53,014 bases of DNA from Bacilli bacterium (GTDB lineage Bacteria; Bacillota_I; Bacilli_A; RF39; UBA660). Below the pieces are notes generated by a model. The model was given only the letters and a program-made list of their open reading frames with translations, had not been told where the DNA came from and did not search any database. The translations under genes and the position numbers were made by a program. Where the stretch lies: the NCBI GenBank assembly GCA_017477845.1, contig JAFUTR010000057.1, forward strand, positions 1 through 53,014. Reading direction: 5' to 3'. Numbering within the stretch: position 1 is the stretch's first letter; the number at the start of each line of letters is the position of its first letter. Positions 1-53,014 of this stretch are shown here, in pieces.

Positions 1-2
1 AT

Positions 3-215
3 TCTAATGAATGTCCTTATGTAGAATATGAAATTAAAGAATTATCTGACTATGCTAAAGATAAAGGTATCAAATTAAACTTTATTAAAATAGATTCGTT
101 AGAGAAAGCAAAAAATGCACCATGTATATTTAATAATTGGGAAAACTTTTATAAAGGAAAATTTGTTTCAAATACAATATTAAATGCAAATGCTTTTGAG
201 AAATTATTAAAATAA
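3..215 (+). CDS. YoaP-like acetyltransferase, C-terminal fragment
   Basis: The reading frame is open from the window edge to a TAA at 213-215 and encodes about 70 residues, so the gene starts outside the window. The visible part contains SNECPYVEYE near its start and ends in NAPCIFNNWENFYKGKF followed by a NAFEKLL tail. This resembles the small C-terminal YoaP-like domain found after a GNAT acetyltransferase domain in Firmicutes. The catalytic domain itself is not visible, so the acetyltransferase role is inferred from the family only. The gene is followed by a 15-nt motif that recurs after the next gene. Confidence 0.6.
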   Translation, partial: SNECPYVEYEIKELSDYAKDKGIKLNFIKIDSLEKAKNAPCIFNNWENFYKGKFVSNTILNANAFEKLLK

Positions 216-222
216 AGAGATT

Positions 223-237
223 GGAAGATTAAGATAT
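223..237 (+). repeat. 15-nt direct repeat, copy 1 (GGAAGATTAAGATAT)
   Basis: An exact 15-nt copy lies 7 bases after the stop codon of the first gene; copy 2 lies at 1097-1111, just after the next stop codon. A short hairpin (ACGGAT-GAGA-ATCCGT, 243-258) follows this copy only. Confidence 0.5.
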
Positions 238-299
238 ACAGAACGGATGAGAATCCGTATTCATGTGGTATAACATTTATATAAGTATTGAGGTGGACT

Positions 300-1094
300 A
301 TGGAATTGAATAATGAAAGCAAAACTCTTTTTATTCCTTTATTGGGAAAAGCAATAATCAGTAAAGATAATTTATTTTTACATGATTCAAAAGCAGTAGA
401 AATAATATCTAAAATCGACTATGATTTTAATTTGTTAAAACAATCAAAATGGTTATCAATGTACATGAGCGTTAGAGCATTAATAATCGATGAGTTATGT
501 AATAAATATATTGAAGAACATCCTAATTCAACTATAATACATTTAGGCTGTGGACTTGATTCAAGATGTTTAAGAGTAAATCAAAACTTTGATACTTGGT
601 ATGATATAGATTATGAAAATGTAATTGATATAAGAAAAAAGTTTTATGACGAAGATTCAAAACATAAAATGATAGGTAGTTCAGTAGTAGATTATAAATG
701 GTTAGAAGAGATAAAAACAAATGATAATATAATGTTAGTTGCTGAAGGATTAACAATGTATTTATCAGAAGAAGAAATAAAAGAATTAGTTGCACAAATA
801 AATAATAAATTAGGAGATGTTCATTTATTATTTGATGCATACTCTAAAAAAGGAGTTAAAAGTTCTAAAATTAAGAATCCAGTTAATCAAATGAATGCTG
901 AGGTAAAATATGGAATTGATAATCCTGAAGATTTTTTACAATTAAATAACAATTTAGAATATGTAGCAACACATTTGATTAGGAAAGAAGAAAATAATTT
1001 ACATGGATTAACTAAGTTTATTTTTAATAATTTGTATTGTGGTAAAATATCACAATCAATTTATAAGATATACGAATTTAATTTAAAAAGATAA
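300..1094 (+). CDS. SAM-dependent O-methyltransferase, LCM/PPM1 (Tcm-P-like) family
   Basis: Predicted cytosolic methyltransferase of 264 residues. The fold signature is seen in ALIIDELCNKYIE followed by the SAM-binding loop IIHLGCGLDSRC, the acidic WYDIDYENVIDIRK segment and MLVAEGLTMYLSEEE, which is characteristic of leucine carboxyl methyltransferase-like proteins. Bacterial members methylate small polyketide-like or unknown acceptors; the substrate here cannot be read from sequence. The start is ATG at 300, preceded by GAGGTG at 290-295; an in-frame TTG at 288 lies inside that ribosome-binding site and is rejected. It stands alone between an acetyltransferase tail and a decayed insertion sequence. 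Confidence 0.75.
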   Translation: MELNNESKTLFIPLLGKAIISKDNLFLHDSKAVEIISKIDYDFNLLKQSKWLSMYMSVRALIIDELCNKYIEEHPNSTIIHLGCGLDSRCLRVNQNFDTWYDIDYENVIDIRKKFYDEDSKHKMIGSSVVDYKWLEEIKTNDNIMLVAEGLTMYLSEEEIKELVAQINNKLGDVHLLFDAYSKKGVKSSKIKNPVNQMNAEVKYGIDNPEDFLQLNNNLEYVATHLIRKEENNLHGLTKFIFNNLYCGKISQSIYKIYEFNLKR

Positions 1095-1096
1095 TC

Positions 1097-1111
1097 GGAA
1101 GATTAAGATAT
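1097..1111 (+). repeat. 15-nt direct repeat, copy 2
   Basis: Exact second copy of the 15-nt motif at 223-237, again placed a few bases after a stop codon. The two copies flank the methyltransferase gene like boundaries of a small cassette. Confidence 0.5.
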
Positions 1112-1356
1112 TGCGAGCATTTTATAAATTGAATTAAAAAAATAAAAAATATATAAAAAATTACTAAGGTATCAATAAGAACATTAGTAACCTATTATGT
1201 AGACTACAAGTAGGCTACAAACACCATATAAACCTGCATAATTAAAGGGACGCTAATTTACAAAGAGATAGGAAATACTTATTTCAATGTTTCAAAAAGC
1301 GGTTCTTTGTCAAATAGTGTCGGTAGACAATAAGATTTGATAAATGAATTGTTATG

Positions 1357-1385
1357 AAGAGTGATTTTTGAATCACTCTTTTATA
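1357..1385. terminator. Hairpin terminator
   Basis: AAGAGTGATT-TTTG-AATCACTCTT is a perfect 10-bp stem followed by T-rich sequence; it overlaps the end of the transposase remnant and probably served the insertion sequence. Confidence 0.6.
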
Positions 1386-1512
1386 ATGCCTTTAATTAAA
1401 AATATTCTGGCAATAAAATGATCATATTTTTTAGAACCAAAAGCGATTCGTTTTAGACATTTAATTAAATTATTTGTTCCTTAGATAATTCCATTATTTA
1501 TATCATATTTAA
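1373..1512 (-). pseudogene. ISL3 transposase C-terminal fragment
   Basis: The minus strand reads KYDINNGII, a stop (TAA), then GTNNLIKCLKRIAFGSKKY and DHFIARIFLIKGIIKE followed by TGA at 1375-1373. ISL3-family transposases end with NGxxEGxNNxIKxxKRxAFGxxxxxxFxxRI, so the internal TAA lies exactly where the conserved glutamate codon (GAA) is expected. Only about 45 codons remain, and the catalytic core is missing. The gene is clearly dead. Confidence 0.8.
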
Positions 1513-1865
1513 AGGAACTGATAATAAAAATAGATGGCAACCAGATTTAGTAATTCAAGATAAAGAGAATAATGTTGTTGCAATTAGTTGAAATAAAATT
1601 TCAAATTGGTTACTGGAATTATAATAATGACATTACTAAAATAAAAAATCATAAGTATGAGAATAAATAAATAATTGCTAATTTGTTAGAAAGTGCTCAT
1701 AGTAAGAAAATTAATAATGCAATAGATGCATTTAGAGATACAAGAATTAAGTTTTATACATTATATAAATCAAATGTTAAATATAATAAAATAAACAAAA
1801 ATAAATATAAAGATATTTTTGATGGTGAATATAGATTTAAAGTGTTTAATGAAAGAATTAAATAG
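1511..1865 (+). pseudogene. Broken gene with a PD-(D/E)XK-like nuclease motif
   Basis: From about 1511 the sequence reads KGTDNKNRWQPDLVIQDKEN and NVVAI, then a one-base shift moves to the frame encoding VEIKFQIGYWNYNND, an in-frame TAA at about 1670, and continues to AFRDTRIKFYTLYKSN and a final stop at 1863-1865. Joined, it gives PDLVI...VVAIVEIKF, the spacing of a PD-(D/E)XK nuclease-like core (the PD and the ExK). The start is missing, probably removed along with the insertion sequence next to it. The open frame at 1683-1865 is only the 3' part of this pseudogene. The original function is unknown. Confidence 0.55.
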
Positions 1866-1911
1866 TTATAAGGTAATAAAAAATATCAAATTTCGATTAT
1901 TTTGATGAAAA

Positions 1912-1946
1912 AATGAAAAAAAATAAACTTTTTTTCATTTTTTTTA
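1912..1946 (+). terminator. AT-rich hairpin terminator
   Basis: AATGAAAAAAA and TTTTTTTCATT form a stem followed by a T tract ahead of the adhesin gene. It is low-GC and therefore weak evidence on its own. Confidence 0.45.
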
Positions 1947-2004
1947 GGGAATTTCGAAGAAATGTATAAAGATATTAGTGTAGCAAAAATAACAGGAGGG
2001 TTTT

Positions 2005-3543
2005 ATGAAAAGAAATTTGCTAATAATATTTTTATTTTTCATTCTTTTCAGTGCATTAAAAGTAAATGCATTGGAAAGAAGATTTGCAAGTAGTGAGTAT
2101 CTTGATGATATTTTTTATTACAAGTACGATGGGAAAATTTATCATTTTAAGTATGGAAAAGTAATCAGAGATATAGAGTCTAATGAAGTAGCATACTGTA
2201 TTCAGCCGTTTGATGATTTAGTTGATAATACAGCTTATAAAGAAAGCATTAGTTATAATGAATCATTCGGAATCAGTGAAGAAAATTGGGAAAAAATAAA
2301 ATTATTATCATACTATGGATATGGATATGAAAATCATACTGATAAAAAATGGATATCAATAACTCAAATGGTAATTTGGAGAACTTTATATCCATCATTG
2401 AAGTTTGAATGGATTAATAATCTTTCAGATAGAACTGTTATTAATCCATATAATAAAGAAATTAATGAGCTTAATGAATTAGTAGAAAATCATTATACAT
2501 TACCAAACTTTATAGATGAAAATGAAGAAATTATTTTAGGACTTGATGAAATAGTATTTGTTCATGATAGAAATAATGTGCTAAAAAACTATAAAATAGT
2601 GAAAAGTGATTTTAATTCTTCAATAGAGGAAGACCATTTAAGAATTGGGCCAGAAAATAAAGAAAAAGAAGGGATAATAGTATTAGAAAGAGCATCATCA
2701 AAATATTCACAAAATGTTATGTATTTTTATCACAGTTCCAGTCAAAACGTTATAAAAACTGGAAATATTGAACCTGTAAGATATACTTTACATGTTAGAG
2801 TAAAAGGTGGAACAATAACAATTACAAAAGTAGATAAAGAAACAAAAGAAACAAAAGCCCAAGGAAATGCTTGCCTTGATGGGACTGTATATAATTTATT
2901 TGATGATAATGATAATTTTATAGATGAAAAATTTATCGAAAATGGTACTTTAACATTTGATAATTTACGATTTGGTAAATATTATATTGTTGAAAAATAT
3001 GCTGGAATTGGGTACTTGGTAGATGATGAAAAACATTTCGTTGAAATTAATATGGATAATTTTGATGAGAATATAACATTGGAAGATCAAGTTATAAAAA
3101 GTAAAATAAAAATTATCAAGAAATATGGTACTAAGGAAGAATACGAAAATAATGAGATGAAAAATGAACAAGGCATATCATTCGAAATATATGATGACTT
3201 TAATGAAATGATCAAAACTGTTACAACTGATGAAAATGGAGAAATAAATCTAATTCTACCTTATGGAAACTATCTATTAAAACAAATTACAACAACTGAA
3301 GGATATGAAAAAGATGAAGATAAAATAATAGAAGTTGATGGTTCAAATGAATACATAGAAATGATTCTAAATGATTTAAAAATTGAAGAGCCACCAAAAG
3401 AAGAACCACCAAAAGAAGAACCACCAAAAGAAGAACCACCAAAAGAAGAACCACCGGTTCCTATAAAAGTGGAAGTGCCAAATGCTTCTTTTACATTTAT
3501 TAGATTAATTGCTAGACTTATTTGGAGCATCTTACATGTTTAA
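2005..3543 (+). CDS. Surface adhesin with thioester domain and SpaA-like domains
   Basis: Predicted cell-surface protein of 512 residues. Residues 1-22 are a signal peptide. A thioester (TQXA-type) domain follows: Cys65 in AYCIQPF and Gln121 in ITQMVIW are placed as the Cys-Gln pair that forms an internal thioester able to react with host or surface amines. Two SpaA-like beta-sandwich domains follow, at about 270-350 (Lys in ITKVDKE, Glu in YIVEKY, expected isopeptide partners) and about 355-450. Then comes a stalk of PPKEE repeats and a C-terminal VPNAS motif before a hydrophobic end. VPNAS may be the sorting motif for the sortase encoded next, whose gene overlaps by 8 bases. The hydrophobic tail carries two Arg inside it and no basic end, unlike usual LPXTG tails. 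AGGAGGG precedes the ATG. Confidence 0.8.
   Translation: MKRNLLIIFLFFILFSALKVNALERRFASSEYLDDIFYYKYDGKIYHFKYGKVIRDIESNEVAYCIQPFDDLVDNTAYKESISYNESFGISEENWEKIKLLSYYGYGYENHTDKKWISITQMVIWRTLYPSLKFEWINNLSDRTVINPYNKEINELNELVENHYTLPNFIDENEEIILGLDEIVFVHDRNNVLKNYKIVKSDFNSSIEEDHLRIGPENKEKEGIIVLERASSKYSQNVMYFYHSSSQNVIKTGNIEPVRYTLHVRVKGGTITITKVDKETKETKAQGNACLDGTVYNLFDDNDNFIDEKFIENGTLTFDNLRFGKYYIVEKYAGIGYLVDDEKHFVEINMDNFDENITLEDQVIKSKIKIIKKYGTKEEYENNEMKNEQGISFEIYDDFNEMIKTVTTDENGEINLILPYGNYLLKQITTTEGYEKDEDKIIEVDGSNEYIEMILNDLKIEEPPKEEPPKEEPPKEEPPKEEPPVPIKVEVPNASFTFIRLIARLIWSILHV
3391..3450 (+). repeat. 15-bp coding tandem repeat (PPKEE stalk)
   Basis: Four identical CCACCAAAAGAAGAA units, in frame, encode PPKEE. 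Copy-number change would alter stalk length by five residues per unit without a frameshift. Confidence 0.9.
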
Positions 3544-4048
3544 AAAAATATTGACTATTTTTCTTTACATTTTTTCAACATTTTCTGTGTATAAAAATAC
3601 TACCACGGTTCCAAATATTAAAGAGAACAAAATAATACAAACAGAAGAAGTGGAAAAAGTATTAATGACTTTGGAAATACCATCGTTAAGAATAAAAAAT
3701 AAAATTTATAACATAGATAGTAAAGAAAACAATATAGATAAAAATGTAATTATAGTAAAAAACTCATCTATGCCTGATTCAAAAAATGGTTTAATAATTA
3801 TTGGGGCACATTCAGGAATAGGAAAATACGCTTATTTCAAGGATTTAGACAAATTAAAAATAGGTGATGAAATATTCATTACTTATAACAACAAGATATA
3901 TACATATATAATTAATGAAATATATTTAGATGACAAAGATGGAAATATTATTGTTAACAATGACAAAAACAAAAAGCAACTATATTTATTTACTTGTAAT
4001 CCTAAAGATAAAAAAAATTACTTAATAATATCTTGCATTGAAAAATAA
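3536..4048 (+). CDS. Sortase, small, probably dedicated to the preceding adhesin
   Basis: Transpeptidase of 170 residues anchored by one N-terminal membrane segment (about residues 3-18). The sortase fold is seen in LEIPSLRIKNKIYN, IIIGAHSG with His92, and QLYLFTCNP with Cys154, the catalytic pair. The third catalytic residue, an Arg a few residues after the Cys (usually followed by LxV), is not visible: the equivalent segment reads DKKNYLIISC, with Tyr or Asn where Arg is expected. The start is ATG at 3536 with GGAG at 3523-3526; this overlaps the adhesin by 8 bases, so the pair is probably translated together. An upstream TTG at 3509 is in frame but has no ribosome-binding site. Confidence 0.8.
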   Translation: MFKKILTIFLYIFSTFSVYKNTTTVPNIKENKIIQTEEVEKVLMTLEIPSLRIKNKIYNIDSKENNIDKNVIIVKNSSMPDSKNGLIIIGAHSGIGKYAYFKDLDKLKIGDEIFITYNNKIYTYIINEIYLDDKDGNIIVNNDKNKKQLYLFTCNPKDKKNYLIISCIEK

Positions 4049-4054
4049 AAATAA

Positions 4055-4087
4055 AACTATTAACAAAATGTTAATAGTTATTTTTTA
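4055..4087. terminator. Bidirectional terminator between sortase and permease
   Basis: AACTATTAAC-AAAAT-GTTAATAGTT is a perfect 10-bp stem with T-rich sequence on the plus side and A-rich sequence before it, between two convergent genes. Confidence 0.8.
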
Positions 4088-4867
4088 TTGTTTTAATTTT
4101 TTTTCAATTTTCATTAAGACAAAATATATTAAATATGACATGATTCCAAGTATAAATACACTAGTTATAACTAAATTAATATTAAATACTTGAGAACCAT
4201 ACATAATGAGATATCCTAAACCTTCTTTTGATACTAACAACTCTCCCATTATAACACCTATTAGTGACATACTTATATTAATTTTAAAAGTATTAAATAT
4301 ATTAACTTTATTAGCAGGTAGTATAACTTTAAAAAATATTTGCTTTTTACTTGCATTAAAACTTTTTAAAAGAGTTATGTATGAACTATCTGTAGATATA
4401 AAAGCATTATATAAATTAATTATACTCAAGAATAATGATATCATTAGGGCCATAAATATAATTGAGTTAAAACCAGCACCACACCAAATAATAATCAGTG
4501 GACCAAGTGAAACTTTGGGCAAAGAATTGATAATAGTTAAATATGGATCAAATATTTTAGCTACTATTTCATTAAACCAAAGAAAAGATGAGATAATTAA
4601 ACCCAAAATTGATGCGATAAGAAAGCTAATCATCGTTTCATTAAAAGTAACTAGTATATGGCGTATTAGAACATTTTTATCAAAACTAGTTATAGTTTTA
4701 AAAATATTTTTAGGAGATGAAAAAAGAAATGTATTAATTACATTAAATTCTGCAAGTGCTTGCCATAATAAAAATAATAAGACAATAATCATAATTTGAA
4801 AAAAAATAATAATTTTCTTTCTTTCCTTTTTCTTCTTTAAGTACCTTAATTGTTCATCACTCATCAT
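4085..4867 (-). CDS. ABC transporter permease, SsuC/TauC-like family
   Basis: Inner-membrane permease of about 260 residues, with a first membrane segment in IIIFFQIMIIVLLFLLW and a typical permease core containing SFLIASILGLIISSF and the EAA-like loop around SFNASKKQIFFKVILPA. The family imports nitrate, sulfonates, taurine or thiamine/pyrimidine precursors; the substrate is not identifiable. The start is taken at the ATG-ATG pair at 4867/4864, where it overlaps the end of the ATPase reading frame (stop 4857); the longer frame to 4933 is ATPase sequence read out of frame. It was the last gene of an importer operon whose two upstream genes are split by mobile elements, so it may now be unexpressed. 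Confidence 0.8.
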   Translation of the reverse strand: MMSDEQLRYLKKKKERKKIIIFFQIMIIVLLFLLWQALAEFNVINTFLFSSPKNIFKTITSFDKNVLIRHILVTFNETMISFLIASILGLIISSFLWFNEIVAKIFDPYLTIINSLPKVSLGPLIIIWCGAGFNSIIFMALMISLFLSIINLYNAFISTDSSYITLLKSFNASKKQIFFKVILPANKVNIFNTFKINISMSLIGVIMGELLVSKEGLGYLIMYGSQVFNINLVITSVFILGIMSYLIYFVLMKIEKKLKQ

Positions 4868-5041
4868 TGATATCAATTTCCTTCCAAATAGTAGAATAAT
4901 ATTTTGTAAATTCACTAGAATTCCTGTTCTCAAGTGGAGTTTTTTTGTCTTTATAGGTAATTAAGTGAATGCTTTTAATTTTAGCAGGTCTTTTAGCAAA
5001 AACATATATTTTATCAGAAATACTAATAGCTTCACCTAAGT
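4857..5041 (-). pseudogene. ABC ATPase, C-terminal part (split by Element 1)
   Basis: On the minus strand this reads LGEAISISDKIYVFAKRPAK and ends KYYSTIWKEIDINDE before a TGA at 4859-4857. That is the usual C-terminal end of a nitrate/sulfonate-type ABC ATPase, which follows the H-loop histidine. The N-terminal part lies at 7928-8507. Joining the two across one copy of the 12-bp repeat gives 753 nt, a whole number of codons, encoding 250 residues, the normal family length. There is no start codon here, so this is a stranded fragment. Confidence 0.85.
5030..5041. repeat. Element 1 left attachment core
   Basis: CTTCACCTAAGT, identical to 7928-7939. In the ATPase reading direction it is ACTTAGGTGAAG, lying in codons for DLGEA. 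Confidence 0.85.
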
Positions 5042-5082
5042 TCTATTATGCAAAAAAAATAATAAAATATAATGGTGAAAAA

Positions 5083-6018
5083 ATGACTGGTATTTATGTT
5101 AGAGTTTCGACTGATGAACAAGTGTTACACGGATTTTCAATAAGGGCACAGATAGAAAAATTATCTGATTATTGTAAGATAAAAGATTGGAAAATATTTG
5201 ATATATATCAAGATGAAGGAATAAGTGGAAAAAATATTAAAGATAGAAAAGAATTAATAAGATTACTTAATGATGTAAAGGAAAAAAAAATAACAAATGT
5301 CTTAGTGTATAAAATAGATAGACTAACGAGATCAACAAAAGATTTAATTGAATTAGTTGATATGTTCAATAAATATAATTGTGCTTTTAATTCATTAACA
5401 GAATCAATAGATACATTATCTCCAACAGGAAGAATGTTTATTAAAATAATAGGTATTTTTGCTGAGTTTGAACGAGAAAGTATTGTTGAAAGAGTAAAAT
5501 TTGGACTTGAAAGAAAGGTTAAAGAAGGTTATACAATAGCAAGTAAAAATATTAGTTATGGATATAATAAAAACAGAGGTGAAAAAATCCAAACCATAAA
5601 TGAATTCGAAAAATATATTGTAAGAAAAATATTTCACTTATTCCTAGATGGGTATACATACACAAAAATAGCAAAATATTTAAACAAATACAATGTAAAA
5701 ACAAAAAACAATAAAAATTGGAATTCTAAAAATATTAAAATAATATTAACAAATCCAAACTATGTAGGGAGAGTAAGATATGGAGTAAATAAAAAAAATT
5801 ATTTTGAAATCGATGGAAAACACAAAAGTATAATTGAAAATGAAATATTTAATAAAGTTAATAATATTATAAAAAAAGATAATACTATAACATGCGAATG
5901 TGGCTACAAAATGATAAAAAGAACAAAAAAGTATTATTCAATAAAAAAAAGAAAAATAATCAAATATATTACATTACATTGCACGGCATGTAACAAGACA
6001 GTAAAATATAAAATGTAA
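5083..6018 (+). CDS. Serine recombinase of Element 1
   Basis: Site-specific DNA recombinase of 311 residues that is predicted to integrate and excise Element 1. The resolvase catalytic domain begins GIYVRVSTDEQ with nucleophile Ser9, then YQDEGISGKN, YKIDRLTRS and FAEFERESIVERV. A recombinase domain follows (ISYGYNKNRGE to NPNYVGRVRYG), then a zinc ribbon with CECGY and HCTAC. It is short for the large-serine-recombinase group because little follows the zinc ribbon (no long coiled coil). The start is ATG at 5083 with GGTG at 5074-5077; the longer open frame to 4969 reads antisense through the ATPase fragment and across the left junction, so it is not used. Confidence 0.9.
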   Translation: MTGIYVRVSTDEQVLHGFSIRAQIEKLSDYCKIKDWKIFDIYQDEGISGKNIKDRKELIRLLNDVKEKKITNVLVYKIDRLTRSTKDLIELVDMFNKYNCAFNSLTESIDTLSPTGRMFIKIIGIFAEFERESIVERVKFGLERKVKEGYTIASKNISYGYNKNRGEKIQTINEFEKYIVRKIFHLFLDGYTYTKIAKYLNKYNVKTKNNKNWNSKNIKIILTNPNYVGRVRYGVNKKNYFEIDGKHKSIIENEIFNKVNNIIKKDNTITCECGYKMIKRTKKYYSIKKRKIIKYITLHCTACNKTVKYKM

Positions 6019-6110
6019 ACATGACAATCGACGTGTAAATTTTACAAAAAATGATGTATAATTAATTTACAATTTTGAATACAAAATATATTATTATATT
6101 AGGTGATATT

Positions 6111-6662
6111 ATGAAAAAAAGCAGCATAATCCATTTAGGCTTCATATTCATAATAGCAGGAATTTCAATCATATGTATTGAAAATGTTTCTGCAAGTATA
6201 AAAAACTATTATGACGATATAGGAAAAAGTAAAAAAATAGTAAGTGAGGTAAATGAAGATTATAAAATATTTAAAGAATCTATCTTAAATGTAAAAAATA
6301 GTATTGTTGATGTATCGAAAACACTTAACATATACCTTGAGGAGTTTACAAATAAAAATACAATTATAAATCAAAAAATAATTAAGATTGAAGAAGAAAT
6401 TTTAAAAATAAATGAACCTTCAAAGAGATTAATTAATAACTGTAAATACAATTTAAACAACAAAACAATGATTTCAAAGTGTCAAAGCTTTAAAACTAAT
6501 TATAAAAACATGGCAGATTCTTATATAGAAATGATAAAAGAATATAACAAAGTAATAAAAAGTTATAACGTATATGCTAAAAAAATAAATAATAAAGAAC
6601 TACCATTATATGAAAGTAAAATTGAAAATAATATTATTATATTAAAAGAAAAAATAGGATAG
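6111..6662 (+). CDS. Membrane-anchored coiled-coil protein, Element 1 cargo
   Basis: Protein of 183 residues with one N-terminal membrane segment (about residues 5-25) and a long helical, Lys/Glu/Asn-rich extracellular part with two Cys (NNCKYN and SKCQSF), predicted to form coiled coils. The family is not recognised. It matches the plan of the protein at 48439-49047: same size, same single membrane anchor, same pair of Cys in mid-protein, and same position before a phosphodiester glycosidase gene. This suggests a two-component surface system. Start ATG 6111 follows AGGTGAT at 6101-6107; a TATAAT at 6057-6062 may be its promoter -10. Confidence 0.65.
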   Translation: MKKSSIIHLGFIFIIAGISIICIENVSASIKNYYDDIGKSKKIVSEVNEDYKIFKESILNVKNSIVDVSKTLNIYLEEFTNKNTIINQKIIKIEEEILKINEPSKRLINNCKYNLNNKTMISKCQSFKTNYKNMADSYIEMIKEYNKVIKSYNVYAKKINNKELPLYESKIENNIIILKEKIG

Positions 6663-6671
6663 GAGAGAAAT

Positions 6672-7907
6672 ATGAAGAAAAGATTAGATATTTATAAATT
6701 TACATTGATATTAAATCTTTTTTTACTTCCCCTATTATTTTCTTTTTTTATTGCAATTCTCAATAATTATGAGAAATCTAGTTCTATTTTTAAAACTATT
6801 ACTTTAATAATTATATTGATATCTCTAATATCATTCGTCATATCATTCGGAATTATGCTTAAACAAAATAGAATATTTAATAAAAATAATATCATAAAAA
6901 AAATAGAATTATTAATATTAATACTACTTTATATAGTTGAAATTGGATTCATTACAAACTATGTTTATTTTAATAAAGAATTTAAAAATTGGCTGATAAA
7001 TACCAGCCTCGGATCAATAAATCACCATAACATAGCTGAATCTATTTATAGTAAATATACAATAGATGATTATATTGATAACAATGATAAAATAGAAGAA
7101 GACCTAATTGATTTTAACATTGAATATAATGATAATCTATATGAAAATAAATATGAAAAAGAAATATTGGAAAGAGAAGAAAATCAACTATATAAAATAA
7201 TAAAAATAGAAGGGTATACTTCTGCAAGTAAATCTAAATATACTGGATATCTTGCAGTTATATATGATCCATCTCATGTAAAACTTGCAAAAAGTTCCGG
7301 AGCTGGTACGTTTGAAGGTGCATATGGTGAAACACTAGCTACAATAGCAAACAATAATAATGCGTTAGTAGCAATAAATGCAGGAGGATTTTATGATCCA
7401 GATTGGAATAGTAACGGAGGAATTCCACATGGAGATGTTTTTATTGATGGTAAATTAGATTCAACATATGTAAGGGGAGATTTTGGAGGCGGATTAATTG
7501 GCTTCACAAAAGAAAACAAACTTGTTTTAAAAAGAATGAGTACAGAAAGTGCAATTGAAATGGGAATCAGAGACGCAGTTGATTGGGGGCCTTTTTTAAT
7601 TGTTAATGGAAAAAATCAATTTGAAAAATATATATCATATTTTGAATGTGCAAGAACAGTAATTGGTCAAAGAGAAGATGGAATTGTATTATTTTTAGTA
7701 ATTGATGGATTTCAAAAGCATTCAAAAGGGGCAAGCTATAAAGATGTTGCAGATATAATGCAAAAGTATGGTGCAGTAAATGCAGCAAACCTAGATGGAG
7801 GAACTTCAACATCTATGGTAGAAAATGGTAAATATATCAATTCACCATGGAATGGATTTAGACCAACATTTAGATGGTTTCCCAATGCATGGATTGTAGT
7901 TGAATAA
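6672..7907 (+). CDS. Phosphodiester glycosidase (NAGPA-domain) membrane protein, Element 1 cargo
   Basis: Protein of 411 residues with three N-terminal membrane segments in the first 115 residues and an extracellular NAGPA-type domain (about 185-411). Family hallmarks are AINAGGFYDPDWNS, GGLIGF, GPFLIVNGK and AANLDGGTST. The human homologue domain removes GlcNAc from a phosphodiester; bacterial members are thought to act on cell-wall or capsular sugar phosphodiesters. It closely parallels the protein at 49059-50327 in length, topology and motifs (both end NAWIVVE). It lies 9 bp after the preceding gene. The last bases sit just inside the right attachment core. Confidence 0.85.
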   Translation: MKKRLDIYKFTLILNLFLLPLLFSFFIAILNNYEKSSSIFKTITLIIILISLISFVISFGIMLKQNRIFNKNNIIKKIELLILILLYIVEIGFITNYVYFNKEFKNWLINTSLGSINHHNIAESIYSKYTIDDYIDNNDKIEEDLIDFNIEYNDNLYENKYEKEILEREENQLYKIIKIEGYTSASKSKYTGYLAVIYDPSHVKLAKSSGAGTFEGAYGETLATIANNNNALVAINAGGFYDPDWNSNGGIPHGDVFIDGKLDSTYVRGDFGGGLIGFTKENKLVLKRMSTESAIEMGIRDAVDWGPFLIVNGKNQFEKYISYFECARTVIGQREDGIVLFLVIDGFQKHSKGASYKDVADIMQKYGAVNAANLDGGTSTSMVENGKYINSPWNGFRPTFRWFPNAWIVVE

Positions 7908-7927
7908 TTTATTCAAAAAGTACTTAA

Positions 7928-7939
7928 CTTCACCTAAGT
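7928..7939. repeat. Element 1 right attachment core
   Basis: CTTCACCTAAGT, identical to 5030-5041. Confidence 0.85.
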
Positions 7940-8507
7940 CATGTGTAACCATAATTGCAGTCTTCCCTTCATTTTTGATTATAGTATATAGCTCATTAGA
8001 TAACTTAACTCTAGTTTGATAATCAAGTGCTGATAAAGGTTCATCTAATAGTAAAATATCAGGATTAGTTGCGAGTGTCCTTATTAAAGCAACTCTTTGT
8101 TTCATACCACCAGAAAGCGAATCAGGATATTTATATATAAAATCTTTTAAACCATATTTTTCTAAAAGAGAAATTACTTTCTCTTTATTTTCTTTTGTAA
8201 TACTTTTTTCTATTTCAAGACCAATTAAACAATTATCTAAAATTGTTCTCCATGGAAATAATGAATCTTTTTGAAGCATATATCCAATCTTTAAATTATC
8301 TTTTAAATAGCATATTTCTCCACTAGTTTTTTCCTCAATACCTGCAAGAATTGATAAAAAACTTGATTTACCGCAACCAGATGTACCAACTATTGAGATA
8401 AATTCATTTTCATAAATATCCATACTAATATTATCTATTGCAAGAGTTTCTCCAAAATCATCATGATATTTTTTCCTTAGATTTTTAATACTCAATATTT
8501 TTTTCAT
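7928..8507 (-). pseudogene. ABC ATPase, N-terminal part (split by Element 1)
   Basis: About 193 residues of an SsuB/TauB-like ATPase with Walker A GTSGCGKSS, Q-loop LQKDSLFPW, signature LSGGMKQR, Walker B DILLLDEPLSALD and H-loop VTHDLGE. After the H-loop the host sequence ends at the attachment core, and the open frame runs into Element 1 for about 28 unrelated codons to a stop at 7842. The C-terminal part is at 4857-5041. All nucleotide-binding motifs remain, but the end of the domain is lost. The start ATG at 8507 overlaps the binding-protein stop (ATGA), an operon hallmark. Confidence 0.9.
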
Positions 8508-9050
8508 TTCAAATATATTAAATCCTCATATGGAACTTTTTCATCTAATTCATTAGCATTTATCATAATATCTTGCAAGTGATTAAATGATTCTTCTTTA
8601 AAAATAGTGGAATTAGGCCATGCTTTTATTTCCTTATATCTATCAATTACCTTAATTAAATCATTTAATGATGTATCAGGGAAAAAACTAGAAATAGATT
8701 TTGCCACAGTCTCACTATCATTTTCTAATACAAAAGTTAACCCCATATTAACAGCTTTATCAAAACTCTCAATAACGTTACTATTCTCTTCAATATAACT
8801 TTTTCTAGCACTATAAGATGTATATGGAACAATACCACCTAATTCTCCTACACTTGCTACAACGTATCCAAATCCTTCTTTTTCAACTTGTGTAGCATTT
8901 GGTTCAAATAAAGTAACAAAGTCTCCAATTCCTCCAACAAAAGCACCCTGCATAGAAGCAAAAGCAATACTTGTATCAATAGTTAAATCTTCTTTATTAA
9001 TATTATTTTCCTTAAGAGCCCATTCAAATGTCATCTCTGGCATTCCACCT
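8504..9050 (-). pseudogene. ABC substrate-binding protein, C-terminal part (split by Element 2)
   Basis: The minus strand reads RGGMPEMTFEWALKENN and onward to VPYEDLIYLK before a stop at 8504. It is the second lobe of an NMT1/SsuA-like periplasmic-type binding protein. The N-terminal part is at 22302-22743. In the family a GGRKGGxPEMT stretch is continuous; here GGRKG is at one end of Element 2 and GGMPEMT is at the other. Joining across the 5-bp core gives 984 nt, in frame, 327 residues. The ATG at 9043 is an internal Met, not a start. Confidence 0.88.
9046..9050. repeat. Element 2 left junction core
   Basis: CACCT shared with 22302-22306; assigned because it is where the two host-gene halves stop matching the binding-protein family. 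Confidence 0.6.
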
Positions 9051-9099
9051 CTAAGTTCTTAAAAGTGATAACAAAACATATATTAAATAGGTGATTACT

Positions 9100-9198
9100 A
9101 TAAAAATATATTTTGATGAAAATAAAGAACAATTAAAAAAAATAATAGACAAATATATAAAAAATATTAATAGAAATATTAGTGATGAAAATGAATAA
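9100..9198 (+). CDS. Possible small protein ahead of the recombinase
   Basis: A 32-codon frame, Lys/Asp/Asn-rich and helical (KIYFDENKEQLKKIIDKYI), ends at TAA 9196-9198 and overlaps the recombinase start at 9191. AGGTGA at 9089-9094 is well placed for an ATA start at 9100, a rare initiator; an in-frame GTG at 9091 lies inside that ribosome-binding site. Its overlap would couple translation of the recombinase, which lacks a clear ribosome-binding site of its own. It could also be just a leader peptide. Confidence 0.4.
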   Translation: MKIYFDENKEQLKKIIDKYIKNINRNISDENE

Positions 9199-10426
9199 TA
9201 GATACTTGGTTGGTGCATACATAAGGCTTTCAAAAGAAGATAAAAACTTAAATAATAAAGATAGCGAAAGTATAAAAAACCAAAAAGAAATAATTAGAAA
9301 ATATATAGAAGAAAATAACTACAAGTTAATTGAAGAATTTGTAGATGACGGGTATACTGGATCAAACTTTAATAGACCTGGATTTATAAGAATGATTGAA
9401 AAAATAAAAAATAAAGAAATAAACATGGTAATAGTAAAAGACTTATCAAGACTAGGAAGAAATAATATTGAAACTAATGAATATATTGATAGATTCTTCC
9501 CAAAATACAAAGTAAGATTTATTTCGATTTTAGATAATGTCGATACAGAAATAGATTCCATAGGGAATGAAATGATACCATTTAAAGTATTAATGAATGA
9601 ATACTATAATAGAATAACTTCCAAAAGTATAAGAGCCAGCCTAAAGAGTAAAAAACAAAATGGATTATTTCTAGGATGGAAAGCTCCTTTTGGATATAAG
9701 AAAGATAAGAAAGATAAAAATAGAATAGTAATAGATAAAAAAGCAGCAAATATCGTAAAAGAAATATATAGACTTAGAGAAAATGGTTATAGCACCATTG
9801 AAATAAAAAACATTTTAGATGATAAAAAAATACCAACACCAAGTGTTTATTCAAACATGAAAAATAAAACTTTAAAATGGTCACAATTTACAATTAATGA
9901 AATATTAAAAAATGAAACATATATAGGAAATCTCATTCAAGGAAAAAGAAAGAAAATATTTGGACTTAAAAGTGAAATAAAAAATCCTAAAGAAAATTGG
10001 ATAATAGTTAATAATACGCATAAACCAATAGTATCAAAAGAAACATTTAATTATGTAAACAGCATCAAGAAAAAGATTACTAATAAATGTAGCAATTTTT
10101 ACTTATTAAAAAAAATGATGAGATGTAAAGAATGTGGATATAGTATAGGAGTAATAAAAAATAAAAAAAGAAAACAAATGTACACCTCTTGTACTAATTA
10201 TCAAAAGAATAGTAAAAAGTGTTTTCCTCATTGTATGAATTATTATAAGTTTGAAGAAATAATTATTGATACAATAAAAACAATTCTTAAAGATAATCTG
10301 GATAATAATAAATATGAAATCATCATTAACAATGGGATAAAACGAGAACTTCTTCTTTTATTAATAGATAAAATAATAATAGATAAAGATAAAAACATTG
10401 AAATATACTTTAGTTTTAAGTTATAA
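9191..10426 (+). CDS. Large serine recombinase of Element 2
   Basis: Site-specific recombinase of 411 residues, TndX/TnpX-like, predicted to move Element 2. Catalytic domain: GAYIRLSKEDKN with nucleophile Ser14, DDGYTGSNFNRPGF, VKDLSRLGRN and MNEYYNRITSKSIRASL. Recombinase domain: APFGYKKDKKDK to NETYIGNLIQGK. A zinc ribbon follows, MMRCKECGYS with a later SCTNY, then a helical C-terminus. Three near starts exist (GTG 9182, ATG 9185, ATG 9191); none has a good ribosome-binding site, and the overlap with the small upstream frame suggests coupling. It is clearly different from the Element 1 enzyme. Confidence 0.9.
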   Translation: MNNRYLVGAYIRLSKEDKNLNNKDSESIKNQKEIIRKYIEENNYKLIEEFVDDGYTGSNFNRPGFIRMIEKIKNKEINMVIVKDLSRLGRNNIETNEYIDRFFPKYKVRFISILDNVDTEIDSIGNEMIPFKVLMNEYYNRITSKSIRASLKSKKQNGLFLGWKAPFGYKKDKKDKNRIVIDKKAANIVKEIYRLRENGYSTIEIKNILDDKKIPTPSVYSNMKNKTLKWSQFTINEILKNETYIGNLIQGKRKKIFGLKSEIKNPKENWIIVNNTHKPIVSKETFNYVNSIKKKITNKCSNFYLLKKMMRCKECGYSIGVIKNKKRKQMYTSCTNYQKNSKKCFPHCMNYYKFEEIIIDTIKTILKDNLDNNKYEIIINNGIKRELLLLLIDKIIIDKDKNIEIYFSFKL

Positions 10427-10453
10427 TTGTATTAATAGGATAGAGGTTAAAAT

Positions 10454-11524
10454 ATGGACGATAAAAAAGTACTTGTTAGACTTGAAAACATAAGTAAGAA
10501 TTTTAATAACGTTAAAGTAATCAAAGATGTCTCATTAGATATTTATAAAGGAGAATTTTTAACTCTTTTAGGGCCTTCCGGATGTGGAAAAACTACAATA
10601 CTGAGAATGATTTCAGGACTTGATGATGTAACTAAAGGTAAAGTATTTATTGACGGCGTTGATGTAACAGAAGTTGATGCAACTAAAAGAGAAGTAAATA
10701 CTATATTTCAAAATCTTGCATTATTCCCTAAAATGACTGTTAAAGAAAATGTTGGTTTTGGATTAAAAATGAAAAAATTAGATAAAAACATTATTGACAA
10801 AAGAGTTAAAGAAGTTATAAAACTTGTCAAGATGGAAGGATATGAAGATAGATTTCCTAGTGAATTATCTGGAGGTCAACAGCAAAGAATTGCAATAGCA
10901 AGAAGTATAATAATGAATCCTAAAGTACTATTACTAGATGAATCTCTTTGCTCTCTTGATTTAAAACTTAAAAAAAGTATGCAAATAGAATTAAAAAGAT
11001 TACAAAAAAAATTAGGGATTACATTTATTTATGTAACTCATGCCCAAGATGAAGCTCTTAGTATGAGTGATAGAATTGCAGTTATAAATAATGGAAAAAT
11101 AGAACAATTAGATACTCCTGAAAACATTTATAAAAATCCAAAAACAGTATTTGTAGCAGATTTTATTGGAGAGGCTAATATCCTTGATGGAAAAGTAGTA
11201 AATGTAAATGATGGAGTAATTAAGGTATCACTTTTTGAAGGATATGTTATTGAAATAGAAACAGATGAAAAGTATGAAAAAAATGAGCAAATAAAATTAA
11301 TAATTAGACCAGAGAATATTAAAATATCAAAAAAAGAATTAATAAATGGAATTGAAGGCGTTGTAACAGAAACAACTTATAATGGTGATAGTACTAAAAT
11401 ACTTGTTGATGTTCCACTAAAAGAAGATATAAAAGTAAGTACAACAGATGATGATAAATATAACTCATCTACAAAAGTATATATAAAATTTGATTCAAAA
11501 CTTATAGTACCTTTGAGGAAATAA
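10454..11524 (+). CDS. potA: Spermidine/putrescine ABC transporter ATPase
   Basis: ATPase of 356 residues that powers polyamine import. Walker A GPSGCGKTT at 40-48, signature LSGGQQQR, Walker B VLLLDESLCSLD and H-loop VTHAQDEAL; a C-terminal TOBE-like domain (IRPENIKIS) follows. Walker B reads DESLCSLD where most PotA proteins have DEPLSALD, a change outside the catalytic DE pair. It begins an unbroken potABCD run (gaps of 1 bp or overlaps) and lies only 27 bp after the recombinase, so part of its transcription may come from the element's left end. Confidence 0.93.
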   Translation: MDDKKVLVRLENISKNFNNVKVIKDVSLDIYKGEFLTLLGPSGCGKTTILRMISGLDDVTKGKVFIDGVDVTEVDATKREVNTIFQNLALFPKMTVKENVGFGLKMKKLDKNIIDKRVKEVIKLVKMEGYEDRFPSELSGGQQQRIAIARSIIMNPKVLLLDESLCSLDLKLKKSMQIELKRLQKKLGITFIYVTHAQDEALSMSDRIAVINNGKIEQLDTPENIYKNPKTVFVADFIGEANILDGKVVNVNDGVIKVSLFEGYVIEIETDEKYEKNEQIKLIIRPENIKISKKELINGIEGVVTETTYNGDSTKILVDVPLKEDIKVSTTDDDKYNSSTKVYIKFDSKLIVPLRK

Positions 11525-11525
11525 T

Positions 11526-12383
11526 ATGAAAAAGAAAGATTTTGGATTTAAAACAATATTTATATTACCAATCGTTATCTATACTTTAGTACTAATTGTA
11601 TTACCAATCATTTACGTATTATTTTTAAGTTTCTGTACAAGTGATTCTTATGGTGGAATTAATTACCAATTTACAATTGATAACTACATTAATATATTTG
11701 ATATTACTTATATTAAAATGTTTGTAAAATCAGCTTTAATTGCCCTTGTGACAACATTTATTTGTCTTCTAATATCATATCCATTTGCCTTAATTCTTAG
11801 AAGAAAAAGTGAAAGTGTTAAAAATTTAGCTACTAAATTAATAATGGTTCCGTTTTTAACAAATTCATTAATTAGAACTTATGGATGGATAATTCTATTA
11901 CGAAAAAATGGAGTTATTAACAATGTTTTAACAGGAGCAGGATTAATAGAATTTCCTCTTAACTTAATGTATAACAAAGTAGGAATTATTATAGGTATGG
12001 TTTACACACTTCTTCCCTTTATGCTTCTTCCTGTTTGTTCAGCAGTTTTTGAACTTGATAAAAATGTAATAGAAGCAGCTAAAGATTTAGGTGCTAAACC
12101 ATTACAAATATTTAAAAATATAATTCTTCCACAAACAATATCTGGAGCGTTTAATGGCTCTCTCATGGTATTTATTCCATCAATTGGATACTTCTTTATC
12201 GCAGACATACTTGGTGGTGGAAAAACAATGATTATAGGAAACCTAATAAAGAATCAATTTTTAACAGCAAGAAATTGGCCGTTTGGATCAGCGATATCAA
12301 TTTTCTTAATAATAATTACATTTGCTCTAGTTAAAGTTTATAAACGCTTAGGTGGAAAAATTGAAGATTTGGGGGGATTATAA
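11526..12383 (+). CDS. potB: Spermidine/putrescine ABC transporter permease
   Basis: Inner-membrane permease of 285 residues with about six membrane segments and the EAA loop EAAKDLGAKPLQIFKNIILP that docks onto PotA. It begins one base after potA and its stop overlaps the potC start. The family assignment rests on order and on the LIRTYGWIILL and NLMYNKVGIIIGM segments typical of PotB. Confidence 0.9.
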   Translation: MKKKDFGFKTIFILPIVIYTLVLIVLPIIYVLFLSFCTSDSYGGINYQFTIDNYINIFDITYIKMFVKSALIALVTTFICLLISYPFALILRRKSESVKNLATKLIMVPFLTNSLIRTYGWIILLRKNGVINNVLTGAGLIEFPLNLMYNKVGIIIGMVYTLLPFMLLPVCSAVFELDKNVIEAAKDLGAKPLQIFKNIILPQTISGAFNGSLMVFIPSIGYFFIADILGGGKTMIIGNLIKNQFLTARNWPFGSAISIFLIIITFALVKVYKRLGGKIEDLGGL

Positions 12384-13168
12384 TGAAAAATAGACCAATA
12401 AATAACTTATTTATTTTTTTAGTATTTATTTTTCTATACTTACCAATAATCGTTCTAGTTGTATATTCATTTAATAGTTCTTCTATGAATATATTATTTG
12501 AAAACTTTACTTTTAAATGGTATGAAGAAATATTTAATAACAAAGAACTCATAGAATCATTTTTAAATACACTTATGGTAGCAGGAATAAGTACAGTTGT
12601 TTCAACTATTTTAGGAACAATGGCAGCTTATGGACTATATAAATACAATTTTCCATTTAAAAACTTATTAAACAGCTTAATTTATATCCCAATTGTAATA
12701 CCAGAAATAGTACTTGGAATCTCTCTTTTATCAATTTATACATTAATGAGGCTAGAACTTGGTCTTCATACAATAATAATTTCTCACATAGCATTCTCAA
12801 TTCCTTTTGTAATAGTAAGTGTAAGAAGTGCACTAACAAGAGAAACTATAACTTATGAAGAAGCTGCAAAAGACTTAGGAGCTAGTAATTTTAAAATATT
12901 TAAAGATATAATTATTCCGATAATTTTGCCTGGAATAGTAAGTGGAGCAACACTTGCATTTACATTATCCCTAGATGACGTAGTAATAAGCTATTTTACA
13001 GCAGGCCCTGGAAGTAATACATTACCACTTTATATCTATTCAATGATTAAAACTGGTATTACACCTGATGTTAATGCCTTAACAACAATAATGTTACTAA
13101 TAGTCTTTATAATTCTTACAACAATTGCAATTATTCAAACAAGAAAAATAAGAAAAGAGGCCATATGA
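12383..13168 (+). CDS. potC: Spermidine/putrescine ABC transporter permease
   Basis: Second permease, 261 residues, with six predicted membrane segments, the EAA loop EEAAKDLGASNFKIFKDIIIP and the PotC-type LAFTLSLDDVVISYFTAGPG stretch. Its start overlaps the potB stop by one base and its end overlaps the potD start by four bases. Confidence 0.92.
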   Translation: MKNRPINNLFIFLVFIFLYLPIIVLVVYSFNSSSMNILFENFTFKWYEEIFNNKELIESFLNTLMVAGISTVVSTILGTMAAYGLYKYNFPFKNLLNSLIYIPIVIPEIVLGISLLSIYTLMRLELGLHTIIISHIAFSIPFVIVSVRSALTRETITYEEAAKDLGASNFKIFKDIIIPIILPGIVSGATLAFTLSLDDVVISYFTAGPGSNTLPLYIYSMIKTGITPDVNALTTIMLLIVFIILTTIAIIQTRKIRKEAI

Positions 13169-14163
13169 AAAAGATAGTATTATTAATAACAATACTCTTA
13201 ATTCTATCAGGATGTAGTGCTAAAAGTTACGACGGAGAAGTAAACGTATTAAACTGGACTTCATACATACCTCAAGAAGTAATAAGAGATTTTGAAAATG
13301 AATACAATATCAAAGTTAACTATGGAACATATTCATCTAATGAAGAATTACTTGCTAAAATATCTTCATCAAGCAGTGGAACATATGACCTTATATTTCC
13401 AAGTGACTACATGATTGAACTAATGATAGAGCGCGATATGATAGAACCACTTGATAAAACAAAACTTAATAATATTGATAATATTAATTCATTATTTTTA
13501 AAACAAAAATTTGATAAGACAAATAAGTATTCTCTTCCTTTTTTAGCTGCGACTACAACCATTGTAGTAAATAGAAAAAACATAAAAGATCCTATTACTA
13601 GTTATAATGATTTACTTAAAGAAGAATATAAAAATAATATAATTATACTTGATGATCAAAGAATAGTAATAGGAATGGCTCTTCAAGCAAATGGATATAG
13701 CATGAATGAAACAGATAAAGATAAACTTGATAATGCTAAAAAGTGGTTATTAAAACTAAATAAAAATATTAAAGCATTTGATAGTGATAGCCCCAAAACA
13801 TTTTTAATCACAAACGAAGTTGATCTAGGTGTTATTTGGAATGCAGAAGCAATAATCGCTAAAGAAGAAAATGAAAGTATTGAAATAATATATCCTAAAG
13901 ATGGATTTGCACTAAGCCTTGATAACTATGCAATAGTAAAAAAAGCAAAAAATAAAGATAATGCTTATAAATTTATTGATTATTTATTAAGAGATGATGT
14001 AAGTAAAAAAATAACAGAAGAATATCCATATATTAATACAAATAAGAATTGTCAAAATGTTTCAACAGATGAATTAAAATATATTTTAGATAATGCAACA
14101 TATGTAGAGAATATTGGAAGCAATATATCTACATATGATAAAATTTGGGCTGAAATTAAATAA
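13165..14163 (+). CDS. potD: Spermidine/putrescine-binding lipoprotein
   Basis: Lipoprotein of 332 residues; lipobox LILSGC with Cys17. The mature part starts VNVLNWTSYIPQEVIRDFE, the PotD/PotF signature, and includes YDLIFPSDYMIE and VIWNAEAIIAKEE. It captures polyamine outside the membrane and hands it to PotBC. AGAGG precedes the ATG inside potC. Together with the agmatine genes downstream, it suggests an element specialised in polyamine handling. Confidence 0.92.
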   Translation: MKKIVLLITILLILSGCSAKSYDGEVNVLNWTSYIPQEVIRDFENEYNIKVNYGTYSSNEELLAKISSSSSGTYDLIFPSDYMIELMIERDMIEPLDKTKLNNIDNINSLFLKQKFDKTNKYSLPFLAATTTIVVNRKNIKDPITSYNDLLKEEYKNNIIILDDQRIVIGMALQANGYSMNETDKDKLDNAKKWLLKLNKNIKAFDSDSPKTFLITNEVDLGVIWNAEAIIAKEENESIEIIYPKDGFALSLDNYAIVKKAKNKDNAYKFIDYLLRDDVSKKITEEYPYINTNKNCQNVSTDELKYILDNATYVENIGSNISTYDKIWAEIK

Positions 14164-14172
14164 TTAATAATA

Positions 14173-14201
14173 TAGACAATTAAAAAAAAGAATAATATAA
14201 T
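14173..14201 (+). promoter_or_regulatory. Promoter of the agmatine operon
   Basis: TAGACA (14173-14178), 17-nt spacer, TATAAT (14196-14201), followed by AGGAGGTG before the ATG at 14233. Confidence 0.65.
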
Positions 14202-14232
14202 TAATCTATATAGTAGTGGAAGGAGGTGAAGT

Positions 14233-15204
14233 ATGGTAAGAAACTTTGTCGATACACAGGACTTTACAAAAGAGGAAATTCTAAGAATGAAAGATTTAGG
14301 TATTGCAATTAAAAAATATCTAAAAGCAGGAAATTATTTAGATGTTCTTCATCATAAAACTTTAGGTATGATTTTTGAACAAAAATCAACACGAACAAGA
14401 GTATCTTTTGAAACAGCAATGGAACAATTGGGTGGACATGCTCAGTATCTTGCTCCAGGACAAATTCAATTAGGAGCTCATGAAAGTTTATATGATACTG
14501 CAAAAGTTTTAGGTAGGTTAACAGATATATTGATGGCTCGTGTTATAGAACATAAATCAATATTAACTTTAGCAGAACATGCAGGAGTTCCTGTTATCAA
14601 TGGAATGAGTGATTATAACCATCCAACTCAAGAACTTGGTGATCTAATAACCATTTTTGAACACATGCCAGAAGGAAAAAGATTTGAAGATTTAAAGATT
14701 GTTTTCTTTGGTGATGCTACTCAAGTTTGTGCAAGCTTAGCAATGCTAACAACACACTTAGGTGGACATTTCGTTCAATATGGACCAAAAGGATTCCAAT
14801 TAAATGAGCATTTCCAAGAAATCTGTCGTAAAAACTGTGCAGAATCTGGAGGTACATTCTTAATCACCGAAGATGAAAGTGAAGCAATAAATGGAGCTGA
14901 TTTCATATACACAGACGTTTGGTATGGACTATATGAATCAGAACTTCCAGAAGAGGAAAGAATGAAAATATTCTATCCTAAATATCAAGTTAATATGGAT
15001 GCAATAAGAAAAGCTAGCCCTAACGTTAAGTTTATGCACTGCTTACCAGCAACAAGAGGTGAAGAAGTAACTGATGAAGTTATGGATTCAGAGTATTCTG
15101 TTGTATTTGATGAAGCAGAAAATAGACTTACTGCAATGAGAGCATTACTTGTTTATTTTATGGACAAGGAAGAAGAGACCCTTAAAATTATAAATGGGGT
15201 TTAA
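14233..15204 (+). CDS. ptcA: Putrescine carbamoyltransferase
   Basis: Converts N-carbamoylputrescine plus phosphate to putrescine plus carbamoyl phosphate. The 323-residue protein has the carbamoyl-phosphate loop STRTR (52-56), NHPTQELGD and the [11 protein letters not shown] motif typical of this subgroup rather than of ornithine transcarbamylases. It heads ptcA-transporter-aguA, the order known from enterococcal and streptococcal agmatine-deiminase loci. A very strong ribosome-binding site precedes it. Ornithine carbamoyltransferase is the alternative, made unlikely by the neighbours. Confidence 0.9.
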
Positions 15205-15215
15205 AGGAGTAAATA

Positions 15216-16604
15216 ATGGAAAAAAAGAAAAAATTTAAATTGTTTGATGCTATACTTGCCACAGTATGTATAACACTTGTTGTAGAATCAACAATGCCTA
15301 CTGCTGCAATAGGAAATTCACAATATTTCTGGTGGCTTTTATTATTAATTGCTTTCTGTCTACCATATGGTATGATTTCAGCAGAACTTAGTACAGCATA
15401 TCCAAGTGAAGCAGGAATGTATGACTGGGTAAAAAGAGCATTTGGTAAAAAATGGGCTGGACGTGTAGCATGGAATTATTGGATTAATTTCCCACTATGG
15501 ATTGCTTCACTAGCAACAGCAGTTACAACAGTAATTGCAGGACTATTTGAAGTAGAACTTGCTTGGTGGGTAGTTATATTAATCCAACTTGCATATATTT
15601 GGTTAACAACATTCTTAGGAACAAAAAGAGTTGGAGAATCAAAATATATCGTTAACCTAGGAACATTCTTCAAAGTTTTAGTACTAGGTACATTAGGAAT
15701 TTTAGGATTCGTTTACTTAGCTAAAAACGGATCAGAAAATCCAATCACATCATTTAGTGATTTATTACCTGACTTAAGTCTAAATATTGATTCAGGTTTA
15801 CCTTTTATTTCAATTATAATATTTAACTTCTTAGGATTCGAAGTTGTAGGTAGCTTTGTAGGAGATATGGATAATCCTAAAAAAGATATTCCAAAAGCAT
15901 TAATTATTGGTGGAATAATAATGGCAATCTTCTATATTTTACCAGCAACAGCATTTAATATTGTATTAGGTGGAAGTTCTGTTGATCCTGAAGATATGGT
16001 TCAAGTATTCCAAGGAATTTTTGGAGCAGTAGGTCTATCTGGAACTGCCTTAAAAGTAGCAGTATATGCATTTGGATTTATGTTAATCTATACATTTATT
16101 GCAAATATTTCTTCATGGAGTTTTGGAGTTGATGAAGTAGCTAAATATGCAGCTGATGATGGATCAATGCCAAAAGCATTCAAAGGAACTAATAAAGAAG
16201 GAGTTGCCTCAAATGCTTCAATAATGAATGGTATAGTAGCATCTATTATATCAGTAGCAGGAGTAGTAGTAGCAGAGTTCTTCACAGACTTTAGTGATGC
16301 ATTCTCATTATTCTTCTGTCTAAGTTGGATTACATTACTTCTTGGATATACTCCAATGTTCTTAGCTTTCTTAAAATTAAGAAAGACAGATCCAAATACT
16401 GAAAGACCTTATAGAGTACCAGGAGGAAAAGTTGCTGAAAAAGTATTAGCAATCGTACCATTCGTATTCTTAGTATTAGGAATTATATTCACTATATTTG
16501 GTGATTTCTCAGTTGAATATCTACAAGATAATATTCCACTTCTAGTAGGTGTAGGATTATCATTGTTAATTCAAGAGATTTTAGTATTTAGAATTAAGAA
16601 ATAA
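15216..16604 (+). CDS. aguD: APC-family agmatine/putrescine antiporter
   Basis: Twelve-segment amino acid/polyamine transporter of 462 residues (starts [20 protein letters not shown]; contains [21 protein letters not shown]). In known agmatine loci this protein exchanges external agmatine for internal putrescine. The substrate is inferred from its position between ptcA and aguA, 11 bp after the former. Confidence 0.85.
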
Positions 16605-16633
16605 AGAATATAAAAAAGAAGAAAGAGGTTTTA

Positions 16634-17743
16634 ATGAAAAGATTAAATAGTATACCAAAACAAGATGGATTTAGAATGCCAGGAGAGTTTGAAAAACACA
16701 GTGGTACTTATATCATTTGGCCAGAACGTCCAGATAACTGGAGATTAGGTGGAAAGCCTGCTCAAAAGACTTTCGCAGAAGTTGCAAGTGTAATTGGAAA
16801 ATATGAACCATGTACAGTAATCGTTAGTAACTATCAATATAAAAACGCAAGAGGAATGCTTCCTCCATACGTCAAAGTAGTTGAAATGAGTAATGATGAC
16901 TCATGGGTAAGAGATTGCGGAGCAACCTTCTTAGTAAATGATCAAGGAACATTAAGAGGAGTAGACTGGACATTTAATGCTTGGGGAGGATTAGTTGATG
17001 GACTATATTTTCCTTGGGATAAAGATGATATGATTGCTGAAAAAATGTGTGAACTTGAGTATGCAGATAGATATCGTTTAGATGATTTTATTCTTGAAGG
17101 TGGAAGTATCCATACAGATGGAGATGGAACTTTGATGGTAACAGCTGAATGTTTATTATCAGAAGGAAGAAACTCTCATCTTACAAAAGAACAAATTGAA
17201 CAGACTCTAAAAGATTATTTAAATGTTGAAAAAGTATTATGGATTCCAAGAGGGATTTATAATGATGAAACAAATGGACACGTAGACAATATGTGTAACT
17301 TTGTTAAACCTGGTGAAGTAGTATTGGCATGGACAGATGATGAAAATGATCCACAATACGAAAGAAGTAAAGAAGCATATGACTATTTAGTTAATGAAAC
17401 TGATGCTAAGGGAAGAAAGTTAGTAGTACACAAACTATTAATTCCAAAAACACCTATTTTAATAACTAAAGAAGAAAGTGAAGGAGTAGATGCTGTTGAT
17501 GGAACTCTTCCAAGACAAGAGGGAGATAGAATGGCTGCATCATATGTAAACTATTATACTGGTAATGGTTTTGTAGCAGTGCCAGCATTCGGAGATCCTC
17601 ATGATGAACTAGCAGTAAAAAAACTTCAAGAACTTTATCCAGATCGTACAATTGAATCTATACCAGCTAGAGAAATATTACTAGGTGGAGGAAATATTCA
17701 TTGTATAACTCAACAAGTTCCAAGTAGAACAATAAGAAAATAA
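16634..17743 (+). CDS. aguA: Agmatine deiminase
   Basis: Hydrolyses agmatine to N-carbamoylputrescine and ammonia; 369 residues, a guanidine-modifying fold. Visible: [47 protein letters not shown] and the catalytic loop [12 protein letters not shown] with Cys357, matching the catalytic Cys position of the enterococcal enzyme. With ptcA and the antiporter it makes the first two chemical steps of the pathway. The carbamate kinase that normally harvests ATP from carbamoyl phosphate is absent from the window. Confidence 0.95.
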
Positions 17744-17752
17744 AAAAAGTTA

Positions 17753-17791
17753 AAAAATTTTACTTTTAATAAAATAAGTAAAGTTTTTTTA
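17753..17791 (+). terminator. Terminator after aguA
   Basis: TTTTACTT and AAGTAAAG can pair around an AT-rich loop, followed by TTTTTTT. Confidence 0.5.
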
Positions 17792-17854
17792 TACTTTTAA
17801 ATAATTCTAAAAAAGAATAATTAAAATTCAAAAATAACTACTTCTAAATTCATG

Positions 17855-17882
17855 AAATCCTTGATTTGTCAAGGATTTTTAT
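17855..17882 (+). terminator. Second hairpin terminator before the Rpn gene
   Basis: AAATCCTTGA-TTTG-TCAAGGATTT, a perfect 10-bp stem followed by TTATAT. It separates the agmatine operon from the nuclease gene. Confidence 0.75.
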
Positions 17883-17913
17883 ATGTGTTAAGGTGTATCT
17901 GGAGGTGTTAAAA

Positions 17914-18789
17914 ATAAAATTTTTAGAACTATCTAGCGATGTAGTTTTCAAATCATTTATGTTAAGTTCTAATACAGTAAAATATAAAGCAAGACTAATT
18001 CATTTGATTACAAAAATAAATGAAGAAGATTTAAAAAGAGCTACTTACACAAGTCAAGAATTAAGAGTATCTAATAAACAAGATAAAGTCTATAAAACAG
18101 ATATAATAGTAACTGTAAAAGATCATATAATATCACTTGAGATGAATAAAAATTATTATAAAGGATTAAATGAAAAAAATGAGATGTATAGAGCTAAAAT
18201 AATGAGTGATGAGTTAGATAAAGGAGAAGATTATCTAGATTTAAAAGGAGTAATACAAATAAATATAAATGATTTTCATTCATGTAAAGGCAAAAGAATA
18301 GTATATGAATTTATGAATATAGAAAAATATAGTAAAGAAGTAAAAAGCGAGTTTTATAAAAATTATGATGTAGACTTGAAAAATGTAGATGAAATAGATT
18401 ATAATAAAAGTGAAATTAACAAGATGTTAATGATATTTAAAGATTGTGACTATGAAAAATTAAGGGGAGATGAGATAATGGATGAAGCACTTGATGAGTT
18501 AGAAAGAATAAGTAGTGATACAAAGATAATAGGACTATATGACAAAGAGAAAGTAGAGAAAAAGATACTCAATACAAGATTAAGATATGCTGAAGAAACG
18601 GGACTAGAAAAAGGTTTAGAAAAAGGACTAAAAAAAGGACTAAAAAAAGGACTAAAAGAAGGACTAAAAGAAGGACTAAAAAATGGCAAAAGAGGCATCG
18701 CTAGAAAAATGTTAAAAGCAAATATGTCCATTGAAGATATAATAAGATTCACTGGATTAACTCATAAAGAACTAGAAAAACTTAAATAG
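17914..18789 (+). CDS. Rpn-family recombination-promoting nuclease / PD-(D/E)XK transposase-like
   Basis: About 291 residues. The N-terminal PD-(D/E)XK nuclease domain shows ELSSDVVFKSFML, TDIIVTV and IISLEMNKNYYK, the variant D...ExN/K core of this family. The C-terminus has seven GLxKG-type tetrapeptide repeats and a small helical domain (MLKANMSIEDIIRFTGLT), also usual for the family. The start is unclear: GGAGG at 17901-17905 is ideally spaced for ATA at 17914, while canonical GTG codons at 17893 and 17905 lie before or inside that site. Such genes spread within mobile DNA; a role in Element 2 is not shown. Confidence 0.8.
   Translation: MKFLELSSDVVFKSFMLSSNTVKYKARLIHLITKINEEDLKRATYTSQELRVSNKQDKVYKTDIIVTVKDHIISLEMNKNYYKGLNEKNEMYRAKIMSDELDKGEDYLDLKGVIQININDFHSCKGKRIVYEFMNIEKYSKEVKSEFYKNYDVDLKNVDEIDYNKSEINKMLMIFKDCDYEKLRGDEIMDEALDELERISSDTKIIGLYDKEKVEKKILNTRLRYAEETGLEKGLEKGLKKGLKKGLKEGLKEGLKNGKRGIARKMLKANMSIEDIIRFTGLTHKELEKLK
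18601..18684 (+). repeat. 12-bp coding tandem repeat (GLxK/GLxE)
   Basis: Seven imperfect GGACTAAAAAAA-like units in frame. Slippage here changes length by four residues. Confidence 0.9.
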
Positions 18790-18819
18790 TTCTTTTTTTG
18801 TAAAATATGTGGATAAATA

Positions 18820-18851
18820 TTGACAGGTGGGGGGGGGGTCAACTTTATAAT
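18820..18851 (+). promoter_or_regulatory. Promoter of DGR target with G10 tract in the spacer
   Basis: TTGACA (18820-18825) and TATAAT (18846-18851) are both perfect consensus but 20 bp apart instead of about 17. Ten consecutive G (18829-18838) lie in the spacer, in otherwise extremely AT-rich DNA. Loss of two to four G would bring the spacer to the active range, so this looks like a phase-variable promoter. AAGGAG and the ATG at 18881 follow. Confidence 0.75.
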
Positions 18852-18880
18852 TATTACATAATAAGGAGTGTAAAAAAATT

Positions 18881-20254
18881 ATGAAGAATAAGAAAAATTT
18901 AATTTTAGTTTTAGGAATTATACTTCTAGGAGTGGGAGGAACACTTGCATATTTCACAAGTACTGGAGTATTTAATAATATTTTTAACACAGGAACTTAC
19001 AGTACTAGATTTCATGAAGAGTTTACAAGCCCCTCTAACTGGATGCCAGGAGATGAGACACCAAAGACAATTACAGTAACAAATGATGGTGATATACCAG
19101 CTCATGTAAGAGTGTGTTTAACTGACTCTTGGCTTGCAGCTGATGGGACAACAGAACTTCCTAATCACGATGATACAAACAATATCGATATAGCAATAGT
19201 TAATGCTGATAACACAGATGAGTGGACAAAGAGTGGGAACTGTTACTACTATAATGAAGAGTTAGCACCAAATGAAACAACAAGTAGTCCAATTAAAAGT
19301 GTAACGTTTAATCCTTCCTACGAAGGAAGTGTGGAGTGCACTACTGAACAAGCAACTGGAGACTTAGTTTGCACATCAACTGATACAGGATATGACGGAG
19401 CAACATACACATTAACACTAACTGGTGAAACAATTCAAAGTGAAGGACTAGGAGAGTGGGGAATAGGATACTCAATAGATGGAACTAATTACTCACTACC
19501 TGACTCAGGAAGCGCTCAAACAACATCTGGATACAACACATTCTTAAGAAGTAATCTAACAAGCACTGGAACATCAAAAGAAGTAGGATTTGTATATAAC
19601 AATACAACTTACTATGTAGGTGAAAGTAACAGTTATGAAGAGAATAAAGATATACTAGATGAAGCCTTTGGAGTTAGTAACTGTAGTGCGGTATCAGGAT
19701 CTGGCGGACATTCTGCCCTATATTCAGGCTTTACAGGATACCATTGTTCATGTGAAGAGTTTGACGTAGACTTAGATACAACTGGTAATATTTCTATAAC
19801 ACATTATAAGACAAATGGAAACTTTACATGTGACTTATATGTAGATGATTATGAAGCCTGTTATGAATTTAAAGGAGGATATTCTGCAACAGGAAGTGAT
19901 CGTTATGAAACAGCAATAGAAGCAATGGAAGCAGAGGGACACTTGAATTATTTAAGATATCAAGTAAATGGAAAGAATGTAACTAGCTCTGTAGGATTCA
20001 AATTAAATAACCAAGAATACTATTTAATTGGAGGAGATGAAGGAGCAAGTTACTCTACAAACAAAACGACCCTTGAAAGTGCCTTTGGATCAAGTAATTG
20101 TACTGATAATAACGGCTCTTACGAATGTACTAATGAAACATTTGAAGCAGGGGCATATAATGATGGATATGTGTCTGCACAAGAGCGCGCGAGCGACTGG
20201 GGATGTTACGTGAGTGCATTTGGCGATTCTGAGTGCCTCGAGGGGATAGCTTGA
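18881..20254 (+). CDS. DGR variable protein: secreted Cys-rich surface protein
   Basis: Protein of 457 residues. The N-terminal membrane segment ILGIILLGVGGTLAYFTSTG and following NIFNTGTY resemble SipW-dependent TasA/camelysin-type secreted proteins. A TasA-like beta domain follows (ETPKTITVTNDGDIPAHVR). Two related Cys-rich modules come next, each starting with VGF...YY and containing an AFGxSNC motif. The second ends in the variable segment DWGCYVSAFGDSEC encoded by VR. It is not recognisable as the C-type-lectin fold common in DGR targets. Base composition is richer in GC than the surroundings, most strongly in VR. The protein ends EGIA because VR has lost 17 nt relative to TR. Confidence 0.85.
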   Translation: MKNKKNLILVLGIILLGVGGTLAYFTSTGVFNNIFNTGTYSTRFHEEFTSPSNWMPGDETPKTITVTNDGDIPAHVRVCLTDSWLAADGTTELPNHDDTNNIDIAIVNADNTDEWTKSGNCYYYNEELAPNETTSSPIKSVTFNPSYEGSVECTTEQATGDLVCTSTDTGYDGATYTLTLTGETIQSEGLGEWGIGYSIDGTNYSLPDSGSAQTTSGYNTFLRSNLTSTGTSKEVGFVYNNTTYYVGESNSYEENKDILDEAFGVSNCSAVSGSGGHSALYSGFTGYHCSCEEFDVDLDTTGNISITHYKTNGNFTCDLYVDDYEACYEFKGGYSATGSDRYETAIEAMEAEGHLNYLRYQVNGKNVTSSVGFKLNNQEYYLIGGDEGASYSTNKTTLESAFGSSNCTDNNGSYECTNETFEAGAYNDGYVSAQERASDWGCYVSAFGDSECLEGIA

Positions 20255-20288
20255 GTAGCTAGCGCCGCCTGTTGTGGCTGTCGCGCTA
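20185..20288 (+). repeat. DGR variable repeat (VR)
   Basis: 104 nt matching the template repeat at 20474-20594. Outside a 17-nt gap, all nine clear substitutions fall at TR adenines (A to C, G, G, T, C, G, G, C, T in order), and four more A-to-G changes are seen at the gap edge. The 3' part from TAGCTTGAGTAG on is identical to TR and acts as the likely initiation-of-homing region. Confidence 0.93.
20260..20288 (+). promoter_or_regulatory. GC-rich hairpin at the VR 3' end
   Basis: TAGCGC and GCGCTA pair around an inner GCC/GGC stem. DGRs often need a hairpin or cruciform just downstream of VR for efficient retrohoming. The same sequence recurs at the TR end (20566-20594). Confidence 0.65.
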
Positions 20289-20473
20289 TCTTAAATCTTG
20301 AATCTATTTTGCGAAGCAAAATATTATTGCGCCGAACAAGGTGTAGGCGCATATTAGAAATGATATAAACATTATATATGTAAAAAATACATTATTGATT
20401 ATGTTTATATAGGGATATTCTGATTTGTTTTTTGGCTACTTTTTGCTATTTTTCCAGTTTCTTATTTCTAGCG
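20289..20473. other. Spacer between VR and TR with three inverted repeats
   Basis: No gene is seen. Inverted repeats: ATTTTGC-GAA-GCAAAAT (20306-20322); TGCGCC with GGCGCA (20328-20351); ATATAAACAT (20363-20372) with ATGTTTATAT (20401-20410). They may serve as terminator or as structure for the TR transcript. Confidence 0.6.
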
Positions 20474-20594
20474 GCGCGCGAGCGAATGGAAATGTAACGT
20501 GAGTGAATTTGGCAATTCTGAATGCAACGAACCTGAAAATGAAAATAAAAAATAGCTTGAGTAGCTAGCGCCGCCTGTTGTGGCTGTCGCGCTA
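20474..20594 (+). repeat. DGR template repeat (TR)
   Basis: 121 nt, non-coding in its own place. Read in the VR frame it encodes RASEWKCNVSEFGNSECNE, then PENENKK and a TAG stop. The mutable codons are GAA, AAA, AAC and AAT. It lies between the target gene and avd, on the same strand, the standard DGR order. It contains 17 nt that VR lacks. Confidence 0.93.
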
Positions 20595-20615
20595 GATTTA
20601 AATGGTACTTGTCTA

Positions 20616-20693
20616 ATGGATTTATCTATTAAAAGAAGACATTTAACAAGAATATTCCTTGTAGCAAAACTACAAAAAATATGCAATAAATGA
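20616..20693 (+). other. Tiny open frame between TR and avd
   Basis: A 25-codon frame (MDLSIKRRHLTRIFLVAKLQ...) with no ribosome-binding site; probably part of the non-coding TR transcript rather than a gene. Confidence 0.2.
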
Positions 20694-20773
20694 AAATAAA
20701 GATTAGTAGATATTTTGAAACTCTTTATATTCTATATTTATTGCTTTTTTATTGATAAAAAAAGGAGTAAACA

Positions 20774-21151
20774 ATGGAAAAAAATAAACTTGATTTATTA
20801 TATCAAAAATATAAAATACATGATAACTTAATAATTTCACGTACTGCCAGAAAAACAATTAGATATATAGAAAAAAATACAATTAATTTTCCAAATAACT
20901 ATAAAGTTTTAAAAGATAAGATTATAACTTCATCATATAACATACTTGAATATATCTATAGAGCTAATATATTTCAAAGTATAGATGATAAAAAAGAAAT
21001 AATAGTACAAATACAAATGCTTAACTTTTATCTAGAAGAAGCATATAGAAAAAATATTATAAATGAAAAAAAATTATTAAGTTACACGGAACATCTTTTT
21101 CAAATCGATAAAATGGTAAGAGCATGGTTTAATTATGAAAAGGAAAAATAA
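20774..21151 (+). CDS. avd: DGR accessory variability determinant
   Basis: All-helical protein of 125 residues, consistent with the four-helix Avd family (related to 23S rRNA intervening-sequence proteins) that forms a pentameric barrel binding the reverse transcriptase and TR RNA. Visible: YQKYKIHDNLIISRTARKT and the C-terminal HLFQIDKMVRAWFNY. AAAGGAG precedes the ATG. It overlaps the reverse transcriptase by 17 nt, as expected of a co-translated pair. Confidence 0.88.
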   Translation: MEKNKLDLLYQKYKIHDNLIISRTARKTIRYIEKNTINFPNNYKVLKDKIITSSYNILEYIYRANIFQSIDDKKEIIVQIQMLNFYLEEAYRKNIINEKKLLSYTEHLFQIDKMVRAWFNYEKEK

Positions 21152-22277
21152 TATTTATCCATATATTATAGATATAAATAACATTATAGAAATTACTAAT
21201 CATGTTATTAAAAAATGCAAAAACAAAAAGAAAGTTGACTTCTTTGAATCATATAAAATGGAACACATATATAACATAAAGATGCGCCTAAAAGAAAAGA
21301 ATACGAAATTTTCAAAATATAATATATTTATGATTACAGATCCAAAATGTAGGATAATAATGGCTCAAAAACTTGAAGATAAAATAATAAATCATCTTAT
21401 TGCAAAATATGCACTAGTAAATGTATTTGATAAAACTTATACAATCTCAATGATTGCTACAAGAAAAAATATGGGGACATCATTTGGAATAAAATTACTA
21501 AAAAAATATATAAACAAAATAAAAAAGAAACATAAGAATTTTTATGTATTAAAAATAGATATAAAAAAATACTTTTATAATATTGATCATGAAGTACTAA
21601 AAAATATTTTAAAAAAACATTTGAAAGATAAAACAATACTTGACTATTTAAACTCAATAATTGATTCAACAAATGAAAAATATATAAATGAAGAAATAAT
21701 TAATCTTAAGAAAAATAGAATTAAATATTTAGAAAGTACTAATTTAAATAACAAAAGAAAACTAATTGAGGAAGTAGAAAATATTCCACTTTATAAATAT
21801 GGAAAAGGAGTAGCACTAGGTAATCTTACTTCTCAAGCATTTGGATTAATTTATTTAAATGAAATAAATCATTTTATAAAAGAAAAACTAAGAATAAAAT
21901 ATTTAATAAATTATATGGATGACTTTGTTATTATTCATCATGATAAAGAGTATTTAAAATACTCGTTAAATGAAATAACAACAAAATTAAAAACTGAATT
22001 TAAATTAGATGTTAATGATAAAAAAACAAGAATTGATAATATAAAAAATGGGATTGATTTTCTTGGATATAAATTTTATTTAAAAAATAATAGATTAATA
22101 TTAAAAGTTAGAAATAAAACTAAAAAGAAATTTAAGAAAAAGACTAAACACTTAAAGTTATTATTAGAAAATGATTATATTAATACAAGAGAATATAAAC
22201 AATTACTCGCATCATATAAAGGAATAATGATTAATGGAAGTGCTAAGAGTTTATATTGTAAGTATTTTTATAACTGA
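21135..22277 (+). CDS. DGR reverse transcriptase
   Basis: Reverse transcriptase of 380 residues that copies TR RNA with errors opposite adenine. The DGR-type domain-4 motif is GVALGNLTSQAFGLIYLNE and the catalytic motif is LINYMDDFVII. KIDIKKYFYNIDHE is the first aspartate motif, and KNGIDFLGYKFYL is the usual motif after the active site. All key residues are present, so it is likely active. It ends 25 bp before the right junction of Element 2. Confidence 0.95.
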   Translation: MKRKNNIYPYIIDINNIIEITNHVIKKCKNKKKVDFFESYKMEHIYNIKMRLKEKNTKFSKYNIFMITDPKCRIIMAQKLEDKIINHLIAKYALVNVFDKTYTISMIATRKNMGTSFGIKLLKKYINKIKKKHKNFYVLKIDIKKYFYNIDHEVLKNILKKHLKDKTILDYLNSIIDSTNEKYINEEIINLKKNRIKYLESTNLNNKRKLIEEVENIPLYKYGKGVALGNLTSQAFGLIYLNEINHFIKEKLRIKYLINYMDDFVIIHHDKEYLKYSLNEITTKLKTEFKLDVNDKKTRIDNIKNGIDFLGYKFYLKNNRLILKVRNKTKKKFKKKTKHLKLLLENDYINTREYKQLLASYKGIMINGSAKSLYCKYFYN

Positions 22278-22301
22278 TTGTTTATCCCTTTGTAATACGC
22301 T

Positions 22302-22306
22302 CACCT
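22302..22306. repeat. Element 2 right junction core
   Basis: CACCT shared with 9046-9050. The inner flank carries the partner of the imperfect inverted repeat described for Element 2. Confidence 0.6.
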
Positions 22307-22743
22307 TTTCGCCCTCCGATAACATACTTACCTTTTAAATCTTCTAACTTGAAATTATCTATTTTTTCTCTTGAAACAAGAAAACTTCCATCTTTTTGCG
22401 TTAACTGCGCAAAAGTTTTTAAATAATTCTCTTCACGTCCATTATAAACATAGATAGTTGCTTCTATTCCTGATAGACCAATATCAACATCATTTGAAAG
22501 TAGTGCTGCAACAACTTTATCAGCTCCACTTGCAAGAGTTAGATCAATATCAAGACCAACATCCTCAAAATAACCATTGTTTATAGCAGCATATTGTGGA
22601 GCATAAAAAACACTGTGAGCAACTTCTGCAACCTTAACTTTTGTTAATTTTTTATTCTCTACATTTTTTGACTCATATAAAGTCATTAAACAAATAACAA
22701 ATATAAAAATAACACCTATTGTAGTAATTATTTTCTTTCTCAT
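22302..22743 (-). pseudogene. ABC substrate-binding protein, N-terminal part (split by Element 2)
   Basis: About 147 host residues, then a few codons of Element 2 to a stop at 22282. A membrane/signal segment (TIGVIFIFVICLMTLYE) has no lipobox Cys. Then comes VKVAEVAHSVFYAPQYAAIN, NGYFEDVGLDIDL and LEDLKGKYVIGGRKG, typical of NMT1/THI5- or SsuA-like binding proteins for small sulfur, nitrogen or vitamin-precursor compounds. GGAAGG precedes the ATG at 22743. The second lobe lies at 8504-9050. Confidence 0.88.
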
Positions 22744-22822
22744 AAAACCTTCCTTTCTTCTATGTATTATATGTATCTAAAAAAATAAGCATGGGCAATA
22801 GTAATAGATTGAACTTAATAAC

Positions 22823-22852
22823 TTGATTAAAATATCATTTATGCATTATAAT
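22823..22852 (+). promoter_or_regulatory. Promoter of uracil permease gene
   Basis: TTGATT, 18-nt spacer, TATAAT at 22847-22852, 28 bp before the ATG. No riboswitch or attenuator is seen. Confidence 0.6.
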
Positions 22853-22879
22853 TTTAATTAGATATGAAAGTAGGTAAAT

Positions 22880-24166
22880 ATGAAAGAAAATGAATTAATA
22901 TACGATACGTATGAAAAACCACCTATTGCCAAATGGATAATTCTAGCACTTCAACATGTTTTCGCTATGTTTGGTGCCACTATTTTAGTACCAATTTTAG
23001 TTAATCAACAAGCAGGATATGAAGTAATTACAGTACCAGTTGCACTATTATCAAGTGGAATAGGAACACTTCTTTATATTCTTTGTACTAAAGGAAAATC
23101 TCCAGTTTATCTTGGTAGCTCATTTGCGTTTATCTCACCAATTGCAGTAGCATTCGCAAAAGACGGATTATCTGGTTTTTCAACAGGAATAATAACAGTA
23201 GGTATAATTTATATACTAGTTTCTTTATTAATAAAATTATTTGGAAAAGACTGGATAAAAAAAGTTCTTCCACCCATCATAGTAGGACCAATGATAATGA
23301 TAATAGGGCTTTCTTTAGCACCTAATGCCATAAAACAAATTGGACTATTGGGAGATAGTATTGAAATTAAAACATTTATAGTTGCCTTTATTTCTTTTCT
23401 AGTTACATCATTAACAGCAATCTATGCGAAAGGCTTCTTTAAAGTAATACCATTTTTAATTGGAATAATAACAGGCTATATTTGTTCAATAGCATTAGGA
23501 CTTGTCGATTTTACACCAGTAAGTAATTCATCATTTTTCTCACTTCCAAGAATACTAATTCCTCTTAAAGATTACACATTTAGCCTATCAGGGATGCTTA
23601 CAATGGCTCCTCTTGCATTTGTATCAATTGCAGAGCATATTGGAGATCATATGGCACTTTCTACAATAATAAATAAAGATTTAACAAAAGATCCTGGGCT
23701 TGATAAAACAATAATGGGTGATGGACTTGCAACACTTTTTGCAGGACTTATAGGTGGACCTGCTAATACAACATATGGAGAAAATACAAGTGTAGTAGGA
23801 ATGAGTAAAGTAGCCTCAGTTTGGGTAATAGCACTTGCAGCAATTTTTTCAATATGTATGGCATTTCTTGGAACAATAACAACAATATTTAGCACAATTC
23901 CAGATCCAGTACTTGGAGGAGTTTCACTTCTTTTATATGGATTTATTTCTGTAAATGGACTTAAAGTACTAATTGAAAATAAAGTTGATTTTAATAATTT
24001 AAGAAACGTTATAATAGCATCTACTATGTTAATATTAGGACTAGGTGGAGCAACCATCTCATTTACAAGTGGCGATATATCATTTTCACTTACTGGAATG
24101 AGTCTAGCGGCACTAGTAGGAATTATTTTAAATCTATTATTAAAAAACAAAAAGGAGGAAAAATAA
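22880..24166 (+). CDS. uraA: Uracil/xanthine permease (NCS2 family)
   Basis: Membrane transporter of 428 residues with about 14 segments, proton-coupled. Start region KWIILALQHVFAMFGATILVP is the family signature; also YLGSSFAFISP, APLAFVSIAEHIGDH and GGPANTTYGEN, where the Glu in AEHIGDH and in TYGEN contact the base in UraA. Uracil is favoured over xanthine from this pattern. Two unrelated zinc-ribbon genes follow directly (zero and 5-bp gaps), so they may share its transcript. Confidence 0.92.
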   Translation: MKENELIYDTYEKPPIAKWIILALQHVFAMFGATILVPILVNQQAGYEVITVPVALLSSGIGTLLYILCTKGKSPVYLGSSFAFISPIAVAFAKDGLSGFSTGIITVGIIYILVSLLIKLFGKDWIKKVLPPIIVGPMIMIIGLSLAPNAIKQIGLLGDSIEIKTFIVAFISFLVTSLTAIYAKGFFKVIPFLIGIITGYICSIALGLVDFTPVSNSSFFSLPRILIPLKDYTFSLSGMLTMAPLAFVSIAEHIGDHMALSTIINKDLTKDPGLDKTIMGDGLATLFAGLIGGPANTTYGENTSVVGMSKVASVWVIALAAIFSICMAFLGTITTIFSTIPDPVLGGVSLLLYGFISVNGLKVLIENKVDFNNLRNVIIASTMLILGLGGATISFTSGDISFSLTGMSLAALVGIILNLLLKNKKEEK

Positions 24167-24823
24167 ATGCTTGAGTTTTTTAAAAAAATATTTGGAGAAA
24201 AAAAACATGATGAAACAAAAGTAAGTAACTGGTCTTATCAAAGATTCTGTAGATTCCTTGGTTACACAGTTTACAATGATCCTAACTTCAATAAAAAAAT
24301 AGAAATAATTATAGATCAAGTAAATACTTATAAAGAAGAAAATATAGAAACAATTGCCAAGAAAGCTAACTGTAAAGTAAATGAATGCATATTAAAATTA
24401 AAATATTTAAAAAACAAAAGAATAATAGATAATAATTATTATATAAATGGGATAACTAAAGAAATAAAAAAATGCAGTAATGAGGATGCTGCACTTCTTG
24501 AAAAGTATCATGATTTAATATATTTGAATCACTGTCAAATTATAGAAATGCAAGATAAACTAAAAAAAACATATGAATCTATTACTGAAGAAGCAATAAT
24601 AAGAGAATTAAGATATCTTAATGGAAAAAATTTATTAAATGGCATAAAGATAAATGATAACAATGAGATTATTTATTATACTTTAGAGAAAAAGAAGAAA
24701 AAAGAATATTGCTCTACATTACATTGTCCAAATTGTGGAGCCTTAGTAGATGTACCAATAAAAAGTAGTGAAACTTGTGAGTATTGTGGTACAATAGTTA
24801 AGGATACATATGTAAGGGGGTAA
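24167..24823 (+). CDS. Unknown protein with C-terminal zinc ribbon, paralogue 1
   Basis: 218 residues, not recognised beyond motifs. After a short amphipathic Lys-rich start comes NWSYQRFCRFLGY, a helical region (KANCKVNECILKLKYLKNKRII, winged-helix-like spacing), a second helical region, and a zinc ribbon with CPNCGALVDV and CEYCG. It starts immediately after the uraA stop, with AAGGAGG in uraA's end. It is a clear duplicate of the next gene. A nucleic-acid- or membrane-associated role is possible but unproven. Confidence 0.7.
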   Translation: MLEFFKKIFGEKKHDETKVSNWSYQRFCRFLGYTVYNDPNFNKKIEIIIDQVNTYKEENIETIAKKANCKVNECILKLKYLKNKRIIDNNYYINGITKEIKKCSNEDAALLEKYHDLIYLNHCQIIEMQDKLKKTYESITEEAIIRELRYLNGKNLLNGIKINDNNEIIYYTLEKKKKKEYCSTLHCPNCGALVDVPIKSSETCEYCGTIVKDTYVRG

Positions 24824-24828
24824 TTAAA

Positions 24829-25500
24829 ATGTTTAAATGGCTAAAAAGATTATTTAAAAAAGATAGCAATAATAGTAAAAAAAATAAAAAAGACAATATT
24901 AATGAATGGTCATATCAAAGATTTGCAGGTTTCTATGATGAAAAAGTCCTATTAGATCCACTTTTTAATGATAAAATTAAATCTATTATTGACTGTGTTA
25001 ATAATAAAAGAATGGATAGTATAGACGAAATTGCTAAAGTATCAAATTGTACATTTGATGAATGCGTTATGAAACTAAGATATTTAAAAAATAAAAGAGT
25101 AATTGGAAATTATTCTTTAGATAGAATTAATAGAACCATAAGAAAATGTACTGAGCAAGATGAAGAAATATTAAAAAAATATTATAATATGATATACGTT
25201 AACCATTATCAAATATCAGAAATGGCTAAACAACTTCCTAACTACCATAATAAGCCTTTAACAATAATTGAAGAAGATGTTTATAAAGATATTAAATACT
25301 TGTATGACAAGTCAATAGTAAATGGAATAAAACTTATTCCATCAACAAAAGAAATAAAGTATTATACAATTGAAAAACATAAAAAAGAAGAATACTGTGT
25401 TACAATTAACTGCCCTAAATGTGGAGTACTTGTCGATGTTGAAAAAAATAAAAGTGTAAGATGTGATTATTGTAATTCACTGGTAGAAGATAAAGAATAA
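24829..25500 (+). CDS. Unknown protein with C-terminal zinc ribbon, paralogue 2
   Basis: 223 residues, same plan as its neighbour: MFKWLKRLFKK amphipathic start, EWSYQRFAGFY, CTFDECVMKLRYLKNKRVI, MIYVNHYQISEMA, and a zinc ribbon CPKCGVLVDV with CDYCN. Both copies keep all four Cys, so both zinc sites look functional. The tandem arrangement points to local duplication. Confidence 0.7.
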   Translation: MFKWLKRLFKKDSNNSKKNKKDNINEWSYQRFAGFYDEKVLLDPLFNDKIKSIIDCVNNKRMDSIDEIAKVSNCTFDECVMKLRYLKNKRVIGNYSLDRINRTIRKCTEQDEEILKKYYNMIYVNHYQISEMAKQLPNYHNKPLTIIEEDVYKDIKYLYDKSIVNGIKLIPSTKEIKYYTIEKHKKEEYCVTINCPKCGVLVDVEKNKSVRCDYCNSLVEDKE

Positions 25501-25505
25501 TAATT

Positions 25506-25537
25506 TAAAGAGTTCAAATTAATGAATTCTTTTTTTC
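25506..25537 (+). terminator. Terminator after the zinc-ribbon pair
   Basis: AAAGAGTTCA and TGAATTCTTT pair (one G-T) around a 6-nt loop, followed by T residues. Confidence 0.7.
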
Positions 25538-25582
25538 ATACTTTAAAACTATAAAAATATACTTAAATGAAAGGAGTATATT

Positions 25583-26407
25583 GTGAATTATATTGTAGAA
25601 AAAGGAGATACACTCTATGGTATTGCTAAAAAGTTTAATACATCAGTGCAAAAAATAAAAGAATTAAATAATCTTAGTACAAATAATATAAGTATTGGGC
25701 AGAGTCTAAAAGTTCTTGAAAATAGTGATAAAGAACCAATGGAATGTATTGTTTATACAGTAAAAAAAGGTGATAGTCTTTATGCAATTGCGAAAAAATA
25801 TAATACTACTGTCGATGAAATAAAAAGATACAATAATTTAAAAACAAATCTATTAAATATAGGAGATAGAATTGTTATACCTTGTAATGTAGAATACGAC
25901 TATGATTCTTTTGAGAATAATTACGTTGATTATATAGTTGTAAAAGGAGATACGCTTTATAGCATTGCAAATAAATTTGGAACAACAGTAGATAATATTA
26001 AATCTTTAAATGATTTAAATAATAATAATCTAACTATAGGAATGAAACTAATAGTAGATGATAAGAAAAATGTATCACCAGTTTTAGAGTGTTTTGGAGA
26101 ATCTAATTACGAAAATAATAATTATATAAATTATACAGTTGTTAAAAATGATAATTTATATGATTTAGCAAGAAAATATGATACATCTGTTGAAACAATA
26201 AAAAGATTAAATAATTTAACAACCAATAACTTAAGTATAGGGCAAATACTTAAAATACCTAAGGATAAAGAAAATAATTACATAGTTCAAAAAGGTGAAA
26301 GCCTTTATAGTATTGCTAAAAAGTTTAATACGACTGTTGATGATTTAAAAAAGAAAAACAACTTGGCTACTAACTTAATTAGTGTTGGTCAAGAATTAAA
26401 AGTTTAA
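25583..26407 (+). CDS. Protein of five LysM domains, without signal peptide
   Basis: 274 residues made almost wholly of five LysM modules (starts YIVEKGDTLYGIAKKFN, YTVKKGDSLYAIAKKYN, YIVVKGDTLYSIANKFG, YTVVKNDNLYDLARKYD, YIVQKGESLYSIAKKFN). LysM binds peptidoglycan or chitin-like glycans. The lack of any export signal is like LysM proteins made in the spore mother cell and laid on the forespore (SafA-like). The start is GTG at 25583 with AAAGGAG. It heads a three-gene operon. Confidence 0.85.
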   Translation: MNYIVEKGDTLYGIAKKFNTSVQKIKELNNLSTNNISIGQSLKVLENSDKEPMECIVYTVKKGDSLYAIAKKYNTTVDEIKRYNNLKTNLLNIGDRIVIPCNVEYDYDSFENNYVDYIVVKGDTLYSIANKFGTTVDNIKSLNDLNNNNLTIGMKLIVDDKKNVSPVLECFGESNYENNNYINYTVVKNDNLYDLARKYDTSVETIKRLNNLTTNNLSIGQILKIPKDKENNYIVQKGESLYSIAKKFNTTVDDLKKKNNLATNLISVGQELKV

Positions 26408-26416
26408 GGAGATTTT

Positions 26417-26836
26417 ATGACTTATTATTTTGATAGTGATGAATTTAGAAGGACTGGAATGTATAAGAATTTTATGAATATTCATGATGGAACAGGAATA
26501 TTAAAAGTTGAAGCATCAACTGCAAGTCTAGCATATCCATTAAGTGATGTAGAAATAGAAGTATCGAAAATATTTGGAGAAGATAAAGTAATATTCTATG
26601 AAGGGAAAACAAATGAATCAGGTATAATTGAATCTATCATCTTACCAACAAGAAAAATATCTAAAGAAATAGAAGATGTGTCAGATATTTTTTATACTAC
26701 TTATGACTTATTTGCTAAAGATAGTAAATATGATGTAGAAAAAAAATATGATGTTTCTATCTTCGATGATATAAAAGTAATTCAACCAGTAACATTTCCA
26801 GTTGATGAATTAAATAATGGTGAGATAAATGAATGA
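26417..26836 (+). CDS. Unknown protein with a beta-sandwich (carboxypeptidase-regulatory-like) region
   Basis: 139 residues. Residues about 25-75 (GILKVEASTASLAYPLSDVE, EGKTNESGIIESIILP) look like a prealbumin/carboxypeptidase-regulatory repeat; the rest is acidic and unrecognised. It lies 9 bp after the LysM gene and overlaps the next gene by 8 bp. No signal peptide is present. Its place suggests it works with the two glycan-binding neighbours. Confidence 0.6.
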   Translation: MTYYFDSDEFRRTGMYKNFMNIHDGTGILKVEASTASLAYPLSDVEIEVSKIFGEDKVIFYEGKTNESGIIESIILPTRKISKEIEDVSDIFYTTYDLFAKDSKYDVEKKYDVSIFDDIKVIQPVTFPVDELNNGEINE

Positions 26837-28175
26837 AAGAGTAAATTATCCCACTATACCTACTAATGTAGTAGTTCATCTAGGTCCACCAAATGAAGCA
26901 GCCAGAAACATTAGTGTCCCATTTACTTCATATATAAAAAATGTAGCATCTAGTGAAATATATCCAACATGGCCTGATGCTGCAATAGAAGCAAATATTT
27001 TAGCAATTATATCTTTTACATTAAATAGAATATATAATGAATGGTACCCATCAAGAGGATATAACTTTAATATAACTTCTCTTCCTAAATATGACCAAAC
27101 ATATATTGAAGATAAAGAATACTTTGATGTAATATCAAAAAAAGTAGATCAAATATTTAATAATTACATTTATAGAGAAGGGCAAGTACAACCATTATTT
27201 GCAGTATATTGCGATGGAAGAGTTACAACATGCGAAGGATTATCACAGTGGGGAAGTGTATCACTTGCAAAACAAGGTAAAACTGCGTTAGAAATATTAA
27301 GATACTATTATGGAAATGTTAATATATTTAAGAATGCACCTATTGGAGAAATAACAGAAACTTATCCAGGATATGTTTTAGAATTAGGAGAAGCAGGCGA
27401 TCAAGTTAAAATAATTCAAAGTGAATTAAATAGAATAAGGACTAATTATCCAGCTATTCCTAAAATAAGTAAAGTAAATGGTATTTATGGAGTAGAAACT
27501 GAAAACTCTGTTAAAAAATTTCAAGAAGTTTTTAACCTTACTGTAACTGGTAAAGTTGATTATTCGACTTGGTATAAAATTAAATATATTTATAATGCAG
27601 TTAAAAGATTAAATGATTTATACTCTGAAGGAATAAAAGAAGGCGAATCAATTGTTACATTTTCAAGTAAACTAAGTTATGGTGATACAGGCCTATTTGT
27701 TAAAGGACTACATTATTATTTAAAAACAATAGCATTTTTTGATCCAAGTTTGCCCATATTAGATGTAAATGGAGTATATAATGATAATACTAAATCGATG
27801 GTTATTAATTTTCAAAATAGATATAATTTACCTGCAACTGGGGAAGTTGATGCCAAAACATGGACGAAAATAAGAGATGTATACTTAGATTTAATTAATA
27901 ATGTTCCACTTGAATATGTAGAATATAGAGATGAATTTTATCCTGGAAGAGTAATGTCTATTGGCATGAGTGGAGAAGATATAAGAAGACTTCAAAGATA
28001 TTTATATGCGATTTGTACAAAATATAAGAACATTCCAGGTGTAAGAGTAACAGGAGTATTTGATGATTTAACTGAAAGTTCTGTAATAACTCTTCAAAAA
28101 AAGTTTGATATAGAAGAAAGTGGTGCAGTAGGCCCAACATTTTGGACTGATTTAGTAGAATATGCTAAAGAATGA
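26829..28175 (+). CDS. SpoIID-like protein with three peptidoglycan-binding domains
   Basis: 448 residues. The N-terminal half resembles a SpoIID/LytB-type region (PFTSYIKNVASSEIYPTW, AIEANILAIISFTLNRIYNE, CDGRVTTCEGLSQWGSVSLA, ALEILRYYYG). Three PGB_1-type domains follow (LELGEAGDQVKIIQSELN; LSYGDTGLFVKGLHYYL; MSIGMSGEDIRRLQRYLY). Such proteins process or bind glycan strands during engulfment or cortex formation. There is no signal peptide. Together with the LysM gene it supports a spore-envelope operon, which is inference. Confidence 0.8.
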   Translation: MNERVNYPTIPTNVVVHLGPPNEAARNISVPFTSYIKNVASSEIYPTWPDAAIEANILAIISFTLNRIYNEWYPSRGYNFNITSLPKYDQTYIEDKEYFDVISKKVDQIFNNYIYREGQVQPLFAVYCDGRVTTCEGLSQWGSVSLAKQGKTALEILRYYYGNVNIFKNAPIGEITETYPGYVLELGEAGDQVKIIQSELNRIRTNYPAIPKISKVNGIYGVETENSVKKFQEVFNLTVTGKVDYSTWYKIKYIYNAVKRLNDLYSEGIKEGESIVTFSSKLSYGDTGLFVKGLHYYLKTIAFFDPSLPILDVNGVYNDNTKSMVINFQNRYNLPATGEVDAKTWTKIRDVYLDLINNVPLEYVEYRDEFYPGRVMSIGMSGEDIRRLQRYLYAICTKYKNIPGVRVTGVFDDLTESSVITLQKKFDIEESGAVGPTFWTDLVEYAKE

Positions 28176-28196
28176 GAGAAAATCTCATTTTTAATT
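28171..28196 (+). terminator. Terminator after the SpoIID-like gene
   Basis: ATGAGA-GAAAA-TCTCAT stem overlapping the stop codon, then TTTTTAA. Confidence 0.7.
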
Positions 28197-28223
28197 GAAA
28201 AAAATTGTATTATATGGTATAAT
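28195..28223 (+). promoter_or_regulatory. Promoter of the acyl-CoA synthetase-like gene
   Basis: TTGAAA (28195-28200), exactly 17 nt, TATAAT (28218-28223), 27 bp before the GTG start. Confidence 0.8.
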
Positions 28224-28250
28224 ACCTGTAGTTTTAAAGGGGGATTATAA

Positions 28251-30050
28251 GTGAAAGAAGAACTTAAATACTTAAAAAACTTAATTTTAAATGAACAAAA
28301 AACAGGTAATCCATATTATGACAAGCCATGGGAAAATGGAAAATCATATTTTGAAAGGAATCCTATTATTCCAAATTTTAGCGTATATAATACGATTAAA
28401 CTATTGAATACTTTTTATCAAAATAAAACAGCAATAGATTGTATCGACTTACAAGTTAATTACAGAGAAATGTTTAATGATTCAGTTACTATTTCATTAG
28501 CCTTAAAAGAATTAGGAGTTAAAAAAGGTGATATAGTTGGAATTTGTATGCCAAATTACTATCAAGCTGTAGCTTCATTTCTTGCATGCAATAGAATAGG
28601 GGCAATTACAACTTTTATTAATTCAAGTGCAACTAAAAAGGAAATAACAGATTATTTAAATTTATATGAATCTAATATTTTTATAAATTTTGATTCAACA
28701 AAGGAAAATAATCTAGATATTAAAAAGAATACAAATGTTAAATACATTATAACTTTAAGCAAAGAAAATAGAAGTAATTTAGATTTAAAATCCAATTATA
28801 AAATAACAAGCGATGATGATTTAATAGATTTTAATAGTTTGGAATCAATTTCAAAATATCAAAAAAAGCATATAGAAAATGTAAAAGGTAGCGATGATTC
28901 TTTAATTCTATATACCAGTGGAACAACAGGAAAACCAAAATCTGTAGTATTAACAAATAGGAATATTGTTGCAGCAGGAATATATCAAAAAAATACATGT
29001 CTAACAGACAATGTTAAAGGTGACAAAACATTAGTTTGTGTTCCGTTTACCTATCCATATGGTTTTTGCACCTCAACGTTATTATCTCTTATGAGTAACA
29101 AAACTGCGATACTTGGACCAGATTTATCAAAAGAAACAATTAATTATTATTTATCTAAAAAACCAAATATTATATTTGGCTCTCCAGCATTGCTTGAATT
29201 AATTATGAATAATGCACCAAATGAACAAGATTTATCATCTATTTCAAATTTTGTTTCAGGAGGAGACTTTTTAACACCTCAAGCAGCAAAAAGAGGGCAA
29301 GAGTTTTTTGAAAAACATGGTGCAAAAAATATTGAGATAAGTAACGGATCAGGGAATGCAGAAACTGTTAGTTGTGGTACAGGACAGACAGGAATTAAAA
29401 TAAAACCCGAAACTGCTGGTGTAGTTTTAGTTGGTACAGATGCAATGATTATAGATCCAGAAACAATGCAACAAAAAAACATTGGAGAAGAAGGAATGCT
29501 ATGTATCTCTGGAGAGCACGTATTCAAAGAATATTACAAAGATGAGGAAAAAACAAAGGAAGCAAAGTTTAATTACGATGGTAAGACATTCTTCAAAACA
29601 GGAACAATGGGATTTATAGATGATGAAGGATACTTTAATTTAACTGGAAGGATGTCAAGATTTTATATTATGTCAACGCTTAATAAAGTATATTTAGATC
29701 ACGTTCAGTCTATTATATCATCATTTGATTGTGTAAAAGATTGTGCGGTTGTAAAAGTAGTTGATGAGGATATGCTTTATGTAAACAAAGTATATATTGA
29801 GTTGAATGATAATTACAAAAACATGGACATAAATGAAATAATAAGTTATATTGATTCCTTGTGTAGAAATTCTTCACCAGAAGACACGAAGACAGAAGAA
29901 CAATTAATGTGGTATGAAGTTCCAAAATATATAGAAATAGTTGATAGCCTACCAAGAAAACCAGGAACAGAAAAAATAAACTATGGATTATTAGAACAAG
30001 ATGCATCTGAAAAAAAAGTAAAACATTTAAACATAATATTAAAAAGATAA
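28251..30050 (+). CDS. AMP-dependent acyl-CoA synthetase/ligase family enzyme
   Basis: 599-residue adenylate-forming enzyme. P-loop motif LILYTSGTTGKPKSVVLTN, substrate-pocket motif ISNGSGNAET, and the hinge-region FKTGTMGFIDDEGYFNLTGR. The C-terminal catalytic Lys region reads LPRKPGTEKINY, consistent with the family (Lys in PRKPGTxK). It activates a carboxylic acid as acyl-AMP; the acyl acceptor (CoA or a carrier) is unknown. GGGGG precedes the GTG at 28251. It is a single-gene unit with its own promoter and terminator. Confidence 0.85.
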   Translation: MKEELKYLKNLILNEQKTGNPYYDKPWENGKSYFERNPIIPNFSVYNTIKLLNTFYQNKTAIDCIDLQVNYREMFNDSVTISLALKELGVKKGDIVGICMPNYYQAVASFLACNRIGAITTFINSSATKKEITDYLNLYESNIFINFDSTKENNLDIKKNTNVKYIITLSKENRSNLDLKSNYKITSDDDLIDFNSLESISKYQKKHIENVKGSDDSLILYTSGTTGKPKSVVLTNRNIVAAGIYQKNTCLTDNVKGDKTLVCVPFTYPYGFCTSTLLSLMSNKTAILGPDLSKETINYYLSKKPNIIFGSPALLELIMNNAPNEQDLSSISNFVSGGDFLTPQAAKRGQEFFEKHGAKNIEISNGSGNAETVSCGTGQTGIKIKPETAGVVLVGTDAMIIDPETMQQKNIGEEGMLCISGEHVFKEYYKDEEKTKEAKFNYDGKTFFKTGTMGFIDDEGYFNLTGRMSRFYIMSTLNKVYLDHVQSIISSFDCVKDCAVVKVVDEDMLYVNKVYIELNDNYKNMDINEIISYIDSLCRNSSPEDTKTEEQLMWYEVPKYIEIVDSLPRKPGTEKINYGLLEQDASEKKVKHLNIILKR

Positions 30051-30072
30051 TCATTGATGGTTATCTTTTTTT
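30044..30072 (+). terminator. Terminator after the acyl-CoA synthetase-like gene
   Basis: AGATAATCA and TGGTTATCT pair, followed by TTTTTT. Confidence 0.75.
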
Positions 30073-30102
30073 GTGCTATCATTAATAATAGGAGATGGTA
30101 CA

Positions 30103-32004
30103 ATGGGAAGTGGTATATTTTTTCCAATATGTGCAATACCATTTAGTATTACAGTAATTCTTCTTTTTTACTTTAAAGGACATGTTAAACACGTAGAAAC
30201 AAGAATATATGAAGTTTTAATTATATCAAATTTTATTGGTTTAATTATAGAATTATTATGTACTTATGCTTCAAGTATTTATAATGATTATTCGTTCATT
30301 AGTAATATTATTTATAAAGGGTATTTGCTATACATAATAACATGGATATCGACATTGGTATATTATATATATTGTGTTACAAAAAAAGAAGTTGAATATA
30401 ATCCAAACCGATACAAATATTTTTTTATTTATTATCTTGTTAATATAATATTTTTAACAGTTTTACCAATAGATGTTGTAATAGAAAATGATTTCAAAAC
30501 TAGATATACAACAGGATTAGCAGTATATTATACGTATCTTATTACTTTAATAGCAATAATATCTATTATCTTTTTAATAATTAAAAACTATAAGACAATT
30601 AATAATAAAAAAATGATTCCAATTTATGTGTTTTTGATATTAGGAGGTATTAGTACTTCAATCCAATTCTATAATCCAGAGATACTTATGGGTACATATA
30701 TTGAGACATTAATTTCAGTTATAATGTTTTTCACAATAGAAAACCCAGATGTAAAGATGCTTGAAGCAATGGAACTTGCAAAGAATCAAGCAGAGAAAGC
30801 AAATAGAGCAAAGAGTGATTTCTTATCAAGTATGTCACATGAAATAAGAACTCCTCTAAATGCAATCGTGGGATTGTCAGAAGATATAGGAACATTTAAA
30901 GATGAAGTACCAGATCAAGTAAAAGAAGATGCTGAAGACATAATTAATGCATCAGAAACACTTCTAGAAATAGTGGGAAATATACTTGATATAAGTAAGA
31001 TAGAATCAGAGAAAATGGAGATAGTAGAAATACCATATAACTTCAAGAAAGATATAGAAACACTAGCTAAAATAAATGCCGTAAGAATAGGGGAAAAACC
31101 AATAAACTTCAAATATCATATAGCAGAAGATATCCCATATGAATTATTAGGAGATAAAACACATGTAAAACAAATAATAAATAACTTACTATCAAATGCT
31201 ATAAAATATACAAACGAAGGAGAAATAAACTTCTCAGTAAACTGTATAAACCAAAATGGAATATGTGACCTTGTAATAACAGTTCAAGATACAGGAATAG
31301 GAATAAAGAAAGAAAATATTGAAAAACTATTTACTAAGTTCGAGCGACTTGATGTAGAGAAAAACACAACTGTAGAGGGAACAGGATTAGGACTAGCTAT
31401 AACAAAACAATTAATCGAAATGATGGGTGGAAGAATAAACGTTCAAAGCACATACGGAAAAGGTTCATTATTTATGGTTAACTTACCACAAAAAATAGGT
31501 AAGATGGAAAGTGAAGCAGAAACACAAAGCAAGTTTGAAAGAACAATGGTAATACCAAAAATAACTGATACAAAAATAGAACCTACAATAACAGAACCGC
31601 CAAAAGTAGAAGGAATACCTTCAATTGGAAGTTATGGAGCAAAGAGAATCTTACTTGCAGATGACAATAAACTAAATATAAAAGTAGCGCGTCGTGCCTT
31701 AAAAGATTTTAACTTCGAAATAGATGAAGTATATGATGGAGTAGAAGCAGTAAAAAAAGTAAGAGAAGGAATACATTATGACTTAATACTAATGGACATA
31801 ATGATGCCAAATATGAATGGAGAAAAAGCATTCGAAGAATTAAAGAAAGATGAAAACTTTAATATACCAACAATAGCACTTACAGCAGATGCATTAGCAG
31901 GAGCCCAAGAACATTATAAACAAGTAGGATTTTATGATTATCTTGCTAAACCTTTTACAAGGGATCAAATAAAAGAAAAATTAGATATAATTTGGAAACA
32001 ATAA
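30103..32004 (+). CDS. Hybrid sensor histidine kinase with receiver domain
   Basis: 633-residue membrane kinase. Residues 1 to about 215 hold six or seven membrane segments without a known sensor fold. The HisKA domain has SSMSHEIRTPLNAIVG (phosphoacceptor His near 245). The ATPase domain shows NNLLSNAIKYTNEG (N box), DTGIGI (G1) and EGTGLGLAITKQ (G2). A C-terminal receiver domain has ADDNKLN and DLILMDIMMPNMNG with the phosphoacceptor Asp, plus the conserved Lys in LAKPFT. No output domain or partner regulator is near. The start is ATG 30103 after AGGAG; the longer frame to 30073 has no ribosome-binding site. Confidence 0.9.
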   Translation: MGSGIFFPICAIPFSITVILLFYFKGHVKHVETRIYEVLIISNFIGLIIELLCTYASSIYNDYSFISNIIYKGYLLYIITWISTLVYYIYCVTKKEVEYNPNRYKYFFIYYLVNIIFLTVLPIDVVIENDFKTRYTTGLAVYYTYLITLIAIISIIFLIIKNYKTINNKKMIPIYVFLILGGISTSIQFYNPEILMGTYIETLISVIMFFTIENPDVKMLEAMELAKNQAEKANRAKSDFLSSMSHEIRTPLNAIVGLSEDIGTFKDEVPDQVKEDAEDIINASETLLEIVGNILDISKIESEKMEIVEIPYNFKKDIETLAKINAVRIGEKPINFKYHIAEDIPYELLGDKTHVKQIINNLLSNAIKYTNEGEINFSVNCINQNGICDLVITVQDTGIGIKKENIEKLFTKFERLDVEKNTTVEGTGLGLAITKQLIEMMGGRINVQSTYGKGSLFMVNLPQKIGKMESEAETQSKFERTMVIPKITDTKIEPTITEPPKVEGIPSIGSYGAKRILLADDNKLNIKVARRALKDFNFEIDEVYDGVEAVKKVREGIHYDLILMDIMMPNMNGEKAFEELKKDENFNIPTIALTADALAGAQEHYKQVGFYDYLAKPFTRDQIKEKLDIIWKQ

Positions 32005-32006
32005 AA

Positions 32007-32036
32007 AAATGTAGGATCTTTTTCCTACATTTTTAA
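32007..32036. terminator. Bidirectional terminator
   Basis: AAATGTAGGA and TCCTACATTT form a strong stem flanked by A and T runs, between convergent genes. Confidence 0.85.
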
Positions 32037-32539
32037 ATTGTAATAGTTGTATCCATTCCTTTGAGAGATGTAAAAATTCCCAAAGTCTCATTTTTAATTG
32101 CTTCAAATTTATCTTCAAGTATTTTTATTTCATTTCTTAATTCAGCTATTCTAGAACTATTTTTTATGTTTCCTTCATTATCAACATCACTTTCAAGTTC
32201 ACTAATCTCTTGATTCTTTTCACTAATGCTTTTGTTAATTGATTCAAGTTCAGTAACTTTATTTATTATAGTACTAGAATCACTTAACATCTTTTTGAGA
32301 ACATTAGAAATTGAAGTATTTATCTTGTTATAAACATTATTTAAATAAGTAAATTTCTCTAAAACAGCATCTTTATTTTTACTATTATAATATTCATTTA
32401 CTCCATCTTTCGCAGTATTGTTTGCACTAACTGTATCAGTTAATTTACTAGATATTTCAGTTATAGTTGAATTCATTTTATCTAGGGAAGGAGAAACAGT
32501 ACTTTTAAAAGTAACTAATTCTTGTGGAATCGTACCCAT
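32033..32539 (-). CDS. Coiled-coil protein of the WXG cluster
   Basis: 168 residues, entirely helical, with a long coiled coil (LESINKSISEKNQEISELES) and no Trp or Cys. Not recognised as a family. It is the last of four tightly spaced minus-strand genes (1 bp from the previous one), so it likely works with the WXG100-like proteins, for example as a secretion partner or structural subunit. Confidence 0.65.
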   Translation of the reverse strand: MGTIPQELVTFKSTVSPSLDKMNSTITEISSKLTDTVSANNTAKDGVNEYYNSKNKDAVLEKFTYLNNVYNKINTSISNVLKKMLSDSSTIINKVTELESINKSISEKNQEISELESDVDNEGNIKNSSRIAELRNEIKILEDKFEAIKNETLGIFTSLKGMDTTITI

Positions 32540-32540
32540 A

Positions 32541-32855
32541 TTATTTTCCTCCTTCTACTATTTTTTCATCAACTAAATTGCTAGTTGTATCATCTTCTAA
32601 AACATAATTTGCATTAACAACATTTTCTAAAAATTCAATATCAGTTCTTAAAGTATTTTTAACATTTTCTAAGTTTGTATAGAAGTTATTAAAATCGTGA
32701 AAAACATTTTCTGATGTATCAGTTTTCCAATATTCTTTAAGGTTTTCTGTATCTCTTTTAATAATATCAAATAAATCAGTAAAATCATCTTCTATATCAA
32801 CTATTTTATCTATTTCTTCTTGTAGCCTTTCAGTATTAATTTTAACTATATTCAT
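32541..32855 (-). CDS. WXG100-like small helical protein
   Basis: 104 residues, two long helices separated by LKEYWKTDTSENVF, in which the W-x-T/S turn takes the place of the usual WxG. The size and hairpin pattern fit the ESAT-6/WXG100 superfamily of type VII secretion substrates. It lies 12 bp after the gene for a second WXG-type protein. Confidence 0.65.
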   Translation of the reverse strand: MNIVKINTERLQEEIDKIVDIEDDFTDLFDIIKRDTENLKEYWKTDTSENVFHDFNNFYTNLENVKNTLRTDIEFLENVVNANYVLEDDTTSNLVDEKIVEGGK

Positions 32856-32867
32856 AACTCACACCCA

Positions 32868-33164
32868 CTATCTTTTTTTCATCTTAGTTGTAAAATTACT
32901 ATCTATATTACTATGTTCTAATGCACTTTCTTTTAAAATCATACTTTTATCCTCTAAGAAACTTATAATATCATTTAACTCATAAATATGTTTAGAAAAA
33001 GATGCTTGAAAAATTGCACTATCTGTACCTTTCCATATACCATTAATATTATTAACTACTTCTTCAAGATACCTTTTCTTTTGTTTTATTTCTTCTGCCA
33101 TATTTTTATATTTTGTACCCATTTCGTATACTTTTTTACAATTAATATATATACTTTTTCCCAT
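32868..33164 (-). CDS. WXG100-family protein
   Basis: 98 residues with a central GIWKGTDS turn (WxG) between two helices, of classical ESAT-6 size. C-terminal part HIYELNDIISFLEDKS could present the YxxxD/E-type export signal of the family (YELND). This predicts export by a type VII (Ess/Yuk) system as a dimer, perhaps with the neighbouring 104-residue protein. No secretion ATPase is in the window. Confidence 0.75.
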   Translation of the reverse strand: MGKSIYINCKKVYEMGTKYKNMAEEIKQKKRYLEEVVNNINGIWKGTDSAIFQASFSKHIYELNDIISFLEDKSMILKESALEHSNIDSNFTTKMKKR

Positions 33165-33176
33165 TAGAACTCCTTT

Positions 33177-34751
33177 CTATTTCAAAGACTCTGTTATGAT
33201 AGTGTTCCTTGTAGTAGTATCAAGTTTATTAACTACTTCATAATATGATAAATCTTTTGATAAATATTCAAGATTAGTTTTTAATGCATCATTATTTTCA
33301 CCATTTAATAATTCTTCATATGATATAGAATTATCATCTGAAAGCTTATCAACTATAGTTTTAACTAATTCACTTTTTTCATCTTCAATAGGCAAATCCC
33401 CATCATATAGTTTTAACATTTTTTCACTTGTATTCTCATCATTTATTAAATCATCAATAACTTTTTTAAATGAAGAAATATTATTAAGAAATTTATCCTG
33501 ATTATAATTAGATTGATTATTATTTAGATACATAGTTATGATTTCTTTTGAGAATAGAGAAATCTTTTGTTCTTTTAAAATAGACATTAATGTAACTTGA
33601 ATTTCTTCTGCATTCATTTCAAGTATCTTTTTCTTTAAATCATCAGTAAGATTTGGGGATGCAAGAAGATATTTTTTTAATTCAGTAGCATAATCTGTAT
33701 TTGTAAGATATTGAAGAAAATTACTTGTAATATTACTTAAAGCTGTCATAAGTCCAATAAATGCATTTCTATCTAATTTACTTATTTCATTTTTAAACAC
33801 AGTATTAATATCAACTTTCTTCTTAGCATTATCAACTTTTGTGCTAGCTTTATGTGTTACTTCACTTTCACCACTTCCGTGAGATCCACCACTACTTCCT
33901 GAGTAATAATTCCCACCAGTTGAAGTAGTTGTATTTTTTTGTGTAATTTCAGCATCAGTTGTTTTTTGTTCATCTGTAGTAATTAAAAGATTTTTAGTAG
34001 TATTTAGTACTAATTCTTCAGCTTTTTGAAGAGCACTTTTTAAACTAGGAACATATCCTGTTGCAACTTCCACTGTCATTAAAGATGAAAACGCTCCTGT
34101 TACATCAACAGCTGAAATATCGATACTTTGAACCTTACTTGCCCAAGTATTACATATTGAATCTAACTGCTCAAAATCAATACTTAAAGAAATATCAGAT
34201 AAATCAAGTGCAGCTTCAGCCATTCCTAAGTCTCTATAAAGATTTAAATAGTTTTCTGCAAAACCAGTTCTTACGTCTCTATTTTCTTCGCTTTGGTTTC
34301 CACAACCTTCATATCCACGCATGAATGCTACAGTAGCATCATATAAACTATCTGCATTTTGCATATTTTCAAGTACATTTGAATAATGTCCTGACAATTC
34401 TTGTTCCAAAAAATATATTTGTAACTTTGTTGAACCAATACTACAACCAGTTTCTTTGGCTAAATCATAAAGCGCTTGCTTTCTAGTATAATATGTCCAA
34501 CTAGCAAGACCATATCCACCTTTGTCTTCAACAAAAGAAGTGTAACTTCCATTATCAACTGCTTCAGTATACTCTTCATCACTCAAGCCAGTATTTCTAT
34601 TTATTTTATTTTCAGCATTATTTGAAGTAATATGTGTTTCTGCCCAAAAATTACCCATTATAGCAGCAGAAGCATATTTACTCCCAGTAAATCTATATAA
34701 TTCTTGCCACATTTCTTCATCTGTCATATCATTTGAACCAATCCCGCTCAT
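33177..34751 (-). CDS. Lysozyme-domain protein linked to the WXG cluster
   Basis: 524 residues. Residues about 8-170 look like a phage tail-tip lysozyme domain (MWQELYRFTGSKYASAAIMG, NFWAETHITS with the likely catalytic Glu, GYGLASWTYYTRKQAL, YEGCGNQSEENRDVR). A WXG-like helical stretch follows (ICNTWASKVQSIDIS), then a Gly/Ser linker (about 283-300) and a long helical C-terminus. There is no signal peptide, fitting type VII export. The enzymatic domain is N-terminal, the reverse of LXG toxins. It is the first gene of a four-gene operon. It could cut host cell wall to let the export system through, or be an antibacterial effector. Confidence 0.75.
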   Translation of the reverse strand: MSGIGSNDMTDEEMWQELYRFTGSKYASAAIMGNFWAETHITSNNAENKINRNTGLSDEEYTEAVDNGSYTSFVEDKGGYGLASWTYYTRKQALYDLAKETGCSIGSTKLQIYFLEQELSGHYSNVLENMQNADSLYDATVAFMRGYEGCGNQSEENRDVRTGFAENYLNLYRDLGMAEAALDLSDISLSIDFEQLDSICNTWASKVQSIDISAVDVTGAFSSLMTVEVATGYVPSLKSALQKAEELVLNTTKNLLITTDEQKTTDAEITQKNTTTSTGGNYYSGSSGGSHGSGESEVTHKASTKVDNAKKKVDINTVFKNEISKLDRNAFIGLMTALSNITSNFLQYLTNTDYATELKKYLLASPNLTDDLKKKILEMNAEEIQVTLMSILKEQKISLFSKEIITMYLNNNQSNYNQDKFLNNISSFKKVIDDLINDENTSEKMLKLYDGDLPIEDEKSELVKTIVDKLSDDNSISYEELLNGENNDALKTNLEYLSKDLSYYEVVNKLDTTTRNTIITESLK

Positions 34752-34873
34752 AATATCCCACCTTAACGCTTCTTTATTATATATAGATAATTATAACTTA
34801 TTTAATTAAAAAAATGAAGTATCAATAGGAAAAAGTTGAACAATATGATATAATAACTAACTTGAGGGATAAT

Positions 34874-35854
34874 ATGGCAAATATTAAAGAACAATGTAAA
34901 AATAATGAAATACGAAGACTAAAATATTCATTTAGTCAAATAAGGAATTTTTTTATAAGTAAAAAAGTTATTAATAATTTTGAGAAATATATTTTATGTA
35001 GGAATTATGACAAAGAAGAAAAAATAATAAAGTTTTATGAAGAAAATTTAAATAAAATAATAAAGAATCCATACCTAGAACATTTTTATAATATTATGAT
35101 TAATAATTTCAACAAGGAAGATTTAGTACTTTTAAATTATAATATAAAAACTCTTGTTATTAATTATTCTTCTTTAAAATTTGAAAGTTTTAATGCTCAT
35201 GCTAAGATAAAAGGAATATATAATTCAGAACATAATATCATTAAAATAAGTAAAGATTATATAGATGAATCAATTTATCATGAGTTTTTGCATATGGCTA
35301 GTTCATATTTCACAAAAGATAGAATAGATCACTCTGGACTATCACAAACAAGAATAACAAAGAATGATTTTATAAATATAGGTTCTACATTAAACGAAGG
35401 ATATACAGAAGTATTAAATAAAAGATATTTTCAAGATGAATTATATACAAGTGTTTATCCATTTGAATCTTTTATATCAGAATTAATTGAAGAAATAATT
35501 GGTAAAAGAAAAATGGAAAAAATGTATCTTTCTGCTGATTTAAATGGCTTTATAAATGAACTTTCAAAATATGATGATAAAGAAAATGTAATAGATTTAA
35601 TTAAAAGTCTGGACATATTATATTGTGATTTACCTAATGACTTAAAATATGAAAACCTTTATTCAATTTTTAATACAATTGTAAATATTGCAGTTAACGA
35701 ATCTTACAATAATGATAGAGAAAAATTACTAAGGATACTTAATAATATTCCTAAAAAGGTAAAAACAAATGATTGTGAATTTAATTTTGATGTACAAGAA
35801 ATGACTAATAAAGCATTTGATAAAAAGAAAGAAAGAATATTGAAGAAATACTAG
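34874..35854 (+). CDS. Zincin-like metallopeptidase of unknown role
   Basis: 326 residues, no signal peptide. The zinc motif HEFLH (in IYHEFLHMAS) is followed about 45 residues later by TLNEGYTEVLNKRYF, which could give the third ligand Glu of gluzincins. Everything else is unrecognised and helical. Start ATG 34874 after GAGGG; a TTG at 34862 overlaps that site and is rejected. It is divergently placed from the WXG/lysozyme operon, so a link to it is possible but not shown. Confidence 0.65.
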   Translation: MANIKEQCKNNEIRRLKYSFSQIRNFFISKKVINNFEKYILCRNYDKEEKIIKFYEENLNKIIKNPYLEHFYNIMINNFNKEDLVLLNYNIKTLVINYSSLKFESFNAHAKIKGIYNSEHNIIKISKDYIDESIYHEFLHMASSYFTKDRIDHSGLSQTRITKNDFINIGSTLNEGYTEVLNKRYFQDELYTSVYPFESFISELIEEIIGKRKMEKMYLSADLNGFINELSKYDDKENVIDLIKSLDILYCDLPNDLKYENLYSIFNTIVNIAVNESYNNDREKLLRILNNIPKKVKTNDCEFNFDVQEMTNKAFDKKKERILKKY

Positions 35855-35875
35855 TTCCAAACTAGTTTTTTTTAA
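35850..35875 (+). terminator. Terminator before pcrA
   Basis: ACTAGT-TCCAA-ACTAGT followed by TTTTTTTT. Confidence 0.75.
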
Positions 35876-35915
35876 TAGTAAAATATGTTATAATTTTTAA
35901 TAGTTAGAGGTGCAT

Positions 35916-38012
35916 ATGAATTTAGATAGTTTAAATGAAGAACAAAAAAAAGCAGTCTTAAAAACTGAAGGACCTACACTTATTTTAGCAGGTGCAGGAA
36001 GTGGAAAAACTAAAGTATTAACTACTAAAATAGCCTATTTAATAGAAGAATGTGGAGTAAGCCCATATAACATTTTAGCAATTACTTTTACTAATAAAGC
36101 AGCAAAAGAAATGAGCGATAGATTATTTAATTTAGTAGGGATAAAAGCTAAAAATGCACAAGTATCAACATTTCACTCTTTTGGAGTAAAAATATTAAGA
36201 AATCATTATAAAGAATTAGGGTATGATAAAAATTTCATAATAATGGATAGTGATGATTCTTTATCAATAATTAAAAAAATACTTAAAAGTAAAGATTTAG
36301 ATCCTAAATCATATAGTCCAAATGGAATAAGAAATCAAATTAGTAACTGTAAAAATGAAATGATGAGTGCTAATGATTATCAAAAATTTGCACTTGGGGA
36401 TTATGAAAAAGTAGTATATGAAGTTTATAAAGAATATGAAAAAACATTAAAAGATAATAACTCATTAGACTTTGATGATTTACTATTATTACCAATAAAA
36501 CTATTTAAAGAAAATAAAGATGTTTTAGAAGAATATCAAAATCGTTTTCAATATATACTGATTGATGAGTATCAAGATACCAATGAGCCTCAATATGTAT
36601 TAACTAAAATGATTTCAGAAAAATATAAGAACATTTGCTGCGTTGGAGATGAAGATCAGTCAATCTATAGCTTTCGTGGAGCAAATTATAGAAATATATT
36701 AAATTTTGAAAAAGATTACAAGAATGCAGAAGTAATAAAACTAGAACAAAATTATCGTTCAACGAGTAACATTCTTGACGCTGCTAACTGTGTTATTAAA
36801 CACAACAAAGAAAGAAAAGATAAGGTATTATGGTCTACAAAAGGAAAAGGAGATTTAATTACTTATTACCGAGCATTTAATGGAATTGATGAAGCACAAT
36901 ATGTAACAAGAGAAATAAAGAAACTAATAAATGAAGGAATAGACTATCAAAATATAGCAATTCTTTATAGAACAAATGCCCAATCTCATACTCTTGAAGA
37001 AGAATTGTTAAAAGAATCAATCCCATATCGAATAGTAGGAGGAGTAGGATTCTACTCAAGGCGAGAAATAAAAGATGTTTTAGCATATTTAAGATTAATT
37101 TATAATTCCAAAGATAATATAAGCTTATTAAGAGTTATAAATGTTCCTAAAAGAGGAATAGGTACTAAAACAATATCTAATCTAATTGAAAAAGCAAATA
37201 AAGAAAATAAATCCATTTTTGAAGTAATAGATAGTGGAAAAGAATTAGCTTTTAAAAAGTTAATAGAAGGCTTGAAAAAAGAAAGTGAATCTTTAACTTT
37301 AACTGAACTTTTAGATAGAGTCTTAGAAGTAACTGGTATTAAGCAAGAATATATTGATGAAAAAACATTAGAAGCAGATATTAGACTTGAAAACTTAGAA
37401 GAGTTAAAAACCGTTACAAAAACATTTGAAAGTCGTGAAGGAATAGTATCACTTGAAGACTTTTTACTTGAAGTTAGTTTAGTAACAGATGTTAATGAAT
37501 ATGACAAAGATCCAAATAAAGTAAGTCTAATGACTGTTCACTCAGTAAAAGGACTTGAGTTTGACTATGTTTTTATAACTGGACTAGAAGAAGGATTATT
37601 TCCTCACATTAATAGTTTATTAAGTAGCAATGAACTTGAAGAAGAGCGAAGACTTTGTTATGTTGCTATTACAAGAGCCAAAGAAAAATTATTTATAGTT
37701 AATGCAAGAAGTAGAATCTTGTTTGGAAAAGATACATCTAATGTTCCAAGTAGATTTATAAATGAAATAGATAAAGAATTACTTGATAAGAAATTTGAAG
37801 AAAAAACTGAAGAAGTAAAGATTAATTTAGAAGATAAATTTTATAAAGATAATGAAGTAGACTATAATGTAGGAGACTTTGTATATCATGATGTGTTTGG
37901 GCAAGGTAAAGTAGTTGAAATAAGTGGAAGTTTAATATCAATTGCCTTTAAACATCCATATGGAATAAAAAAACTTATGAAAAATCATAAAAGTATTACA
38001 AAAATAGTATAA
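35916..38012 (+). CDS. pcrA: UvrD/PcrA-type ATP-dependent DNA helicase
   Basis: 698-residue superfamily 1A helicase acting in replication restart and repair. Walker A LAGAGSGKT near 25-33, AITFTNKAAKEM (Ia), LIDEYQDTN (II), VGDEDQSIYSFRGA (III), LEQNYRSTSNIL (IV), LMTVHSVKGLEFDYVF (V), RRLCYVAITRAK (VI), and the C-terminal PcrA-type YHDVFGQGKVV domain. Start ATG 35916 has AGAGG directly upstream; GTG 35910 lies inside it. In many Firmicutes pcrA and ligA are adjacent; here three genes and a pseudogene lie between them. Confidence 0.95.
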   Translation: MNLDSLNEEQKKAVLKTEGPTLILAGAGSGKTKVLTTKIAYLIEECGVSPYNILAITFTNKAAKEMSDRLFNLVGIKAKNAQVSTFHSFGVKILRNHYKELGYDKNFIIMDSDDSLSIIKKILKSKDLDPKSYSPNGIRNQISNCKNEMMSANDYQKFALGDYEKVVYEVYKEYEKTLKDNNSLDFDDLLLLPIKLFKENKDVLEEYQNRFQYILIDEYQDTNEPQYVLTKMISEKYKNICCVGDEDQSIYSFRGANYRNILNFEKDYKNAEVIKLEQNYRSTSNILDAANCVIKHNKERKDKVLWSTKGKGDLITYYRAFNGIDEAQYVTREIKKLINEGIDYQNIAILYRTNAQSHTLEEELLKESIPYRIVGGVGFYSRREIKDVLAYLRLIYNSKDNISLLRVINVPKRGIGTKTISNLIEKANKENKSIFEVIDSGKELAFKKLIEGLKKESESLTLTELLDRVLEVTGIKQEYIDEKTLEADIRLENLEELKTVTKTFESREGIVSLEDFLLEVSLVTDVNEYDKDPNKVSLMTVHSVKGLEFDYVFITGLEEGLFPHINSLLSSNELEEERRLCYVAITRAKEKLFIVNARSRILFGKDTSNVPSRFINEIDKELLDKKFEEKTEEVKINLEDKFYKDNEVDYNVGDFVYHDVFGQGKVVEISGSLISIAFKHPYGIKKLMKNHKSITKIV

Positions 38013-38031
38013 AGTTATAAGGAGGAAAAAA

Positions 38032-38931
38032 ATGAAAAAAAATTTAACTTTAGTTATTATGGCAGCAGGTATGGGATCAAGATTTGGAGGACTTAAACAA
38101 ATTGAGCCAGTGGGACCTAATGGAGAATTCATTATCGACTACTCAATTTATGATGCTGTAAGAAATGGATTTAACAAAGTAGTATTCATAATAAAAGAAG
38201 AAAATTATGAAATATTTAAAGAAACTATTGGAAGTCGTGTTGAAAAACAAATAAAAGTTGAGTATGCTTTTCAAAGACAAACTGATATTCCTGAAGGATA
38301 CGATATTAAAGGAAGAGAAAAACCTTGGGGAACAAGTCATGCAATATTATCATGTAAAAATAATGTAAAAGGAAACTTTGTAGTGCTTAATGCAGATGAT
38401 TTCTATGGAAATGATGCTTTTAAAGAAGCAAGTAAATTTTTTGAAGAGAATGATAAAGATTATGCAATTATTGGCTACAAAATTAAAAATACTTTAACAG
38501 AAAATGGTGCAGTTAAACGTGGAGTATGTGAAGAAAAAAATGGATTATTAACAAAACTTGTGGAAAGTTCAGTAGAAGAAAAAGATGGAGTTATTATAGC
38601 AAGTCCACTTGATGGAAGTACACCATTTGAAATTGATAAGGATGATCCTGTATCAATGAATATGTTCTGTTTTAGAGATAATATCTTTGATTATTTAGAG
38701 AAGCATTTAAAAGAATTCTTTGAAAAAAATAAAAATAATTTAGATAAATGTGAATATTTAATACCTGATTCTGTTTACAATATGATGAAAGAAAAATTAG
38801 TTAAAGTAAGAGTAATTAAAACAACTGCAAAATGGCATGGAATAACATATAAAGAAGATAAAGAAGGACTTGTAAAAGATATACAGAATTTAATTGAAAA
38901 TAAAGAATATCCAGAACAATTGTGGAAATAA
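38032..38931 (+). CDS. Sugar-phosphate nucleotidyltransferase family protein
   Basis: 299 residues. N-terminal signature VIMAAGMGSRFGGLKQIEPV with the consensus GxGxR loop, GTSHAILSC, and the metal-binding NADDFYG. It transfers NMP to a sugar phosphate, giving a sugar nucleotide for surface glycans; which sugar is not readable. It lies between pcrA (19-bp gap, AGGAGG) and the serpin (3-bp gap). Confidence 0.8.
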   Translation: MKKNLTLVIMAAGMGSRFGGLKQIEPVGPNGEFIIDYSIYDAVRNGFNKVVFIIKEENYEIFKETIGSRVEKQIKVEYAFQRQTDIPEGYDIKGREKPWGTSHAILSCKNNVKGNFVVLNADDFYGNDAFKEASKFFEENDKDYAIIGYKIKNTLTENGAVKRGVCEEKNGLLTKLVESSVEEKDGVIIASPLDGSTPFEIDKDDPVSMNMFCFRDNIFDYLEKHLKEFFEKNKNNLDKCEYLIPDSVYNMMKEKLVKVRVIKTTAKWHGITYKEDKEGLVKDIQNLIENKEYPEQLWK

Positions 38932-38934
38932 AGA

Positions 38935-40203
38935 ATGAATACAAATAATATAAACAAAAATAAAAAAATATTTGCAGCATCACTTTTAGCACTTGCATTA
39001 GGTGTAATTGTCTTTTCTCTTTTATTCACAAATAAAAAAGAAGAAAAAGAAGAACCTAAAGTTCCATATAATCCAAATGATGTAGAATTAGATAGTTTTG
39101 CATATTCATTTATAAAATTAGAAACTAAAAACAAAAATCTTGTGTACTCACCACTTTCAATAAAATATGCTCTTTTAATGCTTGATGAAGGAGCATTTGG
39201 TAAAACTAAAGAAGAAATAGAAAGTACATTAAAAGATTTAACAGTTACTAAATATAAAAATATAGATAAAACATTATCACTTGCAAATGCAGTATTTATA
39301 AGGGATACATATAAGGAATATGTAAAAGAAACTTATATTAAATCTATTAAAGAAAAATATGATGCTGAAACATTTTATGACAGTTTTAAAAGTGCTGATA
39401 ATGTTAATAAATGGATTAGGGAAAAAACATTTGAGTTAATAAAAGATATGGTTAAAGATAGTGTTGTTAAAAATCCTAATTTAGAAATGATTCTTGTAAA
39501 TGCTCTTGCAATAGATATGGAATGGATGGACTCTTTTGATGCTAAAAACACGTCACCTCAAGATTTTACAAAAGAAAAAAATGAAGTTCTAAAAGTAGCA
39601 ATGATGCATAAATCTACTAGAAGTAAAAACTATAAATATTTTCAAGATGAAAAAATAGATATTTTGTCAATACCTATTAAAGATTATGATGAAACAAGTT
39701 TAGAGTTTATTGCAATAAGACCTAAAGATATAACTCTTAATGAATTTATAACAAAAGATAATTTTGATGAAGATTTAACTGAATACTTATTAAAACTTCA
39801 TGAAACAAGTGATGAGGAGTTAGTTATTTCTCTGCCAAGATTTGATTTTGAATATGATTTAAATTTAAAAAATGATTTAAAAATATTAGGAATTAAATCA
39901 TCTTTTGATGAAAATCTAGCAAACTTTGATAACATGTCTAAAAGAAGATTATATGTTAGTGATGCTTTACATAAAGCAAATATAAAACTATCTGAAAAAG
40001 GAGTTAAAGCATCCGCTGCAACTGTTATTTATATGTTTGATAAAGCAGCACTACTAGAAGAGGAAGAAAGAGTTTATCTAAATTATAACGAACCATTTAT
40101 GTTCATAATTCGTGATTCTAAAACAAATGAAGTATGGTTTACAGGTACAGTGTATAATCCATTAAATTGGGAAGAAGTTAAAAGCGAATATACCTATAAG
40201 TAA
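38935..40203 (+). CDS. Serpin, membrane-anchored or secreted
   Basis: 422 residues. An N-terminal membrane segment (about 12-31) is followed by a complete serpin fold: NLVYSPLSIKYALLMLDEGA, LVNALAIDMEWMDSF, and the breach/hinge region LSEKGVKASAATVI with the closing YLNYNEPFMFIIRD. Counting from the hinge Glu as P17 puts P1 at Lys in MFDKAALL, predicting inhibition of trypsin-like proteases; the short-hydrophobic P12-P9 (ASAA) indicates an inhibitory, not inert, serpin. Gut bacteria use such serpins against host or competitor proteases. Only 3 bp follow the preceding stop. Confidence 0.9.
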   Translation: MNTNNINKNKKIFAASLLALALGVIVFSLLFTNKKEEKEEPKVPYNPNDVELDSFAYSFIKLETKNKNLVYSPLSIKYALLMLDEGAFGKTKEEIESTLKDLTVTKYKNIDKTLSLANAVFIRDTYKEYVKETYIKSIKEKYDAETFYDSFKSADNVNKWIREKTFELIKDMVKDSVVKNPNLEMILVNALAIDMEWMDSFDAKNTSPQDFTKEKNEVLKVAMMHKSTRSKNYKYFQDEKIDILSIPIKDYDETSLEFIAIRPKDITLNEFITKDNFDEDLTEYLLKLHETSDEELVISLPRFDFEYDLNLKNDLKILGIKSSFDENLANFDNMSKRRLYVSDALHKANIKLSEKGVKASAATVIYMFDKAALLEEEERVYLNYNEPFMFIIRDSKTNEVWFTGTVYNPLNWEEVKSEYTYK

Positions 40204-40229
40204 GAAAGATTGATTTCTTTCTTTTTTTG
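40201..40229 (+). terminator. Terminator after the serpin gene
   Basis: AAGAAAGA-TTGA-TTTCTTTCTT stem, then T residues. Confidence 0.75.
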
Positions 40230-40282
40230 TTAATCTAAACTATAATAATGTCGAGGTGAAACTATTGAGAAAGAAGAGTAAT

Positions 40283-40647
40283 ATACAATTATGTATTATG
40301 TAATAAACTAAAAGATTTAATTAGAACGGGATGGAAAAACTAAAATGTTGAAAGAGAAAGAGTAGAAAGCGTTGCAGAGCATGTCTATGGAGTTGAGCAG
40401 TTAGCCCTTCTTATGTGGAGTGAATATGACTTAGAAAACTGCGTAAATATAGAAGAACAAATTGACAATAATGCTTTAAGAGATGGAATAGTTAAGAAAT
40501 TACTTGATGAAAACAAAGATTGGAGCGAGATGTGGATGGAATATGGAAGAGAGATATCCCTATGATGAAAACTTTAAAAAAGTATCAAAATACGCTGAAA
40601 CACACAAAATTAATAAAGTGTTAAAAAAAGAAAACAAGAATAAATAA
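40283..40647 (+). pseudogene. Broken HD-domain hydrolase gene (YfbR-like)
   Basis: Reading from about 40283 gives CNKLKDLIRTGWKN, a TAA where Trp is usual, then NVERERVESVAEHVYGVEQL and ALLMWSEYDLEN. The middle of the protein with the HD dyad is missing, then IDNNALRDGIVKKLLDENKD and WSEMWMEYGRE; a frameshift moves to RYPYDENFKKVSKYAETHK and a final TAA at 40645-40647. Intact homologues are small HD phosphohydrolases (5'-nucleotidase-like). One nonsense change, one internal deletion and one frameshift show it is dead. It fills the gap between the serpin and ligA. Confidence 0.75.
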
Positions 40648-40667
40648 TAGTGATAAATACTGTCAAA

Positions 40668-42709
<2,042 letters not shown>

Positions 42710-42712
42710 AGT

Positions 42713-43123
42713 ATGAAAACTTATAAAGCTGGTACAATACTAATTAATAAAGAAAAAAAACAAATTGGATTAGTATATAGTAAAAGAAGAAAAGATCTTA
42801 CTTTCCCTAAAGGACATTTAGAAGGAAATGAAACATTAATTAATTGTGCTCTAAGAGAAACTAAAGAAGAAACAACACATCTGTGTCACTTAGAAGATGA
42901 AAATCCAGTTGAAATAATTAAATATATCATTAATAATGATGAAGAAATCGAAGTACATTACTTTTTAGCATTTGATGATGGTAAGAGTGAAGAAGTATCT
43001 TCTGAAAAAGAAATATTGGTTTATATTAATGTAGATGATGTAGAAGAAGCGCTTTCATATGACAACTTGAAAAATATGTGGAAGAAAGTTAAATATAGAG
43101 TAGAAAAAATAATAGAGGAGTAG
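42713..43123 (+). CDS. Nudix hydrolase
   Basis: 136 residues. Nudix box GHLEGNETLINCALRETKEE matches GX5EX7REUXEE, but the final Gly of the consensus is Thr (EETTH). The metal-binding Glu residues are kept, so it should still bind Mg2+ and cleave a nucleoside diphosphate derivative. Reading of the N-terminus, AGTILINKEKKQIGLVYSKR, resembles bis(5'-nucleosyl)-tetraphosphatase-like members. It starts within 4 bp of ligA's stop and is probably co-transcribed. Confidence 0.82.
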   Translation: MKTYKAGTILINKEKKQIGLVYSKRRKDLTFPKGHLEGNETLINCALRETKEETTHLCHLEDENPVEIIKYIINNDEEIEVHYFLAFDDGKSEEVSSEKEILVYINVDDVEEALSYDNLKNMWKKVKYRVEKIIEE

Positions 43124-43183
43124 GCCAATAGATTATCAAACATAGGTATATATTCATATTATATTCTAGATAGGAGGAATAAT

Positions 43184-43519
43184 ATGTTTGATGGTCAAAA
43201 TGAATTCAGTCAAATCTTTACAGGAAATAATGATAATATAACTATGGATATAGATGTAAATATGACAAATTCAAACGCAATGTCTTCAATAGGACAAATG
43301 ACTCAAGGAAGTGTAAGTGCACCAATAATTGAACCAATGCAAGAGCGAGTTATCAATAGAACTATAATGCATGAAGTTCAACATGTATGTCCAATTAGAA
43401 CAAAAATAATTAATAATCATGTTTATAGACATACTTACAGTCCAGCATACACGTGTTGTGAAGAAAACACATGTACAAATATCCAATGTGGATCATGTTG
43501 CTGCTTTAACAATAGATAG
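43184..43519 (+). CDS. CotD-like spore coat protein
   Basis: 111 residues. The C-terminal half is His/Tyr/Cys-rich (MHEVQHVCPIRTKIINNHVY, RHTYSPAYTCC, CGSCCCF), typical of CotD-family inner spore-coat proteins that are cross-linked in the coat. The N-terminal half is Asn/Met-rich and low complexity. AGGAGG precedes the ATG. The sequence CATATTATA about 25 bp upstream could be a mother-cell sigma (E or K) -10 element, but this is weak. It supports a spore-forming organism. Confidence 0.7.
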   Translation: MFDGQNEFSQIFTGNNDNITMDIDVNMTNSNAMSSIGQMTQGSVSAPIIEPMQERVINRTIMHEVQHVCPIRTKIINNHVYRHTYSPAYTCCEENTCTNIQCGSCCCFNNR

Positions 43520-43540
43520 TCTCGAAAGAGACTTTTTATT
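43518..43540 (+). terminator. Terminator after the CotD-like gene
   Basis: AGTCTC-GAAA-GAGACT (GNRA-type loop) followed by TTTTTATTTT. Confidence 0.85.
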
Positions 43541-43596
43541 TTATTAAATAATAATATTTGTTATAATTAAAGTAATTACAAGTAGGAGTAATAATT

Positions 43597-44010
43597 ATGA
43601 ATTACGAAATAATACATGATATAAAAAGTGAAGATATTATTTATTTAAGGGAAATACTTGGATGGAAGAAAATTAGTATAGAGCAATTTGATAAAGCACT
43701 TAATAATACAATGTATAAAGTATCAATAAAAAATGATAAAGATATTATTGCTTGTGGAAGACTAATTGGGGACTATTCATGTAAAGGCCTATTATCAGAT
43801 ATATTAGTAAATCCAAAATATCAAAAACAAGGATTTGGAAAGATGATTGTTTGTGAATTATTAGATATGGTCAAAAATAATCTTAAAGAAAATGAAAAAT
43901 TTCAAATTGAAGCATCTCCAACAAATGGAAATAGAGAGTTCTATATAAAATGTGGAATGAAATACAAGCCTGAAAACCAAGATGGAGTGTATATTTGGCT
44001 TGAAAAGTAG
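43597..44010 (+). CDS. GNAT-family N-acetyltransferase
   Basis: 137 residues. The acetyl-CoA-binding signature is seen in LSDILVNPKYQKQGFGKMIV (the Q/RxxGxG/A loop), followed by NREFYIKCGMKYK, the usual last strands. The acceptor is unknown. Followed 8 bp later by a DMT transporter gene. Confidence 0.8.
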   Translation: MNYEIIHDIKSEDIIYLREILGWKKISIEQFDKALNNTMYKVSIKNDKDIIACGRLIGDYSCKGLLSDILVNPKYQKQGFGKMIVCELLDMVKNNLKENEKFQIEASPTNGNREFYIKCGMKYKPENQDGVYIWLEK

Positions 44011-44018
44011 GTGACATA

Positions 44019-44873
44019 ATGATTTTAAATGATTGGAAATTTTGGACAATTTTTTATTTAATATGCTCAATTACTTTTGCTCAAAGTTTTAAAAAAGCAA
44101 ATAGAAATATGAAAAATGCAGGAAGTCTAACAATTCTTCTAGAAGTATTTACAGCATTGTTTTCACTACTATTTATCCCATTTTTTAATTTTACTTTACC
44201 AACAGACCCTAATATCTACATTACTCTTTTAACAGTTGTAGTAATATATGCATTCACAGATAGATTAAACATAGAAGCAAGGTATGGACTTGATCCATCA
44301 GTATTTTCAATGTTAAAACAATTATCAACAGTATTTTTGATGATATTTGGCTTTCTCTTACTAAAAGAAAGAATTGTTATAAAAAAAGTAATTGGTGCAG
44401 TTATAATAATCATTGCAAACCTTATATTAACTATAGATAAAGGAAAAATAATAATAAATAAATATTTTCTAATGTCATTCCTATCAAATTTTTTATTTGC
44501 AATAGCGATGCTTATTAATGTTAATATCTCAGATAATTTTAATTTAGCTTTTTATACTGTTTTAACTGTATTTTTACCAAGTATATTAATATTTATGTTT
44601 GGAAAGCATAATATAAAAGAGTTAGTAGAAGAATTTAATTTATATGATAAGAAAAAATTTATATTAGCATCTTTTTGCTGGGCATTGATGCTTATCTCAT
44701 CAGTAAGAGCATACCAGTTAGGTAACGTTACTACAGTTGCACCAATTCTTACTTTAACTTCTATATTAAATACATTATATGAATATGTAATCTTAAAAAA
44801 TAAGAATAAATTCTTTCAAAAACTTATTGCATCTATTCTTATCATTACAGGAGTCTTACTAATAAGACTTTAA
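44019..44873 (+). CDS. DMT-superfamily (EamA-like) transporter
   Basis: 284 residues, about ten membrane segments arranged as two five-helix repeats (first ends near AVIIIIANLILTIDKGK, second ends ILIITGVLLIRL). Substrate unknown; relatives export metabolites or amino acids. It may be co-transcribed with the GNAT upstream and the unknown protein downstream. Confidence 0.75.
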   Translation: MILNDWKFWTIFYLICSITFAQSFKKANRNMKNAGSLTILLEVFTALFSLLFIPFFNFTLPTDPNIYITLLTVVVIYAFTDRLNIEARYGLDPSVFSMLKQLSTVFLMIFGFLLLKERIVIKKVIGAVIIIIANLILTIDKGKIIINKYFLMSFLSNFLFAIAMLINVNISDNFNLAFYTVLTVFLPSILIFMFGKHNIKELVEEFNLYDKKKFILASFCWALMLISSVRAYQLGNVTTVAPILTLTSILNTLYEYVILKNKNKFFQKLIASILIITGVLLIRL

Positions 44874-44884
44874 AGGAGTATAAA

Positions 44885-46000
44885 ATGAACATATTAAATA
44901 TTTTTTATGACAATATAATTAATGAAGCAAGAAATGGTGATATAGATTCTTTTTTCCACTTTAACATTCTTTTTAGAACAGAAATTGTGGAAAAAAATAT
45001 TACCGTTGATACAGAAAAAGATTTTAATGATTTATTAGTACCAACTCTAAGAATTACTAATAAAGAAGAGTTTGATAGATTATTAATCGAATATGTTACT
45101 CTTGCAAAAGATTTTTATAGTGATGATAACTATCCTAATGAAATATTAAATAATAAAATGTATGATGAAGAAAAAAGAATATGTAAAGAAAAAATGATTA
45201 TTGCATCAATGTTCTCAAACTTTTCTATAGAAGATTTCAATAATCCTTGCAAGTATTTAAAAAGAAGAATAGATTTTTTTAAAAATACTTGTGAAAAAGA
45301 TATTGATATAGGCTATTCAAGTATATTAAAAGGAGAATTAAGTGCAAAAATAGAAAAAGATAAAATCTATAATGAATGTCCGTATCAGTTTAGTATAAGT
45401 GCAAAAGATGAGCAAGATATTAATTATATATTTCCAAGTATTAAATTTGGAATATCAGAAGATACAGTCTATATCTATGCCATTCAAAATGAAAAAGATA
45501 AAGATAATTCAAAAAGAATAAACAGAGCACTTTACAAAATAGGAGAGGGATTTGACTCATCACAAGATAATTTTGATATTTATGGAAGTGGAAATTTAAA
45601 GGATGTTACATCTAGTTTTTTAGTAGCACTTAATATTTTTACAGCATATATGTATTCTCTAGGAATAAATAAAATAGTAGTGCCATCAGTACTAATTGAA
45701 AGGTGGAATGCCAAAGAACTTGCTAATAAGAAAAAATTAGAGTTTGGAATAACAGATCAAGAAAAATATAAAGAAAAAGAAGAAGAACATGAAGAGATTC
45801 AATCAAATCTGACAGAAAAACTTTTAAGAACATTTTTGCGACTAAAATCTCACTATAACGATATAAATATTTTAAACTATCCAATGGAAGAAGACAGTTA
45901 TCTTCATTTAGAAGTAGAAAACATGGATAATTGCAACAATAGTTTGCTTGATGAAACATCAAATTTAGTACTAAATCAAACAAAAAAAGTATCAAGATGA
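44885..46000 (+). CDS. Unknown protein
   Basis: 371 residues, no signal peptide, no membrane segment, no recognised motif. Mixed alpha/beta sequence, with a conserved-looking core around YGSGNLKDVTSSFLVALNIF and INKIVVPSVLIERWNAKELA, and a charged coiled-coil segment (KYKEKEEEHEEIQSN). Its place, just before the OLE-like RNA promoter, suggests nothing certain about function. AAGGAG precedes the ATG. Confidence 0.6.
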   Translation: MNILNIFYDNIINEARNGDIDSFFHFNILFRTEIVEKNITVDTEKDFNDLLVPTLRITNKEEFDRLLIEYVTLAKDFYSDDNYPNEILNNKMYDEEKRICKEKMIIASMFSNFSIEDFNNPCKYLKRRIDFFKNTCEKDIDIGYSSILKGELSAKIEKDKIYNECPYQFSISAKDEQDINYIFPSIKFGISEDTVYIYAIQNEKDKDNSKRINRALYKIGEGFDSSQDNFDIYGSGNLKDVTSSFLVALNIFTAYMYSLGINKIVVPSVLIERWNAKELANKKKLEFGITDQEKYKEKEEEHEEIQSNLTEKLLRTFLRLKSHYNDINILNYPMEEDSYLHLEVENMDNCNNSLLDETSNLVLNQTKKVSR

Positions 46001-46003
46001 AAT

Positions 46004-46032
46004 TTGAAATAAATTGATATATGTGATATAAT
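46004..46032 (+). promoter_or_regulatory. Promoter of the OLE-like RNA
   Basis: TTGAAA (46004-46009), exactly 17 nt, TATAAT (46027-46032). The RNA's terminal helix begins about 10 bp later. Confidence 0.8.
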
Positions 46033-46040
46033 GTAACAGA

Positions 46041-46608
46041 AGTGGCGCATTATTCTAGTCAATAAAGTATTGCGAAGACGAGGTTAAAATATCGTTAAAA
46101 GGCACATCTATGAAACGTTTTGTGCTTGCTTTATACGCCCAGTATGGGGTGAGTGCTGAATTTGAAGAATTCATGGACGATCGTAACGGCATACGGCAAC
46201 CGTTCCATTTATTCGTGGAGACCTAAAATTCGTGAATTTAATTAACTTTACTTTTACGACTTAGGCGTGAACCTATCTCGTGGCTAAAGCTATGGATAGA
46301 GTAGCCTGGTTTGAGTGATATTAGGGGATAGAGACAGCTTTATTATAGGTGTACATCTTTAATAATAGTATTGCTACTTGAAACTATTATTGCAAAAAAA
46401 CATAAGTAATATATCTATTGCCGAGGAAAACTCCTAGAATGTTGACTGATATAGGATTGTAGTGTGTACTAAGTGGTTATCAAGTAATAGAATAGGTAAC
46501 TATCTAATTAATCTTTTAAAAGGGAACTACTTAATTGGTAACGATTAAGCAAGATTAAGGGAAATCCAACTTGACCTTAAGTCACAAGGTTTACTATATC
46601 GGTGCCAT
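46041..46608 (+). ncRNA. OLE-like large structured RNA
   Basis: About 570 nt without an open frame, clearly richer in G and C than the flanks, rich in GAAGACGAGG-, GAGACC- and GGCAACCG-like tracts that look structured. The ends pair (TGGCGC at 46043-46048 with GTGCCA at 46602-46607), giving a closing helix. It has its own consensus promoter, and 13 bp after the 3' side of that helix a ribosome-binding site and the gene of a small membrane protein follow with no terminator. Size, closed ends and this partner gene fit OLE RNA, one of the largest structured bacterial RNAs, which works with the membrane protein OapA. tmRNA, RNase P and group I/II intron were considered and do not fit. The assignment rests on my recognition of context, not on a covariance search. 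Confidence 0.75.
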
Positions 46609-46629
46609 TTCATATTTTATTGAGGAATT

Positions 46630-47217
46630 ATGAAGGATAAAAAGTATAAAGAAAAATATTCTAAAAAAGTAAATAAAAAACCTATAAAAGATAAGAAAAA
46701 AGTAGATAAAACATGGGTATTAATAATATCCATTTTATCTTTTTTCATATCTTTGTTTTTTTCACTTCTTGGAGAAACAGTAATACCAAATGCTCATATA
46801 ATTATTAGTATCATTTTAATATTTGCCTTTATTTTCTTAGGAATACTATTCGATATGATAGGAATAGCTGTTACAGTAGCAGATTTAAGTACCTTTAATT
46901 CAATGGCAACTAAGAAAGTTCGTGGTGCTAAACTTGGTGTAAAATTAATAAAAAATGCTCCTAAAGTATCGAGCTTTTGTAATGATGTAATAGGAGACAT
47001 ATGCGGAATAATAAGTGGATCAACTGGAGTTAGCATAGCTATAATGATTAGTAATAAACTTGATATATCACTACTACCAATAACCATTTTAATAACAGCA
47101 TTAGTAGCAAGTATAACAATAGGTGGTAAAGCTTTAGGAAAAAGTTTTGCAATCAATAAAAGCAATTCTATTCTATATAAATTTGTATCATTTTTATCAT
47201 TTTTTTATAAGGAGTAG
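46630..47217 (+). CDS. oapA: OLE-associated membrane protein
   Basis: 195 residues: a very basic N-terminus (KKVNKKPIKDKKKVDK), four predicted membrane segments, and a conserved cytosolic stretch KVRGAKLGVKLIKNAPKVSS followed by FCNDVIGDICGIISGS. This matches what I recall of OapA, the protein that binds OLE RNA and recruits it to the membrane, where the complex affects responses to short-chain alcohols, cold and Mg2+. The basic N-terminus would suit RNA binding. GAGG precedes the ATG 22 bp after the RNA's closing helix. The capA-like gene follows 2 bp after the stop. Confidence 0.75.
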   Translation: MKDKKYKEKYSKKVNKKPIKDKKKVDKTWVLIISILSFFISLFFSLLGETVIPNAHIIISIILIFAFIFLGILFDMIGIAVTVADLSTFNSMATKKVRGAKLGVKLIKNAPKVSSFCNDVIGDICGIISGSTGVSIAIMISNKLDISLLPITILITALVASITIGGKALGKSFAINKSNSILYKFVSFLSFFYKE

Positions 47218-47219
47218 TT

Positions 47220-48386
47220 ATGAAGAAGTATAAATATACAATATTATCAATCTTTGCACTAATAGTTTTAATCTCATTATCAGTAATTTTTTTTAGTAAC
47301 TTAAAAAGAAATACTAATAAAGATAATATAGATAAAGAAATAAAAAAAGAGGAAATAAAAGAACCAGTTATTGAAGAGACTGAATTATCGATGATTATGG
47401 TTGGAGACTGCCTAATTCATGGAGCAATTTATGATGATGCTCGAAATAAACAAACTGGTGAATACAATTTCTATAAAATGATAGATTTGATGAAGCCAAT
47501 AATAAGTAAATATGATTTAGCATTTTATAATCAAGAATCAATATTAGGTGGAACTAGTCTTGGATTATCATCATACCCAAGATTTAATGCTCCTCAAGAA
47601 GTGGGAGATGCCTTTATTGATGCTGGATTTAATATGGTTTCTCTTGCTAATAATCATTCACTAGATAAAGGAGAACAAGGAATTCTTTCATCGCTTGATT
47701 ATTGGAAAAAGAAAGAAAATGTCATGACCTCTGGTAGTTATAGAAGTTTTGAAGAAAGAGATAAAGATGTTATTTTTGAAAAGAATGGAATTACTTATAG
47801 TCTTTTATCTTACACAACAACGACAAATGGATTAAATAGACCAAAAGGAAAAGAATATCTTGTAAATGTTTATGATAAAGAACAAGTTAAAAAAGATGTT
47901 GAAAGGTTAAGAGATAAAGTTGATTTATTAATTGTGTCTATGCATTGGGGAGAAGAATATACGCATACTCCTACAAATGAACAAATAGAAATAGCTAATT
48001 ATCTTGCTTCTCTTAATGTAGATATAGTAGTAGGTCATCATCCACATGTATTACAACCTATTGACTTTATAGGTAAAACTGTGATAATATACTCACTTGG
48101 AAACTTTATAGCATCCCAGTATGGAGTAGAAAAACTAACTGGATTAATGGTTTCTTTAACTGTAAACAAAACAACAACAGATGGCATATCAACTGTGTCA
48201 TTAAGTAATGTAAATGCAGAACTATCATATGTTTATTCAATTAAAGATAGCTACAGGCATAGTTATAGATTATATCCGTATGAAGAGTTAAATGATAAGT
48301 TATTAAGTGGATATAAGACATACTATGACAAATTTATGTCTATTGTGACAAGTAAAAGTGATAAAATTTCGTATAAACCAATATAA
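47220..48386 (+). CDS. CapA-family (poly-gamma-glutamate synthesis-like) metallophosphatase
   Basis: 388 residues, one N-terminal membrane segment (about 8-25) and an extracellular CapA domain: MIMVGDCLIHGAIYDD, FYNQESILGG, MVSLANNHSLDKGEQG, IVSMHWGEEYTH, VVGHHPHVLQPIDF and SLGNFIASQ, the metal-site residues of calcineurin-like enzymes. The family is involved in capsule or cell-surface polymer processing; the true substrate is unknown here. No capB or capC is nearby. Confidence 0.85.
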   Translation: MKKYKYTILSIFALIVLISLSVIFFSNLKRNTNKDNIDKEIKKEEIKEPVIEETELSMIMVGDCLIHGAIYDDARNKQTGEYNFYKMIDLMKPIISKYDLAFYNQESILGGTSLGLSSYPRFNAPQEVGDAFIDAGFNMVSLANNHSLDKGEQGILSSLDYWKKKENVMTSGSYRSFEERDKDVIFEKNGITYSLLSYTTTTNGLNRPKGKEYLVNVYDKEQVKKDVERLRDKVDLLIVSMHWGEEYTHTPTNEQIEIANYLASLNVDIVVGHHPHVLQPIDFIGKTVIIYSLGNFIASQYGVEKLTGLMVSLTVNKTTTDGISTVSLSNVNAELSYVYSIKDSYRHSYRLYPYEELNDKLLSGYKTYYDKFMSIVTSKSDKISYKPI

Positions 48387-48390
48387 AGGT

Positions 48391-48419
48391 TTGAAAAAGA
48401 TTAGAATAAATGTTATAGT
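48391..48419 (+). promoter_or_regulatory. Promoter of the resident phosphodiester-glycosidase pair
   Basis: TTGAAA (48391-48396), exactly 17 nt, TATAGT (48414-48419), 20 bp before the ATG. Confidence 0.65.
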
Positions 48420-48438
48420 TTTATAGTAGGTGATTTTG

Positions 48439-49047
48439 ATGAGACAACAATATGTAAAATTATTTAGTTTCCTTCTTGGATTAACATTTATATTTAGTGG
48501 AGTAATTTACACTTTTGTAAGTACATACAAGAATGAAAGGGAAGAAAAGAAAAAAGAAGAAGTTATCATTGCTGATGAGATAGGTAATGTTTATAAAACT
48601 TTTTATAAAAAGACTGATGAATTAAGTACATTTAGAAAAGATTTAATAAAAGATTTCGATGAATATGTATCATATTATTCAGAAATGGAAGAAGGATATG
48701 ATGATATAGTTGACAATTTTAAAGAGTATGAAGAACAAGTTAAAGAAATAGAAGATGCATCTTCTTACTTAAAAGATAAATGTACATCTAAATATAGTAG
48801 TAGTGATGCAAATGAAAAATGTAATTACTATTACATTTACTTAGAAAAAGCTATCAATATGTTTGTAGAAGATATTAAGTTCTTCAATAACAAAATAGAT
48901 GAATATAATAAATGGATAGAACAAGAAAATGAAAACGAAATAAGTGAAAAGACATATAAAAAATTAGAAAAATATGATAACAAAAAATATATAGATTATG
49001 TTGATTTAAATAAAGATGGAACATATTTAGGAATGAACAACGATTAG
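48439..49047 (+). CDS. Membrane-anchored coiled-coil protein (resident paralogue)
   Basis: 202 residues; one N-terminal membrane segment (about 10-30), then a long charged coiled coil with two Cys (KDKCTSKYSS and NEKCNYYY). It has the same plan and the same downstream partner as the Element 1 protein at 6111-6662. Not a recognised family. The ATG at 48439 follows GTAGGTGA; a GTG at 48430 is inside it. The pairing, seen twice, implies that the two proteins work together at the cell surface. Confidence 0.7.
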   Translation: MRQQYVKLFSFLLGLTFIFSGVIYTFVSTYKNEREEKKKEEVIIADEIGNVYKTFYKKTDELSTFRKDLIKDFDEYVSYYSEMEEGYDDIVDNFKEYEEQVKEIEDASSYLKDKCTSKYSSSDANEKCNYYYIYLEKAINMFVEDIKFFNNKIDEYNKWIEQENENEISEKTYKKLEKYDNKKYIDYVDLNKDGTYLGMNND

Positions 49048-49058
49048 GAGGATTTAAA

Positions 49059-50327
49059 ATGAAATTTAATCTTTTACCAAGAAAAAAACTAAGTAGAATT
49101 TTTATACCATTGGGGATTATTTTATTTCCTCTTTTTTCTAGCTTTTATGTGGTATCAATTTACAGTAATGATTTAATAAGTAATAAAATGTCACTTCCAG
49201 TATTAGTAATTGCTTTATTCTCATTATTCTTATTAATAACTGGAATAATTTTTAGAAAAACAGGAACTGATGTAGTTAAAACAAAATTAAGAAAGCCATT
49301 TAGATATGCACTGGTAGTAGTAGCAGCATTATATGTAATTGGAGGTTACTCTGTTTTAGCACTTTTATATTTACCTGGATCAGGATTTAAAGATTGGTTA
49401 ATTACAACAGCAATGACAACAATGAATCATCAATATTTAGCAACATGGTTTTATGATTCATATGATGTTAATATAGTTCTTGCCAACAACTCAGTAATAG
49501 AAAGTGGAGAAGATACAAACCCTAATCTTATTAATTTTGAAGAAGCAAACTTTAATCAAGTAACATATAAAAATGAATTTGAAAAAGAAATTCTTACTAA
49601 AGATGAAGGAAATGATTTATATAAAATAGTTGAAATAGACCGTGATGGATTAAAAGGTAAAATGGCAGTAATATATGATCCATCTCATGTTAAATTAGGT
49701 GTATCAAAAGGTACTGGAACAAGTCTTCAATCAGCATATGGACAATTCATAACAGAAATAGCAAGTAGATATAATGCAACAATAGCCATAAATGCTGGAG
49801 GATTCTATGACCCAGATTGGAATTCAACTGGAGGAGTTCCACATGGAGTTGTTATTTCAGAAGGAAAATTGATTGCAAACAATGTAAGAGCAAATTCAAC
49901 AGGTGGTATCATTGGATTTAATGAAGATAATAAATTAATACTTGCAAGAATGAGCGCAAAAGAAGCACTAGCAAATGGAATAAGAGATGCAGTAGATTTT
50001 GGGCCATTCTTAATCGTTAATGGTAAATCATCATTTATTAATGGAAATGGTGGTTGGGGAGATGCTCCAAGAAGTGCAATTGCTCAAAGACAAGATGGAA
50101 TTGTCCTACTTCTAGTAATAGATGGAAGACAGGTAGGATATCCAGGAGCAGATATGAATGATTTAACAAAAGTACTTTTAGAATATGGAGCAATAAATGC
50201 AGCAAACTTAGATGGTGGTACATCATCTGCTATGGAAATGAATGGAGAAATAATTACTAATCCAAGAAATGGTAATTTCCAAGCAAAAACAAGACCAGTT
50301 CCAAATGCATGGATAGTTGTTGAATAG
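49059..50327 (+). CDS. Phosphodiester glycosidase (NAGPA-domain) membrane protein (resident paralogue)
   Basis: 422 residues; three N-terminal membrane segments, then the NAGPA domain with AINAGGFYDPDWNSTGG, GGIIGF, GPFLIVNGK, AQRQDGIVLLLVIDGR and AANLDGGTSS. It is the chromosomal counterpart of the Element 1 copy. The neighbouring capA-like gene makes a role in surface-polymer modification attractive, as inference. AGGAGG precedes the ATG, 11 bp after the partner gene. Confidence 0.87.
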   Translation: MKFNLLPRKKLSRIFIPLGIILFPLFSSFYVVSIYSNDLISNKMSLPVLVIALFSLFLLITGIIFRKTGTDVVKTKLRKPFRYALVVVAALYVIGGYSVLALLYLPGSGFKDWLITTAMTTMNHQYLATWFYDSYDVNIVLANNSVIESGEDTNPNLINFEEANFNQVTYKNEFEKEILTKDEGNDLYKIVEIDRDGLKGKMAVIYDPSHVKLGVSKGTGTSLQSAYGQFITEIASRYNATIAINAGGFYDPDWNSTGGVPHGVVISEGKLIANNVRANSTGGIIGFNEDNKLILARMSAKEALANGIRDAVDFGPFLIVNGKSSFINGNGGWGDAPRSAIAQRQDGIVLLLVIDGRQVGYPGADMNDLTKVLLEYGAINAANLDGGTSSAMEMNGEIITNPRNGNFQAKTRPVPNAWIVVE

Positions 50328-50356
50328 TTTACAACCAAATAATTGTAAACTTTTGT
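50325..50356 (+). terminator. Terminator after the resident pair
   Basis: AGTTTACAA and TTGTAAACT pair, then TTTT. Confidence 0.75.
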
Positions 50357-50414
50357 CTAAATTATTGAAAAAAGATTTTTAATAATATATTCTTAAAATA
50401 GGGAAGGTGATAGA

Positions 50415-50618
50415 GTGATATATCCATCAATTGATAAACTTTTAAATGTAGTTAGTTCAAAATATGAATTAGTACATATTGCTGCAAGACGTAGTAAAGA
50501 AATAACTTTAACTAATCACTTACAAATGCCTGCCAATAAATATGTATCAAAGAAAAACATTGGTAGAGCACTTGAAGAAATAGCAGAAGGTTATATTAAA
50601 ATTAAATATAATGAATAG
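50415..50618 (+). CDS. rpoZ: RNA polymerase omega subunit
   Basis: 67 residues: MIYPSIDKLLNVVSSKYELV and HIAARRSKEI are the RpoZ signature (the SKYxLVxxAxxRA helix that clamps the beta-prime C-terminus). The start is GTG at 50415 after GGAAGG. It is a single-gene unit here, without the usual gmk or priA neighbours. Confidence 0.92.
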   Translation: MIYPSIDKLLNVVSSKYELVHIAARRSKEITLTNHLQMPANKYVSKKNIGRALEEIAEGYIKIKYNE

Positions 50619-50640
50619 ACACTTATGTGTCTTTTTATTT
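50617..50640 (+). terminator. Terminator after rpoZ
   Basis: AGACAC-TTAT-GTGTCT followed by TTTTATTTT. Confidence 0.85.
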
Positions 50641-50722
50641 TAAAAAAATGTAAAATAGAATTATAATTGTTGACTCTAAAATAAATAAATAATTATAATA
50701 TTAAACTAGAAAGTGTGATTTA

Positions 50723-51472
50723 ATGAAAATACTAAAATATGAAAAAAAGAAAAATGGCATGTATCAAGTGTTTTTAGAAAACGGAAATAATGTTGACATA
50801 CATGAAGAAATAATACTTAAATATGGTTTATTAATTAAAAAGAATACAACTGATTCTGAACTTGAGAAAATGCTCGATGAAAACAAAATATATATAGGAT
50901 ATAATCTTGCAATAAAATATCTATCTAAAAAAATGAGAACTAAAAAAGAAATTATAGACTATTTATCAAAAAATAATATTGATAATAATTCCATAGTAAA
51001 GATAATAGAATTACTTAATAAAGATAATTATTTGGATGAGAAAACATATATTTCATCATATATTAATGATAGAATACTTCTAAGTTATGATGGGCCTAGA
51101 AAGATAAAAGATAAATTAATGTCATTAGGATTAAAAGAGAATTATATCGATGAAGGATTAACTATATTTAATAGTAAAATTTCAAGAGAAAAGATTGGAA
51201 AGATTGCTGAAAAAATGATTAAAACTAATAAAAGTAAAAGTAGCTTTATCTTAAAGAATAAAATAATTAATTATATTTATAATCTTGGTTACTATAAAGA
51301 TGATATTATGAGTATTATTGATAACATTAAATTTAAAAATGATTTAGATATTGCTAAAAAAGAATATGAAAAAATATATAAGAGATTATCTAAAAAGTAT
51401 AGTGGAAGTGATCTTGAATATAGAGTAAAACAAAAAATGTATGCTCTTGGTTTTAATAATTTTAGTGAATAA
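50723..51472 (+). CDS. recX: Regulatory protein RecX
   Basis: 249 residues, built of three-helix tandem repeats: AIKYLSKKMRTKKEIIDYLS, LNKDNYLDEKTYISSYINDR and DGPRKIKDKLMSLGLKENYI. RecX binds within the RecA filament groove and limits strand exchange. The length agrees with Firmicute RecX with an extended N-terminus. recA is not in the window. Confidence 0.9.
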   Translation: MKILKYEKKKNGMYQVFLENGNNVDIHEEIILKYGLLIKKNTTDSELEKMLDENKIYIGYNLAIKYLSKKMRTKKEIIDYLSKNNIDNNSIVKIIELLNKDNYLDEKTYISSYINDRILLSYDGPRKIKDKLMSLGLKENYIDEGLTIFNSKISREKIGKIAEKMIKTNKSKSSFILKNKIINYIYNLGYYKDDIMSIIDNIKFKNDLDIAKKEYEKIYKRLSKKYSGSDLEYRVKQKMYALGFNNFSE

Positions 51473-51473
51473 A

Positions 51474-51508
51474 AAAATAGCTTTGATTCATTCAAAGCTA
51501 TTTTATTT
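51474..51508. terminator. Bidirectional terminator between recX and prsA
   Basis: AAATAGCTTTGA and TCAAAGCTATTT form a 12-bp stem flanked by A and T runs, between convergent genes. Confidence 0.9.
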
Positions 51509-52488
51509 TATTGATTAGTTGTGTTATAAATATAGTTTTCATATTGACTATTCAAATCTGAATCTTCAATTTTCATACCATTATCACTTCTTAGTTCATC
51601 AAGTGCCTTATAACTTAAAGTAGAATCAGCACTAATTTTACGATCTGCTAAAGTTTCAACTATTTCTTCTTTAGCATCTTCAATAGGATCTTTATCATAT
51701 TCTTTAGTTTTTAATATAATATGATATCCAAACTGTGTTTTTACAGGTTCTGTTGTATACTTTCCAACTTCAAGAGCATAAGCAGCTTTTTCGAATTCTT
51801 CAACCATATCTCCACTTCCAAATCTACCTAAAGCTCCACCCTCAGAAGCACTACCATCTTTAGAATATGTTTTAGCTAATTCAGCAAAATCTTCACCATT
51901 GTTTAATTTTTCAATCACTTCTTTAGCAGTATTTAATGCCTCTTCTTCTGCTTTAGCTTTCTCTTCGTCAGTAGCATCATCACTATAATCAGCGGTAATC
52001 AAGATATGACTTGCTTCGATATCTGCTATAAATTCATCATTATAATAAGTTTCAATTTCACTATCGGTAACTAATCCTTTAACATAATCTTTAACAGCTT
52101 GATTTCTTCTATAACTTAATCTATAGATTTCTTGAAGTTCAGAAACATCTTGTATTCCATAACGAGCTCTTGCATATTCATCAAATGTACTATATGATTG
52201 TGCATAAACAAATTTATAATATGTTTCATCATTAGTTCTTTGATTTTCAATATACTTTAACTCTTCATCTGTTTCCTCATATTTATCAGAAAGAATTTTT
52301 TCATCAACCATGTCGATAAGCATACTTAGTGCATATTTATTCTTCATTTCATCATATAAATCATCAACAGAAATTTTTTCATTTGTAAGACTTACGACAG
52401 CCTCCTGTCCATTTTTTAATTTTGGTATTTGCCTACATCCAGTTAGTAACAACATAACTGAAAGAGAAGCAATCATTACTTTTTTCAT
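51508..52488 (-). CDS. prsA: PrsA-like foldase lipoprotein (parvulin-type peptidyl-prolyl isomerase)
   Basis: 326 residues. Lipobox LLLTGC near residue 17 anchors it outside the membrane. The parvulin domain (about 165-265) shows ASHILITADYSDD, NNGEDFAELAKTYSKDGSAS, GGALGRFGSGDMVEEFEKAA and TQFGYHIILKTKE. It helps exported proteins fold. The start is ATG 52488 with AAAGGAGA; a GTG at 52503 overlaps the ribosome-binding site. Confidence 0.9.
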   Translation of the reverse strand: MKKVMIASLSVMLLLTGCRQIPKLKNGQEAVVSLTNEKISVDDLYDEMKNKYALSMLIDMVDEKILSDKYEETDEELKYIENQRTNDETYYKFVYAQSYSTFDEYARARYGIQDVSELQEIYRLSYRRNQAVKDYVKGLVTDSEIETYYNDEFIADIEASHILITADYSDDATDEEKAKAEEEALNTAKEVIEKLNNGEDFAELAKTYSKDGSASEGGALGRFGSGDMVEEFEKAAYALEVGKYTTEPVKTQFGYHIILKTKEYDKDPIEDAKEEIVETLADRKISADSTLSYKALDELRSDNGMKIEDSDLNSQYENYIYNTTNQ

Positions 52489-52631
52489 AAACTCTCCTTT
52501 CACGCGTACATAAATATAATAACAAAAAATAATAAATTAAACAATAATTTAAAACAAAATAGTCTATTATAAGAACATTTTTCATAAAAATCCATAAAAT
52601 ACTATGACTATGGAAAAGGAGGACTATATTT

Positions 52632-52712
52632 ATGAATAATTATGCTTCATCATCTGCAATTGTTTTAGTATTATTTATCTTATTAGTAATTATCATTGGT
52701 TCATGGAATTAA
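52632..52712 (+). CDS. YjcZ-family sporulation micro-protein
   Basis: 26 residues, MNNYASSSAIVLVLFILLVI plus IIGSWN: a short polar start and one membrane helix ending in GxSW, the plan of YjcZ/YjcM-type proteins seen in sporulating Firmicutes. AAGGAGG precedes the ATG. It is too short for ordinary gene finders. Confidence 0.7.
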   Translation: MNNYASSSAIVLVLFILLVIIIGSWN

Positions 52713-52750
52713 AACTCTTATGAATATAAGTCATATTAAAGGAGGTAAAT

Positions 52751-52855
52751 ATGCAAAATAACGATAACAATTGCAATAGCAATAATGGATTTGTAATGAT
52801 TGTTGTAATATATATTTTATTAGCAATTATCATCAAAGGATCTATTTTTTGCTAA
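52751..52855 (+). CDS. Second YjcZ-like micro-protein
   Basis: 34 residues: an Asn-rich start with Cys (MQNNDNNCNSNNG), then the membrane helix FVMIVVIYILLAIII and a KGSIFC end. AGGAGG precedes the ATG. It resembles the previous micro-protein and probably arose from it; the coding status rests on the strong ribosome-binding site and similarity in plan. Confidence 0.6.
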   Translation: MQNNDNNCNSNNGFVMIVVIYILLAIIIKGSIFC

Positions 52856-53014
52856 TTTTTTGGTTTTTAAATTTATGGTGAAATGAAAAATTAAGTGCAA
52901 CATGCATTTAATCTTTTCATATTATTTAAAATTGAAGGACTAAATGAAACAAAAAGAAGTAATTTTTCTAAAAAAAATACAATATATGTGTTCAAGTTAG
53001 TATTTCAGGGCATG

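Follow-up and report, generated by a model that had tools for sequence, protein, structure and literature searches.

A chromosomal diversity-generating retroelement likely targeting the C-terminal domain of a BsaA/TasA-type matrix protein in a gut bacterium of the Bacilli

The DNA stretch analysed here (53,014 nucleotides of a Bacilli bacterium contig; hereafter, the window) comes from a gut bacterium and carries a complete diversity-generating retroelement (DGR) with A-specific changes in its variable repeat. As a DGR it is ordinary and belongs to a known kind; the unusual part is its target. Most probably (we put the probability at roughly 0.86), this is a chromosomal DGR which, by retrohoming of the BPP-1 type, diversifies the beta-rich domain at the C-terminus of a secreted matrix protein of the BsaA/TasA type.

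Organization of the DGR cassette

The cassette (18881-22277) lies entirely on the forward strand, in the order target, variable repeat (VR), template repeat (TR), avd and reverse transcriptase (RT). The target gene (18881-20254, 457 aa) encodes a BsaA-family N-terminus followed by a duplicated cysteine domain whose second copy is variable. A program search for repeats together with alignment placed the VR (104 nt) at 20185-20288 and the TR (121 nt) at 20474-20594. The TR is followed by a structured spacer RNA (20598-20744) and by avd (20774-21151, 125 aa), which overlaps the start of the RT gene (21135-22277, 380 aa). A sequence-only reading had proposed the target, VR, TR, avd and RT in this order on one strand, and each of them proved to be in place; it had missed the spacer RNA, a stem-loop after the VR, the identity of the target and its paralogues.

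The RT is an open frame with the YMDD catalytic motif (21912-21923, read from the sequence) and GNLTSQ (SQ in motif 4). The same two motifs had been noted before, and an inactive enzyme had been named as a sign against a DGR; the frame is intact. It matches RVT_1 of Pfam (49.2 bits) and PHROG 1423 (E 1e-78); among PDB sequences, the closest to it are those of the set 8ub7-8ube, named "Reverse transcriptase" (E 4.5e-19), which we take to be the BPP-1 DGR enzyme. With E 1e-11, the Avd is assigned to PHROG 3206, "Avd protein of DGR", and stays below the stricter cut-offs of Pfam bAvd (37.1 bits, cut-off 40) and NF033474 (34.7, cut-off 80). A small ORF homologous to avd precedes the RT in all nine nearest relatives. 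The nearest RT relatives belong to MAGs of Bacilli, Erysipelotrichaceae and Tenericutes, several of them rumen-derived, and six near relatives have the target-VR-TR-avd-RT arrangement on one strand. RT relatives were found in 52 of 145 genomes of the host's bacterial family, with at most three per genome, and chromosomal DGRs appear to be frequent in this lineage of small genomes. In one relative (L123), a frame change interrupts the RT (441-1573), so either that DGR or its assembly is broken. The host genome contains a second RT (contig C37, 33189-33890; a 666-aa open frame, RVT_1 138.9 bits), perhaps that of a group II intron.

Changes between TR and VR are confined to adenines

The ungapped program alignment of VR 20185-20241 with TR 20474-20530 (57 columns) contains nine differences, all at TR adenines. 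Within these 57 columns, 9 of the 18 TR adenines and none of the 39 other TR bases are changed (hypergeometric P = 5.4e-6). The nine adenine-directed substitutions counted earlier by eye were thus reproduced for the ungapped part, and similar numbers of substitutions at non-A sites, which had been named as the contrary outcome, did not appear (0 non-A). When the roles were swapped and the VR was taken as a template, 0/9 differences fell on A, which fixes the direction as TR to VR. The length difference between the repeats is due to a 17-nt gap within an A-rich stretch of the TR, flanked by four additional A-to-G differences; with this part included, 104 columns contain 13 changes at A and none elsewhere (P = 3e-9), although the gap can be placed in more than one way. 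Together with the intact RT, these A-only differences bear out the claim that the DGR is complete and its VR changes are A-specific.

None of the 76 non-A columns differs between VR and TR, which supports recent activity of the DGR. The "active" retrohoming of the sequence-only reading therefore stands as recent activity, which is as far as the support reaches. The 17-nt gap puts the stop of the target in a frame different from that of the TR and, taken with the short TR, could mean that the TR was altered after the last homing event.

The last 43 nt are identical between the VR (20246-20288) and the TR (20552-20594), and this VR 3′ end is IMH-like. Within 16 nt of this segment (20247-20262), there are stops in all three frames (TAG, TGA, TAG), so that the protein is still terminated when the A-rich part changes in length; the VR and the paralogues end at different stops of this set. 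Both repeats are islands of high G+C content (VR 59%, TR 46%) in a window of 26.5% G+C.

Spacer RNA and stem-loop

The spacer RNA following the TR and the stem-loop following the VR complete the cassette, and both are common to the relatives. When the spacer was aligned with those of five relatives, a common fold of 42 pairs was obtained with 94% of the cells paired. Among the six sequences, 17 of the 42 pairs changed on both sides, compared to 3-5 when the partners were slid by 1-3 columns; the window's own spacer has compensatory changes in the first stem. Full-length matches to Rfam RT-14 (RF02921), always 3′ of the TR, were found in the window and in four relatives (L117, L119, L124 and L116), with scores of 28.0, 25.1, 34.8, 43.8 and 30.2 bits for the five loci, all below the gathering cut-off of 48.1. 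RT-14 may itself be a DGR spacer RNA, as the matches, sub-gathering as they are, cover its full length in the same place. The BPP-1 spacer serves to recruit RT-Avd and to prime cDNA synthesis (PMC12875486).

The stem-loop TATTTTGC-GAA-GCAAAATA (20305-20323, forward strand) begins 16 nt 3′ of the VR. A stem-loop after the VR is present in 7/7 loci, and in the six relatives it lies 14-65 nt past the detected VR end. A search for it 3′ of the TR did not find it; two relatives have unrelated A/T-rich stems in the spacer. A hairpin/cruciform is required for homing in BPP-1 (PMC3240598). A GC-rich hairpin inside the VR and TR (~20260-20288) was rejected, and the stem-loop at 20305-20323 is preferred, because this hairpin exceeded shuffled sequences only slightly (z −1.4 and −2.1).

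The target is a BsaA-family protein

The N-terminal 187 residues of the target belong to TIGR04090, the BsaA family of SipW-dependent biofilm matrix proteins (103.8 bits, cut-off 60); a SipW-type signal (TIGR04088, 32.0 bits, cut-off 19) and Pfam PF12389 (26.3 bits, cut-off 22.5) are matched as well. The signal and the BsaA/TasA-like fibre domain together span 18893-19441. Above cut-off, the host genome has eight genes for SipW-like signal peptidases; several more TIGR04090 genes are also present. In Clostridium perfringens, BsaA is exported in a SipW-dependent manner and forms filaments (PMC7395162). Judging from family membership, the target would form extracellular polymers displayed at the cell surface.

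The variable domain looks like an undescribed beta-sheet domain

The cysteine domain that carries the VR comprises 108 aa (19928-20251) and was delimited by two alignments and AlphaFold2. Pfam gave no match to it, even with the threshold relaxed to E 10. Among the nine loci with the nearest RTs, the target could be read in six, and in all of these the same domain carries the VR behind varied N-termini, one of them a prepilin. The domain profile finds 17 of 141 genomes of the host's bacterial family; among 296 genomes sampled across the class, all those matched are members of that family. The domain is not confined to DGRs, since for some of the genomes that carry it no near RT turned up.

AlphaFold2 predicts a beta3-alpha-beta6 arrangement both for the window domain (pLDDT 91.1, pTM 0.84) and for that of the relative L117, which is 29% identical to it (pLDDT 89.8, pTM 0.85); the two models are not fully independent, since both were built on the same seven sequences. 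In L117, the Asn and Glu codons that the TR can mutate fall inside strands at every second residue (83/85, 92/94/96, 102/104, 109/111 and 119/121). In the model, this alternation would fit the variation of one face of the sheet.

No C-lectin was among the Foldseek or VIA matches listed for the two models. Searches of PDB and BFVD structures gave no match better than E 0.1, with the N-terminal half of the domain scarcely covered, and PDB sequences searched with the domain profile gave chance matches only. The best VIA matches listed (Z 4.9-5.2, rmsd 2.5-3.8, 53-86 residues) included polo-box, CPAP G-box, mucin D domain and phage spike, all too weak to name a fold. Judging from the models, the VR domain is likely not a C-lectin and looks like an undescribed beta-sheet domain.

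In a survey of more than 30,000 DGRs, the annotated VRs were systematically of the C-type lectin kind, and the unannotated ones were guessed to be lectin variants (Roux et al., 2021, PMC8144416); the tentaclins are C-lectins as well (PMC10743442). Against this background of annotated VRs, the window domain is a candidate non-lectin scaffold. More distant DGRs of the same bacterial family have C-lectin-type (DUF6273-like) targets, with related RTs (~43-48% identical) and A-only TR/VR pairs. Their VR domains have ends of the (G)VRP/ARP type and weak DUF6273 matches, and profile comparison (hhalign) of the window domain with them gave 0.1%, so that related RTs serve two VR domains without a visible relationship. 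On balance, we lean towards the view that a second scaffold, not of the lectin kind, serves DGRs of the host's family: a beta-meander rich in disulphides, randomised on one face of its sheet and mounted on biofilm-matrix proteins or pilins.

Paralogues of the target

About ten loci related to the target are present in the genome, many of them at contig ends. Four of them (on contigs C58, C29, C17 and C26) have retained a comparable G+C-rich segment on the 3′ side, and those on C58 and C26 have the stem-loop as well. Compared with the present TR, the four alignable paralogues have differences at A and at other bases in the proportions 7/8, 7/9, 11/12 and 9/18, and thus differ at 8-18 of the 39 non-A TR sites; since the A bias is absent, these four were rejected as current remote VRs. 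A similar mix was seen in the relative G111. In five of the six near relatives, the TR/VR pairs themselves have 14-28 changes at A vs. 0-2 others, and one is mixed (23/10).

Upstream (5′) of the present TR, paralogue residues vary at the positions where the TRs of the relatives have Asn codons (mean pairwise difference 0.71 vs. 0.175; exact P = 0.0011, with the positions taken from the TRs of those relatives). Most simply read, the paralogues originate from VRs that belonged to a longer, ancestral TR; the scattered copies look like older, drifted VRs rather than current targets.

Proposed mechanism and alternative readings

By analogy with BPP-1, an RNA spanning the TR and the structured spacer would be bound by RT and Avd and copied to cDNA, with random bases inserted opposite the template adenines. 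The cDNA would then take the place of the VR, with the identical 43-nt 3′ segment and the stem-loop beyond it as guides. The rewritten C-terminal domain, presumably displayed on fibres, would offer ever-changing binding surfaces to the surroundings of the cell; the most likely role of the variation would be in adhesion or in evading recognition.

A defence (DRT) or group II intron function of the RT, with repeats that are incidental, would find support in generic RT matches in PADLOC and TIGR04416, but the NCBIfam scores are far below cut-off, PHROG 1423 and PDB 8ub7 fit better, and Avd, TR/VR and spacer RNA are all present; the A-only TR/VR pair already refutes it, and we give it practically no credence. 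A more serious alternative, yet still doubtful, is that the DGR worked recently and is now decaying, with the TR shortened, an A-rich tail gained and the VR no longer rewritten. The variable part of the TR spans the last third of the domain, while the TRs of the relatives match over 150-160 nt; the paralogues vary at positions of the longer ancestral TR, as the above P-value indicates; and, in the A-rich part, the TR exceeds the VR and every alignable paralogue in length. However, all coding parts are open, compensatory changes keep the spacer RNA stems in the window's own lineage, and the VR has not accumulated any non-A change.

The paralogues suggest two further readings. One DGR might have many live targets, the paralogues being remote VRs rewritten by the same TR; the number of related loci, the G+C-rich segment kept in four and the stem-loop in two of them, and residues varying at DGR-type positions would agree with this, but against the present TR the paralogues are changed at non-A sites no less often than at A sites, and their 3′ segments have drifted, which makes this reading very improbable. 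The paralogues might instead serve as a reservoir from which older variants pass by recombination into the DGR-linked gene, gene conversion and mutagenesis then acting together. Such a reservoir would fit protein identities of 75-80% over long stretches and the assembly breaks found in many copies, but no recombination tract was demonstrated and the breaks only indicate repeats; we consider it improbable.

Comparison with known systems

Just as the BPP-1 DGR, that of the window combines A-only VR/TR changes, Avd, RT, a structured spacer after the TR and a stem-loop after the VR. The 8-bp stem, 16 nt from the VR, compares with published stems of 7-10 bp at 4-34 nt (PMC3240598); unlike that of BPP-1, it is A/T-rich with a 3-nt loop. 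The BPP-1 element resides in a Bordetella phage and the one described here in a chromosome; its TR and spacer precede avd, whereas in BPP-1 they lie between avd and the RT. The target is not Mtd, and its VR domain, as modelled, has no C-lectin among the matches listed.

The Treponema denticola DGR (PMC4891356) is likewise chromosomal, with secreted surface targets, several of them related and scattered in the genome. Its remote VRs still have mostly A changes and reside in C-lectin (FGE-sulfatase) domains (PMC4891356), whereas the paralogues described here have drifted and the domain is different. With BsaA/TasA-type matrix proteins the target shares the SipW-dependent signal and the fibre domain (TIGR04090), and it differs from them by the extra variable C-terminal domain. 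In the literature searched, we found no link of such matrix proteins to DGRs.

If the VR fold is indeed a non-lectin one, the mutator does not depend on the C-lectin scaffold, and the domain would provide a compact cysteine-rich sheet for directed evolution. If DGR diversification is tied to biofilm-matrix proteins, adhesion could be varied and recognition by phages or host immunity avoided.

Genomic setting

The setting of the DGR is chromosomal. Its neighbours in the window include genes of housekeeping type (PcrA/UvrD, DNA ligase) and transporters, and no phage genes were found among those scanned. A phage origin was rejected: neither a near RT nor the target domain is encoded by any viral contig searched, and phage records gave, among the matches listed, RTs less than 35% identical and no target.

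Directly 5′ of the target is a gene resembling Rpn-family nucleases/transposases (17866-18789; TIGR01784 40.9 bits, below cut-off), with tandem KKGLKKGLKEG repeats. On the other side, an NMT1/THI5-like binding protein on the reverse strand (22282-22743) comprises 153 aa only and is probably truncated. Farther away, a thioester-domain/SpaA surface protein lies near two large serine recombinases (2005-3543, 4969-6018 and 9182-10426 for the three genes).
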